From Spirochaeta cellobiosiphila DSM 17781 (lineage in GTDB: Bacteria; Spirochaetota; Spirochaetia; DSM-17781): DNA of 64,000 nt. The stretch covers positions 636,714-700,713 of the forward strand of contig NZ_KE384554.1 in assembly GCF_000426705.1 (NCBI RefSeq), in the 5' to 3' direction. The position numbers and the translations under genes are program-made. This document shows, in pieces, positions 1 through 64,000 of this stretch (positions within the stretch are counted from its first letter, which is position 1; the number at the start of each line of letters is the position of its first letter). A model generated the notes under the pieces. That model was not told where the DNA came from and ran no database searches. It saw nothing but the letters and a program-made list of their open reading frames with translations.

Positions 1-2
1 AG

Positions 3-371
3 ATAGAAAAGAAAAATACTCAACTCATCAAACAGGGGGATCATCAGCAAAAGCTTCTTCTGGTTATTGAGGGGGAAGCTTCTGTTAAGAATAACCACCG
101 TATAGTGGCCAAACTCGGACGTGGTAATTTTGTCGCCGAGATGAGTTTTCTATCAGGGAATCCTGCTTCTGCTGATGTTATTGCTAAGACTGAATTAAGG
201 TATGTCTATTGGGATCAGAATAACATTAACGCCCTTAAGCAATTAAATCCATCTCTTTATAATAAAATAAATAATACTTTAAGCTTGGATGTCGTTAATA
301 AACTCAGGAAAACAAACCAGAATATGGCCTTAATTACAGAAGGGGCTCAGGAAACTCAACATAAAACGTAG
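3..371 (+). CDS. Cyclic-nucleotide-binding (Crp/Popeye-like) domain protein, 5' truncated
   Basis: The reading frame is already open at the window edge, so the gene starts outside and only about the last 122 codons are seen. The visible part reads as the beta-roll of a cNMP-binding fold: LLVIEGEASV, then a glycine-rich GRGNFVAEMSFLSG stretch followed by PASADVIA, which matches the phosphate-binding cassette region of Popeye-type bacterial cNMP domains (G-x-F-x-A/G-E-M-S-x-L-x-G). It ends in a polar helix. No DNA-binding HTH follows, so it is more likely a sensor or membrane-anchored protein than a Crp-type regulator. Its 3' end overlaps the convergent kinase gene by 38 bp. An internal GTG at 105 is not the true start because homology continues upstream. 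Confidence 0.7.
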   Translation: MEKKNTQLIKQGDHQQKLLLVIEGEASVKNNHRIVAKLGRGNFVAEMSFLSGNPASADVIAKTELRYVYWDQNNINALKQLNPSLYNKINNTLSLDVVNKLRKTNQNMALITEGAQETQHKT

Positions 372-1773
372 CCCCTTTGTCATCATTGTTATACGCCCCT
401 ATCCTGCCATCATGTGCTGAAACTATCTTTTTAACAATGGCAAGTCCTAATCCAAAAGAACTTTCTCCCCCTGTAGGTTTTGCTGATAATCTTTGGAATT
501 CCCCGAAAAGTTTTTTCATGTCCTCATCAGATAGTCCCGGACCACTATCACTAATAGATACTTTGATAGATTCAGATCGCTCTAAACTAACAGTAACCTC
601 TCCTCCCCTGGTTGTATACTTAAGGGCATTACTGAGAAGATTATCTATTACTTGAACTATTCGTTGCCTGTCTAACTTTACAACAATATCGACACCTACA
701 AGCTTAAGAAGAATTTCCTTCTTTTTTGCCTTCATATTAAAGAAACTAACACGTTCTTCTAGTAGCTCATATAAATTAAACTCAGATATCTTAATATCCA
801 ATTGACCAGATTCAATCATAGACACATCAAGAAGATCATTAACTAAGGTCGTCATACTTTGACAGGCTTGATCAATATACCCTATTAATTCTTTATTGGT
901 AGCGTCTATGCTCGTGTCCATTTTTATTATTTCCATACAGCCAGATATACTGGCAATAGGATTTCTAAGATCATGAGCCACAATACCAAGGATCTTATCC
1001 TTAAACTTACTAATATGTTGTAATTGACCATACGCCTTTATCATTTCAAGATTGGTTTTGACTCTTGCAAAAAATTCATCAGGGCTAAATGGTTTGTAGA
1101 GGAAGTCATTAGCTCCATGTTTTAAGAATCCGGCAGTAGTTATTTCTGTAGTGGATCTGGTAAAGCCAATGATGGCAATTTCATTCCTTGTAAAGTTTTC
1201 CCGAACTTTCTCTGTGAACTCAAAACCGTTCATACCGGGCATTTCATAATCAACAATGATCAATTTAATATTCTTGTTTTCTTTTAATATCTTAAGACCT
1301 TCAAAACCATCCTTAGCAGAAAAGGGAATAAAGTTAGCTCGTTTAAAGAGATCTATTGTGTACTCTCTGATACTAACAGAGTCATCTACGACGATGACAC
1401 CTATTTCTTTATTCTCATGAAGGGTAATAATTGATTCGACTAGTTTGTCCAGGGACTGGGGAGTGCGTTTGACAATATGGTCATATATTTTCATCTGGCT
1501 TATTTTATTATGTATATCTTCTGTGAAAGTAGAGCTAAAAACCAAAACAGGAATATTCTGTTCTTCAGCCATATCGAGACAGGAATCCCAATACTTATCT
1601 GGCCAATTCATGTTGGTAACAAAAGCGGTATACTGATAAGCCATTAAATACTCATAGGCCCCCTTATGGTCATGGGCGAAATGAGTATTCAAACCAACTT
1701 TCTCCATTTTTTCTTCTAACAGACCGGCAATCGATCGTGAGTCTTCAATGATTAGAACTTTTCCCTCAACCAT
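334..1773 (-). CDS. Hybrid sensor histidine kinase with two N-terminal receiver domains
   Basis: 479 residues, no membrane segment, so a cytoplasmic signalling protein. Receiver 1 (about 4-117) has the acidic ED pair but Asn54 where the phosphorylatable Asp should be, so it is probably a pseudo-receiver. Receiver 2 (about 124-245) has D130/D131 and Asp175 in VDYEMPGMNG plus the conserved Lys in YKPF, so it looks active. A HisKA domain follows with His267 in AHDLRNP, then a HATPase_c domain with an N box (DNLLSNALKY) and G boxes (DSGPGLS, GLGLAIVKK). A GAGGAT ribosome site precedes the ATG. It lies 48 bp downstream of the HD-domain gene on the same strand. The output partner is not evident. 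Confidence 0.9.
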   Translation of the reverse strand: MVEGKVLIIEDSRSIAGLLEEKMEKVGLNTHFAHDHKGAYEYLMAYQYTAFVTNMNWPDKYWDSCLDMAEEQNIPVLVFSSTFTEDIHNKISQMKIYDHIVKRTPQSLDKLVESIITLHENKEIGVIVVDDSVSIREYTIDLFKRANFIPFSAKDGFEGLKILKENKNIKLIIVDYEMPGMNGFEFTEKVRENFTRNEIAIIGFTRSTTEITTAGFLKHGANDFLYKPFSPDEFFARVKTNLEMIKAYGQLQHISKFKDKILGIVAHDLRNPIASISGCMEIIKMDTSIDATNKELIGYIDQACQSMTTLVNDLLDVSMIESGQLDIKISEFNLYELLEERVSFFNMKAKKKEILLKLVGVDIVVKLDRQRIVQVIDNLLSNALKYTTRGGEVTVSLERSESIKVSISDSGPGLSDEDMKKLFGEFQRLSAKPTGGESSFGLGLAIVKKIVSAHDGRIGAYNNDDKGATFYVEFPEPLL

Positions 1774-1821
1774 TTCACATCCTCTAGGAGAAGTTTAGGA
1801 TATGAATAGTTAAAAATCAAA

Positions 1822-2622
1822 TTATAGATAACGTTTTGGTTCTTCTTCCCGAATTTGAACCCAGACTTCAATCATACTTTTGATGGGACTGCTTTGAAGT
1901 TTGGGAAACAATACTTCTTCAACTTGAAAGATACCCACAGACTCTAGCATATGAACATAGATCTTAATGGGTTTATCAAGTCCATCAGTGATGGTTAAAA
2001 GATCGATGACAGAGGCGGAATATTTATGGATGTCTCCCACTCTTGAGTCATGATTAATCATTAAAGGTATACGTGATCGCCCTTTTTCCATATCACAACC
2101 ATCAGCGATGAGGATTATCCCTGCTTCCAGACTATGAATGGGATGGGTTCCCATATGACCTATAATACATTCCATGATGAGGGATCGGAGAATCACTCTC
2201 TTTTCCAAATCTTCCTGATAAGTAGCTAACAATACCCTATCAATGATATTAATTGCTAATAGGGCTCCCGTATGTTCATGCCCAGCTCGCCCGATAGACA
2301 TCCCTATATCATGAAGAAAAGCAGCAATCAATACAGCTGTTTGACTATCTTCAAAGGTCCCTATCATTTCCTGTTCTAGATTAAGGGCTATCCCTTTTTC
2401 ATTTAAAATATCCATGATTTTGAGGGCATTTAAAGCTACTTTACGCATATGAACAGGACCATGATCATTATACTTTAATCTCACGATGGATACGGTATTA
2501 GCATAATTTTGAAGATGTTGTATTTCTTCATCCTGCACTAGGTAGTTATACGCTTCTAAGGCTTTACCTGACAACAAGATCTGTATCTCTTCATTTAGTT
2601 TTATTTCTTTAATGGATGACAT
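1822..2622 (-). CDS. HD-domain metal-dependent phosphohydrolase-like protein
   Basis: 266 residues. The HD signature is visible: an early His in NDHGPVHMRKV, the HD pair in AAFLHDIGMSIGRAGHEHTG, and a distal Asp in ADGCDMEKGRSRIP. This is the arrangement of HD phosphohydrolases, which use these residues to bind divalent metals. The substrate cannot be told; nucleotide or cyclic-nucleotide hydrolysis is possible but the HD-GYP signature is absent. AAGGAG lies 8 nt before the ATG. A transcription terminator separates it from the sigma factor gene upstream, so it probably has its own promoter and is cotranscribed with the hybrid kinase that follows. Confidence 0.8.
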   Translation of the reverse strand: MSSIKEIKLNEEIQILLSGKALEAYNYLVQDEEIQHLQNYANTVSIVRLKYNDHGPVHMRKVALNALKIMDILNEKGIALNLEQEMIGTFEDSQTAVLIAAFLHDIGMSIGRAGHEHTGALLAINIIDRVLLATYQEDLEKRVILRSLIMECIIGHMGTHPIHSLEAGIILIADGCDMEKGRSRIPLMINHDSRVGDIHKYSASVIDLLTITDGLDKPIKIYVHMLESVGIFQVEEVLFPKLQSSPIKSMIEVWVQIREEEPKRYL

Positions 2623-2644
2623 AATTTCTTCTCCTTTATTTTAT

Positions 2645-2671
2645 AAAAAAACAGCTCTCATGGAGAGCTGT
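2645..2671 (-). terminator. Rho-independent terminator of the RpoS-like sigma gene
   Basis: A perfect 9-bp stem (ACAGCTCTC / GAGAGCTGT, 3-nt loop, 2651-2671) is followed on the minus strand by a run of T. It lies 35 bp after the sigma factor stop codon. Confidence 0.9.
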
Positions 2672-2705
2672 TAAAACATATAGTGTTTTTATTTATATGT
2701 AAAAT

Positions 2706-3566
2706 TTAGCCGACCATATAGGACTCTAAATGCTGACTTCTGCTAGGATGTTGCAATCTAGTAATGGCCTTCTTTTCAATTTGTCTAATTCTTTCCTTGG
2801 TCAGGTTAAAGCGATCACCTATTTCCTTCAACGACATAGGTCTTTTATTGTTAAGACCAAATCTGTATTCAATGATCTCTGCTTCTTTGTCTGTCAAGGT
2901 TGTCAATAATTGGTTAATATCATCTTTTAGAGATTTCTCCATCACCACTTCATCTGGAGCTTGATAGCCCTTATCTTCAATAAACTCTCCCAGGCTGGAA
3001 GAATCTTTTTCCTTATATACAGGAGTTTCCAAGGATACTAAATCTCTTGATATATTAATAAGATCATTCACATGACTTTGATCCATACCTAAGGAATCGG
3101 CTATCTCAGCGACTTCAGGATCTTCACCTTTGTAAGCTGTTAATTCTTTTCTAGTCTTTTCAATTTGTACTAACTCGTTTGCTCTGTTGAGTGGTAAACG
3201 TATAGCACGTGATTTTTCACATATTGCTTTCAGAATAGCTTGTCTGATCCACCATACGGCATAGGAAATGAAGTGATATCCCTTATCAACATCAAATCTT
3301 TCAATAGCGTTCATTAAGCCTATATTTCCTTCACTTATTAAATCACTAAGTGGTAATCCCTGGTTCTGATATTTTTTTGCTACATTAACAACGAATCGTA
3401 AGTTAGCGTTTACTAGCTTTTCTTTTGACAATTCATCTCCCGCTGCAGCGGCTCTAGCAATAGTATCTTCCTCCTCACGTGATAGGAGAGGAATCTTATT
3501 TATTTCTTTTAAATAAACAGAAAGGATGTTTTCATCATCTTGATTGTATTTCTTTGTTCTTGTCAT
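2706..3566 (-). CDS. rpoS: Group 2 (RpoS-like) sigma-70 family RNA polymerase sigma factor
   Basis: 286 residues. Region 1.2 starts near residue 13 (SVYLKEI), region 2 includes NLRFVVNVAKKYQNQGLPL and the VDKGYHFISYAVWWIRQAI segment, region 3 follows, and region 4 ends with an HTH (LKEIGDRFNLTKERIRQIEKKA). Region 1.1 and the long non-conserved insert of primary sigmas are absent, and the size is close to Borrelia RpoS, so this is a group 2 factor and not RpoD. The name rpoS is by analogy. GGGAGG precedes the ATG. A strong -24/-12 promoter candidate lies directly upstream and a terminator directly downstream, so the gene is probably monocistronic and under RpoN control. Confidence 0.85.
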   Translation of the reverse strand: MTRTKKYNQDDENILSVYLKEINKIPLLSREEEDTIARAAAAGDELSKEKLVNANLRFVVNVAKKYQNQGLPLSDLISEGNIGLMNAIERFDVDKGYHFISYAVWWIRQAILKAICEKSRAIRLPLNRANELVQIEKTRKELTAYKGEDPEVAEIADSLGMDQSHVNDLINISRDLVSLETPVYKEKDSSSLGEFIEDKGYQAPDEVVMEKSLKDDINQLLTTLTDKEAEIIEYRFGLNNKRPMSLKEIGDRFNLTKERIRQIEKKAITRLQHPSRSQHLESYMVG

Positions 3567-3600
3567 GTTGGTCCTCCCTTTGTGACTACACTAGTAATAT

Positions 3601-3616
3601 GCAAAAAAGGGGCCAA
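3601..3616 (-). promoter_or_regulatory. Candidate sigma-54 (-24/-12) promoter of the RpoS-like sigma gene
   Basis: On the minus strand the sequence is TTGGCCCCTTTTTTGC followed by AT. The GG and GC dinucleotides are 12 nt apart, as in the sigma-54 consensus TTGGCACG-N4-TTGC. Only two of the less critical bases between them differ. The predicted start point, near 3590, leaves a leader of about 24 nt that contains the GGGAGG ribosome site of the sigma gene. Confidence 0.7.
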
Positions 3617-3655
3617 TGTTACAATTTTTATAAAAATAATTTGTATTTACTTACA

Positions 3656-3731
3656 GTGTAATAATTTAAAACATATTCGACATAATGACTCAGAATTACT
3701 ATTTTGTTGTATAAATGTATCATTATTACAC
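3656..3731. promoter_or_regulatory. Inverted repeat upstream of the sigma-54 promoter, possible activator sites
   Basis: GTGTAATAAT at 3656-3665 and its exact reverse complement ATTATTACAC at 3722-3731 lie about 66 and 140 bp upstream of the predicted start point of the sigma gene. Enhancer sites for sigma-54 activators are often found at this distance. The region is very AT-rich, so chance is a real alternative. Confidence 0.3.
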
Positions 3732-3759
3732 ATTGATAATTATTACTATTAATATAGGG

Positions 3760-4425
3760 TCAATATACCCCAGATTGCAACTCATCATCTCCAGGAGTGA
3801 TCCGACAACACAGAGAACTAGATAATTCAGCCCCACAATCACAGACGATTTCTTTACTTTTCTTAGTTTCAACAAAAGAATGTCTTATAGTATTGGCTTT
3901 TTCACCATCAGGAACGTTTATATACGGAAAGATTATTCTCGTATTCATAAAAATTCTTTTCTTCTCACAAGCAGGTTTCCCTATTAGGGATCCTTCATCA
4001 TGGATGCTCATAAAATGTTCCCATAACAACTGCTGAATCATATCCCCCTCGGCTAAGGTTCCAATACGACGGGAAGATTTGGTATTCAAGTATTTTTCCA
4101 ACTGTATAGAAAAAAAGGCTTTCCAATCGTCTAACAAACTAGAGGGTTGTTTTATCATACCATATGAGTTCAAATATCTTTTTAAAACAATATCAAAAGA
4201 TCTACAAACCCTTAGCTTCTGGCCAGCTCTCCAGGTCTTTAATGCAGAACCGGACAGATTTAGTTTTTGCAAGGCAAAGCCAAGATAATAAAGTATTTTT
4301 GATAGTTCTTGTTTATGAGCCACGGGACAAACATGAATGGCTTTTGTAAAACTTCTTATAGCATCTTTGGGACTATGACTTTTGAGTGAGCGTTTGCCCT
4401 CTTTATAATAATGCTTATAGTCCAT
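3760..4425 (-). CDS. TPR-like protein with a C-terminal Cys cluster
   Basis: 221 residues, no signal peptide. The N-terminal 80 residues form TPR-like helix pairs (GKRSLKSHSPKDAIRSFTKAI, then LYYLGFALQKLNLSGSALKTW). The middle is unrecognised. The C-terminus holds a cysteine cluster (CDCGAELSSSLCC, about residues 195-207) that could bind zinc. I do not recognise the family; a protein-protein interaction role is the most that TPRs suggest. It stands alone on the minus strand, divergent from groES and upstream of the sigma gene. An AGGATGG sequence lies about 8 nt before the ATG. Confidence 0.65.
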   Translation of the reverse strand: MDYKHYYKEGKRSLKSHSPKDAIRSFTKAIHVCPVAHKQELSKILYYLGFALQKLNLSGSALKTWRAGQKLRVCRSFDIVLKRYLNSYGMIKQPSSLLDDWKAFFSIQLEKYLNTKSSRRIGTLAEGDMIQQLLWEHFMSIHDEGSLIGKPACEKKRIFMNTRIIFPYINVPDGEKANTIRHSFVETKKSKEIVCDCGAELSSSLCCRITPGDDELQSGVY

Positions 4426-4499
4426 ATAACAACCATCCTATCCTTTTCATGTTACTAATTTACTAAAGGTCATTCTTCAAGACAAGGAATCATTTTTCC

Positions 4500-4529
4500 T
4501 TGACCAAATAATCATATCTTGCTTATATT
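4500..4529 (+). promoter_or_regulatory. Sigma-70-type promoter of groES
   Basis: TTGACC (4500-4505), an 18-nt spacer, and TATATT (4524-4529). The start point would fall about 40 nt before the groES start. I see no CIRCE inverted repeat (TTAGCACTC-N9-GAGTGCTAA), so HrcA control is not supported here. Confidence 0.7.
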
Positions 4530-4574
4530 ACTTACAGATTTTTTGAAAATCAACGAAAGCTCATGGAGGATCCA

Positions 4575-4841
4575 ATGAAGGTTAAACCTTTAGGCGACCG
4601 AGTTCTAATTAAAATCGAGGAAGCAGAAACCAAGACAGCGTCAGGTTTGTATATTCCACAAACCGCACAAGAAAAAACACAGACTGGTGTCGTAGAGGCT
4701 GTAGGTGATGACAAAGATCTCATCACAGTTAGTGTTGGACAAAAAGTCATGTATGACAAATATGCCGGCACAAACCTTAAAATAGAAAATGATGAGTATC
4801 TTGTAATTAGAATGCAGGATATTATTGCCGTTGTAGAATAA
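4575..4841 (+). CDS. groES: Co-chaperonin GroES (10 kDa)
   Basis: 88 residues from the start chosen here. GroES caps the GroEL folding chamber in the cytoplasm. The N-terminus MKVKPLGDRVLIK and the mobile-loop region (ETKTASGLYIP) are typical, and the C-terminus EYLVIRMQDIIAVVE is the conserved GroES end. An upstream in-frame ATG at 4563 is rejected because GGAGG (4565-4569) sits 5 nt before the ATG at 4575. groEL does not follow: the gene is bounded by its own promoter and terminator, so it is a solitary groES. This is usual in several spirochaetes, where groEL lies elsewhere. Confidence 0.95.
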   Translation: MKVKPLGDRVLIKIEEAETKTASGLYIPQTAQEKTQTGVVEAVGDDKDLITVSVGQKVMYDKYAGTNLKIENDEYLVIRMQDIIAVVE

Positions 4842-4870
4842 GAATATCCTTTTGTTATGATCAAGATTTA

Positions 4871-4897
4871 GGTTACCCGACTGGGTAACCTTTTTTT
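4871..4897 (+). terminator. Rho-independent terminator of groES
   Basis: Stem GGTTACCC / GGGTAACC with a 4-nt loop (4871-4890) followed by seven T (4891-4897). The T tract overlaps the stop codon of the convergent helicase gene. Confidence 0.95.
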
Positions 4898-7328
4898 ATG
4901 AATACAGAAAATCTTCAAGCTTATCCATCAAAAGCTTAGTAGGGATTATTTGCTGTTGAGTTTCAGGAAGGGATCCTAAAAACAGAGGACCATATTTTTT
5001 GGTTATAATTCTATTATCCAGGATCATTACAGAACCAAAATCACTTGTCTGCCTCATCAGGCGACCAAAGCCTTGTTTAAACTTCATAACAGCTTCTGGT
5101 AAACTTAGTTCCATAAAAGCATTCCCCCCTCTAGCTTCTATGGCCTGGATTCTAGCCTTTGTTATGGGCTCAGAAGGAACTCTAAAGGGAAGTTTAGTAA
5201 TAATGACTAATTTCAATGATTCACCGGGAACATCAACACCTTCCCAAAAAGAATCAGTTGCAAATAGTACACTTTTAGTTTCACGTTTAAAATTCTCAAG
5301 CAAACGGCTTCGATCATCTTCCCCCTGGCGATAAACGGGAATCCCTTCGTCTTCCAAATAGGGACGTAGCCTATCATATACTTGAATCAGTAAACGATAA
5401 CTAGTAAATAAGATGAGACCACTACCTTCTGAGATACGCAAACTCTTCAGGCAGAAACGGGATACATATAATTCAAATTCTTCTTGATCTGGTCCAGGAG
5501 AATCTGTGGGAATGCCTAATAAAACACGGTTCTTATAATCGAAGGGACTTGGATATTGTTCACACACAGCAGAGTCTGGCAAACCCAGTAAACCTATCCG
5601 TGATTGCCAATAGGTAAAGCTATTACGAATGGACAGAGTGGCAGAGGTAAAAACAACAGAATCAAATGGTTCTAGCAAAGCTTCTTTCATTAGATATCCG
5701 ACCTCTAAAGGGCTTTTGACAAAACGGTAAAAGGGTTCAGATTTGGAATTCATTTTCCTTTCCATCCAGAACACAGATTGTTGCTTTTCCTGATATTCAC
5801 CAAATTGACCGGCTAGAGAGGCTACGGACTCAAGGCGCCTTAAAAGATTCCTAAACTCTTGTGCTTTGGCATCTTCCTGTCCTTCCTCAGGCAGGGATTC
5901 AAAGAATTGTAATCCATGATTAACAAACGACATAATACGGCTTCTCAACTCACTCAGATCGTTAAGAAACCCCAATAGCTCATGCCTTTCCACTTGTGGA
6001 GATAAGTATAATTGGTTCTCCTTAAGATTATTACCTAAATTAGTATCCAAATCATTAAGGATCTCATCAATACCTATTCTATCATCAAGAATCAGCTTAG
6101 CTATCTCTGGATCAGCATTCTTCTTTTGTAAGTCAATGAGGAGGCCAAAAGATTTATTTCTTTTTAACCTATAGATTCTATTGATATGCTTCTGAATAGT
6201 ATATCTTGTAAAACTTTCCGAAAAATAACTTGTGGCCGCCCCCTCTATATTATGAGCTTCATCTATAATAATCCTCTCAAAAGGAGGTAAGACAGCAGTG
6301 TTTTCAAAACCAGCCCCACTGACCCTCAAGGAAAGATCAGAAAAAAGAAGATGATGATTCACAATCAGAATCTGTGCACTGGCGGCTTCTTTCTTTGCTC
6401 TCGCGACAAAACATCCTTCCCTTTGGGAACATTTCATCCCGATACAGGTATCAGGGTCAGAATTAATACGACTCCAGATGTCATCACTAGGCAAAAAAGA
6501 AAGGTCTGAGATAGTGCCTGTTTTTGTAGTCTTGGCCCATTCTTTTAAATATTCTATGGTGTCATCTTCTTCCTGGAATAATTCTTCTTTTAATTCTTGT
6601 GAATATTCCTGTAATCGATAGGGACATAAATAATTCCGCCGCCCTTTCACTAGGACAACTTTAATATCCCCCAGTATTTTTTGAAGAATAGGTATGTCTT
6701 TATCTAGTAACTGTTGTTGTAAATTGATCGTCCCTGTAGAAATAACGATTCGTTGTTTATTTTTCTGAGCCCATAACACAGCGGGTAGTAAATAAGCAAA
6801 GGATTTTCCAACACCTGTACCTGCTTCCCCTGCAAAAATACCATCGTTATTAAAAGTATCTGTTATCCTTTTAGATAATTCTATTTGACTTTCTCTTGGC
6901 TCATATTGACTTACTTGTTTGGATAAAGCTCCTCCTATTGTAAAAAAGGCTTCAATATCCTCCCTATCTATAGGCAATATTTCTTCTTGAGCCAATGGTT
7001 CAGCTACAATATAGATTTGAGATAAATCATTATCAACAATGGCAAAACCTATGCCCTGATTCCCTAATTTTGAGGCCACATTAATGTCTGCCTCTGAAGG
7101 ACGAAGAATACCTGAAGGATGATTGTGAATGATCAAATCCCCCTTCTCCATATAGGGAAAGAGTGCTGGCACAGCACTCTCATTTCCCATAGCCACAGCA
7201 TTGATGGAATCAATCATTTGTGTTTTATCCATATGACCTATCCATAGAACTTCCTGGCCACTGGATTCGACAAGGTCCAGAGACATTCTTTCAAGTACTT
7301 CCAATCGAATCCTTTTTGTTATTCTCAT
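4896..7328 (-). CDS. dinG: JAMM/RadC-like domain fused to a DinG-type (XPD family) DNA helicase
   Basis: 810 residues. Residues 1-125 form a JAB/MPN domain with a complete JAMM metal site: Glu26, HxH at 68/70 in HNHPSG, Ser78 and Asp81, with the exact H-x7-S-x2-D spacing. The rest is a superfamily 2 helicase: Walker A GEAGTGVGKS (168-176), four cysteines expected to ligate a 4Fe-4S cluster (LCPY, then TCIGMKC and GCF), the DEAH box IIDEAHNIE, and C-terminal motifs including QGFGRLMR. DinG unwinds 5'-3' and resolves R-loops and G-quadruplexes. Firmicute DinG proteins have an N-terminal exonuclease here instead. The gene follows punA by 7 bp and is probably cotranscribed. Confidence 0.9.
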   Translation of the reverse strand: MRITKRIRLEVLERMSLDLVESSGQEVLWIGHMDKTQMIDSINAVAMGNESAVPALFPYMEKGDLIIHNHPSGILRPSEADINVASKLGNQGIGFAIVDNDLSQIYIVAEPLAQEEILPIDREDIEAFFTIGGALSKQVSQYEPRESQIELSKRITDTFNNDGIFAGEAGTGVGKSFAYLLPAVLWAQKNKQRIVISTGTINLQQQLLDKDIPILQKILGDIKVVLVKGRRNYLCPYRLQEYSQELKEELFQEEDDTIEYLKEWAKTTKTGTISDLSFLPSDDIWSRINSDPDTCIGMKCSQREGCFVARAKKEAASAQILIVNHHLLFSDLSLRVSGAGFENTAVLPPFERIIIDEAHNIEGAATSYFSESFTRYTIQKHINRIYRLKRNKSFGLLIDLQKKNADPEIAKLILDDRIGIDEILNDLDTNLGNNLKENQLYLSPQVERHELLGFLNDLSELRSRIMSFVNHGLQFFESLPEEGQEDAKAQEFRNLLRRLESVASLAGQFGEYQEKQQSVFWMERKMNSKSEPFYRFVKSPLEVGYLMKEALLEPFDSVVFTSATLSIRNSFTYWQSRIGLLGLPDSAVCEQYPSPFDYKNRVLLGIPTDSPGPDQEEFELYVSRFCLKSLRISEGSGLILFTSYRLLIQVYDRLRPYLEDEGIPVYRQGEDDRSRLLENFKRETKSVLFATDSFWEGVDVPGESLKLVIITKLPFRVPSEPITKARIQAIEARGGNAFMELSLPEAVMKFKQGFGRLMRQTSDFGSVMILDNRIITKKYGPLFLGSLPETQQQIIPTKLLMDKLEDFLYS

Positions 7329-7335
7329 TCAGTGA

Positions 7336-8154
7336 TCAGCTCCAATATTCAATTAAACCGCTAACTAATCCTATCATATCTTTTTCAACAAGTTTACTGG
7401 TTTCGATAACTTCCTTGTGATCTAGTTTTGCATGTCCCAATCCAGCAGCCAGATTTGTTACACAACTAATACCACAGACTTTCATACCTAGATAGTTGGC
7501 AACAATACATTCAGGAACAGTAGACATACCTACTAGATCTCCCCCAAAAGCTCTGACCATTCGAATTTCTGCAGGAGTTTCATAAGAAGGGCCTGTAAAA
7601 CCGGCATATACTCCATATTTCATAGTCCTATGGGGAAGCACTTTTCTAGCTATCCTACTAGCTTCATCAAGCATTTCTTTGTTATAAGGTTCAGACATGT
7701 CAGGGAATCGAGGCCCCATACTATCGTTGTTAGGTCCAATCAATGGATTCGTCCCTTGTAGGTTGACCTGGTCGATAATAAAAGCTAAATCACCAGGTTC
7801 AAATGTATAATTTACCCCACCAGCTGCATTGGTTAATAAGACCTTTTCAACCCCTAGTTCTTTCATCAATGTAATAGGCATAACCACATCATCCATTTTA
7901 TACCCCTCATAGAAATGAAAACGGCCAGCAAAAACAATAATGTTATCAGCAATTTTGAGACTGCCCTTGTGACCGTGTACGGTACTAACGGGAAAACCTT
8001 CAATATCTTTATATGATATCTCTGTTCCTTCTATGGAATCCACAATGCCAGATAATCCACTACCAAGAATAACTCCCAGTTTAGGTGTACTCTTCGATTT
8101 GGCTCTAATTGAAGCTACCGCTTTGTCTATCCGAACTTTAAATCCTGCTTCCAC
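7336..8154 (-). CDS. punA: Purine nucleoside phosphorylase (trimeric, inosine/guanosine type)
   Basis: 272 residues. Cleaves purine nucleosides with phosphate to free base and (deoxy)ribose-1-phosphate in purine salvage. Family signatures: GVILGSGLSG phosphate loop, STVHGHKG, AGRFHFYEGY, LTNAAGGVN, the FTGPSYETPAEIRM base-binding segment, GMSTVPE and CVTNLAAGL. These belong to the PNP/MTAP (trimeric) family and not to DeoD. The start is GTG, with AGGAGG seven nt upstream. It is divergent from aspartokinase and leads a two-gene unit with the helicase fusion. Confidence 0.95.
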   Translation of the reverse strand: MEAGFKVRIDKAVASIRAKSKSTPKLGVILGSGLSGIVDSIEGTEISYKDIEGFPVSTVHGHKGSLKIADNIIVFAGRFHFYEGYKMDDVVMPITLMKELGVEKVLLTNAAGGVNYTFEPGDLAFIIDQVNLQGTNPLIGPNNDSMGPRFPDMSEPYNKEMLDEASRIARKVLPHRTMKYGVYAGFTGPSYETPAEIRMVRAFGGDLVGMSTVPECIVANYLGMKVCGISCVTNLAAGLGHAKLDHKEVIETSKLVEKDMIGLVSGLIEYWS

Positions 8155-8185
8155 TATATTCCTCCTATATTGGTTAAGCTTAATC

Positions 8186-8214
8186 TTGTGCTAATTTATA
8201 TTTTATCCTAATAT
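8186..8214 (+). promoter_or_regulatory. Candidate sigma-70 promoter for the aspartokinase operon
   Basis: TTGTGC (8186-8191), a 17-nt spacer and TAATAT (8209-8214), about 55 nt upstream of the aspartokinase ATG in the divergent punA/aspartokinase intergenic region. No leader peptide or lysine riboswitch is evident in the short leader. Confidence 0.45.
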
Positions 8215-8269
8215 TAACGTCATTAAAAATCACTACTATTCTACAGACTATAAGGAGCTCATTCATAAT

Positions 8270-9613
8270 ATGATCGTACTCAAATTTGGCGGTACAAGTG
8301 TACAAAGCAGTGATTGGATGGATAAATCCCTACAAATCGCCATTGATCAGCTTCATCGAAGTCCATTAATTGTATCATCAGCCATGGCAACAGTAACTAA
8401 TGGTTTAGTTTCCATATCAGAATTAACTGGCAAAGGTCAATATTCTGAAGCAATGAGTGAGTTAGATAGAATAAAAGAACTTCACTTTACAACTGCAAAC
8501 GCTTTTTTAACAAGTACCAACCTTGAGAATACTATTGATGAACTTAACACCCTATTTATATCCTTATCTTCATTAATTAAGGGATTATGTTTGTTACAGG
8601 AATGTAGCCCCACTTCTAATGCGGCATTATTATCCTATGGGGAACTGTTGTCGACAAAGCTTTTATCAGGAAGACTTACTGAAAAAGGAATACCCAATAC
8701 ATGGATAGACGCCAGACAGGTTATTGTCACCAATGAAGAATATGACTCAGCAGTACCTGATTTTAACTTAACAGGACAAAAAGTCATAAATAACATAAGA
8801 CCTAATCCTAATCACATTTATGTTACCCAGGGCTTTATAGGGGCCACCACTAAAGGGGTCACTACTGTTCTTGGACGTGGGGGATCTGATTATTCTGCTA
8901 CAATATTTGGAAGCTTATTGAATGTAGAGGAAGTCCAAATCTGGACTGATGTTACTGGTATTATGACAACAGATCCCCGCTTAGTACCCAATGCCATGAC
9001 CATAGATTCCATTTCCTATGAAGAAGCAGCAGAAATGGCCTATTTTGGTGCGAAGGTAGTTCATCCCTCAACAATCCAGCCAGCAGTAGATAAACGAATA
9101 CCTGTATGGGTGAAAAACACGAGGGAACCATCAGCTCCGGGAACAAAGATTTCCTTTCAAGCCCAGGGTGAGGGAATACGGGCAATTACAGGAAAGAAGA
9201 ACATAACCTTAATTAATATATCCTCTACCAGAATGTTAAATGCCTATGGCTTTCTAGCGAAAATTTTCCAGATATTTGAAAAATACTCCACTTCTGTTGA
9301 TTTAATTGCAACCAGTGAAGTATCAGTGTCCATGACCATTGAAGATAAAACCCATCTTCATGAAATCATTGATGAGATAAATGTATTTGCCAATGCTGTC
9401 TATGAGAACGATCAGGCTATAATCTGTCTGGTGGGCAAAAAATTATGGATGGATTCCAATTTTATTTCTAAGGTATTCTCTTTACTTTCAGAAACCCCCA
9501 TACGCATGGTATCTTTAGGATCAAGTGATATAAACTTGAGTTTAGTCGTATCAGAACAGCATAGGGAGACCACCATAAAAGTCCTTCATAATGAGTTATT
9601 CCATGGAAACTAA
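8270..9613 (+). CDS. lysC: Aspartate kinase (monofunctional)
   Basis: 447 residues. Phosphorylates aspartate, the first step toward threonine, methionine and (where made) lysine/diaminopimelate. The N-terminal KFGGTSVQSS motif, the VLGRGGSDYSATIFG nucleotide/substrate loop and the DPRLVPNAMTIDSISYEEAAEMAYFGAKVVHP segment are diagnostic. The C-terminal about 130 residues form the regulatory ACT pair (INISSTRMLNAYGFLAKIF; IRMVSLGSSDINLSLVV). There is no fused homoserine dehydrogenase. The lysC versus thrA-type symbol cannot be settled from sequence alone. Its end overlaps the next gene by 23 bp, so translation is probably coupled. Confidence 0.92.
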   Translation: MIVLKFGGTSVQSSDWMDKSLQIAIDQLHRSPLIVSSAMATVTNGLVSISELTGKGQYSEAMSELDRIKELHFTTANAFLTSTNLENTIDELNTLFISLSSLIKGLCLLQECSPTSNAALLSYGELLSTKLLSGRLTEKGIPNTWIDARQVIVTNEEYDSAVPDFNLTGQKVINNIRPNPNHIYVTQGFIGATTKGVTTVLGRGGSDYSATIFGSLLNVEEVQIWTDVTGIMTTDPRLVPNAMTIDSISYEEAAEMAYFGAKVVHPSTIQPAVDKRIPVWVKNTREPSAPGTKISFQAQGEGIRAITGKKNITLINISSTRMLNAYGFLAKIFQIFEKYSTSVDLIATSEVSVSMTIEDKTHLHEIIDEINVFANAVYENDQAIICLVGKKLWMDSNFISKVFSLLSETPIRMVSLGSSDINLSLVVSEQHRETTIKVLHNELFHGN

Positions 9614-10457
9614 CTATAATATAGATATAATCAAAATGCGCTTAAGCCACAAAGATTATATCCTCATTGATCAAAAGAAAAATAACCTGGACAGGAACAT
9701 TATCTTTCAAAAAGCCCAACTCATATGTCATAGAAAAAAAGGAATGGGAGCGCTTGGAATACTTTTGATAGAGTATAAGGATCACACTCCTTTCGTTACA
9801 CTTATTGATAAGAAAGGTAATCCCAGTAATGATGTAGATGCCTATCTTTGTGCAGCAAGATATCTTTTCGAAAAGGGATCCTATGGAGAGGAGTCTTTTC
9901 ATTTACAGACACCAAAGAACAAACTCGACATAACACACATAGAATTAGGTACTTACCTGCTTGATTTAGGGAGGGTATCAGCTCAAAAACAGGAGCTGAA
10001 TAAACCTATACAAAGCGATCTGGCAAATATCAAAGTTAAGAATAAACATGAGACCCAATATATGTCCGACTTAACTCTAAACAACAAACAAAGCTATGTA
10101 CATATTGCAACAACAACTCGAAAAAAGAAAGAGGAAGCAAACTTTTACACTACCTATAGAGGATTTATTCCTGCTAATGTAGAACTCCTAAGAGTTTACC
10201 CACAGAGTAATGATGAGTTTTTACTATCCATGGAAGATAGAAAGGGAAGTCTAATTGAGTCAGTAGCAAAAGGGGCCATTGCTCTAACCTTAAATGGGTT
10301 CGGTCAGGATCAAATGATTACAAACATCAATACTACTGAATTTTATATCAATTGGGCCTATACTGTTGGTGTAGCCTCAAAACCTGAATACATCTTAAGT
10401 GGAAGATTCACTTTTGATTTTGAAAACAGTGATAAAAATGCAGGAGATCTTTATTAA
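9591..10457 (+). CDS. Diaminopimelate-epimerase-fold protein lacking both catalytic cysteines
   Basis: 288 residues. The N-terminal half follows DapF closely: KMRLSHKDYILID (DapF KMHGLGNDFxxxD), RKKGMGALGILLIE (DapF DRxxGxGxDGxLxxE) and DKKGNPSNDVDAYLCAARYL (DapF DGSE...CGNGxRCxARY). The second half has FIPANVELLRVYP (NVEFV) and MEDRKGSLIESVAKGAIALTLNG against DapF ERGxGETxACGTGACAA. The first catalytic Cys (CGNG) is lost and the second is Val, so racemase/epimerase activity of the known type is not expected. It lies directly after aspartokinase. Role unknown; possibly a structural or regulatory relic. Another in-frame ATG lies at 9603; neither start has a strong ribosome site. Confidence 0.7.
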   Translation: MSYSMETNYNIDIIKMRLSHKDYILIDQKKNNLDRNIIFQKAQLICHRKKGMGALGILLIEYKDHTPFVTLIDKKGNPSNDVDAYLCAARYLFEKGSYGEESFHLQTPKNKLDITHIELGTYLLDLGRVSAQKQELNKPIQSDLANIKVKNKHETQYMSDLTLNNKQSYVHIATTTRKKKEEANFYTTYRGFIPANVELLRVYPQSNDEFLLSMEDRKGSLIESVAKGAIALTLNGFGQDQMITNINTTEFYINWAYTVGVASKPEYILSGRFTFDFENSDKNAGDLY

Positions 10458-10876
10458 TGGATCCGATATTTAGACGATTAAGTACTTTATTTAAAAGCTA
10501 TTTACAGAATGAATCAGATAACACAAACTATTCTCAATCTTATTTTGACAACGAAGAACAAGAGGCCTGGGAGGAACTTGAAGAGTTCTTAAAAACAGGT
10601 CAGACAAAAAGTTCAACTCATTATCAAGATCATCGACAAAAACAAGACCAAAACATGAGCCAGGAAGAAATACTGTTACAAAAAGCATACATGGTATTAG
10701 GTTTAAAATCTGAGGCAACTTTTGAAGAAATAAAACAGCGTCATAAGGAGCTTTTATTAAAAAACCATCCTGATAAACATACAGATAGTGATTTTTCACA
10801 AAAAACAGCTACAGAGAAAACACAAGCTATAAACGAAGCTTTTCAGCTGATTAAAAAGAAGAAGAAATACAGATAA
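10457..10876 (+). CDS. Small J-domain protein (DnaJ-like co-chaperone)
   Basis: 139 residues. The C-terminal 65 residues are a J domain: helix I (ILLQKAYMVLGL), helix II (TFEEIKQRHKELLLK), the HPD motif in NHPDKH, and helix III (TEKTQAINEAFQLI). J domains stimulate the ATPase of a DnaK/Hsp70 partner. The N-terminal half is acidic and probably disordered, with no Gly/Phe or zinc region, so this is a class C J protein. It shares one base with the gene upstream (TAATG). The Hsp70 partner and client are unknown. Confidence 0.85.
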   Translation: MDPIFRRLSTLFKSYLQNESDNTNYSQSYFDNEEQEAWEELEEFLKTGQTKSSTHYQDHRQKQDQNMSQEEILLQKAYMVLGLKSEATFEEIKQRHKELLLKNHPDKHTDSDFSQKTATEKTQAINEAFQLIKKKKKYR

Positions 10877-10886
10877 GGACTATAGA

Positions 10887-11954
10887 GTGATATTAAAAGT
10901 TATTTTATTAATAGGGTTATCTTTTTTGCTTAACCTCATATTTACACCTGTAATAATAAAATTATCTCATCGTAATTCCTGGTTTGATCATATAGATCAG
11001 AGAAAGATTCATGACGGACAAATTTCCCGATTAGGGGGAATAGGAATATATGTTTCTTTCTTTCTAGTTATGGTTGTTGGAGTCATCTTATACTTCCCAG
11101 AGGTAAAGAATAATATTCTTAGCTATATATTACTAATAGCAGGATTAACAACAATGAATATTGTAGGAACCATTGATGATTTTCATACCATAAGAGCCGT
11201 ATATAAACTGGGAGGACAGATTCTAGCGGGAATACTCATTATTTCCGGCGGGTTTAGTATCCAAACAATTGAATTTCCCTTTTCCTCACTTTCTATTAAT
11301 CTCGGTTACATTGGGCCAATATTAACATTATTTTGGTTAGTAGCACTTTCTAATGCTATTAATTTAATGGATGGATTAGATGGTTTGGCAGGAGGAATAT
11401 CTTTATGGGCAGCTTTGGGAATGGGTTTATTAGGCATTATGACAAATTCAGAATCTGTACAGTTATTGTCTTTTCCTCTAGTAGGTTCTTTATTGGCCTT
11501 CCTTGTTTTTAATCTTCCTTTTCCTAAAGCTAAAATCTTTATGGGAGACTCTGGGGCTCTAACCATTGGATTTATAATTGCTACTCTGCCATTGCTATTC
11601 ACACCGGGAAGAACCACGACTTTAAACTTGTTTGTACCAAGCTCGCTACTTATTCTCCCCATATTAGACACATTTGCTGCTATTATAAGAAGATTAAGAA
11701 ATAAACAACCTATCCACCAACCAGATAGAGCTCACTTGCACCACAAGTTGCTGGATTTAGGATTTAATAATAAACAAATCCTATTAATAGTTTACTTATT
11801 TAGCTTTGTTGGAATACTAATGACCCTCTCCTGGTCTAAATTTGGTCATTACGTCGGTATACTATTAATATTTGGATTTTGGATAGTGGGAATTCTCTTT
11901 TTTACTATAATTCACTTTGCCAATAAAAGACTTCAAAAAGAAAGCCCTAACTAA
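10887..11954 (+). CDS. Undecaprenyl-phosphate sugar-1-phosphate transferase (WecA/TagO type)
   Basis: 355 residues, about ten to eleven membrane segments. This family moves a HexNAc-1-phosphate from UDP-sugar to a polyprenyl phosphate and so starts cell-surface polysaccharide synthesis. Visible signatures: IDQRKIHDGQISRLGGIGIY, the GTIDDFHTI Asp pair, NLMDGLDGLAGG, the KIFMGDSGA segment, and AHLHHKLLDLGF, which replaces MraY features and marks the WecA/TagO branch. The start is GTG, with AAGGA seven nt upstream. It ends the aspartokinase-led run and overlaps the convergent NtrC-type gene by 4 bp. Whether the sugar is GlcNAc is inferred only. Confidence 0.88.
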   Translation: MILKVILLIGLSFLLNLIFTPVIIKLSHRNSWFDHIDQRKIHDGQISRLGGIGIYVSFFLVMVVGVILYFPEVKNNILSYILLIAGLTTMNIVGTIDDFHTIRAVYKLGGQILAGILIISGGFSIQTIEFPFSSLSINLGYIGPILTLFWLVALSNAINLMDGLDGLAGGISLWAALGMGLLGIMTNSESVQLLSFPLVGSLLAFLVFNLPFPKAKIFMGDSGALTIGFIIATLPLLFTPGRTTTLNLFVPSSLLILPILDTFAAIIRRLRNKQPIHQPDRAHLHHKLLDLGFNNKQILLIVYLFSFVGILMTLSWSKFGHYVGILLIFGFWIVGILFFTIIHFANKRLQKESPN

Positions 11955-13327
11955 GCATGCTTGGAAAACTCTTCTTCCAGATTATATTCATGTAATTTGC
12001 GATGAAGAGTTTTTCGACCAATACCAAGGATTTCAGCAGTTTTGCTTTTATTCCCTTTATAGTGGATGAGAGTGTTTCTAATCACTTCCTTTTCCGCCTC
12101 AGCCATAGTACTACCAATCGTCAGTTTGATCATTTGCCCTTCCTCATTATTTCTTATATGGGGAGGTAGATCATCAACAGTAATGACAGGACCTTTGGAC
12201 ATAACAACCGCACTTTCAATACAATTACGCAATTCTCTAATGTTACCTGGCCAGGAATAATTATTGAGGGCCATTCTGGCTTTGACATCCAAACCATGTA
12301 TAACTTTTCCATTCTCCTCTGCCATTTCAACAAGGAAAGTCGAATACAATAAAGGAATATCTTCTTTTCTTTCTCTTAATGGGGGAATATGAATGTTAAC
12401 AATATTAAGACGGTAATACAAATCTTCCCGGAAATTCCCCTTCTCTACTTCTTTTATCAAATCTCTATTAGTGGCCGCTACAATGCGAACATCAACGTCT
12501 AAAGTATCTTCTCCACCGACTCGTTCAAATTGCTTCTCCTGAAGAACTCTCAATAACTTTATTTGAACGCTCTGGTTGATTTCCCCGATTTCATCAAGGA
12601 ATATGGTCCCCTTATGAGCTAACTCGAACCGTCCCTTCTTACGACCGACAGCCCCGGTGAAAGCGCCCTTCTCATGTCCAAATAGTTCTGACTCCAAAAG
12701 GCTTTCACTTAGGGCCGCACAATGGGTTTTTATAAGAGAACCCTCAGTGCGGTTAGATTGTCTATGGATAGCTTCAGCAACAAGCTCTTTACCAACACCA
12801 CTCTCTCCAGTGATAAGTACAGATGCTTTTGTAGGGGCCACCTGGTTTATCAATTCAAAAATAGCCTGCATTTGGGAGGACTTCCCAATCATCTTGTTAA
12901 ACTGTCTACGTTTTTCAATCTTTTCAACTTCTTCCTTCAGCATCTCGTGCTGGCGGATAAGCTCTCTGTTAGATAAAGCACGTTTCACTAATAGACCCAA
13001 ATGGTCAAGGTTCACCGGTTTGGTTAAAAAGTCATAAGCACCATCTCGCATGGCATTAACGGCGTTCTCCACAGTACCATGTCCTGTAAGAACAATAACA
13101 GGGATAGTAGGAAAGGAGGAACTGATATACTTTAATAATTCTTCCCCTGACAACTTGGGCATCTTCAAATCGGTGATAATCAAATCGATGAGCTCATGTT
13201 TGAGTTTTTCCTGAGCATCTTGTCCATTTTCAGCCAGAACAATATTATATCCATCCATTTCAAGGGCGCTACCCAACCCTTGTCGAATATTCTTTTCATC
13301 ATCCACTACCATAATAGTAAAGGTCAT
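11951..13327 (-). CDS. NtrC-family sigma-54 activator (Rrp2-like response regulator)
   Basis: 458 residues from the ATG at 13327; this ATG overlaps the kinase stop (ATGA), so the longer TTG-started frame is rejected. Receiver with D9/D10 and phosphoacceptor Asp53 (IITDLKMP). The AAA+ domain has Walker A GESGVGKE, an intact GAFTGA loop (EKGAFTGAVGRKKGRFELA) and Walker B (GTIFLDEIGEI). A Fis-type HTH ends it (NKSKTAEILGIGRKTLHRKL). GAFTGA contacts sigma-54, so this regulator opens -24/-12 promoters. With the adjacent PAS kinase and murG/cvpA it resembles the Borrelia hk2-rrp2 locus. Its likely target in this window is the sigma factor gene at 2706-3566. Confidence 0.93.
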   Translation of the reverse strand: MTFTIMVVDDEKNIRQGLGSALEMDGYNIVLAENGQDAQEKLKHELIDLIITDLKMPKLSGEELLKYISSSFPTIPVIVLTGHGTVENAVNAMRDGAYDFLTKPVNLDHLGLLVKRALSNRELIRQHEMLKEEVEKIEKRRQFNKMIGKSSQMQAIFELINQVAPTKASVLITGESGVGKELVAEAIHRQSNRTEGSLIKTHCAALSESLLESELFGHEKGAFTGAVGRKKGRFELAHKGTIFLDEIGEINQSVQIKLLRVLQEKQFERVGGEDTLDVDVRIVAATNRDLIKEVEKGNFREDLYYRLNIVNIHIPPLRERKEDIPLLYSTFLVEMAEENGKVIHGLDVKARMALNNYSWPGNIRELRNCIESAVVMSKGPVITVDDLPPHIRNNEEGQMIKLTIGSTMAEAEKEVIRNTLIHYKGNKSKTAEILGIGRKTLHRKLHEYNLEEEFSKHA

Positions 13328-14493
13328 GGTTCTACTCCCTCCCACATAATCAGGTGCTTTTCTTTCTGAGGAATAGGAAAGGTGAAACAAAATTTAGTCC
13401 CTACCCCTTCATCCGAGTCTACTTGAATCTCGCCACCATGTTCCTTGATGATCTTGTAGACCAAGGTTAATCCCAATCCACTTCCAGAATCTTTTGTTGT
13501 AAAATAGGGTTCAAAGATCTTATCCCTTATGTCTTTCGGAATACCAATTCCTGTATCCTGTATCTCTAAATGAACTTCATTCTCCTTGGAATAGGTGCGA
13601 ACCTTCAAAGTTCCCCCCCCTTCCATGGCATGAATAGCATTTTTTACAATGTTTAAAATGGCTTGTTTAATAAAACGTTCATCCATGTCAATCTGGGGAA
13701 GCTTTTCATCAAGATTCGTGACCATCTGAACATCTGACTGATCCATTTCAAAATGGAGGAAGTCCAACAGATCCACAACCACCTTATTCAAGTCCCCTTT
13801 AAGCATACTAGTATCCATTGGTCGAACAGCGAAAAGAAAATCAACAACAATACCATTGAGCCTTTCCACCTCTTCTGCAATAACATCCAAGAATTTCTCT
13901 ATCCGGGGATAATCAAAATCCCCGCAGTTCTGATTCTTAAAGGATTTTTGTATCAATTGTAAATGAATACCAATACTACCGAGAGGATTTTTGATTTCAT
14001 GGGCCACACCAGCAGCGAGAGTCGTCAGAGAAGCAAGGTTTTCAGCTCGTCTAAATCGAGCTTCCCTGTTCTTTTTATCGGTGATGTCCTCGATCTGAAA
14101 TAAACTCCCCCTGATCTTGCCCTTTTGAACTAAAGGAAGAAGGGCCATAGAATAGATACGGAAAGAACCTCGAAAATCAAGACTCATCTCGTGATCTTCA
14201 AAATTAAGCTGTTTTTCCAGGCTTTCCCGGAGTAATTGGGATATATCAGAATCACTAACAGCTTCCCACAACAATGTACCTTCATGGGGACGTTTGTTCA
14301 TAATAACATGACTGGGACGATTGCAGAACAAAATACGATGGGATTCATCGGTCACCACAACACCATGGGTCATGGAGCCTAAAACCATCTCAAATAATTC
14401 GTTTTCCTTAACCACCTCACCTAAAAGATTCTTAATCTGATTAGGTTCTAGTTTAGGTAACTTATCTAATGCTTTCTTTACGAATTTACTCAC
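13324..14493 (-). CDS. NtrB-like PAS sensor histidine kinase (Hk2-like)
   Basis: 389 residues, no membrane span, so a cytosolic kinase. A PAS domain (about 35-145) starts at NELFEMVLGSMTHGVVVTDESHRILFCN. HisKA carries the phosphorylated His in AAGVAHEIKNPLGSI, and HATPase_c has the N box ILNIVKNAIHAM and G boxes DTGIGIP and GSGLGLTLVYKII. It overlaps the regulator gene by 4 bp and lies 8 bp after holB. It should phosphorylate Asp53 of the adjacent sigma-54 activator. The ligand sensed by PAS cannot be read from the sequence. Confidence 0.92.
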   Translation of the reverse strand: MSKFVKKALDKLPKLEPNQIKNLLGEVVKENELFEMVLGSMTHGVVVTDESHRILFCNRPSHVIMNKRPHEGTLLWEAVSDSDISQLLRESLEKQLNFEDHEMSLDFRGSFRIYSMALLPLVQKGKIRGSLFQIEDITDKKNREARFRRAENLASLTTLAAGVAHEIKNPLGSIGIHLQLIQKSFKNQNCGDFDYPRIEKFLDVIAEEVERLNGIVVDFLFAVRPMDTSMLKGDLNKVVVDLLDFLHFEMDQSDVQMVTNLDEKLPQIDMDERFIKQAILNIVKNAIHAMEGGGTLKVRTYSKENEVHLEIQDTGIGIPKDIRDKIFEPYFTTKDSGSGLGLTLVYKIIKEHGGEIQVDSDEGVGTKFCFTFPIPQKEKHLIMWEGVEP

Positions 14494-14501
14494 AGATTTG
14501 C

Positions 14502-15662
14502 CTATTTTCCTTCTTTTAAATTAAAGAATAAGCGCTCTAAAGCCAAGGATGGATTCTGGTTCAGTGTCTCTACACTAAAAAGACTATCCTTTACAATATT
14601 AAGAGTTCGTTCAAAACCCAGAAAATCAACATCTGCCGTGTTATGTAGATCCTGTCGAAAGGTTTTCACCAACTCTTCTAAGAATATACGAAAATAATCA
14701 CGTCCCGCCAAATCTGGTAGCTGATAATCGACAATATCATTCTTAATCGCATCACGAAACTCAAGAGCATAGGCTTTCATAGTACCGGGAGCTAAACCCT
14801 TCCAGGCATAAAAGTATTCCTTAATACTTTCATACTCCCCAGAATCCTCACGGAAGATTCTCATAAGAATATCTTTCTGTTGTTCTATAGTTCTCTCAGG
14901 AAAGTTATAGATCCTTAATCGAGATAATAATGTAGGAAGAATGGAACCTCTCTGATTGGTAATCAAGAGAAAGAAGACATTATGGGGCGGTTCTTCAAGA
15001 ATCTTTAAGAGGGCATTACGGGCGCTATCCTGCATCTGTTCAGCTTTATCAATGATCACGACCTTAGGATTGTTACTGGATTGATGACTCCAGGCCGCTA
15101 TGCGTCTGATTTGATCAACAGGAATGGATTTAGGAACAAAACCAGAAAGCTTTTGACAATCCTCAAGTAAGCCTTTCTTTGTTTTTTCCAAATCCTTATC
15201 ATTCAGTCGAGGCGCTTCCAGGGCAAATTGATCCAGATAGTCTTCAACAGAACTCAACAGATTTCGAAACTTTTTCATCTTCGCTTCCTCCCCTTCCCAA
15301 AGAAGAGGATGAAATCTTATAGTTAATTTACGAATAGCCCTTCGAACCACAAACTTTGAAAAGACCTTGTCAAAACGACTATAGACATCCAGAGCAGACT
15401 GTATCTCAGGTAAAAAGTCACCCTGTCCTAATATCAGCATAGAGGTATGCTCTAATTGCCTATGTAACTGACAATTACGGCATTGGCATCCCCAATCTGC
15501 TGATTCGGTGCACATTAAAGCCCGACCCACTTCTATGGCTGATGTCATTTTTCCAGAAAAAGGAGTCCCGACAAATAACATGCTTTGAGGCAGGAGTTTA
15601 TTAGATATCTCACGAGTTAAAATATTAACCAGAGTAGGCTGATAGAGAATGTTATCAAACAT
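14502..15662 (-). CDS. holB: DNA polymerase III delta-prime subunit
   Basis: 386 residues. Part of the clamp-loader complex. Walker-A-like GTPFSGKMT near residue 33, a Cys cluster (C..GCQCRNC, about 51-63) for structural zinc, then VVIIDKAEQMQDSARNALLKILEEPP, the highly conserved delta-prime/gamma segment, and ITNQRGSILPTLLSRLRIYNF (sensor/SRC-like region). It is about 50 residues longer than E. coli HolB, with an inserted helical segment (about 85-160) between the zinc cluster and the DKAEQM segment. It overlaps cvpA by 8 bp in the murG-cvpA-holB-kinase-regulator transcription unit. Confidence 0.88.
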   Translation of the reverse strand: MFDNILYQPTLVNILTREISNKLLPQSMLFVGTPFSGKMTSAIEVGRALMCTESADWGCQCRNCQLHRQLEHTSMLILGQGDFLPEIQSALDVYSRFDKVFSKFVVRRAIRKLTIRFHPLLWEGEEAKMKKFRNLLSSVEDYLDQFALEAPRLNDKDLEKTKKGLLEDCQKLSGFVPKSIPVDQIRRIAAWSHQSSNNPKVVIIDKAEQMQDSARNALLKILEEPPHNVFFLLITNQRGSILPTLLSRLRIYNFPERTIEQQKDILMRIFREDSGEYESIKEYFYAWKGLAPGTMKAYALEFRDAIKNDIVDYQLPDLAGRDYFRIFLEELVKTFRQDLHNTADVDFLGFERTLNIVKDSLFSVETLNQNPSLALERLFFNLKEGK

Positions 15663-16149
15663 TGAGTTTCTTTACTCCCTCTTCAAACAAGGATTGCCCC
15701 TGGGGGAGATAGGGAGAAATCCTCTCATAAAAAACAGATTCCCCCAAAAGCTTTTGAGGATCAAAAAGGGGTTGAATCTCAATAACCATAATCACCAGAA
15801 AGATAACAATAAGACCTTCCAAAGCACCTATAAGAATGCCCAGAATCCGGTCCAGGCCTTCCAGATTAAGGTTCTCCACCATATTAAGTATCATATTTTG
15901 AGCAAGTCTTAGAATAATCGCAAAACCTATAAAGATACCAAAGTAAGCCAGGTATATTGTGTTATCTCCCCAATCGAGGTAACCCTTTATATATTCAGAA
16001 GCTAAGGGACCCAAGGCAACAGCAAGGATTACCCCCCCGACAAGGGTCATAAAATTAATAATCTCAGTAACAAAACCACGAAACAATCCAAAAAATACAA
16101 AACCACCTAGTATCATCAAAAAAATGATGTCCATAAGGACAAGATTCAT
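15655..16149 (-). CDS. cvpA: CvpA-family membrane protein
   Basis: 164 residues, four predicted membrane helices. Begins NLVLMDIIFLMILGGFVFFGLFRGFVTEIINF, the CvpA/colicin V production pattern, with GALEGLIVIFLVIMVIEI in the last helix. CvpA proteins are linked to envelope integrity and, in E. coli, colicin V secretion; the biochemical role is unclear. The start overlaps the murG stop (ATGA), and the C-terminal tail overlaps holB by 8 bp. Confidence 0.85.
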   Translation of the reverse strand: MNLVLMDIIFLMILGGFVFFGLFRGFVTEIINFMTLVGGVILAVALGPLASEYIKGYLDWGDNTIYLAYFGIFIGFAIILRLAQNMILNMVENLNLEGLDRILGILIGALEGLIVIFLVIMVIEIQPLFDPQKLLGESVFYERISPYLPQGQSLFEEGVKKLNV

Positions 16150-17237
16150 GACTGTAGCTCCTTTATAATTTCGTCTGCTAACAATTGGGAAGCCCCACCG
16201 GAAAAGACCTCACTAGCTCTTTGGCCCAAGGACAGGCGCTTATTATCATCTTCGGTTAGTTCTTTGACTTTGGGTAATAATTTATCCCCCGAAGCGGTTT
16301 TGCTTTCTAATACCCAAAGGGCGCCCTTATTCTCAAACAATTCCGCATTACGCACCTGATCCCCACGGGATCCTGAATCGAGAGGAATCAAGATAGTCGC
16401 CTTCCCCAAGCTACACAATTCCCATAAAGAGTTAGCTCCTGCCCGGGAAACCACAATGTCAGCTATATCATAAACATCAGCCATATCATCATGAAAATAT
16501 TCAACAGCCTTATAATGAGGATTTGGATTTGCTTCTGCTACAAGATGGCCTTTCCCTCTTTGGTGAATGATATAGAGACCAAGATCCAACAGCTGAGCCT
16601 TGATTTCATCAATGATATCATTGATCTGTTTGGCCCCTGAAGAGCCGCCTAATACCAGAAGAACTTTCTTATCAGCTGGGATGGACCACTTTGTCTGAAG
16701 CTTCGTCTTATCCCCTTGGAAGAGAGCTTCCCTTAAAGGATTACCGGACACAACTAATTTTGATCTTAGTTTGCTAGAAAAATAAGAGAGAGATTCCTCA
16801 TAAGGTAGGAAAATCTTCTTGGAAAATCGACTATTGATTTTAGTTGCCAAGCCGGGATCAAGATCTGATTCATGGCTATACACAGGGATCCTTAACAACC
16901 ATGCAGCTAACACAGGAGGAACCGATACAAATCCCCCCTTGCTGAAAAGCAATCGAGGACGATGGAACATCAAATAAAAGAAAGCCTTAATGACTCCTGC
17001 AGTGATGCGAAACAAATCTAAAAAGTTCTGTATAGAAAAATACCTTCGTAACTTTCCCGAAGGCATACCTATATAAGGAATACGGGTTTGCTTAATGATG
17101 TCCCTTTCCATACCTTTAGAGGAACCTAACCAGCGAATATCCCAATCTTTTGATTTATTAAGCTTGTCGATGACAGCTAAAGCTGGATATACGTGACCTC
17201 CGGTACCACCACCAGTAAAGAAAACTCTGTTGTTCAT
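16146..17237 (-). CDS. murG: UDP-GlcNAc:lipid I GlcNAc transferase
   Basis: 363 residues. Adds GlcNAc to lipid I to make lipid II on the inner face of the cytoplasmic membrane. Diagnostic motifs: GGTGGHVYPALAV (residues 9-21), LFSKGGFVSVPPVLAA, HESDLDPGLATK, VLGGSSGAKQIND, and the nucleotide-binding SRAGANSLWELCSLGKATILIPLD. Full length for the family. The ATG follows AAGGGG. It is the first gene of the five-gene minus-strand unit and is divergent from a secreted protein gene. Confidence 0.96.
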   Translation of the reverse strand: MNNRVFFTGGGTGGHVYPALAVIDKLNKSKDWDIRWLGSSKGMERDIIKQTRIPYIGMPSGKLRRYFSIQNFLDLFRITAGVIKAFFYLMFHRPRLLFSKGGFVSVPPVLAAWLLRIPVYSHESDLDPGLATKINSRFSKKIFLPYEESLSYFSSKLRSKLVVSGNPLREALFQGDKTKLQTKWSIPADKKVLLVLGGSSGAKQINDIIDEIKAQLLDLGLYIIHQRGKGHLVAEANPNPHYKAVEYFHDDMADVYDIADIVVSRAGANSLWELCSLGKATILIPLDSGSRGDQVRNAELFENKGALWVLESKTASGDKLLPKVKELTEDDNKRLSLGQRASEVFSGGASQLLADEIIKELQS

Positions 17238-17284
17238 GGTAACCCCTTGAATTGGTGAAGAGAATAAATTATTGTAATCCTATC

Positions 17285-18046
17285 ATGAGAATAACAGGAA
17301 TTTCAATCTTAATCAGTTTACTTATTACAAGCTTCAACCTCTACGGTCAGAACTTAACAGCAGAGGAAGAAGAGACCTACGCAAAGGAAAACAAAGTCAT
17401 TGCCTTTGCCTCAAGCCTAGACAACCTTCGCTTGCAGCCTTCAAGTCAGAAAGCCATCACTTTTCCCTCTGATTTTGACCCCAGCCTCACAATTGAAGGA
17501 CTCTATCGTTTAGACAAACCAACAGGCCTAACAGACAAAGAAGTATTGTTGAAGATATATAATGTCTTAAACAAGGTAAGCACACTCAAAGGAATCGAAT
17601 ATTATTCTGCATCCCGAGGACATATGCGAACCCTTTTCGTAGAATCCGCCCGTATTGAAAATCTCAATGCAAAAGAGACCTTAAAGGATTTACAATTTGA
17701 TACCCTCCCTGACCATCAAAGCTTATATGTAGCTCAGGAAGATAAAACGTTTGGAAAGCATAGATCTCAGATAATTTATACTGTAGAAAACAATTCCATT
17801 ATTATGGAAATCAAGAATAAAACCCCTATGAAAGTGGCCTTTATCACCTTATTAAAGCCCGATAATTTTATTATCCGTCTACAAGTATCAGTGGAAGAAG
17901 ATCATGTGCTCCTTTATGGAGTCATGTCCGCAGATACTGTTAAATTATTCGGATTAGCCAAAAGCAAGGAAGATTCCTTTTACTATCGTCTAATAGCCAT
18001 TAACGATTGGTTTGAAAGAGAATATATGAACACAATCCTTAAATAG
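17285..18046 (+). CDS. Secreted or periplasmic protein of unknown function (possibly DUF6675)
   Basis: 253 residues from the first ATG. It begins with a signal peptide (MRITGISILISLLITSFNLYGQ). The mature part is hydrophilic and mixed alpha/beta, with stretches such as GLTDKEVLLKIYNVLNKVSTLKGIEYYSASRGHMRTLFVESARI that recall a spirochaetal uncharacterised family (I think DUF6675, not certain). The frame is open further upstream to a TTG at 17252 and a GTG at 17255; the ATG gives a cleaner signal peptide. It is divergent from murG and followed by the PHO box of phoU, so it is not part of the pho unit. Confidence 0.7.
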   Translation: MRITGISILISLLITSFNLYGQNLTAEEEETYAKENKVIAFASSLDNLRLQPSSQKAITFPSDFDPSLTIEGLYRLDKPTGLTDKEVLLKIYNVLNKVSTLKGIEYYSASRGHMRTLFVESARIENLNAKETLKDLQFDTLPDHQSLYVAQEDKTFGKHRSQIIYTVENNSIIMEIKNKTPMKVAFITLLKPDNFIIRLQVSVEEDHVLLYGVMSADTVKLFGLAKSKEDSFYYRLIAINDWFEREYMNTILK

Positions 18047-18094
18047 CTAACCAAATTCTAACAACTTTCTAACAACAGACTCACCCCCTATGAA
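18047..18094 (+). promoter_or_regulatory. PHO box and PhoB-type promoter of phoU-phoB-phoR
   Basis: Three head-to-tail 11-bp units: CTAACCAAATT (18047-18057), CTAACAACTTT (18058-18068), CTAACAACAGA (18069-18079). They are followed after about 9 bp by a -10 element TATGAA (18089-18094), with no -35. This is the layout of PhoB-activated promoters, where 11-bp direct repeats replace the -35. The start point would be near 18101, upstream of the phoU ribosome site. Confidence 0.75.
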
Positions 18095-18128
18095 GATTAT
18101 GTATTGTCTACAACGGGGGGAAGTTTTT

Positions 18129-18755
18129 TTGCGACAACAATTAAAACATCAAATAGATAGCATTAATCAGAACATATTACGTCTGGGAACCATGATAGAA
18201 GAGAGCCTTTGGACGGCCACCCAGGCTCTAATCGATTCGGACATGAGAAAAGCCCAATCTGTTCTGGATAATAAAGAAGAGATGGCAAGCTTCAAGAGTG
18301 ACCTAATCACAAAAGTTCTAACATCCATTGCCACAGAACATCCCATAGCAACAGACTTACAAAATCTCATGTCAGGGATACGGGTTATCTTTGAACTGGA
18401 GAGAATGGCCGATTATTGCGGCCACATGGCCACAGCTGTTATAGAGCTCGGAACAGAACAAAGACGCTATCCTTCCGGTTCTGTCAGGAAGATCTCCGAA
18501 TCCTGTATTCTCCTGTTAAGACAAGTCTTAAGTGATTTTTTACATAAAACAGATAGAAATCAACAAGAGGCCCTAAGGGAATCACAAAAAATAAAAGACC
18601 TAATTGGGGCATTACGGTATAAATTAAAACAAAAGATGAAAGAGGATCCCCAGTATGTGGATCAATGTCTGACAGTATATTCCATGATTTCTAGTTTAGA
18701 AGGTTTTGGAAATAGAACCGTGAATATCGCCTCAGAAATTCATATAATGAGATAA
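18129..18755 (+). CDS. phoU: Phosphate-signalling protein PhoU
   Basis: 208 residues from the TTG chosen here. PhoU links the phosphate transporter to PhoR and represses the regulon when phosphate is plentiful. It is all-helical, with two PhoU repeats; FELERMADYCGHMATAV and SSLEGFGNRTVNIASEI are the metal-binding E-x-x-R/G-D-like helices of each repeat. An ATG at 18090 would start translation inside the -10 element of the PHO promoter. TTG at 18129 instead follows a GGGGGAAG ribosome site (18115-18123) and begins RQQLKHQIDSINQNILRLGTMIEES as PhoU proteins do. First gene of phoU-phoB-phoR; no pst genes are adjacent. Confidence 0.85.
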   Translation: MRQQLKHQIDSINQNILRLGTMIEESLWTATQALIDSDMRKAQSVLDNKEEMASFKSDLITKVLTSIATEHPIATDLQNLMSGIRVIFELERMADYCGHMATAVIELGTEQRRYPSGSVRKISESCILLLRQVLSDFLHKTDRNQQEALRESQKIKDLIGALRYKLKQKMKEDPQYVDQCLTVYSMISSLEGFGNRTVNIASEIHIMR

Positions 18756-18774
18756 TCAACGAGGGAGGACAGAA

Positions 18775-19464
18775 ATGGCTCACGAGACAATATTGATTGT
18801 TGAAGATGACGCAGATATTTTAGAACTAATTGCTTACAACCTGGAAGCTCAAGGATATAAGGTTCTTCGGGCAGGTAATGGGGAAAATGGACTAAGGCAG
18901 GCCAAGGAAAAAGAACCGGATCTAGTCATATTGGATATCATGTTACCCGGTATTGATGGACTGGATGTGTGTAGAACAATTAAATCGACCCCTGAGACAG
19001 GGAACATACCTATCATAATGTTAACAGCCAAAAGCGAGGATTCTGATATCATCACCGGCCTGGAATTAGGAGCCGATGACTATATTGCCAAACCTTTTAG
19101 CCCTAATATTCTCATAGCCAGGATCAGAGCCGTATTAAGAAGAAAAACAGAAAAGAACACAAAAGAAACCGTAATTCGAGTACAAAGCATAAAAATAGAT
19201 GTGTCCCGACACGAAGTCTTTATCGATGACGAACCTATTAATTTGTCTGCTACCGAATTCGCTATACTTAAGTTTTTAGCAGAAAATCCCGGTTGGGTAT
19301 TCTCACGCAATCAAATCATAGATGCAGTCAGAGGTGGGAACTATCCTGTAACCGAACGTTCTGTAGACGTGCAGATCCTGGGACTTCGAAAGAAATTAGG
19401 AACACAAGGTTCTTGTATTGAAACGGTCAGAGGTATAGGTTACAGGTTGCAAGGAGCTCGTTAG
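18775..19464 (+). CDS. phoB: PhoB-like OmpR-family response regulator
   Basis: 229 residues. Receiver with D-D at residues 10-12 region (VEDDAD), phosphoacceptor Asp in LVILDIMLPGIDG, and Lys in IAKPF. The C-terminal winged helix (TEFAILKFLAENPGWVFSRNQIIDAV, then TERSVDVQILGLRKKLG) is of PhoB type. It should bind the 11-bp direct repeats upstream of phoU and so autoregulate. The ribosome site GAGGGAGGAC precedes the ATG, and the stop shares one base with the PhoR GTG start. Confidence 0.9.
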   Translation: MAHETILIVEDDADILELIAYNLEAQGYKVLRAGNGENGLRQAKEKEPDLVILDIMLPGIDGLDVCRTIKSTPETGNIPIIMLTAKSEDSDIITGLELGADDYIAKPFSPNILIARIRAVLRRKTEKNTKETVIRVQSIKIDVSRHEVFIDDEPINLSATEFAILKFLAENPGWVFSRNQIIDAVRGGNYPVTERSVDVQILGLRKKLGTQGSCIETVRGIGYRLQGAR

Positions 19465-21230
19465 TGCGGCCTAAAACCTTATTAGCCCAACTTTACTCAG
19501 TATATATTTTAACCATATTCATCTCTTTTCTGATACTAACCATTATCAGCATCACCTCCATACGCTCACAATCAATTCAAAACATAACCAGTGAATTGAC
19601 AGATCAAGCCGTTATATGGAGGAGCATATCTTCCAATTCTGCTTTAGCCAGTTCCTTAACAGCGTTAGATAAAAACCTGAAAGAGATCACTAGCAGTTCT
19701 AAAACCAGAGTTACAGTAGTGAATAAACAAGGAAACGTTGTAGCAGACTCGGATTATGATGTCACTATCATGGAGAACCATAACAAACGTCCCGAAGTTC
19801 AAGAGGCTATGTTGGGAAAAATTGGTGTGGCCACCCGCTACTCCCGGACACTCAATCAGGATATGCTATACGTAGCTATCCCCTATTATAATGATGGCGG
19901 GGATATCATAGGAGTGGTACGAACCGCCAAAGCGATTACCTCCATTAAGGAGGAAATGGGGAACACCTTAGAAAGGGTGGGCCTCTTCAGTATCTTCATC
20001 CTGATCATAACAGCCATCATCACCTGGTTTACAGCCAACAGGATAACCAAACAATTATCCCTCTTAACAAAAGCAGCAGAGGCTTTCTCAAAAAGGGACT
20101 TTACCCATCCCCTACCGGATAAAAAGACCACAGAAATAGCCCAGTTAAGTAATACCATCGTAAAAATGGCTACCGACCTTAACGAAGGCATCATCACCAC
20201 AGAAAGACAAAAGAAAGAATTAGAAGCCATGCTCTCCAGCATGGTAGAAGCGGTTATCGTCATTGATAATCAATTGAGAATCAAATCAGTCAATCCCGCG
20301 GCGTCACAGATCTTTAGAATAGAGGAGACCAAAGTAAAGGGGTTAAGCCTTTTAGAAGTATTCCATTCTACAGAACTCCATAAATTAGCCATGACCACTG
20401 ACCACACAAGCTTTCAGGAAAAGGATATAACCCTAACAGGACCTCCGGAGCAGTATTTTAGAGTTCACTCTACCTTGCTCACAGGGGAGAATAATCAAAA
20501 AGTAGGCATTCTCATGGTGATGAACAACATTACCAGAATGAAACGACTGGAAAGGATGCGCCAGGATTTCGTAGCTAATGTTAGCCATGAGTTGCGTACT
20601 CCTATCACAAGCATAATGGGTTTTGTAGAGACACTCCGTAACGGGGCCCTCTCCCAACCTCAACACGCAGAACACTTCCTTAGTATTATAGACAAACAAA
20701 GTCATCGTCTAGCCTCCATCATTGATGATCTTCTTAGCCTAAGTGGGATCGAACAAGTAGAGGGAGGAGAAATTGAAAGACACAATTTTAATCTAACCAC
20801 AACACTCCAGTCTTGCGTTCAGACACAACAACAGATCTGTGAGAAGAAAAATATTGGAATAAAGATTGATTGTTCTGATCGCCTCATTATCAATGCCAAT
20901 AGTCTACTCATTGAACAGGCTATTCAGAACCTGGTATCTAATGCAGTAAAGTACAGTCCAGAAAAAAGCCTCATCCAGATACAGGCAGAACAGAATAAGA
21001 CATCAACCATCATCAGGGTCATTGATAATGGTCCTGGCATACCAGAACAATATCTGGAAAGAATTTTTGAACGCTTCTTTAGGGTAGATAAAGCCCGTAG
21101 TCGCGAAGTGGGAGGAACCGGTCTCGGCCTTGCCATCGTCAAACATATTGCCATGGTACACGGGGGCACTGTAGAAGTGGAGAGTGATGAAGGTTCTGGA
21201 AGTACTTTTACCCTCACCATTCCCCGTTAA
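19464..21230 (+). CDS. phoR: PhoR-like membrane sensor histidine kinase
   Basis: 588 residues, GTG start overlapping the phoB stop. Membrane helix 1 (about 12-33), an extracytoplasmic domain of about 130 residues (PhoR of Bacillus type; contains VVNKQGNVVADSDYDV), helix 2 (about 170-190), HAMP, a PAS domain (LSSMVEAVIVIDNQLRIKSVNPAAS), HisKA with VANVSHELRTPITSI, and HATPase_c with NLVSNAVKYSP, DNGPGIP and GTGLGLAIVKHI. It phosphorylates PhoB at low phosphate. The size and double-membrane layout match the long, Gram-positive-like PhoR and not E. coli PhoR. Confidence 0.9.
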   Translation: MRPKTLLAQLYSVYILTIFISFLILTIISITSIRSQSIQNITSELTDQAVIWRSISSNSALASSLTALDKNLKEITSSSKTRVTVVNKQGNVVADSDYDVTIMENHNKRPEVQEAMLGKIGVATRYSRTLNQDMLYVAIPYYNDGGDIIGVVRTAKAITSIKEEMGNTLERVGLFSIFILIITAIITWFTANRITKQLSLLTKAAEAFSKRDFTHPLPDKKTTEIAQLSNTIVKMATDLNEGIITTERQKKELEAMLSSMVEAVIVIDNQLRIKSVNPAASQIFRIEETKVKGLSLLEVFHSTELHKLAMTTDHTSFQEKDITLTGPPEQYFRVHSTLLTGENNQKVGILMVMNNITRMKRLERMRQDFVANVSHELRTPITSIMGFVETLRNGALSQPQHAEHFLSIIDKQSHRLASIIDDLLSLSGIEQVEGGEIERHNFNLTTTLQSCVQTQQQICEKKNIGIKIDCSDRLIINANSLLIEQAIQNLVSNAVKYSPEKSLIQIQAEQNKTSTIIRVIDNGPGIPEQYLERIFERFFRVDKARSREVGGTGLGLAIVKHIAMVHGGTVEVESDEGSGSTFTLTIPR

Positions 21231-21457
21231 TTTACTTTTACGTCTCTCAATATCTACAATAAGCTTGAGGACTAAGAGAGGAACTTCGTCTAAGAGCCTC
21301 TCAGAAGTGATGATGTTGAATGTATCTTTTAACAATCCTAAGGCAATACGATCCAATTTGAGTACAAGTGTATGTAGAACGGTCAAGAAGTCTTCTGATT
21401 CTATGAAGCCTCCATGTTTAACATTTAAACACCACTTGTCAAAGATTATTCCTGCGC

Positions 21458-22174
21458 CTAGTCGCCAATCTGAACTTTGAGGTTACCGTAGTCTCTAATA
21501 ATCTGACCATACTCGACCTGATAGGACAAAGTATACAAGCCTTCAGGAAGGTCTCTGGCAAGGGAGGATGTTAACTTTGAAGGGGTAATATTGGCCGGCT
21601 TTAGATCATAAATCTTTCCAGAAGAGTCCTTTAAGTTGAGTTTGTAACGCCCCTCATAATGATAAATCTTCAAGTTACTGCCTGTGAGAGCAAAAGCATT
21701 TCCTCTAGTGATTTTGTAGTACCCCTCTTCATTAGGGATATTCGAATCACTAGCAAAATCATGGATTCCCTTCAAATACTGTTTTGTTATTCCCTCTTGT
21801 CTTTTATGAAAGCTGATATGGGAACTGATCTTGTCATTAAGACCGATAGCAGGACGAAAGACGACATGAGTAGTATGTTTATCCTTATCAAAGAGATCAC
21901 CTTCCTTTTGAAAGCGGCCTTTCATAAATAAGCGAGCCTGAAACAAGCCTGTAGCGAGGGAATATCCTTTTTGTAAATGCTCAATAATGACCTCTTCATA
22001 GAGGCTAATAACGGCCAGGGCGTCCTGTCTGGTGATGGTCGTGTTCTTGGCCACCATACTATCAATAATATCGTTAGGATCTAGATGATCTATATATTGG
22101 ATCTTTCCATGGTAGCCAGCCTCTTCATTTACATGATTTTTCTGTGTTTCATAATAGATAATTTGTTCATTCAT
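21458..22174 (-). CDS. HU/IHF-like DNA-binding protein with a C-terminal Ig-like domain
   Basis: 238 residues. Residues about 20-125 resemble the HU-like DNA-binding domain of the Bacteroidetes type (DIIDSMVAKNTTITRQDALAVISLYEEVIIEHLQKG, then KGRFQKEGDLFDKDKHTTHVVFRPA). The last 100 residues (NIPNEEGYYKITRGNAFALTGSNLKIY...) look like the DUF4469-type beta-sandwich found with it. Function unproven; a nucleoid-associated role is inferred. GAGGAT precedes the ATG. A strong palindrome lies upstream. Codon use looks like that of its neighbours. Confidence 0.75.
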   Translation of the reverse strand: MNEQIIYYETQKNHVNEEAGYHGKIQYIDHLDPNDIIDSMVAKNTTITRQDALAVISLYEEVIIEHLQKGYSLATGLFQARLFMKGRFQKEGDLFDKDKHTTHVVFRPAIGLNDKISSHISFHKRQEGITKQYLKGIHDFASDSNIPNEEGYYKITRGNAFALTGSNLKIYHYEGRYKLNLKDSSGKIYDLKPANITPSKLTSSLARDLPEGLYTLSYQVEYGQIIRDYGNLKVQIGD

Positions 22175-22251
22175 TTTGGGATCCTCACTTTTTACTTACT
22201 AATATAACATCTCGAAAGGGCTTTTCAAAACTTTTTACTGGGCCTTTAAAA

Positions 22252-22276
22252 AATCTCGAAAGGGCCTTTCGAGATT
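22252..22276. promoter_or_regulatory. Perfect 12-bp-arm palindrome upstream of the HU-like gene
   Basis: Arms AATCTCGAAAGG and CCTTTCGAGATT flank one central G. A degenerate copy (CTCGAAAGGGCTTTTCA) lies at 22211-22227, and a half element GGGCCTTT lies between. The pair sits 37-102 bp upstream of the HU-like start. It could be an operator or an RNA hairpin; no T run follows on either strand, so a terminator is unlikely. Confidence 0.6.
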
Positions 22277-22373
22277 GTAGTGGGTACTGAAAAGAAAAGG
22301 ATAGCCTATTAAGGAGAGTTGAGAGATCAAGCTTTTTTTAATCACCTTAGTTATCCTTTAGTGTTTAGGGCAT

Positions 22374-22400
22374 AAAAAAAGCCTTCACAAAGAAGGCTTT
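22374..22400 (-). terminator. Terminator of the SPFH lipoprotein operon
   Basis: Stem AAAGCCTTC / GAAGGCTTT with a 5-nt loop. Read on the minus strand it is followed by seven T. It lies about 60 bp after the stop of the SPFH gene. Confidence 0.9.
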
Positions 22401-22459
22401 ACTGTATAGGAATCTACACTATGTAAAATAGAACAGTCACACAATCACACTTACTATTG

Positions 22460-23305
22460 TTATTGAAAACTAAACATGACACTACCGTCACTGCCAGCTT
22501 GATACGTGGGTAGTTTGCCATCCCATTTATCAATCCACATGGCTTTTAGGATCGCATCATTATAAGATGTTTGTTTAAGTCTATTAGCTTCAGCTTCGGC
22601 TCTCGCTTCTATTAATTTAGCATCAGCTACACCTTGGGCTTTAGCGATGGCTTTTTTTGCTTCTGCTTCTGACTCTCTTAATTCATTTTCTCTTTGTATT
22701 GCTTGTAAATTGGCATTTATTTTATTTTTAATGGCTTGGACAATATCAGAGGGATAGCGAGGAGCACCAACAATATAAACCTTAGAAACATCTATTCCTT
22801 TTGGTTTAAAATATTCCATTGTATCCTTTTCCACATCTTCGATAAGATCAACAGCTCCATTCGTTGATACAAAGTTTTCTGCATTTGTATATTTTTTAGC
22901 GTTTCTTAACACAGCATCTCTTATATAGTTTCTCATGGGGCCAGAAGTGATACCTGCTAAATCTTTTCGGTATTCGCTAAAAATAGTCTCCACCTTTTCA
23001 GGATTTACAGCAAACTCAACGCCAATATCAACACCAACATTAAGACCTTCGACAGGGAAAGTGAAGGATTCATCATTTTTTGATCCTTCCGTTCTACTAG
23101 CTGTCCATACATAATTTTGTTTAAAAGTTGGGAAAATAAAGTCATCTGCACTCAATTTTATTCCATACCTACCGGTCGTTAAAACTTCGATTTCACCAGC
23201 ACGACTACCTCTTTTGTGGACTCTTACATCTACATAGCCAGGGTTAACATCTGTACAGCTAGCGAATAAAATGGCAATAAGTAAAAATAAAATAGTTTTT
23301 CTCAT
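22460..23305 (-). CDS. SPFH/band-7 (prohibitin-like) lipoprotein
   Basis: 281 residues. A lipoprotein signal ends in LFASC (Cys16), so the protein is lipid-anchored outside the cytoplasmic membrane. An SPFH domain follows (VRVHKRGSRAGEIEVLTTGRYGIKL ... VEGLNVGVDIGVEFAV), then the Ala/Glu-rich coiled coil typical of the family (RENELRESEAEAKKAIAKAQGVADAKLIEARAEAEANRLKQ). Most SPFH proteins have a transmembrane anchor; a lipid anchor is unusual. It overlaps the small membrane protein gene by one base, so the two form an operon ending at the terminator 22374-22400. Role in membrane organisation is inferred. Confidence 0.85.
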   Translation of the reverse strand: MRKTILFLLIAILFASCTDVNPGYVDVRVHKRGSRAGEIEVLTTGRYGIKLSADDFIFPTFKQNYVWTASRTEGSKNDESFTFPVEGLNVGVDIGVEFAVNPEKVETIFSEYRKDLAGITSGPMRNYIRDAVLRNAKKYTNAENFVSTNGAVDLIEDVEKDTMEYFKPKGIDVSKVYIVGAPRYPSDIVQAIKNKINANLQAIQRENELRESEAEAKKAIAKAQGVADAKLIEARAEAEANRLKQTSYNDAILKAMWIDKWDGKLPTYQAGSDGSVMFSFQ

Positions 23306-23493
23306 TAGTTCTCCAATTTTTGTTTTATAGATTTGATTAATATCGCTATAGGAATAATTAATAATAGATCAAAGAAAATACCAACAATATACAATATATC
23401 GTTTCCAGAATCTAACAGCCAACCACCAATAATAATTACACCTAGAATAATTATTGCTACTATTTTTATAAGATCTATAATAATAGAGATCAT
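23305..23493 (-). CDS. Small two-helix membrane protein
   Basis: 62 residues with two hydrophobic segments (about 2-27 and 31-54) and a basic tail. AAGGAG lies 8 nt upstream of the ATG, and the stop shares a base with the SPFH lipoprotein ATG (TAATG). Both support a real gene although no family is recognised. A partner or anchor for the SPFH protein is a guess from the operon alone. Confidence 0.65.
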   Translation of the reverse strand: MISIIIDLIKIVAIIILGVIIIGGWLLDSGNDILYIVGIFFDLLLIIPIAILIKSIKQKLEN

Positions 23494-23763
23494 TTTTTAC
23501 ACTCCTTTTAAACCCAATAAAAGATGTTCAATTTTAATACAAATAAGTTGATATCTTGGTCTATTTTATTATTCCTTAACTATATTCAGAGACCGTGTCT
23601 CACAGGCAAGAGAATAACTTATTTGAAAATTTATGAGAAGACCTTATAAAGGAGAATGAAGACGCTCTTGTTCCCGCGACCAGTATGGCAATGAAAACTT
23701 GTAGATAAGAATCAGACACTATCCAATAAGTGTTAGAACAACCTTCTTTAAGATTTAGGACAT
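23494..23763. other. Non-coding stretch between the SPFH operon and the tRNA-Val pair
   Basis: About 270 bp with no convincing gene. The promoter of the two-gene SPFH operon should lie in the left part. The right part ends at the tRNA terminator. A 12-codon frame with a ribosome site (ATG at 23656) is present but has nothing downstream to regulate. Confidence 0.5.
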
Positions 23764-23791
23764 AAAAAAAGACCGATCTTATCGATCGGTC
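23764..23791 (-). terminator. Terminator of the tRNA-Val pair
   Basis: Stem GACCGATC / GATCGGTC with a 5-nt loop, followed on the minus strand by seven T. It begins 7 nt after the second tRNA. Confidence 0.9.
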
Positions 23792-23797
23792 TCTTAA

Positions 23798-23870
23798 TGG
23801 GCGAAGAGGGACTTGAACCCCCGACATCCTGCTTGTAAGGCAGGCGCTCTCCCAACTGAGCTATTCGCCC
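23798..23870 (-). tRNA. tRNA-Val (UAC)
   Basis: 73 nt, full cloverleaf: acceptor GGGCGAA/TTCGCCC, D arm AGCTCAGTTGGGAGAGC, anticodon stem CCTGC/GCAGG with loop CTTACAA (anticodon UAC), T loop GTTCAAG. Discriminator A. CCA is not encoded. Second of two tandem copies. Confidence 0.96.
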
Positions 23871-23879
23871 TCAAGGTCA

Positions 23880-23952
23880 TGGGCGATGAGGGACTTGAAC
23901 CCCCGACATCCTGCTTGTAAGGCAGGCGCTCTCCCAACTGAGCTAATCGCCC
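23880..23952 (-). tRNA. tRNA-Val (UAC), tandem copy
   Basis: Same as its neighbour except for acceptor pair 7-66, which is T-A here and A-T there, so the stem is preserved. Discriminator A, no encoded CCA. It is the promoter-proximal copy. Confidence 0.96.
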
Positions 23953-23964
23953 TTGATGTCGGCA

Positions 23965-23993
23965 AATATAGCAGAACCCCATAAAAGGGTCAA
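23965..23993 (-). promoter_or_regulatory. Promoter of the tRNA-Val pair
   Basis: On the minus strand: TTGACC (23988-23993), a 17-nt spacer and TATATT (23965-23970). It lies about 12 nt before the first tRNA. Confidence 0.85.
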
Positions 23994-24000
23994 CCCATTT

Positions 24001-24420
24001 TTATGCAAAAAGAATTACCATCACATAGCCCTGTTCGTAAGGGGCTATCCCCCATCCTATTCGTGTCCATTTGGATGTCAAAATAACCTTTCTATGACTG
24101 GCACTTTTCATCCAGCCATGGAGAATCTGATCTACTGTAGGACCGGCACCAAGAATCTCCCCTACGGTCCAGTAATCCCCCCCTTCCTGCTGAACCCGGT
24201 AAGCGGCTCCATGGCCGGAATCATCTCTATGACGGAGGGAACCTTCTGTAACCAAGGTTAAAGCATATTTACGGGCTGTCTGTGTGAGAATAGGATCTTC
24301 CCTTAGTTCTGATAGCTGATTCTCCAGTCGAATATTGATGATCTGATCGATGATAGGGGCATCCTGAGAATCAGCATAACTATTTAAAGCACTAAAAAAT
24401 AACATTACAATAAACCACAT
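24001..24420 (-). CDS. Secreted CAP (SCP/PR-1-like) domain protein
   Basis: 139 residues. A signal peptide ([17 protein letters not shown]) is followed by one CAP domain: [46 protein letters not shown] (His), VGEILGAG (Glu) and a C-terminal [26 protein letters not shown]. The His/Glu pair of the CAP cavity is present. CAP proteins are extracytoplasmic and bind lipids or act in envelope processes; the function here is unknown. GAGGGAA precedes the ATG. It is monocistronic and divergent from fusA. Confidence 0.85.
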
Positions 24421-24443
24421 ACATTTCCCTCTTCGGACAGAGC

Positions 24444-24472
24444 TTCACAACCCATTACCATTATGTTAGTAT
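24444..24472 (+). promoter_or_regulatory. Candidate promoter of fusA
   Basis: TTCACA (24444-24449), a 17-nt spacer and TAGTAT (24467-24472), placing the start point about 11 nt before the GGGAGA ribosome site/ATG region. It rules out the in-frame ATG at 24463 as the start. Confidence 0.5.
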
Positions 24473-24489
24473 ACACAGCGGGAGAAAAT

Positions 24490-26508
24490 ATGCCGAAAAC
24501 GACAAGAAATATTGGTATCATGGCCCATATTGATGCCGGTAAAACAACAACAACAGAACGAATCTTGTTCTATACAGGGAAAAGCCATCGTATTGGTGAA
24601 GTAGATACAGGTAATGCTACCATGGACTGGATGGAACAGGAACAAAATAGAGGTATCACCATTACCAGTGCTGCCACGTCCTGTGAATGGAATGATGTAA
24701 AGATTAACATCATCGATACTCCCGGACATGTTGATTTTACTGCCGAAGTAGAACGATCACTTAGAGTATTAGATGGTGCGGTCGCTATTTTTTGTGCTGT
24801 AGGTGGAGTAGAACCACAATCAGAGACAGTATGGCACCAAGCTGACAGATATAAAGTTCCTCGTATTGCTTTTGTGAACAAGATGGACCGGATCGGAGCT
24901 GATTTTGCGGCTGTCTTAGAAGATATGCGGGCTAAGCTTAAGGCAAACCCTGTAGCCATCCAAATCCCTATTGGCGCAGAAAGTGATTTTGAAGCTGTCA
25001 TAGATCTGATAAAAATGAAAGAACTCCACTGGGAGGGAGATCAAGGTCAGAGTATTATTGAAAAAGATATTAGACCGGATTTACAGTCCCAGGCGGATGA
25101 ATGGAGAGATAAACTCCTTGATAGTGTATCTGCTTACTCAGAAGAACTGACAGACTTATATCTGGAAGGGGAAGACATTGCCCCCGAGTTAATCCATAAG
25201 GTGCTCAGAGAGCAAACTCTTGCACAAACCTTGGTCCCTGTTTTAACAGGTGCCAGCTTGAGAAACATTGGTGTACAGCCTGTATTGGATGCCGTCATTG
25301 ACTACTTACCCTCAATTGAGGAATTACCCCCTGTTCTCGGACATCACTTCAAGACAGGTGACCAACTTGAGATTCCCAGAGATCCTAAGGGGCCTTTATC
25401 TGCCTTGGTTTTTAAAATTCAGAATGATCCTCAAGCAGGTCCAATGTGTTTTGTCCGGGTCTATTCTGGTGTCCTAAAAAGCGGAACGGCTGTTTATAAT
25501 GTTAATAAAGAAAAAAAAGAACGGGTTAACCGTCTCTTAAGAATGCACTCCAATAGGCCAGAACAGGTAGATGCTATTGAAGCAGGAGATATTGCCGCAG
25601 TTATAGGATTCAAGTTTGCCCAGACAGGAGATACCATCGGAGTTGATGCTAAGTCACCCTATCTGGAATTGATGGATTTTCCCGAGCCTGTTATCTCTGT
25701 TGCGATTGAGCCTAAGTCTATCTCTGATCAGGATAAACTTCGTAATATCCTGGAACTTTTGAGTAAAGAAGATCCTACTTTTGTTTACAAGGAAAATGAA
25801 GACACAGGACAATTAGTCATCTCCGGAATGGGGGAACTTCATCTGGATGTTCTTGTGACTCGAATCCTGGATGATTACAAGGTGGCCGCCAAGGTCGGTA
25901 ATCCTCAGGTATCCTATCGTGAGACAGTTACCCAGAAGACAACCCTCGTTGAAGAGTTCGATAAAACCATTGGTGGCAAGTCTAATTATGCCAAGCTCAA
26001 GTTAACCCTGGAGCCTACGAAGAACGAAGGAAATATCGTTGAAGTGAAAGCTTCTACCAAGGATATACCCAAGCAATTCATTGAGGCGATTAAAAGAGGT
26101 CTTGAGTCCTCCTTTGGTTCTGGGACATTACTTGGTTATCCCGTTATTGACACGAAGGTTACTGTAGAAGAGATTGACTATACAGAAGAAGGGGCTACAG
26201 AGTTTGCCTATGAAGCAGCAGCTTCTCTTGGTTTCGATAATGCCTTTAGATCCGCTACACCCGTTCAACTAGAACCGGTAATGCAAGTGGATATTTTCAC
26301 ACCTGCTGAATATGTGGGTGATGTTATTGGGAATTTAACCAGCCGGGGAGGTATTGTGAACAGCATGGAAAGTAAAACTGCTGTTGAACATGTTAAAGCC
26401 ATGGCTCCTTTGGTTAAGATGTTTGGTTATTCCACTGTTTTAAGAAGTCAGACCCAAGGAAGGGGAACCTTTGCTATGGAGTTTGATCACTTCGCCCCTA
26501 AACAATAA
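24490..26508 (+). CDS. fusA: Translation elongation factor G
   Basis: 672 residues from the ATG preceded by GGGAGA. GTPase for ribosome translocation (or recycling). G domain: [10 protein letters not shown]-loop, RGITIT switch I, DTPGH, NKMD; domains II-V follow with the usual [19 protein letters not shown] and [10 protein letters not shown] segments. Spirochaetes often carry two EF-G paralogs with split roles in translocation and recycling; I cannot tell which this is, and it stands alone without rpsL, rpsG or tuf. It ends at a bidirectional terminator shared with gltA. Confidence 0.94.
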
Positions 26509-26513
26509 TTAAT

Positions 26514-26557
26514 AAAAAAGGTTGTGATCTTCCCAAAGGAAGCACAACCTTTTTTTG
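26514..26557. terminator. Bidirectional terminator between fusA and gltA
   Basis: Stem AAAGGTTGTG / CACAACCTTT with an inner CTTCC/GGAAG extension. Seven T follow on the plus strand and six on the minus strand. It serves the convergent fusA and citrate synthase transcripts. Confidence 0.9.
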
Positions 26558-27928
26558 TTATTCTTCACTGATACGGGATTCCATATCAAGATAATCCCGT
26601 CTGTTATGAACGGCTTTGTAGGCAGGTCGGATGATCTTACCTCCAGAGACAAGTTCCTCTACCCGGTGGGCACACCAACCGGCGATACGGGCTATCGCAA
26701 AGATAGGCGTATATAACTCAGGGGGAATATTTAACATGTCATAGACAAAACCTGTGTAGAAGTCCACATTGGCACATATTTCCTTACGATATCCTTTAAC
26801 GTCTGCAAAGACTTCAGGAGTGAGTCTTTCGATAGAATTATATAATTCGAATTCCTCTTCACGCCCCTTCTCCTTGGCTAATTCTCTCGCTTTTTCCTTT
26901 ATCAGTTCTGCTCTAGGATCTGATAAAGTATAGACAGCGTGTCCCATACCATAAATAAGACCGGAATGATCAAAGGCTTCCCCTTTCAGGAGCTTGGCCA
27001 GGTATTCTGAGACTTCTAGGTCATCTTCCCAGTTTTGAACATTAAGTTTGATCTCCTGGAACATCTCCCAGACCTTAATATTGGCGCCCCCGTGTTTGCG
27101 CCCTTTTAGGGAACCGATAGCCGCACCAATAGAAGAATAGGTATCTGTTTCTGCTGAAGAGACAAGGTGTATACTAAAAGTAGAGTTATTCCCTCCCCCG
27201 TGTTCTGCATGAAGAACCAAAGCCAAATCAAGAAGCTCTGCTTCCAGAGGGGTAAATTGGGAATCCTGTCTTACCATGTAAAGGAAGTTCTCAGCCGTTG
27301 ATAGCTCTGGCTGAGGGGGATGCAGGAACAAACTATCATTATAATAATTGTATCTCATAGCTTGATAACTATAAGCTGTTAACACAGGGAATCGGGCAAT
27401 GAGTTCTACACTCTGCCTTAGTATATTACTTATGCTTAAGTTCTCAGGATCTTCATCATAGGAATAATAAACCAGTACAGTACGTGCCAGCTTATTCATA
27501 ATGTTCCGACTGGGGAACTTAAGAATAGAGTCTTCAATTAAACCATTAGGCAATTCACGCAAGTCACTAAGGAGTCCAGTAAATTCAGCTAATTCAGATG
27601 ATGTAGGCAGGGAACCGAACAATAACAGATAAGTGGCTTCTTCAAAACCGTATCGTTTATCCTTCTGGAAACCTGTTACAAGATCTTTAACATCATAGCC
27701 CCGATAAAGCAGACGCCCGGGTGCAGGAACTTTGTCCCCTTCATCCATGATATAACCGTGTACTTCACCTACTTCGGTTAATCCAACCACAACACCTGTG
27801 CCATCTGAATTTCTTAATCCTCTTTTGACATTCCACTTCTCATAAACTCTAGGATCAATCTTGTTCTGCGCCTGAGCTACATTGGTGTACCTTTCGAGGA
27901 AAGAGTTCAATTTTGATGTTTTATCCAA
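26558..27928 (-). CDS. gltA: Citrate synthase
   Basis: 456 residues. Condenses acetyl-CoA and oxaloacetate. Conserved elements: LLYRGYDVKDLV, the first catalytic His in LHAEHGGGNNSTF, the second in GMGHAVYTLSDPRA, and the catalytic Asp region ANVDFYTGFVYDMLNIP, then RIAGWCAHRVEE. It is of the longer clostridial/Bacteroides-like type (about 450 residues) and not the short E. coli-sized form. TTG start with AAGGAGGAG upstream. Last gene of the mfd-led minus-strand run, only 11 bp from the antiporter gene. Whether it feeds a full TCA cycle or glutamate synthesis is not shown. Confidence 0.93.
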   Translation of the reverse strand: MDKTSKLNSFLERYTNVAQAQNKIDPRVYEKWNVKRGLRNSDGTGVVVGLTEVGEVHGYIMDEGDKVPAPGRLLYRGYDVKDLVTGFQKDKRYGFEEATYLLLFGSLPTSSELAEFTGLLSDLRELPNGLIEDSILKFPSRNIMNKLARTVLVYYSYDEDPENLSISNILRQSVELIARFPVLTAYSYQAMRYNYYNDSLFLHPPQPELSTAENFLYMVRQDSQFTPLEAELLDLALVLHAEHGGGNNSTFSIHLVSSAETDTYSSIGAAIGSLKGRKHGGANIKVWEMFQEIKLNVQNWEDDLEVSEYLAKLLKGEAFDHSGLIYGMGHAVYTLSDPRAELIKEKARELAKEKGREEEFELYNSIERLTPEVFADVKGYRKEICANVDFYTGFVYDMLNIPPELYTPIFAIARIAGWCAHRVEELVSGGKIIRPAYKAVHNRRDYLDMESRISEE

Positions 27929-27939
27929 ATTTCTCCTCC

Positions 27940-30078
27940 TTATTTTTTATCTTTTATGCCCTGGTCAATAATTGACAACAGATCGCTTCTTGATTGAGCC
28001 GTTAGTATGCCTTGACGGACCTCCTCCTTATTTAGCGCTGCACTGATAGAAGAGAGAACCTTAAGATGGGGTCCTGGAGCATCTTTTGGTGATATCAACA
28101 GTAAAAATATATTGCTGGGTTTACCATCGATACTATCAAAGGGAATCCCCCCTTTCTTAACGCCTATAGCTACCTTAACTGTGTCGATGCCGGAACTACG
28201 GCCATGAGGAATGGCTACACCGTTCTGCATACCTGTACTCATAGAAGCTTCCCTCTCAAACACAGCTGCAATAGCCTCTTCAGATTCGGGAATTTTGCCT
28301 GAGTTGTATAATATATTGACGAGTTCGCCTATTATATCATCTTTTGTATTTGATTTCAAATCCAATTCGACATCTTCTTGATCAAGATAGTCATGGATAT
28401 GGAAATCTCCTCTATTATGAGCTTCTGTTGCTAATTCTTTGCGCATTTCATCAGGTTTAGCCAGATTCTTCACCTCTTTCATTATATTGTTCATATCAAT
28501 TAAGGATTCGTAGATGAGGGTTTTTATAAAAGCCAGATCCTCACGGGCTGTGATAAACCTTAATTGGTTCTTATCTACTTCCAGAGTACAGAAGATGTCG
28601 TCTTTCCGTAGTTGATACACCCTGGTACCTAATTCCATCATATGGATAAAAAAGCCTTCGTGTTCCAGAGAACTGATTAGTTTAGTAACAAGGAACTCGC
28701 CCACTTCCGGGGATGGTAAATCGTATTCCGTTATAACAGTATCTGTACCTTTTGCTTCCTTATGGGTACCTATACCAGGAATGGCCAGAGCTTTTTCGAA
28801 GAGAGAAGGAGCAACCAATACGGATATTAAGGTCATAATAACAGCAATACCAAAGAGATCAGGACTCAGATAACCTGATGACAAACCAATACCGGCAATG
28901 ATCAGGGAAACTTCCCCACGTGGTATCATCCCAAACCCAATCCTCAGGGCTCCCTTTTTATTAAAACCTAACCCTAGGGAAGGCAGACCGCATCCAATGA
29001 CCTTACCAAGCACAGATCCTGCCGAATACACGAGACCTACAATGAGCACTTGAGGTGCCATCAAACTCTTAACATTAACGAGCATTCCCATAACCGTAAA
29101 GAAAATAGGCACAAAAAACTCATGAAGGCCAAAGAGGTTCTCCTGTATGACATAACTAATATCTGTCTTGGATAAGCTTAATCCCATAACATAAGCCCCG
29201 ATAATCATGGCTAATCCCGCATGTTCGAAGACCCCTGCCAAGACCAAGGCCATACCTAAAGAAAGGACGGAGAAGGCCGGGATGCTATTAAAGGATTTAA
29301 GGAACTTACTGATTCGTTTACTAAAAAGGAGACCAAGTGCACTAAAACCAAGCCACACACCAAAGGCTTTTGCTGTAATGATACCAATATGACTCCAGCT
29401 TAAACCACCATGCCCTTTTGTAATACTTTCAGCTATTCCAACGACGATGGCCAGAAAAATAATACCTAACACATCATCTATTACAGCAGCAGCTAATATA
29501 GTAACCCCTTCGGGACTATCCATTTTCTTTTTTTCAGACAGGATTCTGGCACTAATACCAACGGAAGTGGCCATACTGATGACACCAAGAAAAAGAGCAG
29601 GAGGATCCATAAAGTCTACGTTCATCAACCAAACAGCAGTAAGATCCCCTAAGATAAAAGGAATGGTCAAACCGCCTATACCGATCAAACTTCCTTTTAA
29701 ACTATATCTTAGGAACATATTTATGTCCGTTTCCAGACCTGCCAGGAAGAGCAGAATGACACTAGCTATTGTTGAAAAACCGTATAATTCGACTGTTACA
29801 GGGATATCCCCCTGATGAAGAGCAAAGATCCCGTGGGGAAAGCCAGGAATAGGAATACTCCCTAGAAGGAAGGGCCCAATGAGAATACCAGCTATCATCT
29901 CCCCTAACACACCAGGCAAACCAATTTTCTTAAAAAAACGTCCGCCTAATCTGGCTGCGAAGAGAATAATACCCAACTGTACAACCAATTCTGTCATTAA
30001 TTGGGTTACCCCTTGACCTTCTGCGAAAACACTTGACGGAATTAGTAATACAATGAGTAAAACCAGTAATCTTTTCAT
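27940..30078 (-). CDS. CPA2-type cation/proton antiporter fused to a PTS EIIA domain
   Basis: 712 residues. An N-terminal signal-like helix, then about 12 membrane helices of a Na+/K+:H+ exchanger (FFKKIGLPGVLGEMIAGILIGPF; FLAGLETD; AAAVIDDVLGII with the Asp pair; RGEVSLIIAGIGL). A linker region (about 430-560) includes a short regulatory segment. The C-terminal 140 residues are a PTS EIIA of fructose/Ntr type with the phosphorylatable His625 in GVAIPHGRS. Ion exchange could thus be set by phosphotransfer from the EI-Ntr protein PtsP encoded three genes upstream. Ion specificity is not readable. AGGAGT precedes the ATG. Confidence 0.9.
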   Translation of the reverse strand: MKRLLVLLIVLLIPSSVFAEGQGVTQLMTELVVQLGIILFAARLGGRFFKKIGLPGVLGEMIAGILIGPFLLGSIPIPGFPHGIFALHQGDIPVTVELYGFSTIASVILLFLAGLETDINMFLRYSLKGSLIGIGGLTIPFILGDLTAVWLMNVDFMDPPALFLGVISMATSVGISARILSEKKKMDSPEGVTILAAAVIDDVLGIIFLAIVVGIAESITKGHGGLSWSHIGIITAKAFGVWLGFSALGLLFSKRISKFLKSFNSIPAFSVLSLGMALVLAGVFEHAGLAMIIGAYVMGLSLSKTDISYVIQENLFGLHEFFVPIFFTVMGMLVNVKSLMAPQVLIVGLVYSAGSVLGKVIGCGLPSLGLGFNKKGALRIGFGMIPRGEVSLIIAGIGLSSGYLSPDLFGIAVIMTLISVLVAPSLFEKALAIPGIGTHKEAKGTDTVITEYDLPSPEVGEFLVTKLISSLEHEGFFIHMMELGTRVYQLRKDDIFCTLEVDKNQLRFITAREDLAFIKTLIYESLIDMNNIMKEVKNLAKPDEMRKELATEAHNRGDFHIHDYLDQEDVELDLKSNTKDDIIGELVNILYNSGKIPESEEAIAAVFEREASMSTGMQNGVAIPHGRSSGIDTVKVAIGVKKGGIPFDSIDGKPSNIFLLLISPKDAPGPHLKVLSSISAALNKEEVRQGILTAQSRSDLLSIIDQGIKDKK

Positions 30079-30087
30079 TTGGGACTC

Positions 30088-30759
30088 CTATTCATTTTTA
30101 ATAAAGTATAATTCAAATATATGATGTTGCTTTTGTAATCCTTTATTCTCAAACTTTGTTTCAGGACGCCACTCTTGCGGGTCCGCAAATCCTGAATACT
30201 TATTATGCAGTGAAGGTTCTGCTTCAAAATAAGATAAAGCCCAGTGAGCGTAATCTTCCCAATCTGTTACGAAGTATATATAGCCCCCTGTTTTGACTCT
30301 GCTACTCAGGAGTTTTAGAAAATCACTTTGTATTAAACGTCTCTTATTATGCCTTTTTTTAGGCCAGGGGTCTGGAAAAAAGATATGAACACCATCTAAT
30401 TGTTCAGCTTCCATATCCTTGAGAACCGGGACCACATCATGGGAGATTACCCGCATATTATCTAGATTTCTAGAGCCTAATTCATAGAGAAGCTTGCCCA
30501 CACCGGGAGTGTGAACCTCTACTCCTAAGTATGCTTTATCTGGGTTGTTCTGGGCAATCTGCCAGGTGGCATCCCCCATTCCAAATCCTATCTCAAGGAC
30601 GTATTTGTCTTTGCTCGGAAGAATATCTTCCATCTTAAAAGACTTCCCTTCTGTATAGGGAAGGATCATGTGTTTATATTCCTGTAAAGCTTTCTCTTGT
30701 AAGGGAGTCATTCGACTGGCTCTTTTGACAAAGCTCTTGATTCTTCTTTCTGTTGTCAT
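30088..30759 (-). CDS. trmB: tRNA (guanine-N7-)-methyltransferase
   Basis: 223 residues from the ATG at 30759. Makes m7G46 in the tRNA variable loop using S-adenosylmethionine. SAM-binding motif LEIGFGMGDATW, conserved GVEVHTPGVGKLL, FPDPWPKKRHNKRRLI (the TrmB signature) and TDWEDYAHW. The frame is open to a TTG at 30831, but family members begin near RRIKSFVKR, so the internal ATG is preferred. No clear ribosome site at either start. Part of the mfd-ptsP-nuclease-trmB-antiporter-gltA run. Confidence 0.92.
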   Translation of the reverse strand: MTTERRIKSFVKRASRMTPLQEKALQEYKHMILPYTEGKSFKMEDILPSKDKYVLEIGFGMGDATWQIAQNNPDKAYLGVEVHTPGVGKLLYELGSRNLDNMRVISHDVVPVLKDMEAEQLDGVHIFFPDPWPKKRHNKRRLIQSDFLKLLSSRVKTGGYIYFVTDWEDYAHWALSYFEAEPSLHNKYSGFADPQEWRPETKFENKGLQKQHHIFELYFIKNE

Positions 30760-30846
30760 GATGGCTAGTTTAAATAATTTGCCTACATTGTACAAGAAGA
30801 TATTTAAGGATGCTAATCCCTTTCTATTCAAACAATTACTTCATTA

Positions 30847-31656
30847 TTACTCTTCTACAAACCTTTCCTGTTCTTCCTTATCCCATTCAGGATAAAAATC
30901 CAAACCAGTCAAGGCCTCGATCATATCCACATTAACGAGATAATCGGATAATTCTCCTCGACTGTCCCGTTGATGAGGTAGAAGATAGGGCTCTATATGA
31001 ATCCCCTCTTCATTTTTATACAAAATAATCTTATAGAATAAAGGGGGAACACTAATGCCCTTGTACTCATCATAAGACGATGGTCCAAAGATGGTTCCTG
31101 CATACACCCAAACTTCATATCCCTTAGTTCGTATCAAATCTTCTCTGACATAGGTTTCCAATTGATACCATAATCCCCCGGCTCCATTAAAATCATATTG
31201 ATCCTGGGGCGCTATATTGCTCATGTAATTGATCTCATAGATGGTTTGGTATTCATCCTCATCTCCATCAGCGGCTGTTAGGCCATCATGATCTCGATCT
31301 CCACCAGCAATATAATAAGGTGCCAGATGGCCTTTGGCATAATTACGCCAGGTTTGAAATTGTCCCTCATAATCCTTCTCGGAGGCTTCGTTATCAATAT
31401 CAGGATCCCCCCGGAACTGAGCAAAATGACCTTTACGGGAGGGAGTCATAATATAATCAGGGGTCACATGATAAGCGACCCAGCGAGGTACTTTGTGAAC
31501 AGGATCCCATTCGATGACATAGGCTTTCCGATAATAAATGAGATCTGTTTGAGAAGAAGGCAAACCTTGATAGATATGCTCAGACTCTTGACCGAATAAA
31601 GCGGAGCCTAAACAGAGCATACCCACTACAAGTCCTATGAATGACAACTTGTGCAT
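30847..31656 (-). CDS. Secreted DNA/RNA non-specific endonuclease with a calcium-loop insertion
   Basis: 269 residues. A signal peptide (LVVGMLCLGSALFGQ) precedes a beta-beta-alpha-metal nuclease of the NUC1/endonuclease G family. The DRGH motif appears as YAKGHLAP, keeping the catalytic His; the metal Asn is in YMSNIAPQDQYDFN, and LWYQLETYVR matches the following helix. Between them is an insertion holding DRDHDGLTAADGDED, a DxDxDG calcium-binding loop not usual in this family. It shares one base with the ptsP stop. Likely exported to degrade environmental nucleic acid; purine salvage (punA) in the same window is compatible but not linked. Confidence 0.85.
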   Translation of the reverse strand: MHKLSFIGLVVGMLCLGSALFGQESEHIYQGLPSSQTDLIYYRKAYVIEWDPVHKVPRWVAYHVTPDYIMTPSRKGHFAQFRGDPDIDNEASEKDYEGQFQTWRNYAKGHLAPYYIAGGDRDHDGLTAADGDEDEYQTIYEINYMSNIAPQDQYDFNGAGGLWYQLETYVREDLIRTKGYEVWVYAGTIFGPSSYDEYKGISVPPLFYKIILYKNEEGIHIEPYLLPHQRDSRGELSDYLVNVDMIEALTGLDFYPEWDKEEQERFVEE

Positions 31657-33911
31657 TATACGGTTAACCCCAGATAACGATTGACTTCCTTCAGCGTTCC
31701 CATAGATAACAACTTGTCTGCTTCAGCTCTGCAATTAGTCAAGGAAGAGGTCATAATGATCTTCTGTACAGCAGGTAACTGTTTGGGATTAACAGAGATT
31801 TTACTTATTCCTATCCCCAATAGGAAAGGAATGATATAAGGATCGGCAGCGATCTCCCCACAGATAGATAGCGGACAGTTATATTTAAGGGAGGCATCGG
31901 ATATTCTTTTTAAGGTTCTGAAGACAGCAGGATGATGGCTGATATATAAGCTGGAAACATCTTCGTTGGTCCTATCAACTCCCAGTAAATACTGAACCAG
32001 ATCATTGCTTCCTATACAGAGAAAATCCGCTTCCTGTGCTAATTCGTCTACCACTTCCACAGCACTGGGTAGTTCAATCATGGCTCCGATTTTAGGTTCT
32101 TCATTGAAGGGGAAATGTTCAAGAGCCAGAGTTTCAATGGCCATATGAACTATATCCTTAGCTTCAAGAAAGTCATCCAGAGAGGATACCAGGGGAAACA
32201 TGATTCTTAGATCCCTATCCGCACCAGCCCGAAGCATGGCTCTAAGTTGATCAATAAAGATATCTTTGTTACGTAAAGAAAAGCGCAAAGCACGTAATCC
32301 CAGAAAGGGATTACTTTCACTATTGGAAGGGAGATAGCTTAATACCTTATCTCCACCAATATCTAAGGTTCTTAAGATGATTTCCTTATCAGGCATAGAA
32401 TCCAAGATCTTTTTATAGACCCGGTGCTGTTCCTCTTCAGAAGGGAAATCATTACGGACGATAAAAGGAAATTCACTTCTATAAAGGCCTATACCTTCCG
32501 CTTTTAAGGTTATGGCCAGGGGGAGCTCACTCAATAAGTTAATGTTGGACATTAATTTAATAGGAGCACCGTCGGAGGTATGGGTATGTTCGGCCATATC
32601 CTTACTGACAGCTTGTAAATCAATAGAACTCATGGACACATCAGAGTATTCGGCTTTAACCGTATCATCTGGATTAATAAGGATGGTGCTCTGATGCCCG
32701 TCTAAAATGATCTGGTCATGTTCACTAAGATTAAAGATGCTTTCATCTTCTACAAAGATAACAGGGATTTCCATACTTTTTGCCAGAATGGACACATGGG
32801 CACTGGCCCCTGTTCCTAATAGTATGAGTCCCTCAACATTCTGAGCCGACATTTTAATCAATTCGGAAGGAAATAATTCACGGGCTATAACGATTAAGCC
32901 TTGATAATCCCCTCTTCCATCATGAGACTTGAGAAGATTCTGGAGTATTCTATGGCCCAAATCCATAACGTCCTGAACCTTTTCCTGAAGCCTTTGGTTC
33001 TGGCTGGCAGAGAATATCTCAACATAACTTTGAACCACATCGATAACAGCTCTATAAGGAGGAACCCCTTCACTGATCTTTTGACACATAGTGCCGGAAA
33101 AACCGGAATCCCTTAACATTAATATATGGGCACTGAAGATGAGAGAAGCTACATCAGAATACTGTTCTTCCATGAACTGCTGTAGGTCTTCTAACTGCTT
33201 CTCTGTATCATTAACAGCCTGGTCAAAACCTTCAATGGTATCAAGAAAGACCTCAGGATCATGTATTTCTTCAAGACCCATCTTATCCAATACATAGGCC
33301 GTACCAAAGGCAAAGCCGGGAACAGTAGCTTTTCCCTTATATATATCTTTAATGGGACCAGGAGGTCCTTTTTTATCTCCCGATTCAGAATCAGTACGAT
33401 TTAAGGCCATTAGGAGCTTGGCATTTTCCAAACTTGTGGCCAGCTGGGTAGCGATGGCTTTCAGAGCCCGGCTATCCTGATCATCAAAGAAGCCCGGACT
33501 TTGGTGTTGAACAACCAAGACCCCAATCCGTTCATGACCTCTCAATATAGGGACAGCGAGGAAGGCCTCATAGTTTTCTTCTCCCGCACCGGCAACAGGG
33601 ATAAAGTTGGGGTTTAAATGCCCTTTATCCTCCCTGATGGTCCGTAACTCTTTTAAGGCTAGCCCTGTAATACCTTCTCCAAGAGCAAAATGGATCTGAC
33701 CAACCATAGCGGGATTGAGACCTATGGTGGCCTCAAGAGTCAGCATTCCTTTGTTTTCATCCCAGAGATAAATCGAGCAGACATCTGCCTTCATATGGTT
33801 AGCAATGATCTTGACAACCCTGAAGAGAAAACCCTTAAGATTGGATCGGTCAGCGAACAAACCTGCCAGCTCACCAATATCGCAGATCATCTCTACGCTA
33901 TATTTTTTCAT
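31656..33911 (-). CDS. ptsP: Phosphoenolpyruvate-protein phosphotransferase PtsP (EI-Ntr)
   Basis: 751 residues. N-terminal GAF domain (about 15-165: VCSIYLWDENKGMLTLEATIGLN, LAVPILRGHERIGVL) fused to PTS enzyme I: phosphohistidine His372 in GTGASAHVSILAKS, then the PEP-binding barrel with ITLKAEGIGLYRSEF, RTLDIGGDK, GAMIELPSAV and the active Cys in SICGEIA. It takes phosphate from PEP to HPr/NPr and on to EIIA-Ntr; GAF domains sense glutamine or other small ligands. No HPr gene is adjacent. The EIIA-tailed antiporter three genes downstream is a plausible acceptor at the end of the chain. Confidence 0.93.
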   Translation of the reverse strand: MKKYSVEMICDIGELAGLFADRSNLKGFLFRVVKIIANHMKADVCSIYLWDENKGMLTLEATIGLNPAMVGQIHFALGEGITGLALKELRTIREDKGHLNPNFIPVAGAGEENYEAFLAVPILRGHERIGVLVVQHQSPGFFDDQDSRALKAIATQLATSLENAKLLMALNRTDSESGDKKGPPGPIKDIYKGKATVPGFAFGTAYVLDKMGLEEIHDPEVFLDTIEGFDQAVNDTEKQLEDLQQFMEEQYSDVASLIFSAHILMLRDSGFSGTMCQKISEGVPPYRAVIDVVQSYVEIFSASQNQRLQEKVQDVMDLGHRILQNLLKSHDGRGDYQGLIVIARELFPSELIKMSAQNVEGLILLGTGASAHVSILAKSMEIPVIFVEDESIFNLSEHDQIILDGHQSTILINPDDTVKAEYSDVSMSSIDLQAVSKDMAEHTHTSDGAPIKLMSNINLLSELPLAITLKAEGIGLYRSEFPFIVRNDFPSEEEQHRVYKKILDSMPDKEIILRTLDIGGDKVLSYLPSNSESNPFLGLRALRFSLRNKDIFIDQLRAMLRAGADRDLRIMFPLVSSLDDFLEAKDIVHMAIETLALEHFPFNEEPKIGAMIELPSAVEVVDELAQEADFLCIGSNDLVQYLLGVDRTNEDVSSLYISHHPAVFRTLKRISDASLKYNCPLSICGEIAADPYIIPFLLGIGISKISVNPKQLPAVQKIIMTSSLTNCRAEADKLLSMGTLKEVNRYLGLTV

Positions 33912-33968
33912 TAGGCCTCACCTTAATACTATTTAAGTCCATTAACGGGTGTTAAGTCAACAAAATGC

Positions 33969-36900
33969 TTAGTCAGTGAGCTTAGAAAGCCGATCTTTGA
34001 TAAACTCTGATTTTTCTTTTAAACCTATGCTACCTGTTTCCATAATAAGGATTTGAGGTCTGGTCGGATCAAGTTTGACCGTTCCTCCGCTTTCTTTGAT
34101 AAGTCGCAATACCTTATTAACATTAATAAGACTCACTTTACCAAATTCAATCTGACACAGCCCTCTCCGTTCCTTCAATGACAGGATAAACAGGGATTTG
34201 GCCAGAATGCGGATTTCCGATAGGGCAAACAAACTTTGAACTTCATCCGGAACAGGTCCAAATCTATCATAGATCTCAGCAAATAAACGTTCCGAATCTT
34301 CTTCGGAAGTAACAGCGGCAATCTTTTTGTAGATTTCCATCTTCTCTGTAGCTTCAGTTATATAAGAATCAGGTATAAAACCAGTATATTCTAATTCAAG
34401 AAGAACTTCTTGAGCTTCTTCCTTACGATCTTCACTTCTAGCATTAATAGCTTCCTCAACAAGACGGATGTACATATCAAATCCAACACTTAATATATCA
34501 CCCGATTGTTCCCTTCCCAACAAATTACCAGCACCACGAACTTCTAAGTCCTTCATAGCTACTTTGAAACCAGATCCTAACTCGGTAAAGTCACTAATAA
34601 CCTGAAGACGTTTCATGGCTATCTCACTTAGAGCCTGTCCATCTGGATACAGCAGATAGGCATAGGCTAATTTACCTGACCGTCCGACACGACCACGTAA
34701 TTGATACAACTGACTTATACCATACATATCAGCTCTATCAATGATAATGGTGTTTACATTGGGAATATCTATACCATTTTCAATGATGGTCGTAGAGACA
34801 AGAACCTGAAAACCGCCATTAATGAACCTATGCATAATGTCTTCCAGTTCATGGGGGCTCATTTTACCATGGGCTACATCTACCATAACCTCAGGCACAA
34901 GATTTTGTAAGAATATCTGAATGTTTTCTAATGTTTCTACCCTATTATGCAGGAAAAACACCTGTCCACCCCGTTCTACTTCCCGTCGAATGGCTTTGGC
35001 GATGACTTCTTCATTAAACTCCTGAACAAAGGTTTCGATAGGTTGCCTATTACGGGGAGCCGTTTTTAATACGGACATATCCCTGATCTTCAATAAAGAC
35101 ATATGAAGGGTTCGGGGAATGGGTGTAGCCGACAGGGACAAACTATCAATAGAGCTTCTCATCTCCTTTAGCTTTTCCTTATCCTTAACGCCAAAGCGCT
35201 GTTCCTCATCAATAACCATTAACCCAAGGTTTTTGAACTTAACATCCTTACTTAGAATCCTATGGGTTCCAATCAGAAGATCTATCTCTCCCTTTTCAAG
35301 CTTCTCCAGGGTTAGCTTCTGTTCTTTCTTGTTAACAAAACGACTTAGCATTCCAATACGGATGGGAAAACGTTTGAATCTTTCTGTAAAGTTATCATAA
35401 TGCTGCTCTGCCAAAATAGTCGTAGGCGCAAGGAAAGCAACTTGCCGCCCCCCTATACAACCTTTAAAAGCCGCTCGCATGGCCACTTCTGTTTTACCAT
35501 AGCCAACATCACCACAAAGAAGTCTGTCCATAGGACGAGAAGATTCCATATCAGTCTTTATATCTTCAATGGCGGCTAACTGATCTTCTGTCTCTTGATA
35601 GGGGAAAGAGGCTTCAAAAGAGACCTGCCAATCGTTATCCGGAGGGAAGGCATACCCCTGGGTTTCTTTTCTTCGGGCATACAATTTGATGAGACGATCA
35701 GCCAGATCCTCAACGTGCTTTTTGACTTTACCTTTCTTGGTTTCCCAGGATTTTCCTCCAATCTTATCGATTCGAGGGGTTTGACCATCCTTACCGATAA
35801 AACGCTGAACAAGGTTTACCTGTTCGATAGGAATGAAAATCCTCTCCTCATCGGCATACTCAACGCAGATATAGTCCCGTTCATTCCCAGCGGCTTTTAT
35901 CCGTTCTATTCCTTTGAAAATACCAATACCGTGGTTTACATGTACGACATAATCCCCAGGATTGAGTTCTACAAAACTATCTATTGCCTGAGATTTCGCT
36001 TTCTTAAAAGAGGCAGCCACTCTCTTCTTGCGACCAAAGATTTCATTTTCCTGTATTACTACCAGCTTTTGTTCAGGCAATTGAAATCCGGAACTGATAT
36101 CAGCTTGAAAGACTTCAACATTCATATCTTTAAACATGTATTCGATACGCTGTTTTTGAGAGGCGCTTTCGGATACAACATAGATGGTGTACTTTTGATC
36201 AAGCAGGTTAGCAATCTCTTCCTTTAGAAAATTAAGATTCCCGAAGAAACTACGCCCCCCTTCGTAATTAAACTTGAATGTATCCGGTCCATCTTCACGA
36301 TGAAGATGAATACAGAATATTTTCCTTTGGAAATTGGCACTTATTTTTTCTAAATCTAATAGTAAGACTTCTGGTGAAGGGGCAATAACATCATCAACAA
36401 GAGCTTTTCGATAAAGTTCTTTATATTCCTTTAGTATGGGCTCGCAAGCGGACTGAATTCTTTCATATTCTACAAAAAAGACCGTATCTTCTTCATTGAG
36501 ATAATCCAATAAGGAAGTGGTGGTATTGAAAGCGAGAGGATAGAGAAGTTCTTCTCCCCGCATTTCTCTCGTTGCTTTTAGTTCATCAAACCAAAGCGTA
36601 TCCTTAGATTGGATTTGATCAAGATGGGAGGAAAGGACATCTAAACGTTCATCATCCCAGACCATTTCCTTAGCCGGATAAATGAGAACTTCTTCTAAAG
36701 CCCCTGTAGAACTTTGGATTCCTATATCAAAGGTTTTTATTTCTTCAATTTGATCAAAGTTAAAGACAATACGTAGTCCCTCTTCTGCTCCCGGTAGGGC
36801 AATATCCAGTACTTCTCCACGTAAAGCAAACTCACCAGCCACACTTACCCGAGGAACTCGTGAGTATCCCCAGGATGCTAACTGAATCTCTAGCTCCATA

Positions 36901-37361
36901 GGATCAAAGAGATCCCCTTTTTTTAATACAGTCATTCTGTCTCTAAAGTATTCTGTATCAGGTAAAGGAGATAAAAAGGCTCTTAAGGATGTGACGATTA
37001 ACTTCTTACCTTTATTGAGGAGAAGGTAAGAGAGAACCTGGGATCGTTCCCCAAAGATGGAAGACTGGGGACTTATTCCTTTATAAGCCATGGTCCCCCA
37101 CCAGGGAAAATCAAGAACCTCATCATAAAAGGCCTCTAAATCCTGCTTGAGGACTTGAGCTTCCTTCTCTGTTGAGGTCACTAATAAACAACTACCCTTG
37201 ACATACTCTGTCAGTTTATTGCTAAGGTAACCTAAAAACGGCCCTTGAGCCCCACTTATATAGATGGGGAACTTTCTATGAGCGACAGCATTGGTTAAAC
37301 TCTTCCATGCAGGAGAAGTCTTTATTTTATCATTCAGTGTATTTTCTAATAATGTTGACAT
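33969..37361 (-). CDS. mfd: Transcription-repair coupling factor Mfd
   Basis: 1130 residues. Removes stalled RNA polymerase and recruits UvrA. UvrB-like N-terminal module; RNA-polymerase-interacting CarD/RID segment (NPGDYVVHVNHGIGIFKGIERI); RecG-like translocase with Walker A GDVGYGKTEVAMRAAF, DEEQRFGV, SATPIPRTLHMSL, IIDRADMYGISQLYQLRGRVGRSGKLAYAYL (motif VI region); C-terminal D7. Usual length for the family. First gene of a six-gene minus-strand run and divergent from a secreted protein gene 42 bp away. Confidence 0.96.
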   Translation of the reverse strand: MSTLLENTLNDKIKTSPAWKSLTNAVAHRKFPIYISGAQGPFLGYLSNKLTEYVKGSCLLVTSTEKEAQVLKQDLEAFYDEVLDFPWWGTMAYKGISPQSSIFGERSQVLSYLLLNKGKKLIVTSLRAFLSPLPDTEYFRDRMTVLKKGDLFDPMELEIQLASWGYSRVPRVSVAGEFALRGEVLDIALPGAEEGLRIVFNFDQIEEIKTFDIGIQSSTGALEEVLIYPAKEMVWDDERLDVLSSHLDQIQSKDTLWFDELKATREMRGEELLYPLAFNTTTSLLDYLNEEDTVFFVEYERIQSACEPILKEYKELYRKALVDDVIAPSPEVLLLDLEKISANFQRKIFCIHLHREDGPDTFKFNYEGGRSFFGNLNFLKEEIANLLDQKYTIYVVSESASQKQRIEYMFKDMNVEVFQADISSGFQLPEQKLVVIQENEIFGRKKRVAASFKKAKSQAIDSFVELNPGDYVVHVNHGIGIFKGIERIKAAGNERDYICVEYADEERIFIPIEQVNLVQRFIGKDGQTPRIDKIGGKSWETKKGKVKKHVEDLADRLIKLYARRKETQGYAFPPDNDWQVSFEASFPYQETEDQLAAIEDIKTDMESSRPMDRLLCGDVGYGKTEVAMRAAFKGCIGGRQVAFLAPTTILAEQHYDNFTERFKRFPIRIGMLSRFVNKKEQKLTLEKLEKGEIDLLIGTHRILSKDVKFKNLGLMVIDEEQRFGVKDKEKLKEMRSSIDSLSLSATPIPRTLHMSLLKIRDMSVLKTAPRNRQPIETFVQEFNEEVIAKAIRREVERGGQVFFLHNRVETLENIQIFLQNLVPEVMVDVAHGKMSPHELEDIMHRFINGGFQVLVSTTIIENGIDIPNVNTIIIDRADMYGISQLYQLRGRVGRSGKLAYAYLLYPDGQALSEIAMKRLQVISDFTELGSGFKVAMKDLEVRGAGNLLGREQSGDILSVGFDMYIRLVEEAINARSEDRKEEAQEVLLELEYTGFIPDSYITEATEKMEIYKKIAAVTSEEDSERLFAEIYDRFGPVPDEVQSLFALSEIRILAKSLFILSLKERRGLCQIEFGKVSLINVNKVLRLIKESGGTVKLDPTRPQILIMETGSIGLKEKSEFIKDRLSKLTD

Positions 37362-37403
37362 CAGGTTCTTCCGATCTATTAAAAAGTAATGTTGGAGAAG
37401 ATA

Positions 37404-38330
37404 ATGTACAAAAGAATCAGCCTGGGACTAATACTTATGCTTATATCACTTTCTGTTTATGCGGGTGAGCTAGGTCTTGATATCCGTTTTATGGATAAGC
37501 AAGTATATTTTCCAGATAGTCAGATTCGCATTAAAGTGGATGTCGTTAATGACACATCCGAACTCCAATCCCTGGAGCTAGCTAATTATAGAGCTTATAA
37601 CCTGGACTTTACAGTAAGGACCCTAACAAACAGAGAACTTCCCCATTCGCAGGAATTTACCATACGAAAGACGACAAATCAAGCAGTCTTCTATAGACAA
37701 GTACAGTTAGGTTCAGGAGAAATTTATTCCTTTGATGTCCAGCTGAATGATTTTATCAATATAGCGGAACCTGGGATGTACCGTATTAAGGCTATTTTTA
37801 CTCCTACCCTGGAAGGAGGACAAAACTTGGAAAGCCCTTGGCTAAACTTGGATGTTCGCCCGGGGACTGCAGAAAAACCAACAGAACAGATCATAGAAGT
37901 AGCCAAAGAACAAATATTACAGAAAGCTGATTTATCCCCTGATAAGGTGGTGGCCTATACCATAAAAGCCAGACAAAGCTCTTCTTGGGAGAAGTTTTTC
38001 TTATACCTGGACGTTGAAAGTTTGTACTTAAGAGATGACATGAGAAAAGAACAGTACTACCGCATGACCGAAGAAGAAAGGATGTCTGCCCTGCGAGACT
38101 TTAAAATGGCTTTAAGTGAAGACAAGATCAGTTATGATATTAGTACCATTCCCTGGTCTTATACCATACAAAAAACATCCTATACACCAACAGAAGGGAC
38201 AGTTGATACGATTCAAAAATTCCGTAATCCAGATTTCACTGAGATAAAACGTTTCACCTACTATCTGCGTTATACAGGTGGTTATTGGCAGATCTATGAT
38301 TACAAAGTTATTAATCTTGGAACAGAATAA
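37404..38330 (+). CDS. Secreted protein of unknown function with an N-terminal beta-sandwich
   Basis: 308 residues from the ATG preceded by GGAGAAG; an upstream TTG in frame is less likely. Signal peptide RISLGLILMLISLSVYAGE. Residues about 20-160 have the alternating beta pattern of an Ig-like or CARDB-like fold (YFPDSQIRIKVDVVNDTSELQSLELANY ... GMYRIKAIFTPT). The C-terminal part (about 165-308) is a mixed domain ending in FTYYLRYTGGYWQIYDYKVINLG, like NTF2-type or DUF periplasmic domains. Function unknown. Followed immediately by the receiver/PilZ-like gene. Confidence 0.75.
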   Translation: MYKRISLGLILMLISLSVYAGELGLDIRFMDKQVYFPDSQIRIKVDVVNDTSELQSLELANYRAYNLDFTVRTLTNRELPHSQEFTIRKTTNQAVFYRQVQLGSGEIYSFDVQLNDFINIAEPGMYRIKAIFTPTLEGGQNLESPWLNLDVRPGTAEKPTEQIIEVAKEQILQKADLSPDKVVAYTIKARQSSSWEKFFLYLDVESLYLRDDMRKEQYYRMTEEERMSALRDFKMALSEDKISYDISTIPWSYTIQKTSYTPTEGTVDTIQKFRNPDFTEIKRFTYYLRYTGGYWQIYDYKVINLGTE

Positions 38331-39032
38331 ATGAAGGTTCTCCTTATACATGCTGAAACCAGCTTCAAAGAGACCCTTAGGTTACGACTAAAATCAAAGG
38401 GCTTTGACATCATTCACTATTTAAGTCCTTTAAAAGCTATGGATAATCTATGGGAGATAGAGCCTGATCTCGTTCTTATATCAGCATATCATTTCCCCAG
38501 ACATTGGAAAGTCGTCCTTTATCTACTCAGACAGTTATACGATAAAGAACAATCCATTTGCATTCTTCTGACAGAAGAAAACTATCCCTGGGAAGAAGCC
38601 AGTAAAGCTCTTCATCTTGAAGCGAACGCCCTGCTCCCTAATAAATTGGAAACAGAACTGGATTATAGCCAACTGGAAAAGATACTCAAACGCTATAAAG
38701 CTTATAAAAATGATAGTCAAAACAAGACAAATGTCACAGAAGAAGAGAGTATGGAATACATCTTCACCCATCCTAAAAGTATTCAGTTGATAACAGGAAT
38801 TGTCACAGACATGAATCAAGAGGGCTTTACCTTTTTACCTGATGATATTCCAAGCACTTCAGATCTGGAGAAAGGGACATCCTTAACCGAAGGCTCTCTA
38901 AGCCTCGAAGGTCATATATATAATATCAATGTTGATATATTAGAAAACAACAGACAGTTACGCCTTGCCTTCCGCAATCTTCCTTCAGAAGTGAAAGAGA
39001 GTCTAATAAAAATGAATAACAGATCAGCTTGA
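38331..39032 (+). CDS. Degenerate receiver joined to a PilZ-like domain
   Basis: 233 residues. Residues 1-120 follow the receiver fold (KVLLIHAETSFKETLRLRLKSKGFDII, then EPDLVLISAYHFP), but the phosphoacceptor Asp position is Ser and the acidic pair is missing, so it cannot be phosphorylated in the usual way. Residues about 140-230 resemble PilZ: GIVTDMNQEGFTFLP corresponds to the D/N-x-S-x-x-G motif region, and LRLAFRNLPSEVKESLIKMNN to the end. The RxxxR arginines are not evident, so c-di-GMP binding is uncertain. The ATG directly follows the preceding stop codon, so it is coupled to the secreted protein gene. Confidence 0.65.
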   Translation: MKVLLIHAETSFKETLRLRLKSKGFDIIHYLSPLKAMDNLWEIEPDLVLISAYHFPRHWKVVLYLLRQLYDKEQSICILLTEENYPWEEASKALHLEANALLPNKLETELDYSQLEKILKRYKAYKNDSQNKTNVTEEESMEYIFTHPKSIQLITGIVTDMNQEGFTFLPDDIPSTSDLEKGTSLTEGSLSLEGHIYNINVDILENNRQLRLAFRNLPSEVKESLIKMNNRSA

Positions 39033-39056
39033 CAAGAAAAATTAAGGTTTTAGAAT
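39029..39056 (+). promoter_or_regulatory. Candidate sigma-70 promoter before the 103-residue protein gene
   Basis: TTGACA (39029-39034), a 16-nt spacer and TAGAAT (39051-39056). The -35 overlaps the stop codon of the preceding gene. Confidence 0.5.
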
Positions 39057-39075
39057 ATAGAGTAAGGAGGATAGT

Positions 39076-39387
39076 GTGCTTAAGTATTTAGAGTCAGCTC
39101 CCATATCAGAAATATCTATCTATGATGATTCAAAAAGCTATCTTCAAGAAGGAGTCATATATAAAGGTTCTCCGAGAAAACATCCTTATGACAAGGATAA
39201 AGTAATCTTTATCCCTGATCCCTTAGATAGCATTACCCAGTTTTATGAATTTAGGTTATCCAATGTTCTTCATGCAGAAGATCTTCCCAGTCCTGTTGAT
39301 AAGGATGGAAGGGGGTATAAAATGATGAAAATATGGGTCAAGAGAGGAAGTTACGCCTTAAAAAGTGAAGCCTTTGTAATAAAGTAA
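39076..39387 (+). CDS. Conserved-looking small protein, function unknown
   Basis: 103 residues, GTG start with AAGGAGG five nt upstream (39064-39070), which is a strong start signal. No signal peptide or membrane segment. Sequence is rich in short beta elements and charged turns (GSPRKHPYDKDKVIFIPDPLDSITQFYEFRLSNV). I do not recognise the family. It has its own promoter candidate and is followed by metK with a separate promoter. Confidence 0.7.
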   Translation: MLKYLESAPISEISIYDDSKSYLQEGVIYKGSPRKHPYDKDKVIFIPDPLDSITQFYEFRLSNVLHAEDLPSPVDKDGRGYKMMKIWVKRGSYALKSEAFVIK

Positions 39388-39393
39388 GCCTTC

Positions 39394-39422
39394 TTGACCG
39401 TACTATAGAGAAGTTTTACATT
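39394..39422 (+). promoter_or_regulatory. Promoter of metK
   Basis: TTGACC (39394-39399), a 17-nt spacer and TACATT (39417-39422), 30 nt before the TTG start. The leader is too short for a SAM riboswitch. Confidence 0.6.
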
Positions 39423-39451
39423 AACCATAGATAAATAAAAAGGAGATCCCC

Positions 39452-40630
39452 TTGAAAGGACGACAAGACTATAAGTTCACCTCGGAAAGCGTGGGAGAAG
39501 GTCATCCCGACAAAGTTTGTGACCAAATATCTGATGCCATTCTGGATGAAGCGCTGCGACAAGATCCCCATTCCAGAGTGGCCTGTGAATGTTTTACAAC
39601 CACAGGTATGGTTCTGGTCGGAGGTGAGATCACGACAAAAGGATATATAGATATTAGGGAAGTTACCAAGAAGGTACTTTCAGATATTGGTTATAACAAA
39701 TCAGATTATGGCCTTGATTACAATTCCTGTGCCATCATTAGTAGTATTAACGAACAATCACCAGATATCAGTCAAGGTGTCACAGAAGGTGTAGGACTAC
39801 ATAAAGAAATGGGAGCCGGAGATCAGGGAATGATGTTTGGCTATGCCTGTAAGGACACTCCTGAACTTATGCCAGCTCCTGTTCAATTCAGCCATCGTAT
39901 TATGCAGAAAGCCGCTGAGGTAAGAAAAAACGGAACCATCCCCTACCTTAGACCTGATGGAAAATGTCAAGTGACTGTCGAGTATAAGAATGGTGTTCCT
40001 AATCACATTGATACAGTGGTCTTATCTCATCAGCATCATGATGTTATGGGTGGAGATAAAATAACTTTAGAATTACTAAGGAAGGATCTGATAGAAAAAG
40101 TAATCAAAGATGTTCTTCCTTCAGAACTCTTTTCAGATAAAACTATCTTTCACATTAATCCAACAGGACGATTCGTTATTGGAGGGCCCCAGGGAGATGC
40201 TGGTTTAACAGGCCGTAAGATAATTGTTGATACCTATGGTGGTAAAGCGGCTCATGGTGGGGGAGCTTTCAGTGGTAAAGACCCTTCTAAAGTGGATAGA
40301 TCTGCCGCTTATATGGCCCGTTATGTGGCAAAGAATATTGTTGCCGCAGGTATTGCAGATCAATGTGAAGTGGAACTGGCCTATGCTATTGGTGTGGCAG
40401 AACCTGTTAGTGTTTATGTTAACACCTATGGAACTTCAGATATCGCCGAAGATAAGATAGAAGAAGGAATTAGAAAAGTATTTGACCTGACCCCTAGAGG
40501 AATCATTACGACTCTCGATCTATTAAAACCCATTTATCTGCCAACAGCGTCTTACGGGCATTTTGGTAGAGATATATTCAGTTGGGAAGCAACAGATAAA
40601 GTATCAGAACTACAGAAGGTTCTTTTATAG
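39452..40630 (+). CDS. metK: S-adenosylmethionine synthetase
   Basis: 392 residues. Makes S-adenosylmethionine from methionine and ATP. Signatures: [24 protein letters not shown] at the N-terminus, [12 protein letters not shown] (the family hexapeptide signature), [21 protein letters not shown] and [22 protein letters not shown] start with AGGAG seven nt upstream. Own promoter and terminator, so monocistronic. No luxS or mtn lies next to it. Confidence 0.97.
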
Positions 40631-40653
40631 ATTGAGGAAACTTACAAAAGCGA

Positions 40654-40679
40654 AGAGCAGGGATTCCTGCTCTTTTTTT
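40654..40679 (+). terminator. Terminator of metK
   Basis: Stem GAGCAGG / CCTGCTC with a GATT loop, then seven T. Confidence 0.9.
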
Positions 40680-40697
40680 ATACCTATTCCCTAAACC

Positions 40698-40725
40698 TTG
40701 GCTAATAAAATCCGAAAATTATAAC
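40698..40725 (+). promoter_or_regulatory. Candidate promoter of the LysM amidase gene
   Basis: TTGGCT (40698-40703), a 16-nt spacer and TATAAC (40720-40725), about 28 nt before the ATG. Confidence 0.5.
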
Positions 40726-40752
40726 AAAGATGTTACTGGGAAGGGTTTATTA

Positions 40753-42513
40753 ATGAAAAGACTAATCACTTTACTTTTATTAGGTACTGTAAGTTTACTG
40801 ATATATGGACAAGATATGATTCACGAGGTCACTGGAGGAGACACGCTCTATTCCTTAGCCAGAGAATACAATATCACTGTTGATCAGATAAGAACATGGA
40901 ACAAACTGGAGAATAACACGATATACACAGGACAAAGGGTTATAGTGGGAAAACAAGAGACTTCCTTAATAAAACAACCAGTTCCTGTGACCGGTTATGA
41001 CACTTATACTGTCAAAACGGGAGACACCCTATGGGGAATAGCCCGTAAATATGATATGTCTGTGTCAGAGTTACGTGAACTTAATGGAGGCCGGCTCTCA
41101 CGTCTTAAGAAAGGACAGGAAATAAAAGTAGCCCTACCAGAATCGAAAGCAGCCAATGTTCATATCGTAAAAAAAGGGGAAACTCTAGAAGATATAGCTT
41201 ACAACAACGGCTTAAATCCTAATGACATCATGACTTATAATCAGTTACCTGATTCAAGGATATTCCCTGGTGATCGTCTATACCTAACTCCGATAGCCAT
41301 TGCTTCTATTAATACAAAACCTAGATTAACCAGACAAGCTCACCCTATCATAAAAGCAAAAGAGGAAGAAAAGCAGACAGAAGCTTCTACAACCTTAGAA
41401 GTGAATACCTATGTGGTTCAAAAGGGAGATACTCTGTATAGTATCTCCAGAAATACTGGAGTAAGCGTCGGAGAACTACGATTGTTGAATACCCTGGAGA
41501 ATGACCTTATTCAGCCAAATCAGATCCTTAAATTAGAAGGAACACAGGCGCCTACTAAAGTTATTGCTCCAGAAACCACAGTAACCTTTGAAGGAACACA
41601 GGCACTCCCCAAAGAGGAACCAACAGCGGATAATGAAATCATCTATAATGGAGATTCCTACTATAACTACATTCCAACAGCCCTGTCACAACCTGACAAA
41701 GAATACAGAGAAGCCCCTGAAGAAGGTCCTTGGTTAACTTTTCAAAAAGCAGTAGACCTGTATAGTCATTGGATTAAGGATGTGAAAAAGAAACCATCCC
41801 TTGGTAATGCGCTAGCAGGATACCACTTTGTAATTGATCCAGGTCATGGAGGATTGGATCCAGGAGCCATTGTAGAAAGCATAGATGGCCGAGGTGATAC
41901 CCTTTATGTGGTTGAAGATGAATATGTCTATGATATCGCTTTAAGACTAACAGAATCCCTTGTTCGCAATGGAGCAGATGTTACCTTAACTATATTAAGT
42001 CCAAACCATACTATTAGAAATACTGACCCAGCAGGATATACCCTTGTTCATCAGACAAATGAGGTCTATAACCTAGCGTCATTGAATGTGGCCGATCGAC
42101 CTCTTGACTGGCCTAGAGGAGGACATGCAGGACTGGAAAAACGCGTCTTGATTGCGGAACAGACCTTTGATAATGTAGAGGCTGGCAAGAGGGTTTTTAT
42201 TAGTCTTCATGCGGACAATGCGCCTGAGTCCCCTAAGGGTACAGGAATCCTCTATCTAGATAACGAGAATCAATTTGATAAAAATTCTGCGGATTTTGCA
42301 GAAAAGCTTATCCCCTACTTAGGTTATGGAGCTTATAGTACTGGACGCGACTTGGCGGTTCTACGTAATAATCCCGCAGATATTGCTTTATTAATTGAAC
42401 TTCGCAACATTTATTACAAGGATCATTCTTGGGCAATTCGCTTCTCAGAACTAAGACAAAGTGATGTAGATAAGATATCAAAAGCCTTAGTGAATCTGCT
42501 TCCAAAAAGTTGA
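40753..42513 (+). CDS. N-acetylmuramoyl-L-alanine amidase with four LysM repeats
   Basis: 586 residues. Signal peptide (LITLLLLGTVSLLIYGQ). Four LysM peptidoglycan-binding repeats at about 22-66, 77-121, 130-177 and 218-262, each with the G-D/E-T-L start. A linker (about 265-350) leads to an Amidase_3 zinc domain: VIDPGHGGLDPGAI (first His), a Glu/His pair in the middle, FISLHADNAP (His) and ALLIELRNIYY (catalytic Glu). It cleaves the amide bond between MurNAc and L-Ala, so it acts in daughter-cell separation or wall turnover. An insertion of about 50 residues (PNHTIRNTDPAGYTLVHQTN...) lies within the domain before ISLHAD. Confidence 0.93.
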   Translation: MKRLITLLLLGTVSLLIYGQDMIHEVTGGDTLYSLAREYNITVDQIRTWNKLENNTIYTGQRVIVGKQETSLIKQPVPVTGYDTYTVKTGDTLWGIARKYDMSVSELRELNGGRLSRLKKGQEIKVALPESKAANVHIVKKGETLEDIAYNNGLNPNDIMTYNQLPDSRIFPGDRLYLTPIAIASINTKPRLTRQAHPIIKAKEEEKQTEASTTLEVNTYVVQKGDTLYSISRNTGVSVGELRLLNTLENDLIQPNQILKLEGTQAPTKVIAPETTVTFEGTQALPKEEPTADNEIIYNGDSYYNYIPTALSQPDKEYREAPEEGPWLTFQKAVDLYSHWIKDVKKKPSLGNALAGYHFVIDPGHGGLDPGAIVESIDGRGDTLYVVEDEYVYDIALRLTESLVRNGADVTLTILSPNHTIRNTDPAGYTLVHQTNEVYNLASLNVADRPLDWPRGGHAGLEKRVLIAEQTFDNVEAGKRVFISLHADNAPESPKGTGILYLDNENQFDKNSADFAEKLIPYLGYGAYSTGRDLAVLRNNPADIALLIELRNIYYKDHSWAIRFSELRQSDVDKISKALVNLLPKS

Positions 42514-42523
42514 TTAAAGGGAG

Positions 42524-42552
42524 TTGACAGACAAACTAAGATTAGCTATATT
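42524..42552 (+). promoter_or_regulatory. Promoter of the tRNA-Asn pair
   Basis: TTGACA (42524-42529), a 17-nt spacer and TATATT (42547-42552), 17 nt before the first tRNA. Confidence 0.9.
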
Positions 42553-42569
42553 GACGAAGCATTTCGCAT

Positions 42570-42642
42570 TCCCCTGTAGCTCAGTTGGTAGAGCGGGTGA
42601 CTGTTAATCACTAGGTCAGCGGTTCGAGTCCGTTCGGGGGAG
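42570..42642 (+). tRNA. tRNA-Asn (GUU)
   Basis: 73 nt, acceptor TCCCCTG/CGGGGGA, D arm AGCTCAGTTGGTAGAGC, anticodon loop CTGTTAA (GUU), T loop GTTCGAG, discriminator G, CCA not encoded. First of two identical copies. Confidence 0.96.
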
Positions 42643-42689
42643 CTTAAAGTTGGGTTGTTTCTGCCCAATCAAAATATATGGAAACACAT

Positions 42690-42762
42690 TCCCCTGTAGC
42701 TCAGTTGGTAGAGCGGGTGACTGTTAATCACTAGGTCAGCGGTTCGAGTCCGTTCGGGGGAG
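42690..42762 (+). tRNA. tRNA-Asn (GUU), identical second copy
   Basis: Identical to the first copy and exactly 120 bp downstream. The identity extends a few bases past both ends (ATT before and CTTAAA after), as expected from a tandem duplication. Confidence 0.96.
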
Positions 42763-42765
42763 CTT

Positions 42766-42802
42766 AAAACTGGTTCTAATTACATGTTAGAACCAGTTTT
42801 TT
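42766..42802 (+). terminator. Terminator of the tRNA-Asn pair
   Basis: Stem AAAACTGGTTCTAA / TTAGAACCAGTTTT with a 7-nt loop, ending in a run of T. Confidence 0.92.
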
Positions 42803-43011
42803 ATTTACCTATTCATTAAAAAAACCGAATAAATGTTCCAAAATACCTTGCCTCATCATGATGATCCTTAGTATTAGTGTTACAGTATTAAAAGTTATTT
42901 AGGATGTCTCACATACTGTGCCCGATAACGATGCTTGCTAGAACTAGAAGATAAATAATTCTGAAAGCCTAAGTTTCATCACCAGGCTGCAAAAGATAAA
43001 AAGGATTACCC

Positions 43012-46000
43012 ATGGGATTAATAAAAAAAGACACAATCGAAAACCTGATAAAATCAGGGAAGATCAACAAACTCAACAAATTACTAAACTCGGATAATTG
43101 TAATAACCTTGATGACCAGGGGAAGCCCCCCCTCTACTACGCTATTAAATATGAAAAGTCTCAAATAGCCAAACTTTTATTAGAACTAGGGAGTATTCCT
43201 GAAATGGGAAGTTCATCACCAGAAGAATCTGTTATGGTGGATGTGATAAAGACCTTTAATCAGAATCTTCTTAATATCTTTTTAGAACATGAGCTTAGTC
43301 TCCCTGAGACAATCAATAAGCTCCCCCTACTCCATTATGTAGTTAGTCATAAATACTTCTATCCCGAACTTTTGCCTATACTTTTAGCTCATGACATTGA
43401 TATTAATCAAATAGATACGGTCAATACGGAAAAAACAGCCCTAGCCTATTTATTAAGCCTACCTGATTTTTCCTTAAGAGCTTTTAACGCTTTACTGGAA
43501 GAGGGGGCAGATGTTAACTATGCTACTTCTGAAGTGAATAGACCATTAACTATACTAGTTGACAATAGGGAGATACCAGCAACCTCCAAACTGGGGAAAT
43601 TTAGCTTCTCCTACCTTCTACAAGAATTAAGTCGTTACAATCTGGAAATGAATTACACCATCAGAACTTTTACAGGTTCTCAAACGACACTAGCCCAAAA
43701 GACTCTACAGAGTGGTAAAATTGAAGAATTTCTTCTTCTGTTAGAATACGGATTATGGGTTGATACAAAGGTTTTTCCTTCTTTGGAGAATTACCTTGAT
43801 GTGAATAAGTTCTCCATGGATCAGCGTAAACGAATGGTGAATGTTAATAGAGCTAAAGAACTTAATCTTCCTTTAAGCAGTCAGTTTTATGGCAACAAGG
43901 CAGAGGAAGTTTTAGAAGAGAATCTGAAAGACAATCGTGATCCCAGTGATATATTTATTGATATAGCAAGGACTACTAAAATGCCTCTTACTCGTAAGAT
44001 TCCCATATTGGAACAACTTCTGGAAAAAGGAGCCAATATTAATCATCTTAAATCTTATGCAGGCTTTGAATTGAATGTATTAACTGCCTTGACCTGTTGG
44101 AATGAGGATATTTATGATCTAACGGACTTATTACAATGGCTATTAGATCATGGAGCCTTAATCGAAAATGAAGGGCATTCTGCTTATCTCTGGGCCATAT
44201 GGTATAATAAGAGAGATTTGGTTCGTTTCTATGGGGATAGAAACGCTGATATTTGTTATACAGATGTTGATGGAGCCACCATTTTTAGTCGTTTGTTCTC
44301 CTACAGCCCCTCCCATAATCAGTACAGAACATCTGACGATCATTCAAATATGCTGCACCTCATAAAAGAAATATTTGATGAGAGACAACTTCCTTTTCCT
44401 CTCGAAGAAGAATTTAAAAGCGGTACAGAACCTGGTATTCTGAATGGGAGTAGCACTTTAGGTAAAGAAATTGTTCTCTTTAAGAAAACAACAAGATTTA
44501 ACCTTGTCAAAGAATTATTAGCTTGTGGTTGGAACATTAACAAAAAGTTTGAAGCCTACAGACCAGAAGGGAGCTTAATTTTACAATTATTGTGTTCTGA
44601 CGTTGATGAATATATTGTCACTTATCTACTAGATAATTACCCTGATATTGACATAGCTAATCCTGGATCTGGAGATCCTCTCTTCTACGCTTTAAAGAAA
44701 CACTACTCACCTGAAACCATAAAACGCTTTATAGATAAGGCTCCTGATATAAACAAAGAGATTGTCCGTTATTTTGATTCATCAGATGAAATTGTTCAAT
44801 CAAATGGGTCTTATATAGAATTGGTTTTGGACATTGCTATTAACAAGGATACAAGTATTGAAGAGTCTGAAGAATGGGCTTACCAAATATGTTCGGATTT
44901 GATTGAAGCAGGGCATGATGTAAATCATGTAACAAGACTTACACTAAATGAGTCTATGCAAGGTAAAACCTATAGAACGTTACTTTCTTTGTTGGAACAA
45001 TGTCATAATTTCAAAGAAACTGACTATAAAAAAGTCTTTAACCTATTGTTGGATAAAGGAGCTGATCCTTATCTAAAACTAGACAGATTTGAAGAAAACT
45101 TTATTCACTTTATAACTCAAAGATCCCAGAGGACTCAATCAGAAGTCATTGATATACTAGAAGAACTAGATAGACGCCACTTATTCGATATTGAAACAAA
45201 GACCAATAATGGGGCAACACCTCTTGTATATGCAGCAAGTAAATGCCAAACAGAACTCATAAACTACCTCATTAGTAAAGGGGCAAATCCTAACGCCATT
45301 GGGGGATTTGACCAATCCTATCCTATTCATCGAGCCATAACCAATTGGGATTGGGTATCCAAAAAGGACAGATTAGAGACAGTAAAAGCTCTGTTGGATG
45401 GAGGGGCTGATTTAGAAGCCATTGATAATGATGGATACTCACCACTTATGGCCGCAGCTGGTTTCGGATGCCTCGAAGTTGTTCAAGAAATACTAAAAAG
45501 AGGAGCCAATCCTAATCTATGTAACAGTGAAGGGAAATCAGCCCTTAACTTTGCCATTACCGATCCTTATTGTTATGACGAAAAATCTAATGACGATACA
45601 CATACAATGAAGGAAGAATTCAAATTACATATTATTGAAGCCTTGCATGCTAATGGGGCAGACTTAAACAACAGCTATTCGATGGGAACACCTCTTATAG
45701 ATACTATAGGGTATGACTATCGTTACCTATATCATGGTTTGTTAAAACTGGGAGCAAGCATACATGCCACTGACGGAAGCAATAGAACACCATTGATGAT
45801 TGCTTCAAAGTGGGGGGCATTACATTTAATCAAAGATTTGTTATCTCATGAAAACATCCAAGAATCTCTTCTCAACGTTGATCAAAGAGGAGATAATATT
45901 CTTCATTATTTAGTGAATAGAGTCTATCAAGAAACAGGACTAATGGTACCACCTCTTAATAAAACTATTATTTCCTTTATAAAGAAATATATGGATGAAT

Positions 46001-46353
46001 ACAATGTACCCTACTCGAAAAACAACTATGGCCAAACCCCTCTTCATTATCTAGTACAAAGAGCTATGACACCTCCAGTAAAGGAATTACTCCAAAGAGG
46101 AATTAACATTAATGAAGTAGACAACTACAATAATACAGCACTCATGTATGCTGTTAATTATGATGAAGAGCTTGTAGAAGAAGCGAATGTAGTCTCATGT
46201 ATTAAATTCCTCATTGAAGAAGGGATTGATGTTAATACCGCTAATGAAAAGAATCAAACAGCATTACAGATAGCAAAAGAGAGGGAGAAAACAGACATCA
46301 TAGATATCCTAATAAACGCAGGTGCAGAAGAAAGAGGAAAAATAGGATTTTAA
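43012..46353 (+). CDS. Giant ankyrin-repeat protein A
   Basis: 1113 residues, no signal peptide or membrane helix. Ankyrin-type repeats run through nearly the whole length; the clearest lie near residues 35-60 (GKPPLYYAIKYEKSQIAKLLLELG), 740-765 (GATPLVYAASKCQTELINYLISKGANPN), 800-840 (GYSPLMAAAGFGCLEVVQEILKRGANPN) and 1040-1105. Repeats are diverged, with long spacers in the middle third. Ankyrin proteins bind other proteins; no enzymatic or toxin domain is visible. AAGGA precedes the ATG. It is followed 1 bp later by a paralog with a similar N-terminus and the same KIGF end, so the pair arose by duplication. Confidence 0.88.
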   Translation: MGLIKKDTIENLIKSGKINKLNKLLNSDNCNNLDDQGKPPLYYAIKYEKSQIAKLLLELGSIPEMGSSSPEESVMVDVIKTFNQNLLNIFLEHELSLPETINKLPLLHYVVSHKYFYPELLPILLAHDIDINQIDTVNTEKTALAYLLSLPDFSLRAFNALLEEGADVNYATSEVNRPLTILVDNREIPATSKLGKFSFSYLLQELSRYNLEMNYTIRTFTGSQTTLAQKTLQSGKIEEFLLLLEYGLWVDTKVFPSLENYLDVNKFSMDQRKRMVNVNRAKELNLPLSSQFYGNKAEEVLEENLKDNRDPSDIFIDIARTTKMPLTRKIPILEQLLEKGANINHLKSYAGFELNVLTALTCWNEDIYDLTDLLQWLLDHGALIENEGHSAYLWAIWYNKRDLVRFYGDRNADICYTDVDGATIFSRLFSYSPSHNQYRTSDDHSNMLHLIKEIFDERQLPFPLEEEFKSGTEPGILNGSSTLGKEIVLFKKTTRFNLVKELLACGWNINKKFEAYRPEGSLILQLLCSDVDEYIVTYLLDNYPDIDIANPGSGDPLFYALKKHYSPETIKRFIDKAPDINKEIVRYFDSSDEIVQSNGSYIELVLDIAINKDTSIEESEEWAYQICSDLIEAGHDVNHVTRLTLNESMQGKTYRTLLSLLEQCHNFKETDYKKVFNLLLDKGADPYLKLDRFEENFIHFITQRSQRTQSEVIDILEELDRRHLFDIETKTNNGATPLVYAASKCQTELINYLISKGANPNAIGGFDQSYPIHRAITNWDWVSKKDRLETVKALLDGGADLEAIDNDGYSPLMAAAGFGCLEVVQEILKRGANPNLCNSEGKSALNFAITDPYCYDEKSNDDTHTMKEEFKLHIIEALHANGADLNNSYSMGTPLIDTIGYDYRYLYHGLLKLGASIHATDGSNRTPLMIASKWGALHLIKDLLSHENIQESLLNVDQRGDNILHYLVNRVYQETGLMVPPLNKTIISFIKKYMDEYNVPYSKNNYGQTPLHYLVQRAMTPPVKELLQRGININEVDNYNNTALMYAVNYDEELVEEANVVSCIKFLIEEGIDVNTANEKNQTALQIAKEREKTDIIDILINAGAEERGKIGF

Positions 46354-46354
46354 T

Positions 46355-49300
46355 ATGATAGGTTTATTCAGAAAGAAAACAATAAAAGAACTAATCAGTC
46401 TTAATGATATCAATAAGATCAGGAAAAGACTGAATCCATCCAATATCAATATGTTGGATGAAGACAATCGCCCTCCCTTATATTATGCAATAGCAACTAA
46501 TAATGCTGAGTTAAGCGCCCTATTTCTAGAATGGGGTGCCCAATTGTATTGGGAAGAGAAAGACCTTGATAATACAAATACTATTATAATGGTAATTCTC
46601 AAGTTCAATCCCTTATTGTTAGGTGCTTTCCTGGAAAAGGGAGTAATTTTACCTACGTCAATAGACTCTCAACCATTACTTCATTATTGTATAAATCATG
46701 GATGCAGGAATTATTCTTTCTATCAACTACTCTTAGACCAAGGCTGTGATATAGATGAATTAAATAGCTATGGAATCACAGCATTAACAGAGCTTCTTAA
46801 CCAAAAACACAGTGATCAGGGATTAGTAAAGTTGTTGTTAGAACAAGGAGCTGATGCGAATAGAGGCGGGTCAAAACAAAAAAGCCCTCTTTACACATTG
46901 TTCCATGCAGGACATAAGGCAGATAATGAAAAAATACAATTATTTTCTTTACTAAAACCCTACATTGGACCATTGAGCCAAGAGAATTACAAAGACCTTA
47001 TTCAGTACATTGTCACAAATAAAAAAGCAAAACTATTCCTCCATATCCTCAACACGTATAATGATATTGAAATTGAACTCAATGATGACCTATTAGATTT
47101 CTTGACGGCATCCTACTTCACACCTAGCGATCAGAAAAACCTCATAAAGCTACTAGATTCTCACTACCCACAATTACCTATCCATTTGGATATATTAAAG
47201 GCATTTGGACGACAAGCCATACCAAGTACATTAAATGGACCCAAGGCTTTTAAAATTGCCATAGACATGGACACAGAACTTAATGTTAAGAAACAAACTC
47301 TTGAGGAGTTTATACAACAGGGAGGTGATATCAATTACCACCGTGAAGAATATGCTACATACTACAATGCCCTCCAATATTTAGTAAAAGAACAATTTCA
47401 ACATCCGGATATAGAAGAGCACCTTCAATTACTACTAGAACTTGGAATTTCCATAGAGACAAGTAAACAGAGTGCCCTTCTTCTCGCTACTAGAACACAT
47501 TCCATTAATCTTATCAAACTTTTACTCCGAAAAGGAGCAGATCCTTTTTATATCGATGAGTCAGGAAACTCCTTCCTTTATGAACTTACAGATAAGGATA
47601 GTAAAATATTTTTAAACCAGATGATTAATAATTGTGTGGAAGTTTTAAGCTATCTTCCAAAGGTATTAGGTCAAGAAGATTTAACAAAGCTCCTTTACAC
47701 AAAGTTTCAACCCCATAAAGATTCTAAAGAAAATACTCTTATTCAATTTGCCTTGAATATTAATAAAACAATTGATCGAATTACTTTTCTAAAAACTTTG
47801 CTTGATCCACCCTATAGTTATGATGTCGATGCTTTATTCACTTCTGATGATGCAGAAGAAACTCCTTTACTATATCACCTAATCAATAGGGGCAACGACC
47901 AAGTCGTAGAAGCTTTCTTTGAGATCAAACCTGATTACAAGATTCCTATGTTATATGGAATCTTTTTTCAAGCTCTTTGGAAAAAACTTAATAGAAAGAA
48001 TCTTTTTTCTATAATAGATCACACAGAAGACTTAACATTACTTGATAGGATTCCTGTTAAATGGGAATCTTATAAAGAGTTAAGATATAACTATTTACAC
48101 TCATTGGCTTTTGCCTATGATCCTAAGGTCACGAGAGATAATTCTCTTCTCATGGAAATAGCCGAGTACCTATACAACAAAGGTTGTGATATCAATCAGA
48201 TAGCCAGAAAGGTTCCTAGAAAAGAAGTAGACTCATCTTGGCTCCAGGAAAGCAACCTACTAGTAGAGGCGGCTATAGTCGACTGGTTTGAATTATTTCA
48301 TTGGGCACTAAATAAAGGAGCCGATGTATCAGTAAAATTAGACCAAAACAAAGATAATCTCATTATCCGCTTATGCGTCGCTTTACGTAATAATGAGGAA
48401 CTGGATTTACTGCCTTACTTTGAGCTTCTCACTCAAAAAGATCCTACCATAGTAACTTATGCTAATACGATTGGAAAAACGCCTCTTATTGCGGCTGCTC
48501 AAATATGTAATGAACCTACCATAGACTGGCTTATTCAAAAAGGAGCAGAAATTCATACAATAGGAGGTTTTAATGGAACAACTCCTCTTATCGCAGCTAT
48601 CGTAAACTGGGGAACCATACCGATTAACCGTAGAATAAAAGCTGTTGAACTGCTTCTAAATAGAGGAGCAGATATCAATCAGGTAGATAAAGACAAGGAA
48701 ACCCCTCTTATGAACGCCTGTTATAGAGGAGCTTTGGGTGTCGTACAATTGCTAATAGAAAGAGGAGCTGATGTAAACATACTTGACGGTAACGGAAGAA
48801 ATGCAATAAATCATGCTGTCGAATGTCGTGATGATTATCAATACTATAAAAATGGTGAGATGAATGAGTACATTAATAGTCAAATTATTGAAGTTCTTGT
48901 TAAAGCTGGCGCTGATATGAATGTAATCCCTAGGGAACGATTACCTGCTATTCACTTAGCCGTTAATCGACATTATCAACTCCTGACTAGCACTCTCATT
49001 GACCTAGGAGTTGACATTAATAGTAAAGCAGAACAAGGGCTGACTCCTCTTATGTGGGGGATAATAAAAAATAATTCCATTGCTATTAAAACATTATTGG
49101 ATCATCCTAATATAGATTTATCTGTAATCAATAACTTTGGAGAGAATCTATGGCATTTTCTATCCTATTTGAACAATAACAATGATAGGGACAGATGTTG
49201 GAATGCTTTAATAAAGGCTCAAATTCCAATGATAGGTGATAATGCAGGAAAGCACCCCATTCAAATAGCTCTGTTAAATGGCAACAAGGATTTAGTAGAA

Positions 49301-49579
49301 ATGTTCCTAACCAGGACTGATTGTGTCAATGTGCTAGATAAAGAAAATAATACCCCTCTCATGTATGCTCTCATGGCAGAACCTAATAATCTCAACCTTG
49401 CGGACAGATTAAAAATAGTCAGTCTTTTAATCAGTAAAGGAGCTGATATCAATAAGGTCAATAGCTCTGGGAACTCTGCTCTTAAGTTGAGCCAACAAGC
49501 TGGGTATAAAGATATAACAGAATTACTATTAACTGAGGGAGCAGATACTAACACTGGTTATAGGAAGATAGGATTTTAA
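46355..49579 (+). CDS. Giant ankyrin-repeat protein B
   Basis: 1074 residues, paralog of the preceding gene. Both open with a short basic helix (IGLFRKKTIKELI here; GLIKKDTIENLI there), have PPLYYAI at about residue 39, carry the block NxGxTPL..AAxxC....I.WLIxKGA...IGGF near residues 710-740, and end in RKIGF. Clear repeats: GITALTELLNQKHSDQGLVKLLLEQGADAN, KETPLMNACYRGALGVVQLLIERGADVN, NTPLMYALMAEP. No catalytic domain is seen. The ribosome site AGGAT lies in the last codons of gene A, so expression is coupled. Function unknown. Confidence 0.88.
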   Translation: MIGLFRKKTIKELISLNDINKIRKRLNPSNINMLDEDNRPPLYYAIATNNAELSALFLEWGAQLYWEEKDLDNTNTIIMVILKFNPLLLGAFLEKGVILPTSIDSQPLLHYCINHGCRNYSFYQLLLDQGCDIDELNSYGITALTELLNQKHSDQGLVKLLLEQGADANRGGSKQKSPLYTLFHAGHKADNEKIQLFSLLKPYIGPLSQENYKDLIQYIVTNKKAKLFLHILNTYNDIEIELNDDLLDFLTASYFTPSDQKNLIKLLDSHYPQLPIHLDILKAFGRQAIPSTLNGPKAFKIAIDMDTELNVKKQTLEEFIQQGGDINYHREEYATYYNALQYLVKEQFQHPDIEEHLQLLLELGISIETSKQSALLLATRTHSINLIKLLLRKGADPFYIDESGNSFLYELTDKDSKIFLNQMINNCVEVLSYLPKVLGQEDLTKLLYTKFQPHKDSKENTLIQFALNINKTIDRITFLKTLLDPPYSYDVDALFTSDDAEETPLLYHLINRGNDQVVEAFFEIKPDYKIPMLYGIFFQALWKKLNRKNLFSIIDHTEDLTLLDRIPVKWESYKELRYNYLHSLAFAYDPKVTRDNSLLMEIAEYLYNKGCDINQIARKVPRKEVDSSWLQESNLLVEAAIVDWFELFHWALNKGADVSVKLDQNKDNLIIRLCVALRNNEELDLLPYFELLTQKDPTIVTYANTIGKTPLIAAAQICNEPTIDWLIQKGAEIHTIGGFNGTTPLIAAIVNWGTIPINRRIKAVELLLNRGADINQVDKDKETPLMNACYRGALGVVQLLIERGADVNILDGNGRNAINHAVECRDDYQYYKNGEMNEYINSQIIEVLVKAGADMNVIPRERLPAIHLAVNRHYQLLTSTLIDLGVDINSKAEQGLTPLMWGIIKNNSIAIKTLLDHPNIDLSVINNFGENLWHFLSYLNNNNDRDRCWNALIKAQIPMIGDNAGKHPIQIALLNGNKDLVEMFLTRTDCVNVLDKENNTPLMYALMAEPNNLNLADRLKIVSLLISKGADINKVNSSGNSALKLSQQAGYKDITELLLTEGADTNTGYRKIGF

Positions 49580-49711
49580 TAATTGGAGTCAACATATTAA
49601 AACTGGATTCCCAAATGAGACTCCCACCTATCAATACACGGGAATATAACTTGCTTGCAATCAAATTTATTTTAAATTAATCTTATAGACACTATGCAAC
49701 CGGAGGACAAT

Positions 49712-50032
49712 ATGGGTCTTGCAGACATGTTTGACTTTGAGCAAGTCGTAAATGAAGCTGAGAAAATGGTCATCAAGGAGATGGAAGCTCAGTTGCCCCA
49801 AGAAGACTGGAATGATGAAGAAATCATAATGGACATAGCCACCTATGCACTCAATCATATAAAACCAGCCTACAGCCATACACTCATGGGGAAGATATAT
49901 TCCCAAGGATTGGAAATATCAGACTACTATGAAGATGTACAGAAGGCTGTCAAGAAAGCCATTAAGAAGATAAAGGGAGAAGAGAAGAAGAAAGCAAACT
50001 CTCCAGAGGCAGTTGATCCAAAGCTTTCTTAA
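49712..50032 (+). CDS. ComFB-like small protein
   Basis: 106 residues from the ATG preceded by GGAGGA; an upstream ATG at 49694 lies before that site and is rejected. The core EQVVNEAEKMVIKEMEAQL ... MDIATYALNHIKPAYSHTLMGKIYSQG fits the ComFB (late competence protein) pattern of two helices then D-x-x-x-ALN-x-x-P-x-Y. Cyanobacterial ComFB homologs have been reported to bind cyclic dinucleotides; whether this one does is unknown. The zinc cysteines of some homologs are absent. The lysine-rich 3' end overlaps the convergent dus gene by 71 bp. Confidence 0.72.
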   Translation: MGLADMFDFEQVVNEAEKMVIKEMEAQLPQEDWNDEEIIMDIATYALNHIKPAYSHTLMGKIYSQGLEISDYYEDVQKAVKKAIKKIKGEEKKKANSPEAVDPKLS

Positions 50033-50960
50033 GAGCGTCTCCAGGTTTATCTTCCTTAAGACCTTCATTGAGGATTCTCTTCCACACTTTGGCCCCCTTA
50101 TGAAAGGCAAAAAGGTCATAGATATTTCTATACAAGGGCCAAGCTTTGTTATCCTCATCGAAGTTTTCCTGAATATACCCTATGAGATGCTCAAGGATTT
50201 CTTGACGAGTGATAGAGGCTGTATCCTCTGGATATAAAACATTCTCTACCTCATTTAATAAATAAGGGCGCTCATAAGCGGCACGTCCCAACATCACTCC
50301 ATCTAAAATTTCTTTCTGTGCCAGGATAGATTCTCTATCCTTAAATCCCCCATTAATCTCTATTTGAAAATGGGGATACTCTTCTTTTAAACGATACACA
50401 TCCTCATAACGAAGAGGAGGAATGTTTCTGTTATCCTTGGGACTTAAGCCTTTGAGTATGGCAATCCTGGCATGAACGATATAACGGGTCACACCACTAG
50501 CTTCTACAATAGAACAGAAGTTCTCCATATCTTCGTATTTATCCAGATCATCGATACCAATACGGTGTTTCACAGTAACAGGTTTACTTGTAATACCCCT
50601 AGCTTCGGTAAGAATATCTCTCACCAATTCAGGCTTGGCCATAAGACAGGCACCTAGATCACCTTCTTGAACCTTATTTGATGGGCAGCCAACATTAAGA
50701 TTAATTTCATCATAATCCCAATCTTCTGCAATTTTTACAGCTTCCACCATTTCTTCAGGTTTAGCAGCTCCAATCTGTAACACCAAAGGCTTTTCCTGGG
50801 GAGAAAAATCCAGAATACGATGTCTGTCTCCATGTATAATGGCTCCTGTGGAGATCATCTCTGTATAGAGATAACTATTCTTTGTCAATAAACGGTTAAA
50901 ATATCTGAAATGACGGTCTGTTACATCCACCATGGGTGCAACACTCATCCTAAAGCTCAT
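49962..50960 (-). CDS. dusA: tRNA-dihydrouridine synthase (DusA type)
   Basis: 332 residues from the ATG at 50960, which has GAGGA five nt upstream; the longer frame to 51002 runs deep into the preceding gene. FMN-dependent reduction of uridines in tRNA D-loops. Signatures: SVAPMVDVTDRHFRYF, LQIGAAKPEEM, DEINLNVGCPSNKVQEGDLGACLM (catalytic Cys in GxCLM), VTVKHRIGIDD, IVHARIAILKGLSPKDNRNIPPLRY (DusA-type insert) and DGVMLGRAAYE. The match to APMxxVTDRHFR and LNPKQNR-like LSPKDNR places it with DusA (U20/U20a). It overlaps the MshEN-like gene by 11 bp and the ComFB gene by 71 bp. Confidence 0.92.
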   Translation of the reverse strand: MSFRMSVAPMVDVTDRHFRYFNRLLTKNSYLYTEMISTGAIIHGDRHRILDFSPQEKPLVLQIGAAKPEEMVEAVKIAEDWDYDEINLNVGCPSNKVQEGDLGACLMAKPELVRDILTEARGITSKPVTVKHRIGIDDLDKYEDMENFCSIVEASGVTRYIVHARIAILKGLSPKDNRNIPPLRYEDVYRLKEEYPHFQIEINGGFKDRESILAQKEILDGVMLGRAAYERPYLLNEVENVLYPEDTASITRQEILEHLIGYIQENFDEDNKAWPLYRNIYDLFAFHKGAKVWKRILNEGLKEDKPGDALKKALDQLPLESLLSSSLLPLSS

Positions 50961-51144
50961 TCTGTCCTCGTAAGTATTCATAAATCTGGTCATAGCCAAC
51001 AAAACCTAATTCTACAGCTATCTCACCAAATCGTTTTCTGGGGTTTTTGTTTTGATAAGCAAGTACCTGTTCAGCTTGTTCGAAGGAAAGTTCATTCTGA
51101 CGTATTAAAAACTCCCCTATCCTTTCTCTGGGTTCCATACTCAT
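50950..51144 (-). CDS. Stand-alone MshEN/GspE N-terminal-like small protein
   Basis: 64 residues. The sequence RIGEFLIRQNELSFEQAEQVLAYQNKNPRKRFGEIAVELGFVGYDQIYEYL matches the N-terminal domain of type II secretion/pilus ATPases (G-x-x-L-x-x-x-x-x-I/L...Q...G-x-x-L-x-x-x-G-F/Y). Some such domains bind c-di-GMP through two short motifs, but only one unit is present here and no ATPase follows. It is translationally coupled to dusA (11-bp overlap). A second in-frame ATG lies two codons in. Function unknown. Confidence 0.65.
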   Translation of the reverse strand: MSMEPRERIGEFLIRQNELSFEQAEQVLAYQNKNPRKRFGEIAVELGFVGYDQIYEYLRGQNEL

Positions 51145-51225
51145 AGGAAAAATATAATCTATTTCTCATGTTTGTCAAAAGGTAAAATGGTGTACATCTC
51201 TAAATAATCAGAATAAAATATAGAA

Positions 51226-52638
51226 ATGAAAGAAGTCGGTCCATCAATATTTATTAATAACAACAGAAAGAAATTTGAAGCTTTGATCACCCTCTTGTGT
51301 GAACAATATGATTATGCGACTCTCCTCGCCACAGATGTTACAGGAATTAGTTGTGAAAAAAACAGTACAGAATTCCTTATAAGTGATTCCCGTTTCTCTG
51401 AAAGAGGTTATGTAATAAGGATCTACCACAAAGGGGCAATAGCCGAATATTCAAGCAATATTATACCGGAATCAGGGATCACAGGGCTACTAAATCTTAT
51501 TAAAAGTAATTTGGTATTCACCTACCCTAAGGATAATACTCCCCAGAGAGAGCTTCCTAGGGAAGAAGAAATTACGGAATCCTTTGTTAAAACTACAGAT
51601 AGTGGCAAAAAATATTCCACAAAGGAAATACGTCAAAAGCTGGAACAAGTGTATGAACAAATCAGTTCTCTAGATGAGCGTATTCACCACACAAGGATAA
51701 TGCTAGAGCATTCTATTATTAACAAACTATATCTAAGCCCAAATAAAAACCTGGAACAGCATTATGAATGGGCTGTTTTTACTGCCATCCCCTTCTTTAA
51801 GACATTAAAAGGCAGCAGTTTTCTATTTGAAAGCCTAACAGGTCATAACCCTGAAGAAATAGTAAATACTTCCTTTGATACAAAAACCATTAAAAACAAA
51901 ATTGAGGGAATGTCACGAGCCAAAAGGATACAGCCCGGAGAGTACGACGTGATTTTGAGTCCAGATGTATCTGGTACAATTGCCCATGAATCCTTTGGTC
52001 ATGGTGTAGAGACAGATATGTTTATCAAAGGGAGAGCCTTAGCCCAGGACTACTTGGGGAAAACTGTGGGAAGTTCTTTATTAACCATGAAAGACGGTGC
52101 AGCCAGCGCAGACAATGTTGCCTCCTACTTCTTTGATGATGAAGGAAACTTGGCTGGAGATACTACCATCATTGATAAGGGTATCTTTTTGTCTGGCTTA
52201 ACAGACCTGGCATCGGCCCAAAGCTTAGGAATGAAACCAACGGGAAATGGACGCCGGGAAAGTTACAAACGGAAAGTCTACGCTCGTATGACAAATACTT
52301 ACTTCACACCAGGAAAAGATAAAAAAGAAGAGATGATTAAATCCATAAAAGAGGGTTATCTCATTGAAAACATGCTTTCTGGAATGGAAGATCCCAAGAA
52401 CTGGGGAATTCAGTTAGTCTGCCAACTGGGTTGGGCTATCAAGGATGGGAAGTTAACAGGAGAATCCTTTGGACCTATTTACTTAACAGGATTTGTTCCA
52501 GATGTGCTCAACAATATCACCATGGTATCAGATGATTATAAATTGCATGGATCAGGCAAGTGTGGTAAAGGCTACAAAGAATGGATTAAAGTCTCCGATG
52601 GAGGCCCCTACATTAAAACCAAGATGAGGCTAGGATAA
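51226..52638 (+). CDS. tldD: TldD-type metalloprotease of the TldD/PmbA family
   Basis: 470 residues. TldD/TldE pairs cleave unfolded peptides and mature some RiPP peptides. The zinc motif is at residues 254-259, H-E-S-F-G-H, followed by GVETDMFIKGRA, so this is the catalytic TldD-like partner. Other family segments: FFDDEGNLAGDTTIIDKGIF, GNGRRESYKRKVYARMTNTYF and a C-terminal SGKCGKGYKEWIKVSDGGPYIKTKM. It overlaps the TldE-like gene (TAATG), and a parvulin follows. There is no clear ribosome site before the ATG. No RiPP precursor was seen nearby. Confidence 0.88.
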   Translation: MKEVGPSIFINNNRKKFEALITLLCEQYDYATLLATDVTGISCEKNSTEFLISDSRFSERGYVIRIYHKGAIAEYSSNIIPESGITGLLNLIKSNLVFTYPKDNTPQRELPREEEITESFVKTTDSGKKYSTKEIRQKLEQVYEQISSLDERIHHTRIMLEHSIINKLYLSPNKNLEQHYEWAVFTAIPFFKTLKGSSFLFESLTGHNPEEIVNTSFDTKTIKNKIEGMSRAKRIQPGEYDVILSPDVSGTIAHESFGHGVETDMFIKGRALAQDYLGKTVGSSLLTMKDGAASADNVASYFFDDEGNLAGDTTIIDKGIFLSGLTDLASAQSLGMKPTGNGRRESYKRKVYARMTNTYFTPGKDKKEEMIKSIKEGYLIENMLSGMEDPKNWGIQLVCQLGWAIKDGKLTGESFGPIYLTGFVPDVLNNITMVSDDYKLHGSGKCGKGYKEWIKVSDGGPYIKTKMRLG

Positions 52639-53924
52639 TGCAAGAATATATCAAACAGGAATTAGCAAAAGCATCAGCTTGGACTCTAAAGAAGGTTATG
52701 TCCAAGTCTCAAGAAGTATTTTATATCAACGGGGATATAGATCAACACCGTTTTGTAGAAGTTATTGAGTACTTTATAACTCTCTATATGGATACTGAAA
52801 AAGAGGGAACAAAATATAGAGGACAGAAATCCTTGACTCTCACTCCCTTAGACACACAGCAAGAAGTGGCAGACAAGCTTCAATCCGCTCGAGAAAATGC
52901 TCTCGTATCTGTATCCCCCTGGTTTCCTTTACAAGAGAAAATACCCGCTCCAAAGAGGCATACTAATAGCTTTGATAGATTTCCTCTTAAAGAATCTATT
53001 GAATCCTTGGGGGATATTCTTAAAAGAACTCATACTAACGATACAAGTTGGATAAACTCAGCAGAAGTTACTCTTACTTACCATGATGTAGTATGGGAAA
53101 ATTCCCAGGGTTTAGAACTTAGCTATACCTATTATAAAGGTTTTATGGATTTAGTGATAACCGGAAAGGATCAAGAAGAAAAAGAGTTTGAAATAGAAAG
53201 GGAAATCAAATTCAGTGACTATGAACCGGAAAATCTTCAAAACATTATTGATCATCAACTAGATCTCATTAAAGATAGAACAAAGGCCATTCCCCTTAAA
53301 AAAGAATTGGAATGTCCTGTTATTCTAACAGAGACTTCAGTCAGAGATTTCTTTTCCTTTTACCGTAATCAGGCAAGTGGTAAGATTGAATATCAAAATT
53401 TAAATCTCTTCGAAGTAGGTGAAGAATTAAATGGATCAGGGGACAAATTAACCTTAAAAACGGAGCCCTATCTTTATAACAGTCCCTATTCTGAACCTGT
53501 GGATTCCTTTGGTAGTCCCTATCACGAAGTCTATTTATATAAGGGAGGAAAGGTAATTGAAAAGCTTTATAATCAACAATATGCCTATTACTCTCATAAA
53601 CCAGTTAAAGCCTTGAGTCCTAATTTTACTGTAGCACCTGGAACTTTGAGTTCAGATGAATTAAAAGGAAAGCCTTATCTGGAAATCGTACACTTCAGTA
53701 ATTTTGATGTGAACATGATTAGTGGAAGCTTTGGTGGAGAGATTCGTCTCGGCTATTATTATGATGGAAATAGACGTATTCCCATTAGTGGAGGATCCAT
53801 AAGTGGTAATATTAGGGAAGCACAAAAGTCTTATCAGTTCAGTGTGACTATGATGACACTTGAAAATTATGAAGGTCCTGCCTATATTTTGCTTAATAAA
53901 ATATCTATCGCAGGAGTTCTATAA
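52638..53924 (+). CDS. pmbA: TldE/PmbA-like partner of the upstream metalloprotease
   Basis: 428 residues. It shares the fold of TldD/PmbA (a central WENSQGLELSYTYYKGFMDLVITGKDQEEKEFEIEREIKF, later NFDVNMISGSFGGEIRLGYYYDGNRRIPISGGSISGNI, the usual PmbA C-terminal segment) but has no HExxxH, as expected for the non-catalytic TldE subunit. It is translationally coupled to both neighbours. The N-terminal half is poorly conserved, so the assignment rests mainly on the C-terminus and on pairing with tldD. Confidence 0.8.
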   Translation: MQEYIKQELAKASAWTLKKVMSKSQEVFYINGDIDQHRFVEVIEYFITLYMDTEKEGTKYRGQKSLTLTPLDTQQEVADKLQSARENALVSVSPWFPLQEKIPAPKRHTNSFDRFPLKESIESLGDILKRTHTNDTSWINSAEVTLTYHDVVWENSQGLELSYTYYKGFMDLVITGKDQEEKEFEIEREIKFSDYEPENLQNIIDHQLDLIKDRTKAIPLKKELECPVILTETSVRDFFSFYRNQASGKIEYQNLNLFEVGEELNGSGDKLTLKTEPYLYNSPYSEPVDSFGSPYHEVYLYKGGKVIEKLYNQQYAYYSHKPVKALSPNFTVAPGTLSSDELKGKPYLEIVHFSNFDVNMISGSFGGEIRLGYYYDGNRRIPISGGSISGNIREAQKSYQFSVTMMTLENYEGPAYILLNKISIAGVL

Positions 53925-54199
53925 TGGAATGGAGAGCTAGTCATATATTAGTTAAGGATAGAGGCCTGGCGTCTAATCTTCTTAAAAAGATAAAGCAAGG
54001 AGCACGTTTCGAAGATATGGCCCGTGAGTATTCAACCTGCCCCAGCAAAAGCAAAGGGGGAGACTTAGGATGGTTTGGGCCAGGTAAAATGGTTCCAGCC
54101 TTCGAACAAGCTTGTCAAAGAATGGGTGTAGGAAGCGTCAGTGATCTAGTACAAACCCAATTCGGAACACATATCATTAAACTGACTGGCAAAAAGTAA
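53924..54199 (+). CDS. ppiC: Stand-alone parvulin peptidyl-prolyl isomerase (PpiC type)
   Basis: 91 residues, a single rotamase domain with no signal peptide, like E. coli PpiC (93 residues): ASHILVKDRGLASNLLKKIKQGARFEDMAREYSTCPSKSKGGDLGWFGPGKMVPAFEQA and FGTHIIKLTGKK. All parvulin landmarks (HIL, CPSxxxGGDLG, GxMVxxFE, GxHII) are present. Cytoplasmic. Its ATG overlaps the TldE stop (TAATG), so it ends a three-gene unit. The link with TldD/TldE hints at peptide or client processing but is not proven. Confidence 0.95.
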   Translation: MEWRASHILVKDRGLASNLLKKIKQGARFEDMAREYSTCPSKSKGGDLGWFGPGKMVPAFEQACQRMGVGSVSDLVQTQFGTHIIKLTGKK

Positions 54200-54213
54200 T
54201 TGCCTAAAAACAA

Positions 54214-54240
54214 GGGAGGGATCTCACCCTCCCTATTTTA
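54214..54240. terminator. Terminator between ppiC and the betaine permease gene
   Basis: Stem GGGAGGG / CCCTCCC with a 6-nt loop (54214-54233), T-rich on the plus side (TATTTTA) and TTGTTTTT on the minus side. Probably serves both convergent transcripts. Confidence 0.75.
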
Positions 54241-55083
54241 TTTTTTATTCTGAGATATCGTATGAGTGATACGGTCAATGATGATTGCCAGGAAGACTAT
54301 ACTGATTCCTGCTTCAAATCCCCTACCTACATCTATACGGCTAATGGACATAAGAACTTCCATCCCTAATCCTTTTGCTCCAATCATAGATCCAATGACT
54401 ACCATAGCTAAGGCCATCATAGTAGTTTGATTTATACCAACCATGATAGATGGTTTGGCCAATGGTAACTGAACATCCCAGAGGATTTCGCTTTTCTTGG
54501 CCCCAAAGGCTTTAGCCGCCTCGACAGCTTCTTTATCTACAGTTCTTATTCCCACATTAGTTAAACGAATAACAGGAGGAACGGCATAGATAATAGTAGC
54601 AATAACAGAAGGAACCTTACCTAAGCCAAAAAACATAAGAGCCGGTATCAAATAAACAAAACTAGGCATAGTCTGCATACCATCCAATATTGGTTTAAGA
54701 ATCATTTGACTTCGATCACTTTGGGCCATAGCAACTCCTGTAGGAATACCTATCAAGAGACTAAACATTACAGAAGCAGAGACTAAACCCAACGTCTGCA
54801 TGGCTAGTTCCCAGTACCCAAAACCCCCAATAATGAATAACATAAGAGACATCATAAAGGCGGTTTTCAAGCTCTTCATGAGCTTCCATCCTAGAAGGAA
54901 AATGACGATTATCAATACAAACCAGGGAATACTGGTAAAGATAAATGTAAAGAAATTCATCACATGCAAAATTAGCCAACCAAGGGCATCAAAAAAGACA
55001 GAACAGTGTTTTAATAACCATTTCATCCCGGCATCTATGTAACCTCTTACAGGAAATCGGATAAATTCTGGAAAATCAAACAT
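54238..55083 (-). CDS. proW: Glycine betaine/proline ABC transporter permease (ProW/OpuAB type)
   Basis: 281 residues from the ATG preceded by GGAGAG; a longer in-frame start at 55146 lies inside the ATPase gene. Six to seven membrane helices and the inner-membrane EAA loop (EAVEAAKAFGAKKSEILWDVQLPLAKPSIM). GMQTMPSFVYLIPALMFFGLG and IYAVPPVIRLTNVGIRTV are highly conserved in the OpuAB/ProW family. It forms the channel with the ATPase and binding protein upstream (8-bp overlap with the ATPase gene). Confidence 0.93.
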   Translation of the reverse strand: MFDFPEFIRFPVRGYIDAGMKWLLKHCSVFFDALGWLILHVMNFFTFIFTSIPWFVLIIVIFLLGWKLMKSLKTAFMMSLMLFIIGGFGYWELAMQTLGLVSASVMFSLLIGIPTGVAMAQSDRSQMILKPILDGMQTMPSFVYLIPALMFFGLGKVPSVIATIIYAVPPVIRLTNVGIRTVDKEAVEAAKAFGAKKSEILWDVQLPLAKPSIMVGINQTTMMALAMVVIGSMIGAKGLGMEVLMSISRIDVGRGFEAGISIVFLAIIIDRITHTISQNKK

Positions 55084-56341
55084 GAAACTCTCCTTCACTA
55101 TCCACTGGGGTAATGGCTTCAAAAATATCATCCGTACTGACAACACCTAGAAACTTTCCATCCTTATCTTTTACAGGTAAAGGATATGGATAGGTTCGCA
55201 CTATCTTAAAAAGCTCCTCAATGATGGTATCTTCAGTAACACAAGGAACTTCCTTTGTGATAGGAGGACCTAACTTGACCACAGTAGAAGATGCATTTTC
55301 ACTTATATGTTTCTCTAATCTGTCTACTGAGGCTATTCCCAATAATTGATGTTGCTTATTTACCACATAAGCAGCCTTGCGATTTTCACGTTTAAGAATG
55401 GTCAGAGCTGTTTTCCGCCCTTCCCAGGCATAGAGCAAAACACTAGGTTTACTCATAATATTTCCTGCTGTTAAGACCTTTGCCGGAGAGGCATCCTGAA
55501 CGAATTCACGTACATAGTCGTCGGCAGGATCTGTAACAATATCTTCAGGTGTCCCAATTTGAACAACTTCACCATTACGCATAATGGCAATACGGTCACC
55601 CAGCTTTAAAGCCTCATGTAAATCATGGGTTACAAAAACTATTGTTTTTTGAAGTTTATCCTGGAGTTCGACTAATTCATCCTGCATCTGTCGTCTAATA
55701 AGAGGATCTAATCCACTAAAGGGTTCATCCATTAGGAGGATATCAGGATCATTGGCTAACGCCCTTGCTAAGCCGACCCTTTGTTGCATACCTCCAGAGA
55801 GACTACTAGGATAGGTATGTTCCCATCCTTTAAGTCCTACAGTCTCTAAAGCTTCCATGGCTTTTGTATACATTTGTGCTTTGGGCAAACCTCTGACTTT
55901 TAAACCATAGGCGGCATTATCTATAACAGTCATATGAGGGAATAGTCCATAATGCTGAAATACCATTCCATAAGTTTCTTTACGGAAATCAAGTAAATCA
56001 TCCTCGGACATTTTCGTTAAGTTTTTACCATTGACTTCTATTGTCCCAGTTGTTGGATTAACAAGACGTATCAGATTTCTCACCAAGGTAGACTTACCGC
56101 TTCCAGATAAGCCCATAAGAATATAGAACTCACCTCGTTTAATCTCGATATTAACATTACGCATACCGACAACACATCCCGTTTTTTTAAGGATAGTTTC
56201 TTTGTCCATACTTTTGTACTTGTCTGATAGTATACGTTTAGAATCACGTCCATAGACCTTCCAAAGGTCTTTCACAGTGATAATAGTTTCTGTTGAATCA
56301 TTTGGGGTCGATTGACCCCGTTTATTTTCAGTTTCTGTCAT
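55076..56341 (-). CDS. proV: Glycine betaine/proline ABC transporter ATPase with CBS domains
   Basis: 421 residues. The ABC domain (about 40-290) has Walker A GLSGSGKSTL, LSGGMQQRVGLARAL signature, DEPFSGLDP and the H-loop; the N-terminal RNVNIEIKRGEFYILMG is characteristic of ProV/OpuAA. The C-terminal about 120 residues are a CBS pair (IMSKPSVLLYAWEGRKTAL; VTEDTIIEELFKIVRTYPYPLPVKDKDGKFLGVVSTDDIFEAI). In OpuA-type importers the CBS pair senses ionic strength or c-di-AMP, so osmotic gating is likely. Middle gene of the three-gene importer operon. Confidence 0.95.
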   Translation of the reverse strand: MTETENKRGQSTPNDSTETIITVKDLWKVYGRDSKRILSDKYKSMDKETILKKTGCVVGMRNVNIEIKRGEFYILMGLSGSGKSTLVRNLIRLVNPTTGTIEVNGKNLTKMSEDDLLDFRKETYGMVFQHYGLFPHMTVIDNAAYGLKVRGLPKAQMYTKAMEALETVGLKGWEHTYPSSLSGGMQQRVGLARALANDPDILLMDEPFSGLDPLIRRQMQDELVELQDKLQKTIVFVTHDLHEALKLGDRIAIMRNGEVVQIGTPEDIVTDPADDYVREFVQDASPAKVLTAGNIMSKPSVLLYAWEGRKTALTILKRENRKAAYVVNKQHQLLGIASVDRLEKHISENASSTVVKLGPPITKEVPCVTEDTIIEELFKIVRTYPYPLPVKDKDGKFLGVVSTDDIFEAITPVDSEGEFHV

Positions 56342-56349
56342 CGGCGCCT

Positions 56350-57297
56350 CTACTCTGGTAAGGCGGATTTGACTTTAGCGGCGACCTCTGGTGTTACCCA
56401 GTCTGTCCATACAGATTCTTTATTCTTAAGAAACCAGAGGGCTGTTTGCTCAGCATCCCATTCATGGCTTTCCATTTGAGCAAGGAATTCATTATTGTCA
56501 GCGACTGTTGTGTTATACTTTTTTAGGAAAGCTACAACATCAGGGGCTCTTTCAGGAAGGTCCTTATCTACAAGAATATTAACGTCAGCTGGTTCAAATT
56601 CTGAACCTTTAAGGCGAACCATATCTAATTTACCTAAGACAGCAGTTGGAGCCCAATAATATCCGATCCATCCCTGTCTTTTTTCAAAGTTACCTACCAT
56701 AGTGGCAGCCAGAGCAGCACTAGATCCAGGAATACCTTTATTAAAATGAGTTCCCAGATTATGGCTTTCAAATATCTCATCAGATACATCAGTGGATAGC
56801 CAACCTGTTATCCCCAGATAAATAAGTCCCTTGGAAGAATCCTCTGGATCCTTAAATAGTTCCCAGTATTTTGGCAAATCATCTACACTTTTTAAACCGG
56901 GAGCTGGTGCATTTTCACCTTCTACTAAATAACGGGGTATCCACCAACCTTGAGGGGCATCAGGCATGTTTTTTCCCAAATCAACCAGCTGACCTGAGGC
57001 AACTCCCCGATCATATAGGTCTCTGAAATTAGAATGCCATGACTCCATATCAATATTGATATCTCCTTGCATGATTCCATTTATAGTGATGGCTGTATCT
57101 GCGGATGTGAATTCAGCCTTATAGTTACCAAGACCATTTTCTATAATGAAGGCAGCAATTCTGTTATGTACCTGGACAGAATTCCAAGTTAAATCTCCAA
57201 AAACTAATGTTTGTTTTTTCTCCTGACTACCTTCTGCAAATAAAACAGTAGATACACAAAATAGGCTCATAATTAACATTAATGCTAATTTTCTCAA
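56350..57297 (-). CDS. proX: Glycine betaine-binding protein of the ABC importer
   Basis: 315 residues. Signal peptide ends VLFAEGSQEKK, a pattern common among spirochaetal binding proteins; no lipobox Cys. OpuAC-type ligand domain: VFGDLTWNSVQVHNRIAAFIIENGLG, MQGDINIDMESWHSNF, QGWWIPRYLVEG, KRQGWIGYYWAPTAVLG. Tryptophan-rich boxes of this kind form the aromatic cage for quaternary ammonium compounds. First gene of the operon, transcribed from the promoter at 57334-57363. Confidence 0.93.
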   Translation of the reverse strand: MRKLALMLIMSLFCVSTVLFAEGSQEKKQTLVFGDLTWNSVQVHNRIAAFIIENGLGNYKAEFTSADTAITINGIMQGDINIDMESWHSNFRDLYDRGVASGQLVDLGKNMPDAPQGWWIPRYLVEGENAPAPGLKSVDDLPKYWELFKDPEDSSKGLIYLGITGWLSTDVSDEIFESHNLGTHFNKGIPGSSAALAATMVGNFEKRQGWIGYYWAPTAVLGKLDMVRLKGSEFEPADVNILVDKDLPERAPDVVAFLKKYNTTVADNNEFLAQMESHEWDAEQTALWFLKNKESVWTDWVTPEVAAKVKSALPE

Positions 57298-57329
57298 AGT
57301 GTTCTCCTTAAATATGTCTGTGATTTACT

Positions 57330-57363
57330 TAGAATACTAAGTTAATAAGCAAAGAACAGTCAA
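57330..57363 (-). promoter_or_regulatory. Promoter and operator candidate of the betaine importer operon
   Basis: On the minus strand: TTGACT (57358-57363), an 18-nt spacer and TAGTAT (57334-57339). A perfect inverted repeat ACTTAG-AATA-CTAAGT (57327-57342) covers the -10. The core TTAGTA-N2-CTA (minus strand of 57330-57340) recurs in the marR/GH15 intergenic region, suggesting one repressor for both. Confidence 0.6.
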
Positions 57364-57386
57364 CAGTATTGGAGAAAATAAAAGAC

Positions 57387-57432
57387 AAAACCCCACATAT
57401 ACCGCCAAAATAAGGTAATTTAGTGGGGTTTT
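57387..57432 (-). terminator. Terminator of the trehalose operon
   Basis: Stem AAAACCCCAC / GTGGGGTTTT around a 26-nt loop, with T-rich sequence after it on the minus strand. It lies about 45 bp after the otsAB stop. Confidence 0.7.
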
Positions 57433-57477
57433 TGCATAAAAACTATATAGCAGTCTAATATTTACTAGACTAAATTA

Positions 57478-59661
57478 TCATTCAGACAAGTTATTTAGTA
57501 AGGCTCTAAAGTCTTCACTCGTATTTAAATAGTACCGAGCCTGTGTATCACCTTTGCCAATCTTGATGGTATACTGGGACTTATCGATAACACTAAATAA
57601 ATCTTCATCAGTTGTATCATCACCAGCAGCTAATACAAAATCAAATTCTTCATAAGCAAGGAAGTGTCCCGCAGTACGTCCCTTATTGATAGTGGTATCT
57701 TTAATCTCCAGGACCTTATTACCTTCTAACATTCCAAGGTGACCTGAACTTGTAAGAGTCAATAAAGTATCCCTTAACTCTCGCAAACGTATCTGGGCTA
57801 ACTCAGGTTCACATTTACGATAATGCCAGGCAAGGGAAAATTCTTTTTCCTCAATCAAACTACCTGGTGTTCTATCCATGGTAACTTCCAGCAAAGGTCG
57901 AATCTCATCCTTCCAACTGTTATCCAGGACTTCTGTCTGATGCCATTGATTTTCACTGGCTTCCTTAAGCCATAATCCATGACTAGCTACTAAATCTACA
58001 CCTAAATGTCCTAACCATTTCTCAAGAGTATGTTTATCTCGACCACTGATTATAACGATATGATTAGAGTCATCACTCTTAAGCTTTGTTAAAAGATTTA
58101 TTAATTCTTCATCCGGTGCAGCAAGATTAGGTTTAGATTTGAATCCAACTAATGTGCCATCATAATCAAGGAAAACCAGTCTTTTTTTGGCTTTCTTGTA
58201 TTTGTCCAGTAATCTTTCATTCTCTTTTTTATTGAGAAAGAGAACCCTTTGATCCTCACTCTTATTCACTTGTTGGGCAAGTTTGTCTAGAAAATCCTTT
58301 GCCCAACGATGAATATCATATCTCTTCAGACGATTATGCATGATACTGTTGCGGTCCATCTGCTCAATTTTAGGTATTTCAAGGGCCGTTTTGATTCCCT
58401 GTGCAGTTTCTTTTAAGTTATTAGCATTAACAACGACCGCTTCTCCTAGCTCACTGGAGGCCCCTGCTGTCTCACTAATCACTAGCATACCCAACTGATC
58501 CCCTCTGGAGGCTATGAACTCTTTGGCAACGAGATTCATACCATCCCTAAGGGGAGTAACCATCATAACATCTGTTGTCTTGTACAGAGCTATAAGGTTG
58601 TCTTGACTAAAGGTTCTATAGAAATACCAAATAGGAACCCAGCCTAAGGATCCATATTCTCCATTGGTTTCGCTTACCAATTCCTGTATTTCCTTTAAAA
58701 GATCAGAATATAAATCAACCTGAGTACGGGAAGGGGCCACAATTAAGATCATTGTAACATGCTCCCGATAATTAGGATTATCCTTCAAAAACCTAGCGTA
58801 GGCTTGAATACGCCCTGGAATACCTTTGGTATAATCGAGACGGTCCACAGATAAAATCACCTGTGTCTTCTGGGTTTTCAACATCATCTCATTGATTTCA
58901 TCTTGAAGTTCTTTATTATACACAGCGTTAGAAAAGTAATCGTAATCAATTCCCATAGGGAATACATCAGCTTTAACATTTCTATTATTAAACTTTATGA
59001 AGTTCATATCATGTTCATACCCTAATATTCGGCGAACACTAGATAAAAAATGTCTGGCATAGTCATAAGTATGAAAACCTATTAAATCAGAGCCTAGCAG
59101 GCCTTCAAGTAATTCTGAACGCCAGGGAAGCAAGCGGAACAATTCAAAAGAAGGAAAAGGGATATGAAGAAAATACCCAACATTAACATCAGGAAACTTA
59201 TCCTTTACCATTCCAGGAAGCAGCATCAACTGATAATCATGAATCCAGACTGTATCTCCCGGTTCTAACACCTTATCCAAGGCATTCATGAATTTTTGAT
59301 TAACATTAATGTAACCATCCCAATAACTCTCTTCAAAAGTAGTTAGGTTGGGAAAATAATGGAAAAGAGGCCACAAGGTTGAATTACTAAAACCTTGGTA
59401 GTATAAATCCATGTCTTCCTGATTAAGATAGACTGGAACATAACGATATTGACTCTCTAATTTTTGGGAAAGGTCAGCTTCACGGCCGGCTATCTCTTCC
59501 TGCTTTAAACCAGGCCAACCCATCCAGATATTGTTGCTATCATTATGAAAAGCTTTTAAACCTGTGGCCAGACCTCCTATACTCTCTGATATTTGATATT
59601 CATCATCTTCTAAATTAACTGTAATTGGTAATCGATTTGATACAAAAATTATTTTACTCAT
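57478..59661 (-). CDS. otsAB: Bifunctional trehalose-6-phosphate synthase/phosphatase (OtsA-OtsB fusion)
   Basis: 727 residues. The GT20 synthase (about 1-465) makes trehalose-6-phosphate from UDP-glucose and glucose-6-phosphate: SNRLPITV, the W-G-W-P-G type GWPGL, WIHDYQLMLLPGMV, HIPFPSFELFRLLPWR, GIDYDYF, SVDRLDYTKGIPGRIQAY and RDGMNLVAKEF. The HAD phosphatase (about 490-720) removes the phosphate: LDYDGTLVGF, ISGRDKHTLEKWL, NKGRTAGHFLAYEEFDFVLAAGDDTTDEDLF. Full fusions like this are common in eukaryotes and in some bacteria. It overlaps the GH15 gene by 8 bp. Makes the osmoprotectant trehalose. Confidence 0.95.
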   Translation of the reverse strand: MSKIIFVSNRLPITVNLEDDEYQISESIGGLATGLKAFHNDSNNIWMGWPGLKQEEIAGREADLSQKLESQYRYVPVYLNQEDMDLYYQGFSNSTLWPLFHYFPNLTTFEESYWDGYINVNQKFMNALDKVLEPGDTVWIHDYQLMLLPGMVKDKFPDVNVGYFLHIPFPSFELFRLLPWRSELLEGLLGSDLIGFHTYDYARHFLSSVRRILGYEHDMNFIKFNNRNVKADVFPMGIDYDYFSNAVYNKELQDEINEMMLKTQKTQVILSVDRLDYTKGIPGRIQAYARFLKDNPNYREHVTMILIVAPSRTQVDLYSDLLKEIQELVSETNGEYGSLGWVPIWYFYRTFSQDNLIALYKTTDVMMVTPLRDGMNLVAKEFIASRGDQLGMLVISETAGASSELGEAVVVNANNLKETAQGIKTALEIPKIEQMDRNSIMHNRLKRYDIHRWAKDFLDKLAQQVNKSEDQRVLFLNKKENERLLDKYKKAKKRLVFLDYDGTLVGFKSKPNLAAPDEELINLLTKLKSDDSNHIVIISGRDKHTLEKWLGHLGVDLVASHGLWLKEASENQWHQTEVLDNSWKDEIRPLLEVTMDRTPGSLIEEKEFSLAWHYRKCEPELAQIRLRELRDTLLTLTSSGHLGMLEGNKVLEIKDTTINKGRTAGHFLAYEEFDFVLAAGDDTTDEDLFSVIDKSQYTIKIGKGDTQARYYLNTSEDFRALLNNLSE

Positions 59662-61531
59662 ATTCTTTATCTATATCCTCCAAGATATCCGTAGTTGTTT
59701 GAGTTCTCTCTAAATTGTCCAGCATTGTTTCTTCAGCTGAAAGCTCATTATCCATTAGTGTGATAGCTGTATCGATCAAAGCAAGATGAGAATATCCTTG
59801 AGGGAAGTTCCCAAGTAATTCCTTGGTTTCAAAATCTATATCCTCCGAGTATAAACCTAAATGATTGGATTCTTGTAAAATTTGATCGAAATACTTTTGA
59901 GCTTTTTCTTTTTCTCCTATTTGATGCAGAGCTTTTATTAACCAAAAGGTACACACGGTAAAGGAGCTTTTAGGCATTCCGAAGTCGTCCTTGTTTTTAT
60001 ACCGGAACATAAGTCCGTTACGGCACAAACGCTTTTCTGTTTGAATTACTGTTTTTACATATTTAGGATCCTTAGGATCAATAAAACCATATGGGGCCAT
60101 CATGAGGTTTGCTGCATCAAGAACCTCGTTCTCATAAGCCTGGGTGAAGGATTGCAGATTTTCATTCCATCCATTTTGAAGAACGTCTTCTTTAATCTGA
60201 TCAGCCAGAAGGTTCCATTCCTTGTAGTACTCCTTCATATCAAGAAGCTCAGCAATTTTAGCCCCCCTATCTATAGCGACCCAACAGAGCACCTTTGAGA
60301 AGACGAAATGTCTCTTCTGAGATCGGAATTCCCATATTCCCATGTCTTCTTTCATCCAATTCTTGGATACAGTTCTCACCAGACTTCTAGCTATGGTCCA
60401 TAAATCCTCGGCATTCTCAACTTGCGTCCCAAAGTACTTAAAATTCCTATAAATAACATCTAACAGGACTCCATAGATATCATTCTGCTTTTGATGATAA
60501 GCTCCGTTTCCAATTCGTACAGGTTTGCTATCCTTATATCCTGCAAGCCAATCAAGAGATTTTTCTGTTAATTGCTTTTCTCCTCTAATCCCGTACATAA
60601 TTTGTACTTTCTCATCCTTATAAGGGATGGCATTGATTATAAACTGAAGAAAGCGCTGAGCAACATCATAATGACGCAATTGAAATAACACTTGAATAAT
60701 CATAGAAGCGTCTCTTATCCAGCAAAAACGATAATCCCAATTCCTCTCCTCCCCTACAGTTTCGGGCAGACTCGTTGTTACCGCTGCAATAATGGCTCCT
60801 GTTTTCTGAAAGGTCAAAAGCTTTAAAACTAAAGCAGAACGGATGATTTCATCATTATATTTTTTGAAAGATACCGTTCGATTTGCCCAATCCAGCCAAT
60901 AGACTTTTGTCTTATAGTACTCCAGATAGATGGAATCCATACATACATTTAAGATTTTCTGATTATAACTGATGTCAAAGTACTCATCCTTTTCCAGAAG
61001 GATTTCTTCAGAGTTCAAAATTTTCTGATGATCAATACTACTATAAAGATAAATAGATTCATAAGTTCCAGTTTCTGTATAAGACTTAATGAACTTCTTT
61101 TTACTTTCATTATGTGTGGGATGTTGCCCAAATCCTAATTGAGGAGAGTACATGACCCTAAATCGTGGCTTTCCGCCTTTGTACTTAATGTATCTTATCA
61201 ATTCAGAGGGACAGTGATGACCGTCAGGTGTTTTATGGCGTGGCATAAGGTCAATTACATTGAAATTCCCTTCTGCACTGCGGTATTCCGTAACGAGAAT
61301 ATTAGTGTTACGTAAATATCTTTGACTAATGCTGTAATCAGAAGATACGATGATCTTAAAAGTACCACCCTTTTCTTTATCCAGCAATGAGGCAAATACC
61401 CCATGAGAATTAAAATGGGGCAGACAGAGAAAGTCTACATTTCCCTCATGGGAGATCAATGCTGCTGATATTCCATTACCGACAACACCATAATTAAGAC
61501 CTTTTAGGGGATTGATAATACCATTGTTCAA
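59654..61531 (-). CDS. Glycoside hydrolase family 15 enzyme (glucoamylase/trehalase-like)
   Basis: About 625 residues. N-terminal beta-sandwich (YGVVGNGISAALISHEGNVDFLCLPHFNSHGVFASLLD) and an (alpha/alpha)6 barrel: NWDYRFCWIRDASMIIQ, MGIWEFRSQKRHFVFSKVLCWVAIDRGAK (catalytic Glu), YSEDIDFETKELLGNFPQGYSHLALI (second Glu). Some actinobacterial GH15 proteins next to trehalose genes are trehalases, so a trehalose-degrading or -salvaging role fits the otsAB linkage; glucoamylase is the alternative. A TTG at 61531 has GAGG eight nt upstream. A GTG at 61540 is in frame, but the same GAGG is too close to it. Confidence 0.88.
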   Translation of the reverse strand: MNNGIINPLKGLNYGVVGNGISAALISHEGNVDFLCLPHFNSHGVFASLLDKEKGGTFKIIVSSDYSISQRYLRNTNILVTEYRSAEGNFNVIDLMPRHKTPDGHHCPSELIRYIKYKGGKPRFRVMYSPQLGFGQHPTHNESKKKFIKSYTETGTYESIYLYSSIDHQKILNSEEILLEKDEYFDISYNQKILNVCMDSIYLEYYKTKVYWLDWANRTVSFKKYNDEIIRSALVLKLLTFQKTGAIIAAVTTSLPETVGEERNWDYRFCWIRDASMIIQVLFQLRHYDVAQRFLQFIINAIPYKDEKVQIMYGIRGEKQLTEKSLDWLAGYKDSKPVRIGNGAYHQKQNDIYGVLLDVIYRNFKYFGTQVENAEDLWTIARSLVRTVSKNWMKEDMGIWEFRSQKRHFVFSKVLCWVAIDRGAKIAELLDMKEYYKEWNLLADQIKEDVLQNGWNENLQSFTQAYENEVLDAANLMMAPYGFIDPKDPKYVKTVIQTEKRLCRNGLMFRYKNKDDFGMPKSSFTVCTFWLIKALHQIGEKEKAQKYFDQILQESNHLGLYSEDIDFETKELLGNFPQGYSHLALIDTAITLMDNELSAEETMLDNLERTQTTTDILEDIDKEYE

Positions 61532-61584
61532 AATATGCACCTCATTTGGTTGAAATTAAAGATTCGACCTTGTGTAAAATTATA

Positions 61585-61595
61585 TAGTGTACTAA
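61585..61595 (-). promoter_or_regulatory. Candidate MarR operator in the GH15/marR intergenic region
   Basis: TTAGTACACTA on the minus strand, matching TTAGTATTCTA in the betaine importer promoter at 9 of 11 positions. On the plus strand it ends one base before a -10 element TATAAT (61597-61602) that would serve marR. Its position near the -10 at both loci fits repression. Confidence 0.45.
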
Positions 61596-61710
61596 ATATA
61601 ATATAGAAATCTCTATAAACAAAATAGACTTTTATCTATCTAGGTTCATTATCAACTAGGATGGAAGGATATTTCCAGTTAATTTTTTAAATTATATAAG
61701 GAGTTATATA

Positions 61711-62214
61711 TTGGATACAAGCGAACAAATTCTTACAACTTTACGACAGATCATTAGAGCCATAGATCTCCACTCTAAGACATTAGCAAAGAAGTATGGA
61801 TTAACAGGACCTCAGTTACTTGTATTGAAGGAATTCTACAAATCACCAGAACAAACAGTAGGTAAAGTGGCAGCCAATGTCAGTCTTAGTCAGGCTACTG
61901 TTACAAGTATATTAGACAGATTAGAAAAGCAGAAATTTGTGTCTCGTATTCGTAGCAGTGAAGACAAAAGAAAAGTAAATATAAAACTAGAAGAGAAATC
62001 AATTGAGATACTCAAAACCAATCCTGGTCTCCTGCAAGAGGACTTTACCACACAATTTGAAAGGTTAAGTGACTGGGAACAGGGAATGCTCATTTCTTCC
62101 CTACAACGTATTGCAGCCATGATGAATGCCGACAAAATAGCTTCTCAACCTGTATTAATGAGTGGTCCCATATCAGCATCTTCAAGGGAAATATCTGCCT
62201 ATCTAGAAGACTAA
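61711..62214 (+). CDS. MarR-family transcriptional regulator
   Basis: 167 residues, TTG start with AAGGAG ten nt upstream. Winged helix: LTGPQLLVLKEFYKSPEQTVGKVAANVSLSQATVTSILDRLEKQKFVSRIRSSEDKRKVNIKLEEKS, the standard MarR reading with the D-K-R wing. A C-terminal tail of about 25 residues (PVLMSGPISASSREISAYLED) extends the usual length and recalls MarR regulators of compatible-solute genes (EctR-like); this is from memory. It is divergent from the GH15-otsAB unit, next to the shared operator candidate, so it probably regulates trehalose and betaine genes and itself. Confidence 0.85.
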   Translation: MDTSEQILTTLRQIIRAIDLHSKTLAKKYGLTGPQLLVLKEFYKSPEQTVGKVAANVSLSQATVTSILDRLEKQKFVSRIRSSEDKRKVNIKLEEKSIEILKTNPGLLQEDFTTQFERLSDWEQGMLISSLQRIAAMMNADKIASQPVLMSGPISASSREISAYLED

Positions 62215-62251
62215 TCCAATGAATCCTTCTATATATTCTCATAATTAACCA

Positions 62252-62300
62252 TTGACTTATAAGACTCTGCCCCCTAACTTTTAGGATAGGGGGGTATCCT
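62252..62300 (+). promoter_or_regulatory. csoR-copA promoter with a candidate CsoR operator
   Basis: TTGACT (62252-62257), a 17-nt spacer and TAACTT (62275-62280). Just downstream is AGGATA-GGGGGG-TATCCT (62283-62300), an inverted repeat around a G tract, as in CsoR operators. The G tract also acts as the ribosome site of csoR. CsoR binding here would block both transcription and translation. Confidence 0.65.
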
Positions 62301-62302
62301 AT

Positions 62303-62602
62303 ATGAGTTCAGATTTAAAGGTAAAAAGAAAAGCGCATCATCCTTATGAGACAAAGGAAAAGATGGTAAATCGACTAAACCGAATCGAGGGACAGATTAG
62401 AGGCATCGCCAAGATGATTAATGAAGATGTTTACTGTGATGATATCCTTCACCAGTTTATGAGTGTGGAATCAGCGATTAACGGAGTCAAGAATAGCTTA
62501 CTCGAAGCCCACCTTAAGAGCTGTGTTGTACACCAGATCCAAGAGGGACAACTAGAAGTAGTAGACGAGCTTCTTAATACAATTAGCAAAATGACAAAAT
62601 AG
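62303..62602 (+). CDS. csoR: Copper-sensing repressor CsoR
   Basis: 99 residues, all-helical CsoR/RcnR family. Copper ligands Cys45, His70 and Cys74 are all present (DVYCDDIL; EAHLKSCVV), which marks the Cu(I)-responsive CsoR type rather than RcnR or FrmR. N-terminal RLNRIEGQIRGIAKMI is the conserved helix 1. It represses the downstream copper ATPase until Cu(I) binds. Separated from copA by 9 bp. Confidence 0.93.
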   Translation: MSSDLKVKRKAHHPYETKEKMVNRLNRIEGQIRGIAKMINEDVYCDDILHQFMSVESAINGVKNSLLEAHLKSCVVHQIQEGQLEVVDELLNTISKMTK

Positions 62603-62611
62603 GATTGAGAT

Positions 62612-64000
62612 ATGGAAATAGTACAGTTAGACATTCAGGGTATGACATGTGCCGCTTGTGTAAACCATGTCGAAAAAGGCATCAAAAAGGGTACAGGTAT
62701 TGACATGGCCTCGGTCAATCTCGCGACGGAAAAAGCCACAGTCAGTTATGATCCCTCAACAACAAATATTGATGATATCATAAAGTCGGTCAGAGACGCC
62801 GGTTATGGAGCTTCTCCTATAGTAAAAGGAGAAGAATCAGAACAGGACAAAAAGAAGGCCAAAGAATTAAGCAAACTAAAATGGCATACTCTTATCTCTG
62901 CTATTCTTAGTGCGCCTTTATTATTGGCAATGTTTGCCGGCCTTTTTAATATTAAGGCCCTCATGTTCCTCCATAACCCCATAGTACAATTAGTATTGGC
63001 TACACCAGTACAGCTATGGATAGGTAAAAGGTTTTATATAGGAGCTTTTAAAACACTAAAAGCATTGAATCCGGGTATGGATGTATTAGTAGCCATGGGA
63101 ACTTCAGCTGCGTATTTCTTTAGCATCTATAATGGTTTTATAGCTCCCCTACTCGGACATCCCAGTTCGGGTCTATATTTCGAAGCTTCAGCTATCATCA
63201 TAACTCTTGTATTATTCGGGAAATACCTGGAAAACGTTGCTAAAGGCAAAACATCAGAAGCTATAAAAAAATTAATGGGCCTCCAGCCCAAATCAGCCCG
63301 AGTATCCAGAAAGGGTGAGGAAATGGAAATCCCCTTATCTGACGTTGTACCAGGAGATATTGTCTTAATAAAGCCAGGAGAACGTATTCCCGTTGATGGA
63401 AGGATAACAGAAGGGGCCTCTGCAGTTGATGAAAGTCTACTAACAGGAGAAAGCTTACCTATCGAAAAAAAGACCGGTGATAAAGTCCTTGGTGGAACCA
63501 TTAATAGTTATGGCTCCTTTTCTTTTACAGCGGAAAAAGTCGGAAAAGATTCTGTTTTAGCCAGAATCATTACTATTGTAGAAGAAGCACAAGGCTCAAA
63601 AGCGCCGATCCAAAAGCTGGCTGATAAAGTAGCTTCCATCTTTGTCCCGGTAGTGCTCCTTATTGCCTTATTAACCTTTCTAGTTTGGTGGCTAATCATA
63701 GGAGATTCCACTCATGCCTTTATCGCCGCAGTATCAGTATTAGTTATTGCCTGTCCCTGCTCCTTAGGCTTAGCAACACCCACAGCCATAATGGTAGGAA
63801 CAGGTATTGGGGCTTCAAAGGGAATTCTGATTAAAAATGGAGAAATCCTACAGAATATTGGCTATATCGATACGGTCGTTCTTGATAAAACGGGAACCAT
63901 AACAGAAGGAAAACCCAAGGTTCAGGACGTGATCCCAGTTGGTGATACAAAGGGAGATGATATTCTAGAAACAGCAGCCGCCTTGGAATACTATTCAGAA
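62612..64000 (+). CDS. copA: Copper-exporting P1B-type ATPase CopA, 3' truncated by the window
   Basis: The first 463 codons are open to the right edge; the gene continues beyond. One N-terminal heavy-metal-associated domain ([18 protein letters not shown], residues about 5-70), then membrane helices, the actuator domain with [15 protein letters not shown] (TGES), the CPC metal-transport motif in [15 protein letters not shown] (near residue 380) and the phosphorylation motif [14 protein letters not shown] (near residue 425). CPC marks Cu(I)/Ag(I) transport. AGGA lies 8 nt before the ATG. Cotranscribed with csoR. Confidence 0.95.

Follow-up and report, generated by a model that had tools for sequence, protein, structure and literature searches.

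The window, which is the whole 64-kb stretch of DNA analysed, carries on its minus strand a short gene of the sigma-70 family, called here sigma A, and on the same strand a histidine kinase gene and a sigma-54 activator gene (Table 1). The kinase and activator genes overlap by 4 bp and lie beside murG and cvpA, as the original prediction described, with holB placed between the kinase gene and cvpA. An HD-domain protein (1822-2622) and a hybrid two-receiver histidine kinase (334-1773) are encoded just downstream of the sigma gene, behind its terminator.

Table 1. Features of the sigma A locus and of the kinase-regulator neighbourhood in the window.
Feature	Position	Strand	Basis or remark
Intrinsic terminator 3' of the sigma gene	2650..2672	minus	10-bp stem with T run
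Group 2 sigma factor sigma A, 286 aa, not an RpoS orthologue	2706..3566	minus	Pfam, trees
Ribosome-binding site AAGGGAGGA	3572..3580	minus	direct reading; inside the 23-nt leader
Sigma-54 promoter TTGGCCCCTTTTTTGCA (-24/-12)	3600..3616	minus	score 16.7; GG-N10-GC in 51/55 genomes
Weak third site (predicted) TGAGTCATTATGTCGAA	3676..3692	minus	score 6.2; 40 bp beyond site 2
Upstream activator site 2 (predicted) TGTGTAATAATGATACA, 17-bp palindrome	3716..3732	minus	score 19.6, best of the window
Upstream activator site 1 (predicted) TGGGGTATATTGACCCT	3756..3772	minus	score 11.4, second-best of the window; overlaps the stop codon of the upstream gene
Response regulator and sigma-54 activator, Rrp2 orthologue (REC, AAA+ with GAFTGA, HTH_8)	11951..13327	minus	Pfam
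Histidine kinase, Hk2 orthologue (weak PAS match, HisKA, HATPase)	13324..14493	minus	Pfam; 38% to Borreliaceae HK2
holB, DNA polymerase III delta-prime-like, syntenic marker	14502..15662	minus	Pfam; same place in Borreliaceae
cvpA, syntenic marker	15655..16149	minus	Pfam PF02674
murG, syntenic marker	16146..17237	minus	Pfam PF03033/PF04101

The sequence TTGGCCCCTTTTTTGC (3616-3601, minus strand) occurs once in the window and lies in the promoter TTGGCCCCTTTTTTGCA, which sits 33 nt 5' of the ATG of the sigma gene. Taking the C of the GC element as -12, the predicted start point is 3589, and the short leader that follows holds the ribosome-binding site. Both the spacing of the promoter and a leader just long enough for a ribosome site had been proposed in the original prediction, and both agree with the present reading. 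A sigma-54 matrix, whose frequencies approximate the published consensus, gives this promoter the top score of both strands of the window, with a runner-up at 13.2, and among 1180 random 350-bp pieces of related genomes none reaches 15 and 0.7% reach 13. The loose pattern TGGC-N7-TTGCW with at most one mismatch has 18 matches in the window, against 20 expected by chance, so the support for the promoter comes from its conservation. This chance-level frequency is also what speaks for a fortuitous -24/-12 match, in which case the gene would be transcribed by read-through of the preceding gene or from a promoter of sigma-70 type, a reading that is highly improbable in view of position-specific conservation and of the conserved enhancer described below. 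An exact GG-N10-GC lies directly 5' of the orthologue in 51 of the 55 Spirochaetia genomes that carry the sigma gene, and the remaining four have one substitution in GG or GC. From the upstream gene to the ATG there is no convincing -35/-10 element; two 9-of-12 matches on the minus strand near 3780-3736 do not exceed shuffled sequences. An additional contribution of read-through or of a weak second promoter is possible.

Outside the class, 46 homologues from other phyla and outlying lineages have sigma-54 sites at background frequency (one at 15.0 and one at 13.2), and the enhancer palindrome is found ahead of none of them. The rpoN gene that the proposed cascade calls for is present once in the window's genome (G000:C3:130958-131437, 187.5 bits), and an RpoN domain is detected in 59 of the 60 genomes compared. 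The same genome has 11 strict sigma-54 matches and three of the reversed pattern, and two hsp20 loci and two sigma genes make up four of the 11. Judged by its conservation, the sigma-54 promoter at 3616-3600 of the minus strand is real.

Some genomes depart from the common form of this promoter. In the Treponema denticola-like genomes G024 and G045 (L123, L145 and L247), a group assigned from genome features and gene order, and in G037 (L240), AG replaces the -24 GG before sigma A (TTAGCAT...TTGCT). G024 has the same -24 AG before a second sigma gene. In these genomes rpoN is present and GG is retained at hsp20. A shift in sigma-54 preference or in regulation is possible in these AG-bearing genomes. 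In G019 (L128) and G059 (L251), the DNA-binding domain of RpoN is very divergent (E about 1e-11 to 1e-13), and sigma A has the odd promoter CGGGAACAAATATTGCT behind an intact palindrome.

An inverted-repeat search 5' of the orthologue promoters gave half-sites that assemble into TGTGTCA-N3-TGACACA, a 17-bp palindrome repeated with a 40-bp period, of which the window has a pair at 3772-3716. The weak third site forms a further pair with site 2 in the tandem-pattern search. With up to three mismatches, the palindrome is found in 49 of 55 orthologue upstream regions and in 12 of 590 shuffles, and a second copy lies 39-41 bp away in 35 of the 55 regions (exactly 40 bp in 30). The copies are mostly located 95-210 bp 5' of the -24 element. 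By sequence and position, the predicted sites have the character of upstream activator-binding sites of the sigma A promoter. Another palindrome family, TGTGCG-N2-CGCACA, was dropped; its scores are close to those of shuffles, and it lies farther upstream, probably within the preceding gene.

Training of the enhancer matrix used the sigma A upstream regions, and the Hsp20 loci and most genomes of the phylum lie outside this set. An independent search of 297 genomes of the phylum for nothing but the tandem pattern, with at most two mismatches, matched 31 genomes; the reversed pattern matched none. Of 25 tandem loci read, 24 are followed by a sigma gene, in nearly every case with a clear sigma-54 site ahead of it, and four belong to other classes of the phylum. 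The exception, L364, has two near-identical tandem palindromes 3.2 kb apart (G189:C205:5479-5535 and 8699-8755), one of which precedes a weak sigma-54 site and a gene for a 455-codon exported protein; it is possibly an extra target or a repeat.

Further tandem sites lie ahead of a sigma-54 site that is followed by a gene of about 145 codons for Hsp20. In the relatives, all 30 of the best Hsp20 loci show a sigma-54 site scoring at least 13 and 29 show the palindrome, and the same test on 1500 random pieces gives 35 with a sigma-54 site and two with the palindrome. In the window's genome, the hsp20 loci on contigs C2 and C25 both carry the sigma-54 site and the enhancer. One Borreliaceae genome retains before hsp20 a sigma-54 site and a single palindrome-like site. 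Borreliaceae genomes were recognised from the length of RpoD, other genome features, and the flgI/flgJ and murG/cvpA/hk2/rrp2 gene orders. In two genomes placed there by gene order, rpoN looks broken, with many stops in G018 (C1:472400-472828) and a split frame in G058 (C1:475649-476073), which could be an assembly error; their sigma-54 site before hsp20 is decayed and the -24/-12 element before rpoS is intact.

The regulator has a match in all 60 genomes, and in nearly all of them one clear orthologue stands well above the paralogues. Identity is 55-72% over the 60 genomes and 58-59% in Borreliaceae, and the kinase is 38% identical over 387 aa to Borreliaceae HK2. A Borreliaceae genome has the identical order murG-cvpA-holB-HK-RR, and AtoC and NtrC are the NCBIfam models that the regulator matches best. 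By identity and gene order, the kinase and the regulator are orthologues of Borrelia Hk2 and Rrp2, which upholds the likeness to rrp2/hk2 that the original prediction drew from the neighbouring genes. In 25 Spirochaetia genomes, rrp2 and sigma A share a contig at a distance of no more than 20 kb, and there sigma A follows rrp2 in the same orientation, 3-12 kb downstream; the two genes are far apart in seven other genomes. In Borrelia and in G014, the recognition helix of Rrp2 has Asn in place of Arg (LHRK to LHNK). A loss of site recognition through this change was considered and rejected, because G014 retains a perfect palindrome before hsp20.

The window sigma factor has the Pfam sigma-70 regions 1.2, 2, 3 and 4 and lacks region 1.1, and a full-length RpoD-like frame of 646 aa is located elsewhere in the genome (G000:C24:85759), which by domain content makes sigma A a group 2 factor. 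At least four sigma-70-family genes of this genome match the query well, and trees split them into RpoD, the window type A, a second short type B and a third type C. Sigma B (G000:C24:612953-612123) lies about 24 kb outside the window. G034 (L196 and L254) has three window-type sigma genes in its genome, with the sigma-54 promoter and the palindrome at one only. The contig CALPQG020000024.1 (L055), labelled as a Bifidobacterium breve MAG, encodes a Bacteroidota-type sigma factor and is probably mislabelled or contaminated.

The original prediction took the window gene for RpoS-like, and a direct RpoS orthologue would make the circuit the Borrelia cascade itself, as the sigma-54 promoter on a short sigma-70-family gene and the Rrp2/Hk2 orthologues in the same neighbourhood would suggest. 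The trees contradict it: Borreliaceae RpoS clusters with sigma B (support 100/98), and the AU test rejects a clade of Borrelia RpoS with the window sigma factor on two row sets, with p = 8e-6 and, when the other longest rows (long branches) are left out, p = 0.046. The gene order, with names read from translations, agrees with the trees. Borreliaceae have flgF-flgG-flgA-flgI-flgJ-rpoS-polysaccharide deacetylase and the window's genome has flgF-flgG-flgJ-sigma B-polysaccharide deacetylase; the order flgG/flgJ-sigma-divergent polysaccharide deacetylase is absent at the window sigma gene and present at G000:C24:612123-612953. Borrelia RpoS and group B also share IKQ in region 2.4 and ETVRQIE in region 4.2, and the window factor has the RpoD-like residues IRQ and KERIRQIE. 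Borrelia rpoS, which is of type B, has a sigma-54 site and no palindrome, in line with PMC1976401. Since trees, gene order and these residues agree, the counterpart of Borrelia RpoS is, on comparative grounds, sigma B, and the window gene is a paralogue of RpoS. Direct orthology with RpoS is hardly tenable. The window-type sigma factor is absent in Borrelia, where it was probably lost.

Of the cascade that the original prediction placed here, the RpoN promoter, rpoN and the Hk2/Rrp2 orthologues hold, and the role of the window gene as RpoS does not. Sigma B also has a promoter of sigma-54 type, CTGGCACGCCATTTGCA, at about C24:613000-612984, and a sigma-54 promoter precedes all ten group B genes read. 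The old link from RpoN to a sigma factor is therefore strengthened, with two sigma factors instead of one. The suggestion that the cascade may be ancestral fares well, since the link between sigma-54 and a sigma-70-family gene extends across the class and is hence probably ancestral.

The palindromes could be bound by another activator at a truly sigma-54-dependent promoter, with Rrp2 as a mere neighbour. Most genomes encode many sigma-54 activators, and the palindrome is missing from the group B promoters, even from the one that Borrelia Rrp2 activates: no palindrome scores 6 or more before the ten group B genes, or 5 or more before three Borrelia rpoS genes. By the same site scan, the idea that an Rrp2-type activator drives the RpoS-type gene through the palindrome was rejected. 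Three lines of evidence make a foreign activator unlikely. In the small genomes G006, G011 and G036, sigma A still has the palindromes ahead of it, and the Rrp2 orthologue is the sole sigma-54 activator encoded; these assemblies are 95-99% complete, so that a second activator could be missing from them. In G078, of another class, an Rrp2-type gene (54% identical) is followed directly by a tandem palindrome, a weaker sigma-54 site and then sigma A (57%), and G124, also of another class, has the regulator, the tandem enhancer and the sigma gene in the same arrangement. The Borreliaceae genome that retains a palindrome-like site before the sigma-54 site of hsp20 has Rrp2 as its sole activator. 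This is strong circumstantial evidence for the Rrp2 orthologue as the protein that binds the palindromes, and the activator of the sigma A promoter is very probably the counterpart of Rrp2.

The explanation that we hold to be likely, with good confidence, is an enhancer-dependent sigma-54 stress switch of Hk2/Rrp2 type that controls sigma A and Hsp20. The promoter, the enhancer, the conservation of both, the shared Hsp20 target and the orthology with Rrp2 are established computationally; binding by the Rrp2 orthologue, the signal and the sigma A regulon are inferred. The kinase would phosphorylate the Rrp2-type activator, which would bind two or three of the 17-bp palindromes, 40 bp apart, between 3772 and 3676. 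By looping of the DNA, the activator would then remodel the sigma-54 RNA polymerase waiting at the promoter, and the sigma factor gene would be transcribed from about 3589. The Hsp20 genes elsewhere in the genome would be driven by the same activator with the same enhancer layout, and the sigma factor, through its presumed regulon, would carry the second wave of the response. The co-regulation of Hsp20 points to proteotoxic or related stress as the probable trigger. By analogy with the report on Hk2 for Borrelia rpoS (PMC1976401), the kinase could be dispensable.

For the phylum, a wider history is moderately favoured, in which Hk2/Rrp2 is the ancestral enhancer-dependent sigma-54 system for proteotoxic stress, with Hsp20 and the group 2 sigma factor as core targets. 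In the Borrelia part of this history, the sigma factor and the enhancer would have been lost and the activator kept, now acting without an enhancer on the RpoS-type gene for virulence. The simplest history would thus make the enhancer-independent control of RpoS in Borrelia a remnant, a direction that we infer. If it is true, the DNA-binding specificity of Borrelia Rrp2 should be close to the palindrome found here. The suggested role of Hk2/Rrp2 before Borrelia is a response to stress by a chaperone and a sigma factor, and the circuit is a candidate route in spirochaetes for the control of small heat-shock proteins without RpoH.

The tandem 17-bp palindrome at the promoter, which recurs before orthologues and Hsp20 genes, is an addition of the present analysis to the original prediction. 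In the openly accessible literature, no paper was found on this enhancer, or on a sigma factor or Hsp20 driven by sigma-54 in spirochaetes outside Borrelia. A 2025 survey lists sigma-70-type sigma genes and IbpA among sigma-54-associated families generally, and TsaD in Spirochaetia (PMC12316311).

Virulence of the Lyme spirochaete is controlled centrally by the Rrp2-RpoN-RpoS pathway. The window circuit resembles that of Borrelia burgdorferi in its orthologous kinase and regulator, the same gene order, RpoN, and a sigma-54 promoter before a short sigma-70-family gene. It differs in that its sigma factor is a paralogue and not RpoS, and the tandem enhancer and the shared Hsp20 target make it mechanistically unlike the control of Borrelia rpoS. 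Activation of rpoS by Borrelia Rrp2 needs no enhancer and involves no binding of Rrp2 upstream of the gene, and no site has been found for the DNA-binding domain of this regulator (PMC1976401). The palindrome is a concrete candidate for such a site and predicts Hsp20 as a direct sigma-54 target. With NtrC-type enhancer-dependent systems the circuit shares a REC-AAA-HTH activator, paired palindromes about 100-160 bp upstream and a -24/-12 promoter. It differs from them in its targets, a sigma factor and Hsp20, and in the palindrome with its fixed 40-bp period, which is specific to this spirochaete group. In Myxococcus xanthus, HsfBA, a pair of a kinase and an NtrC-like regulator, activates the heat-shock gene lonD. 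It may be regarded as a functional analogue only, from another phylum and with other targets. Among spirochaetes, EbpA/EbpB-RpoN of Leptospira provides sigma-54 regulation, with amtB and lipoprotein genes as its reported targets, and L. interrogans is reported to lack RpoS and RpoH, with no sigma-70-family target described (PMC12655853); these targets differ from the sigma factor and Hsp20 of the window circuit. With the counterpart of Rrp2 as its very probable activator, the circuit suggests that the Rrp2-RpoN-RpoS cascade of Lyme disease is a pared-down form of an older stress switch.

Follow-up and report, generated by a model that had tools for sequence, protein, structure and literature searches.

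The closest described relative of the protein considered here is diaminopimelate (DAP) epimerase, DapF (PF01678, TIGR00652), whose catalytic pair is Cys73/Cys217. The spirochaete protein, which we term psi-DapF, resembles it in a predicted two-domain fold (clear in one relative, and confident in the window protein for its N-terminal half), in the F-x-K and G-x-G motifs of the N-terminal domain, in a C-terminal SG motif and in its ancestral site, but lacks the catalytic cysteines, leaves the Asn/His/Glu substrate positions free to vary and falls below both profile cut-offs. Cys-less members of the DapF fold are already known, PhzF among them; PhzF is catalytic, however, whereas the psi-DapF family has no conserved polar set across the cleft. 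A further precedent is the action of E. coli DapF on the RNA pyrophosphohydrolase RppH, a role without need of catalysis, in that the C73A/C217A protein binds and activates RppH whilst devoid of epimerase activity (PMC4227774); the E. coli protein is nevertheless still an active enzyme, and the 60 spirochaete genomes searched contain no RppH over cut-off. Finally, the intact spirochaete DapF proteins of family-level groups f39 and f10 share the locus and neighbours of psi-DapF and are among its nearest intact relatives in the tree, yet theirs carry the full catalytic and substrate set, with lysA and dapL adjoining.

The window (by which we mean the whole 64,000-nucleotide stretch of DNA analysed) contains an uninterrupted open reading frame on the forward strand (9591-10457; 288 aa, without internal stop), which a first-pass annotation had taken for a DapF-fold protein that had lost its catalytic cysteines and was coupled to aspartokinase. 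We think it reasonably probable that a true DapF gave rise, at this very site, to a pseudoenzyme that has been kept for a non-catalytic role exercised through its N-terminal domain, with a candidate partner in the aspartate, diamino-acid or wall-precursor route.

A DapF homologue without its catalytic cysteines

The ATG at 9603 fits the starts of homologues better than the listed start, which probably lies 12 bases too early; psi-DapF is best placed at 9603..10457 (+), giving 284 aa. The reported overlap with the upstream aspartokinase gene, lysC, is real, but with the preferred start its length becomes 11 bp rather than 23 bp; the reading frame also shares one base with the downstream DnaJ-domain gene. 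Third-position GC (0.31) is like that of the neighbouring genes and gives no hint of a recent foreign origin.

Both curated DapF profiles score the window protein below their cut-offs (PF01678, 24.4 bits against 34.7; TIGR00652, 23 bits against 114.65), the matches being weak and mainly to the N-terminal half. In a leave-one-out test, a profile of 21 spirochaete homologues that excludes the window protein matches residues 6-275 of its 9603 form at 117.6 bits (E 3.4e-33 at Z=100,000), whereas 200 shuffled controls score 5.0 bits at most. By this computation the ORF is a full-length DapF homologue, and the DapF ancestry first proposed for it is borne out.

The only cysteines of the protein, residues 46 and 87, both sit at non-catalytic positions. 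In an alignment with 18 intact DapF sequences, that of E. coli among them, the codon at the Cys73 position (9834..9836, +; residue 82 of the 288-aa form, in SNDVDAY) now specifies Val, and the Cys217 region (LIESV, 10251..10265, +; in the context GSLIESVAK) has no Cys nearby, the aligned residue being Leu or Val depending on gap placement; the loss of both cysteines thus stands, whilst the earlier assignment of Val at the second site is not firm. The loss exceeds the cysteines alone, since the alignment gives further pocket substitutions (N11K, N64D, N75D, H159Q, N190E and E208D), with Asn157 and Arg209 the only residues retained at the pocket positions other than the catalytic pair. Substrate-binding positions 11/64/157/190/208/209 accordingly read K/D/N/E/D/R, four of the six being changed, and the Glu208-Arg209 position aligns to an Asp-Arg pair at 10236..10241 (+).

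Querying 59 further Spirochaetia genomes with the protein itself found homologues in 21, mostly whole-length and at 22-28% identity, and a profile search found matches in 118 of 395 Spirochaetia genomes, true DapF among them; with the gene missing from most of those sampled, its role must be dispensable in the class. Across GTDB contigs, a pattern derived from the single protein recovered no relative, and one derived from a four-sequence alignment recovered 11 Spirochaetia relatives, 18 intact-type DapF from other phyla and one more Cys-less protein (L235). In an alignment of 75 sequences, E. coli DapF included, 51, drawn from 18 family-level groups of Spirochaetia, combine a degraded pocket with the absence of the cysteines; the rest comprise 18 intact proteins, two with both cysteines but without Glu208-Arg209, and four that keep the pocket without one or both cysteines. 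Some Cys-less groups, f22 for example, have a cysteine within one residue of position 217 by alignment, and the pair is retained in none. The window protein belongs with this family on its profile match, its lack of the Cys pair and its position between dinG and ntrC; we found no description of such a family in the open-access literature searched.

A home locus descended from a lysine operon

The locus is anchored on the left by a DinG-like helicase gene (4896..7328, -; PF13307) and on the right by a gene for an NtrC-like sigma-54 response regulator (11951..13390, -; PF00158, PF00072). Between these lie a purine nucleoside phosphorylase-like gene (7336..8154, -; PF01048), which is a frequent neighbour; lysC (8270..9613, +), encoding a lysine-sensitive-type aspartokinase with ACT domains (NF006570, 465.8 bits against a cut-off of 455); psi-DapF itself; the DnaJ-domain gene (10457..10876, +; PF00226), again frequent at the home locus; and a family 4 glycosyl transferase gene of WecA/MraY-like type (10887..11954, +; PF00953), conserved in some loci. 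The genome has three aspartokinase genes (C1:379461, C3:35809 and C24:644980), one of which adjoins the psi-DapF ORF.

In groups f39 (L170, L207, L208, L209) and f10 (L108, L183) the same site holds asd-lysC-lysA-dapF-dapL-dnaJ-wecA, the names resting on resemblance to reference genes (in L108 the listed order of dapL and dapF is swapped); this operon adjoins dinG, and also ntrC where the stretch reaches that far, and its DapF has every catalytic and substrate residue. Group f37 retains dapL at the locus beside a DapF without the Cys pair, group f32 retains both cysteines but has lost the Glu-Arg pair, and most other loci are reduced to asd and/or lysC, the DapF relic and the DnaJ gene, the window being among such remnants. 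One genomic site documents the passage from enzyme to pseudoenzyme with unusual completeness, through an intact operon, Cys-bearing intermediates without Glu-Arg, and Cys-less proteins under selection. It also follows from the presence of a lysine operon with intact DapF at the home site that the lysC overlap is an inherited remnant.

This bears directly on the proposal that the protein is a dedicated aspartokinase partner, binding LysC and modulating feedback in the aspartate pathway. The overlap in the window speaks for it, as does the finding of lysC directly upstream, sometimes with asd, in roughly 17 of the 43 or so Cys-less loci whose context can be read (a count from the locus table); but the adjacency predates the loss of catalysis, dating from asd-lysC-lysA-dapF-dapL, and lysC does not adjoin the relic in the majority of these loci, so that a consistent association is wanting. 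In two genomes (G022, G043) lysC sits beside dinG elsewhere and the DapF-like gene is still beside ntrC; in four loci (L129, L131, L132, L136) the DnaJ gene comes after lysC with nothing DapF-like in between. We consequently regard a dedicated aspartokinase partnership as unlikely, and the specific coupling originally read from the overlap is unsupported.

Neighbours of the relic vary by lineage. In the Treponema-like group f24 it lies within a mur operon, murE-ddl-relic-murD in L188, L189 and L193 and murE-relic in L190, the mur gene families having been confirmed on L188 and the other three loci grouped with it by sequence similarity. Groups f36 and f45 have a GH3 hydrolase and a redox gene close by in some loci, and no aspartate or mur gene nearby.

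Domain asymmetry and the predicted fold

Conservation within the Cys-less family is markedly uneven, with a mean pairwise identity of 33% in the N-terminal domain against 22% in the C-terminal domain, compared with 42% and 45% in intact DapF, and the contrast persists when pocket columns are removed and in pairs matched for N-terminal identity below 50%. Positions 73, 74, 157, 159, 190, 208 and 217, fixed or nearly so in intact DapF, are free in the Cys-less family, and the positions released in this way are mostly catalytic or pocket residues. What the family keeps lies mostly in the N-terminal domain (9615..9962, + in the window, identified by the conservation contrast and by an AF2 block with pLDDT mostly 80-95) and in a C-terminal strand segment with an invariant Tyr and the SG motif (10377..10412, +), which matches DapF residues 263-274. 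In DapF, this strand segment belongs structurally to the N-terminal domain. The C-terminal domain proper retains a few structural glycines, some alanines and one tryptophan, with no conserved polar pocket residue in that half; a ligand-binding role exercised through the old pocket, one of the functions first suggested, is thereby weakened.

Structure prediction gives a similar picture. The model of L211, a typical member, has a pLDDT of 88.9, a DapF fold and a TM-score of 0.84 to 2otn. For the window protein (pLDDT 72.6) the best solved-structure matches are likewise DapF, with the N-terminal half confidently predicted and the C-terminal half poorly so, residues 137-193 falling below 50. The expected double domain is hence evident in the relative, and secure in the window for its N-terminal half; taken together with the loss of the Cys pair and pocket, the L211 model supports the idea of a fold kept after catalysis was lost.

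Could the protein still be an isomerase or lyase, using other acid-base residues in the manner of PhzF? Cys-less catalysts such as PhzF do appear among the fold matches, and two acidic residues are common in the family, Asp12 in 44 of 51 sequences and an Asp at position 75 in 34 of 51. Catalysis in the DapF fold takes place between the domains, however, and the C-terminal half offers no conserved polar residue for it; the Asp at position 75 may, moreover, be a helix cap. We consider this reading decidedly unlikely.

E. coli DapF has a second function, in which it activates an RNA pyrophosphohydrolase. Such a role would require neither the catalytic cysteines nor the dimer (PMC4227774; PMC7144940), and would in that respect suit a protein such as psi-DapF. 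No RppH-family protein exceeds its cut-off in the 60 genomes searched, the genome of the window included, the best Nudix match scoring 36.5 bits against a required 116, and we judge this role improbable.

Among the residues that the family does conserve are position 36, Arg in 47 of 51 sequences, and position 268, Phe or Tyr in 48 of 51, the window protein being an exception with Leu at the latter. Mutating either position breaks the dimer of E. coli DapF (PMC7144940), and with both dimer-critical positions among the conserved residues of the N-terminal domain, dimerisation of psi-DapF is probable.

Lysine synthesis, selection and a proposed model

The peptidoglycan of Spirochaetales is described as containing L-ornithine (PMC3726837), an order description rather than a measurement on this strain, from which an ornithine-type wall is to be expected here, as the first-pass annotation anticipated; with ornithine in the wall, DAP would serve lysine only. 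Its further suggestion, that such a wall would release DapF from duty, does not hold on the wall alone, because the genome retains DAP-route lysine genes, with no recognisable epimerase. In this genome dapB adjoins dapA (the latter named by inspection), and a separate cluster holds a dapD-like gene, an aminotransferase gene, lysA and dapE; DAP-route genes (dapB, lysA-like) were recorded at C24:233793-235016 and C25:11578-12168. The genome search found no other dapF, and a second weak DapF match (C27) proved PhzF-like on inspection. Ddh as a bypass of the epimerase was rejected, with no match over cut-off in 60 genomes, this one included. An additional epimerase resembling alanine racemase, of the DapF2 type, has been proposed for Staphylococcus (PMC9026213); none is obvious here, where we find one full Alr-like match, one short match (a 230-aa frame) and LysA. 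As a marker of wall type the MurE motif was of no use: almost every sequence in which it could be located reads (D/N)EDPR, irrespective of whether DapF is intact.

Most sampled Spirochaetia share this pattern of dapB and a LysA-like enzyme without DapF or Ddh, such that either LysA accepts LL-DAP or the epimerase has escaped recognition. It is tempting to cast the relic itself as the missing DAP epimerase, acting in an unrecognised way, given that dapB, dapA, dapD-like, dapE and lysA are all present here whilst DapF and Ddh are both missing; yet two genomes (G003, G007) combine dapB and a LysA-like enzyme with a complete lack of DapF-like genes, and a third (G042) has an intact DapF alongside the Cys-less relic, which argues that the relic is not a general substitute epimerase and makes this highly improbable.

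The Cys-less genes are functional and under purifying selection: where dN/dS is defined, close Cys-less pairs give 0.04-0.35 and intact pairs 0.05-0.20, the low ends being similar, so retention of the fold under selection holds up. Decay into pseudogenes, for which the missing catalytic residues and the outright gene loss in several lineages might be cited, is barely credible and for the family already contradicted by full-length frames in 18 family-level groups, by dN/dS well below 0.4 and by a mean N-terminal identity of 33% at great distance. The window protein has the longest branch of the tree (2.43); the branch bounding the degenerate group is weak (61/21), and catalysis may have been lost once or several times. 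Trees that unite intact DapF with the Treponema-like sequences are rejected (AU p 0.0085).

Returning to the reading that we prefer, a pseudoenzyme kept for a non-catalytic role, we propose the following model. An ancestral spirochaete operon, asd-lysC-lysA-dapF-dapL, would have stood between dinG and ntrC, and lysA and dapL would have been lost from the site in most lineages. The on-site DapF lost its Glu-Arg pair and catalytic cysteines, probably ahead of the rest of the pocket, whilst the protein was retained for a task that would not need catalysis. We suggest that it probably functions as a dimer, by way of the N-terminal domain, with a C-terminal domain that is only loosely constrained. 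Its most likely task would be to bind and tune, or stabilise, an enzyme from one of three routes (aspartate, diamino-acid or peptidoglycan-precursor); candidate partners would be, at the home locus, aspartokinase or Asd and, in the mur operon of the Treponema-like group, MurE, Ddl or MurD. Ancestry, the conserved locus, the degraded pocket, purifying selection, the asymmetry of the domains and the mur-operon context are computed results, whilst the sequence in which residues were lost, the dimer, the binding of a protein and the partner itself are inferred.

More tentatively, and at somewhat less than even chances, we speculate that Spirochaetia harbour a conserved pseudoenzyme family in which an epimerase of the lysine pathway now serves, without catalysis, as a partner of enzymes for peptidoglycan precursors or the aspartate pathway, in bacteria whose lysine synthesis has no recognisable DAP epimerase; if true, this would imply a decarboxylase that uses LL-DAP, or an unknown epimerase. 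The record at this site opens two questions to testing, namely the non-catalytic roles of DapF, and the synthesis of lysine in spirochaetes without DapF or Ddh.

A practical consequence concerns annotation: within Spirochaetia, the label ‘diaminopimelate epimerase’ cannot safely be relied on. In one genome (G053; L002/L219), the protein of group f32 scores above the TIGR00652 cut-off with both cysteines kept, although Glu208-Arg209 and Asn190 are lost, and its automatic annotation as DapF is doubtful. Separately, a stand-alone DapF in another genome (L046, G020) has serine in place of both catalytic cysteines and an otherwise intact pocket.

We also observed a DapF domain at the C-terminus of the carbamoyl-phosphate synthase large subunit in the Treponema-like groups f24 and f42 (L197, L198, L201 and L247-L266; frames of 1309-1459 aa), a fusion on which no paper was found in the open-access literature searched. 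In each of the 23 fusions read, position 73 is substituted (Ala in 22, Gly in one), whilst Cys217, Glu208, Arg209 and the greater part of the pocket remain; the fused domain is possibly a ligand-sensing or single-base domain.
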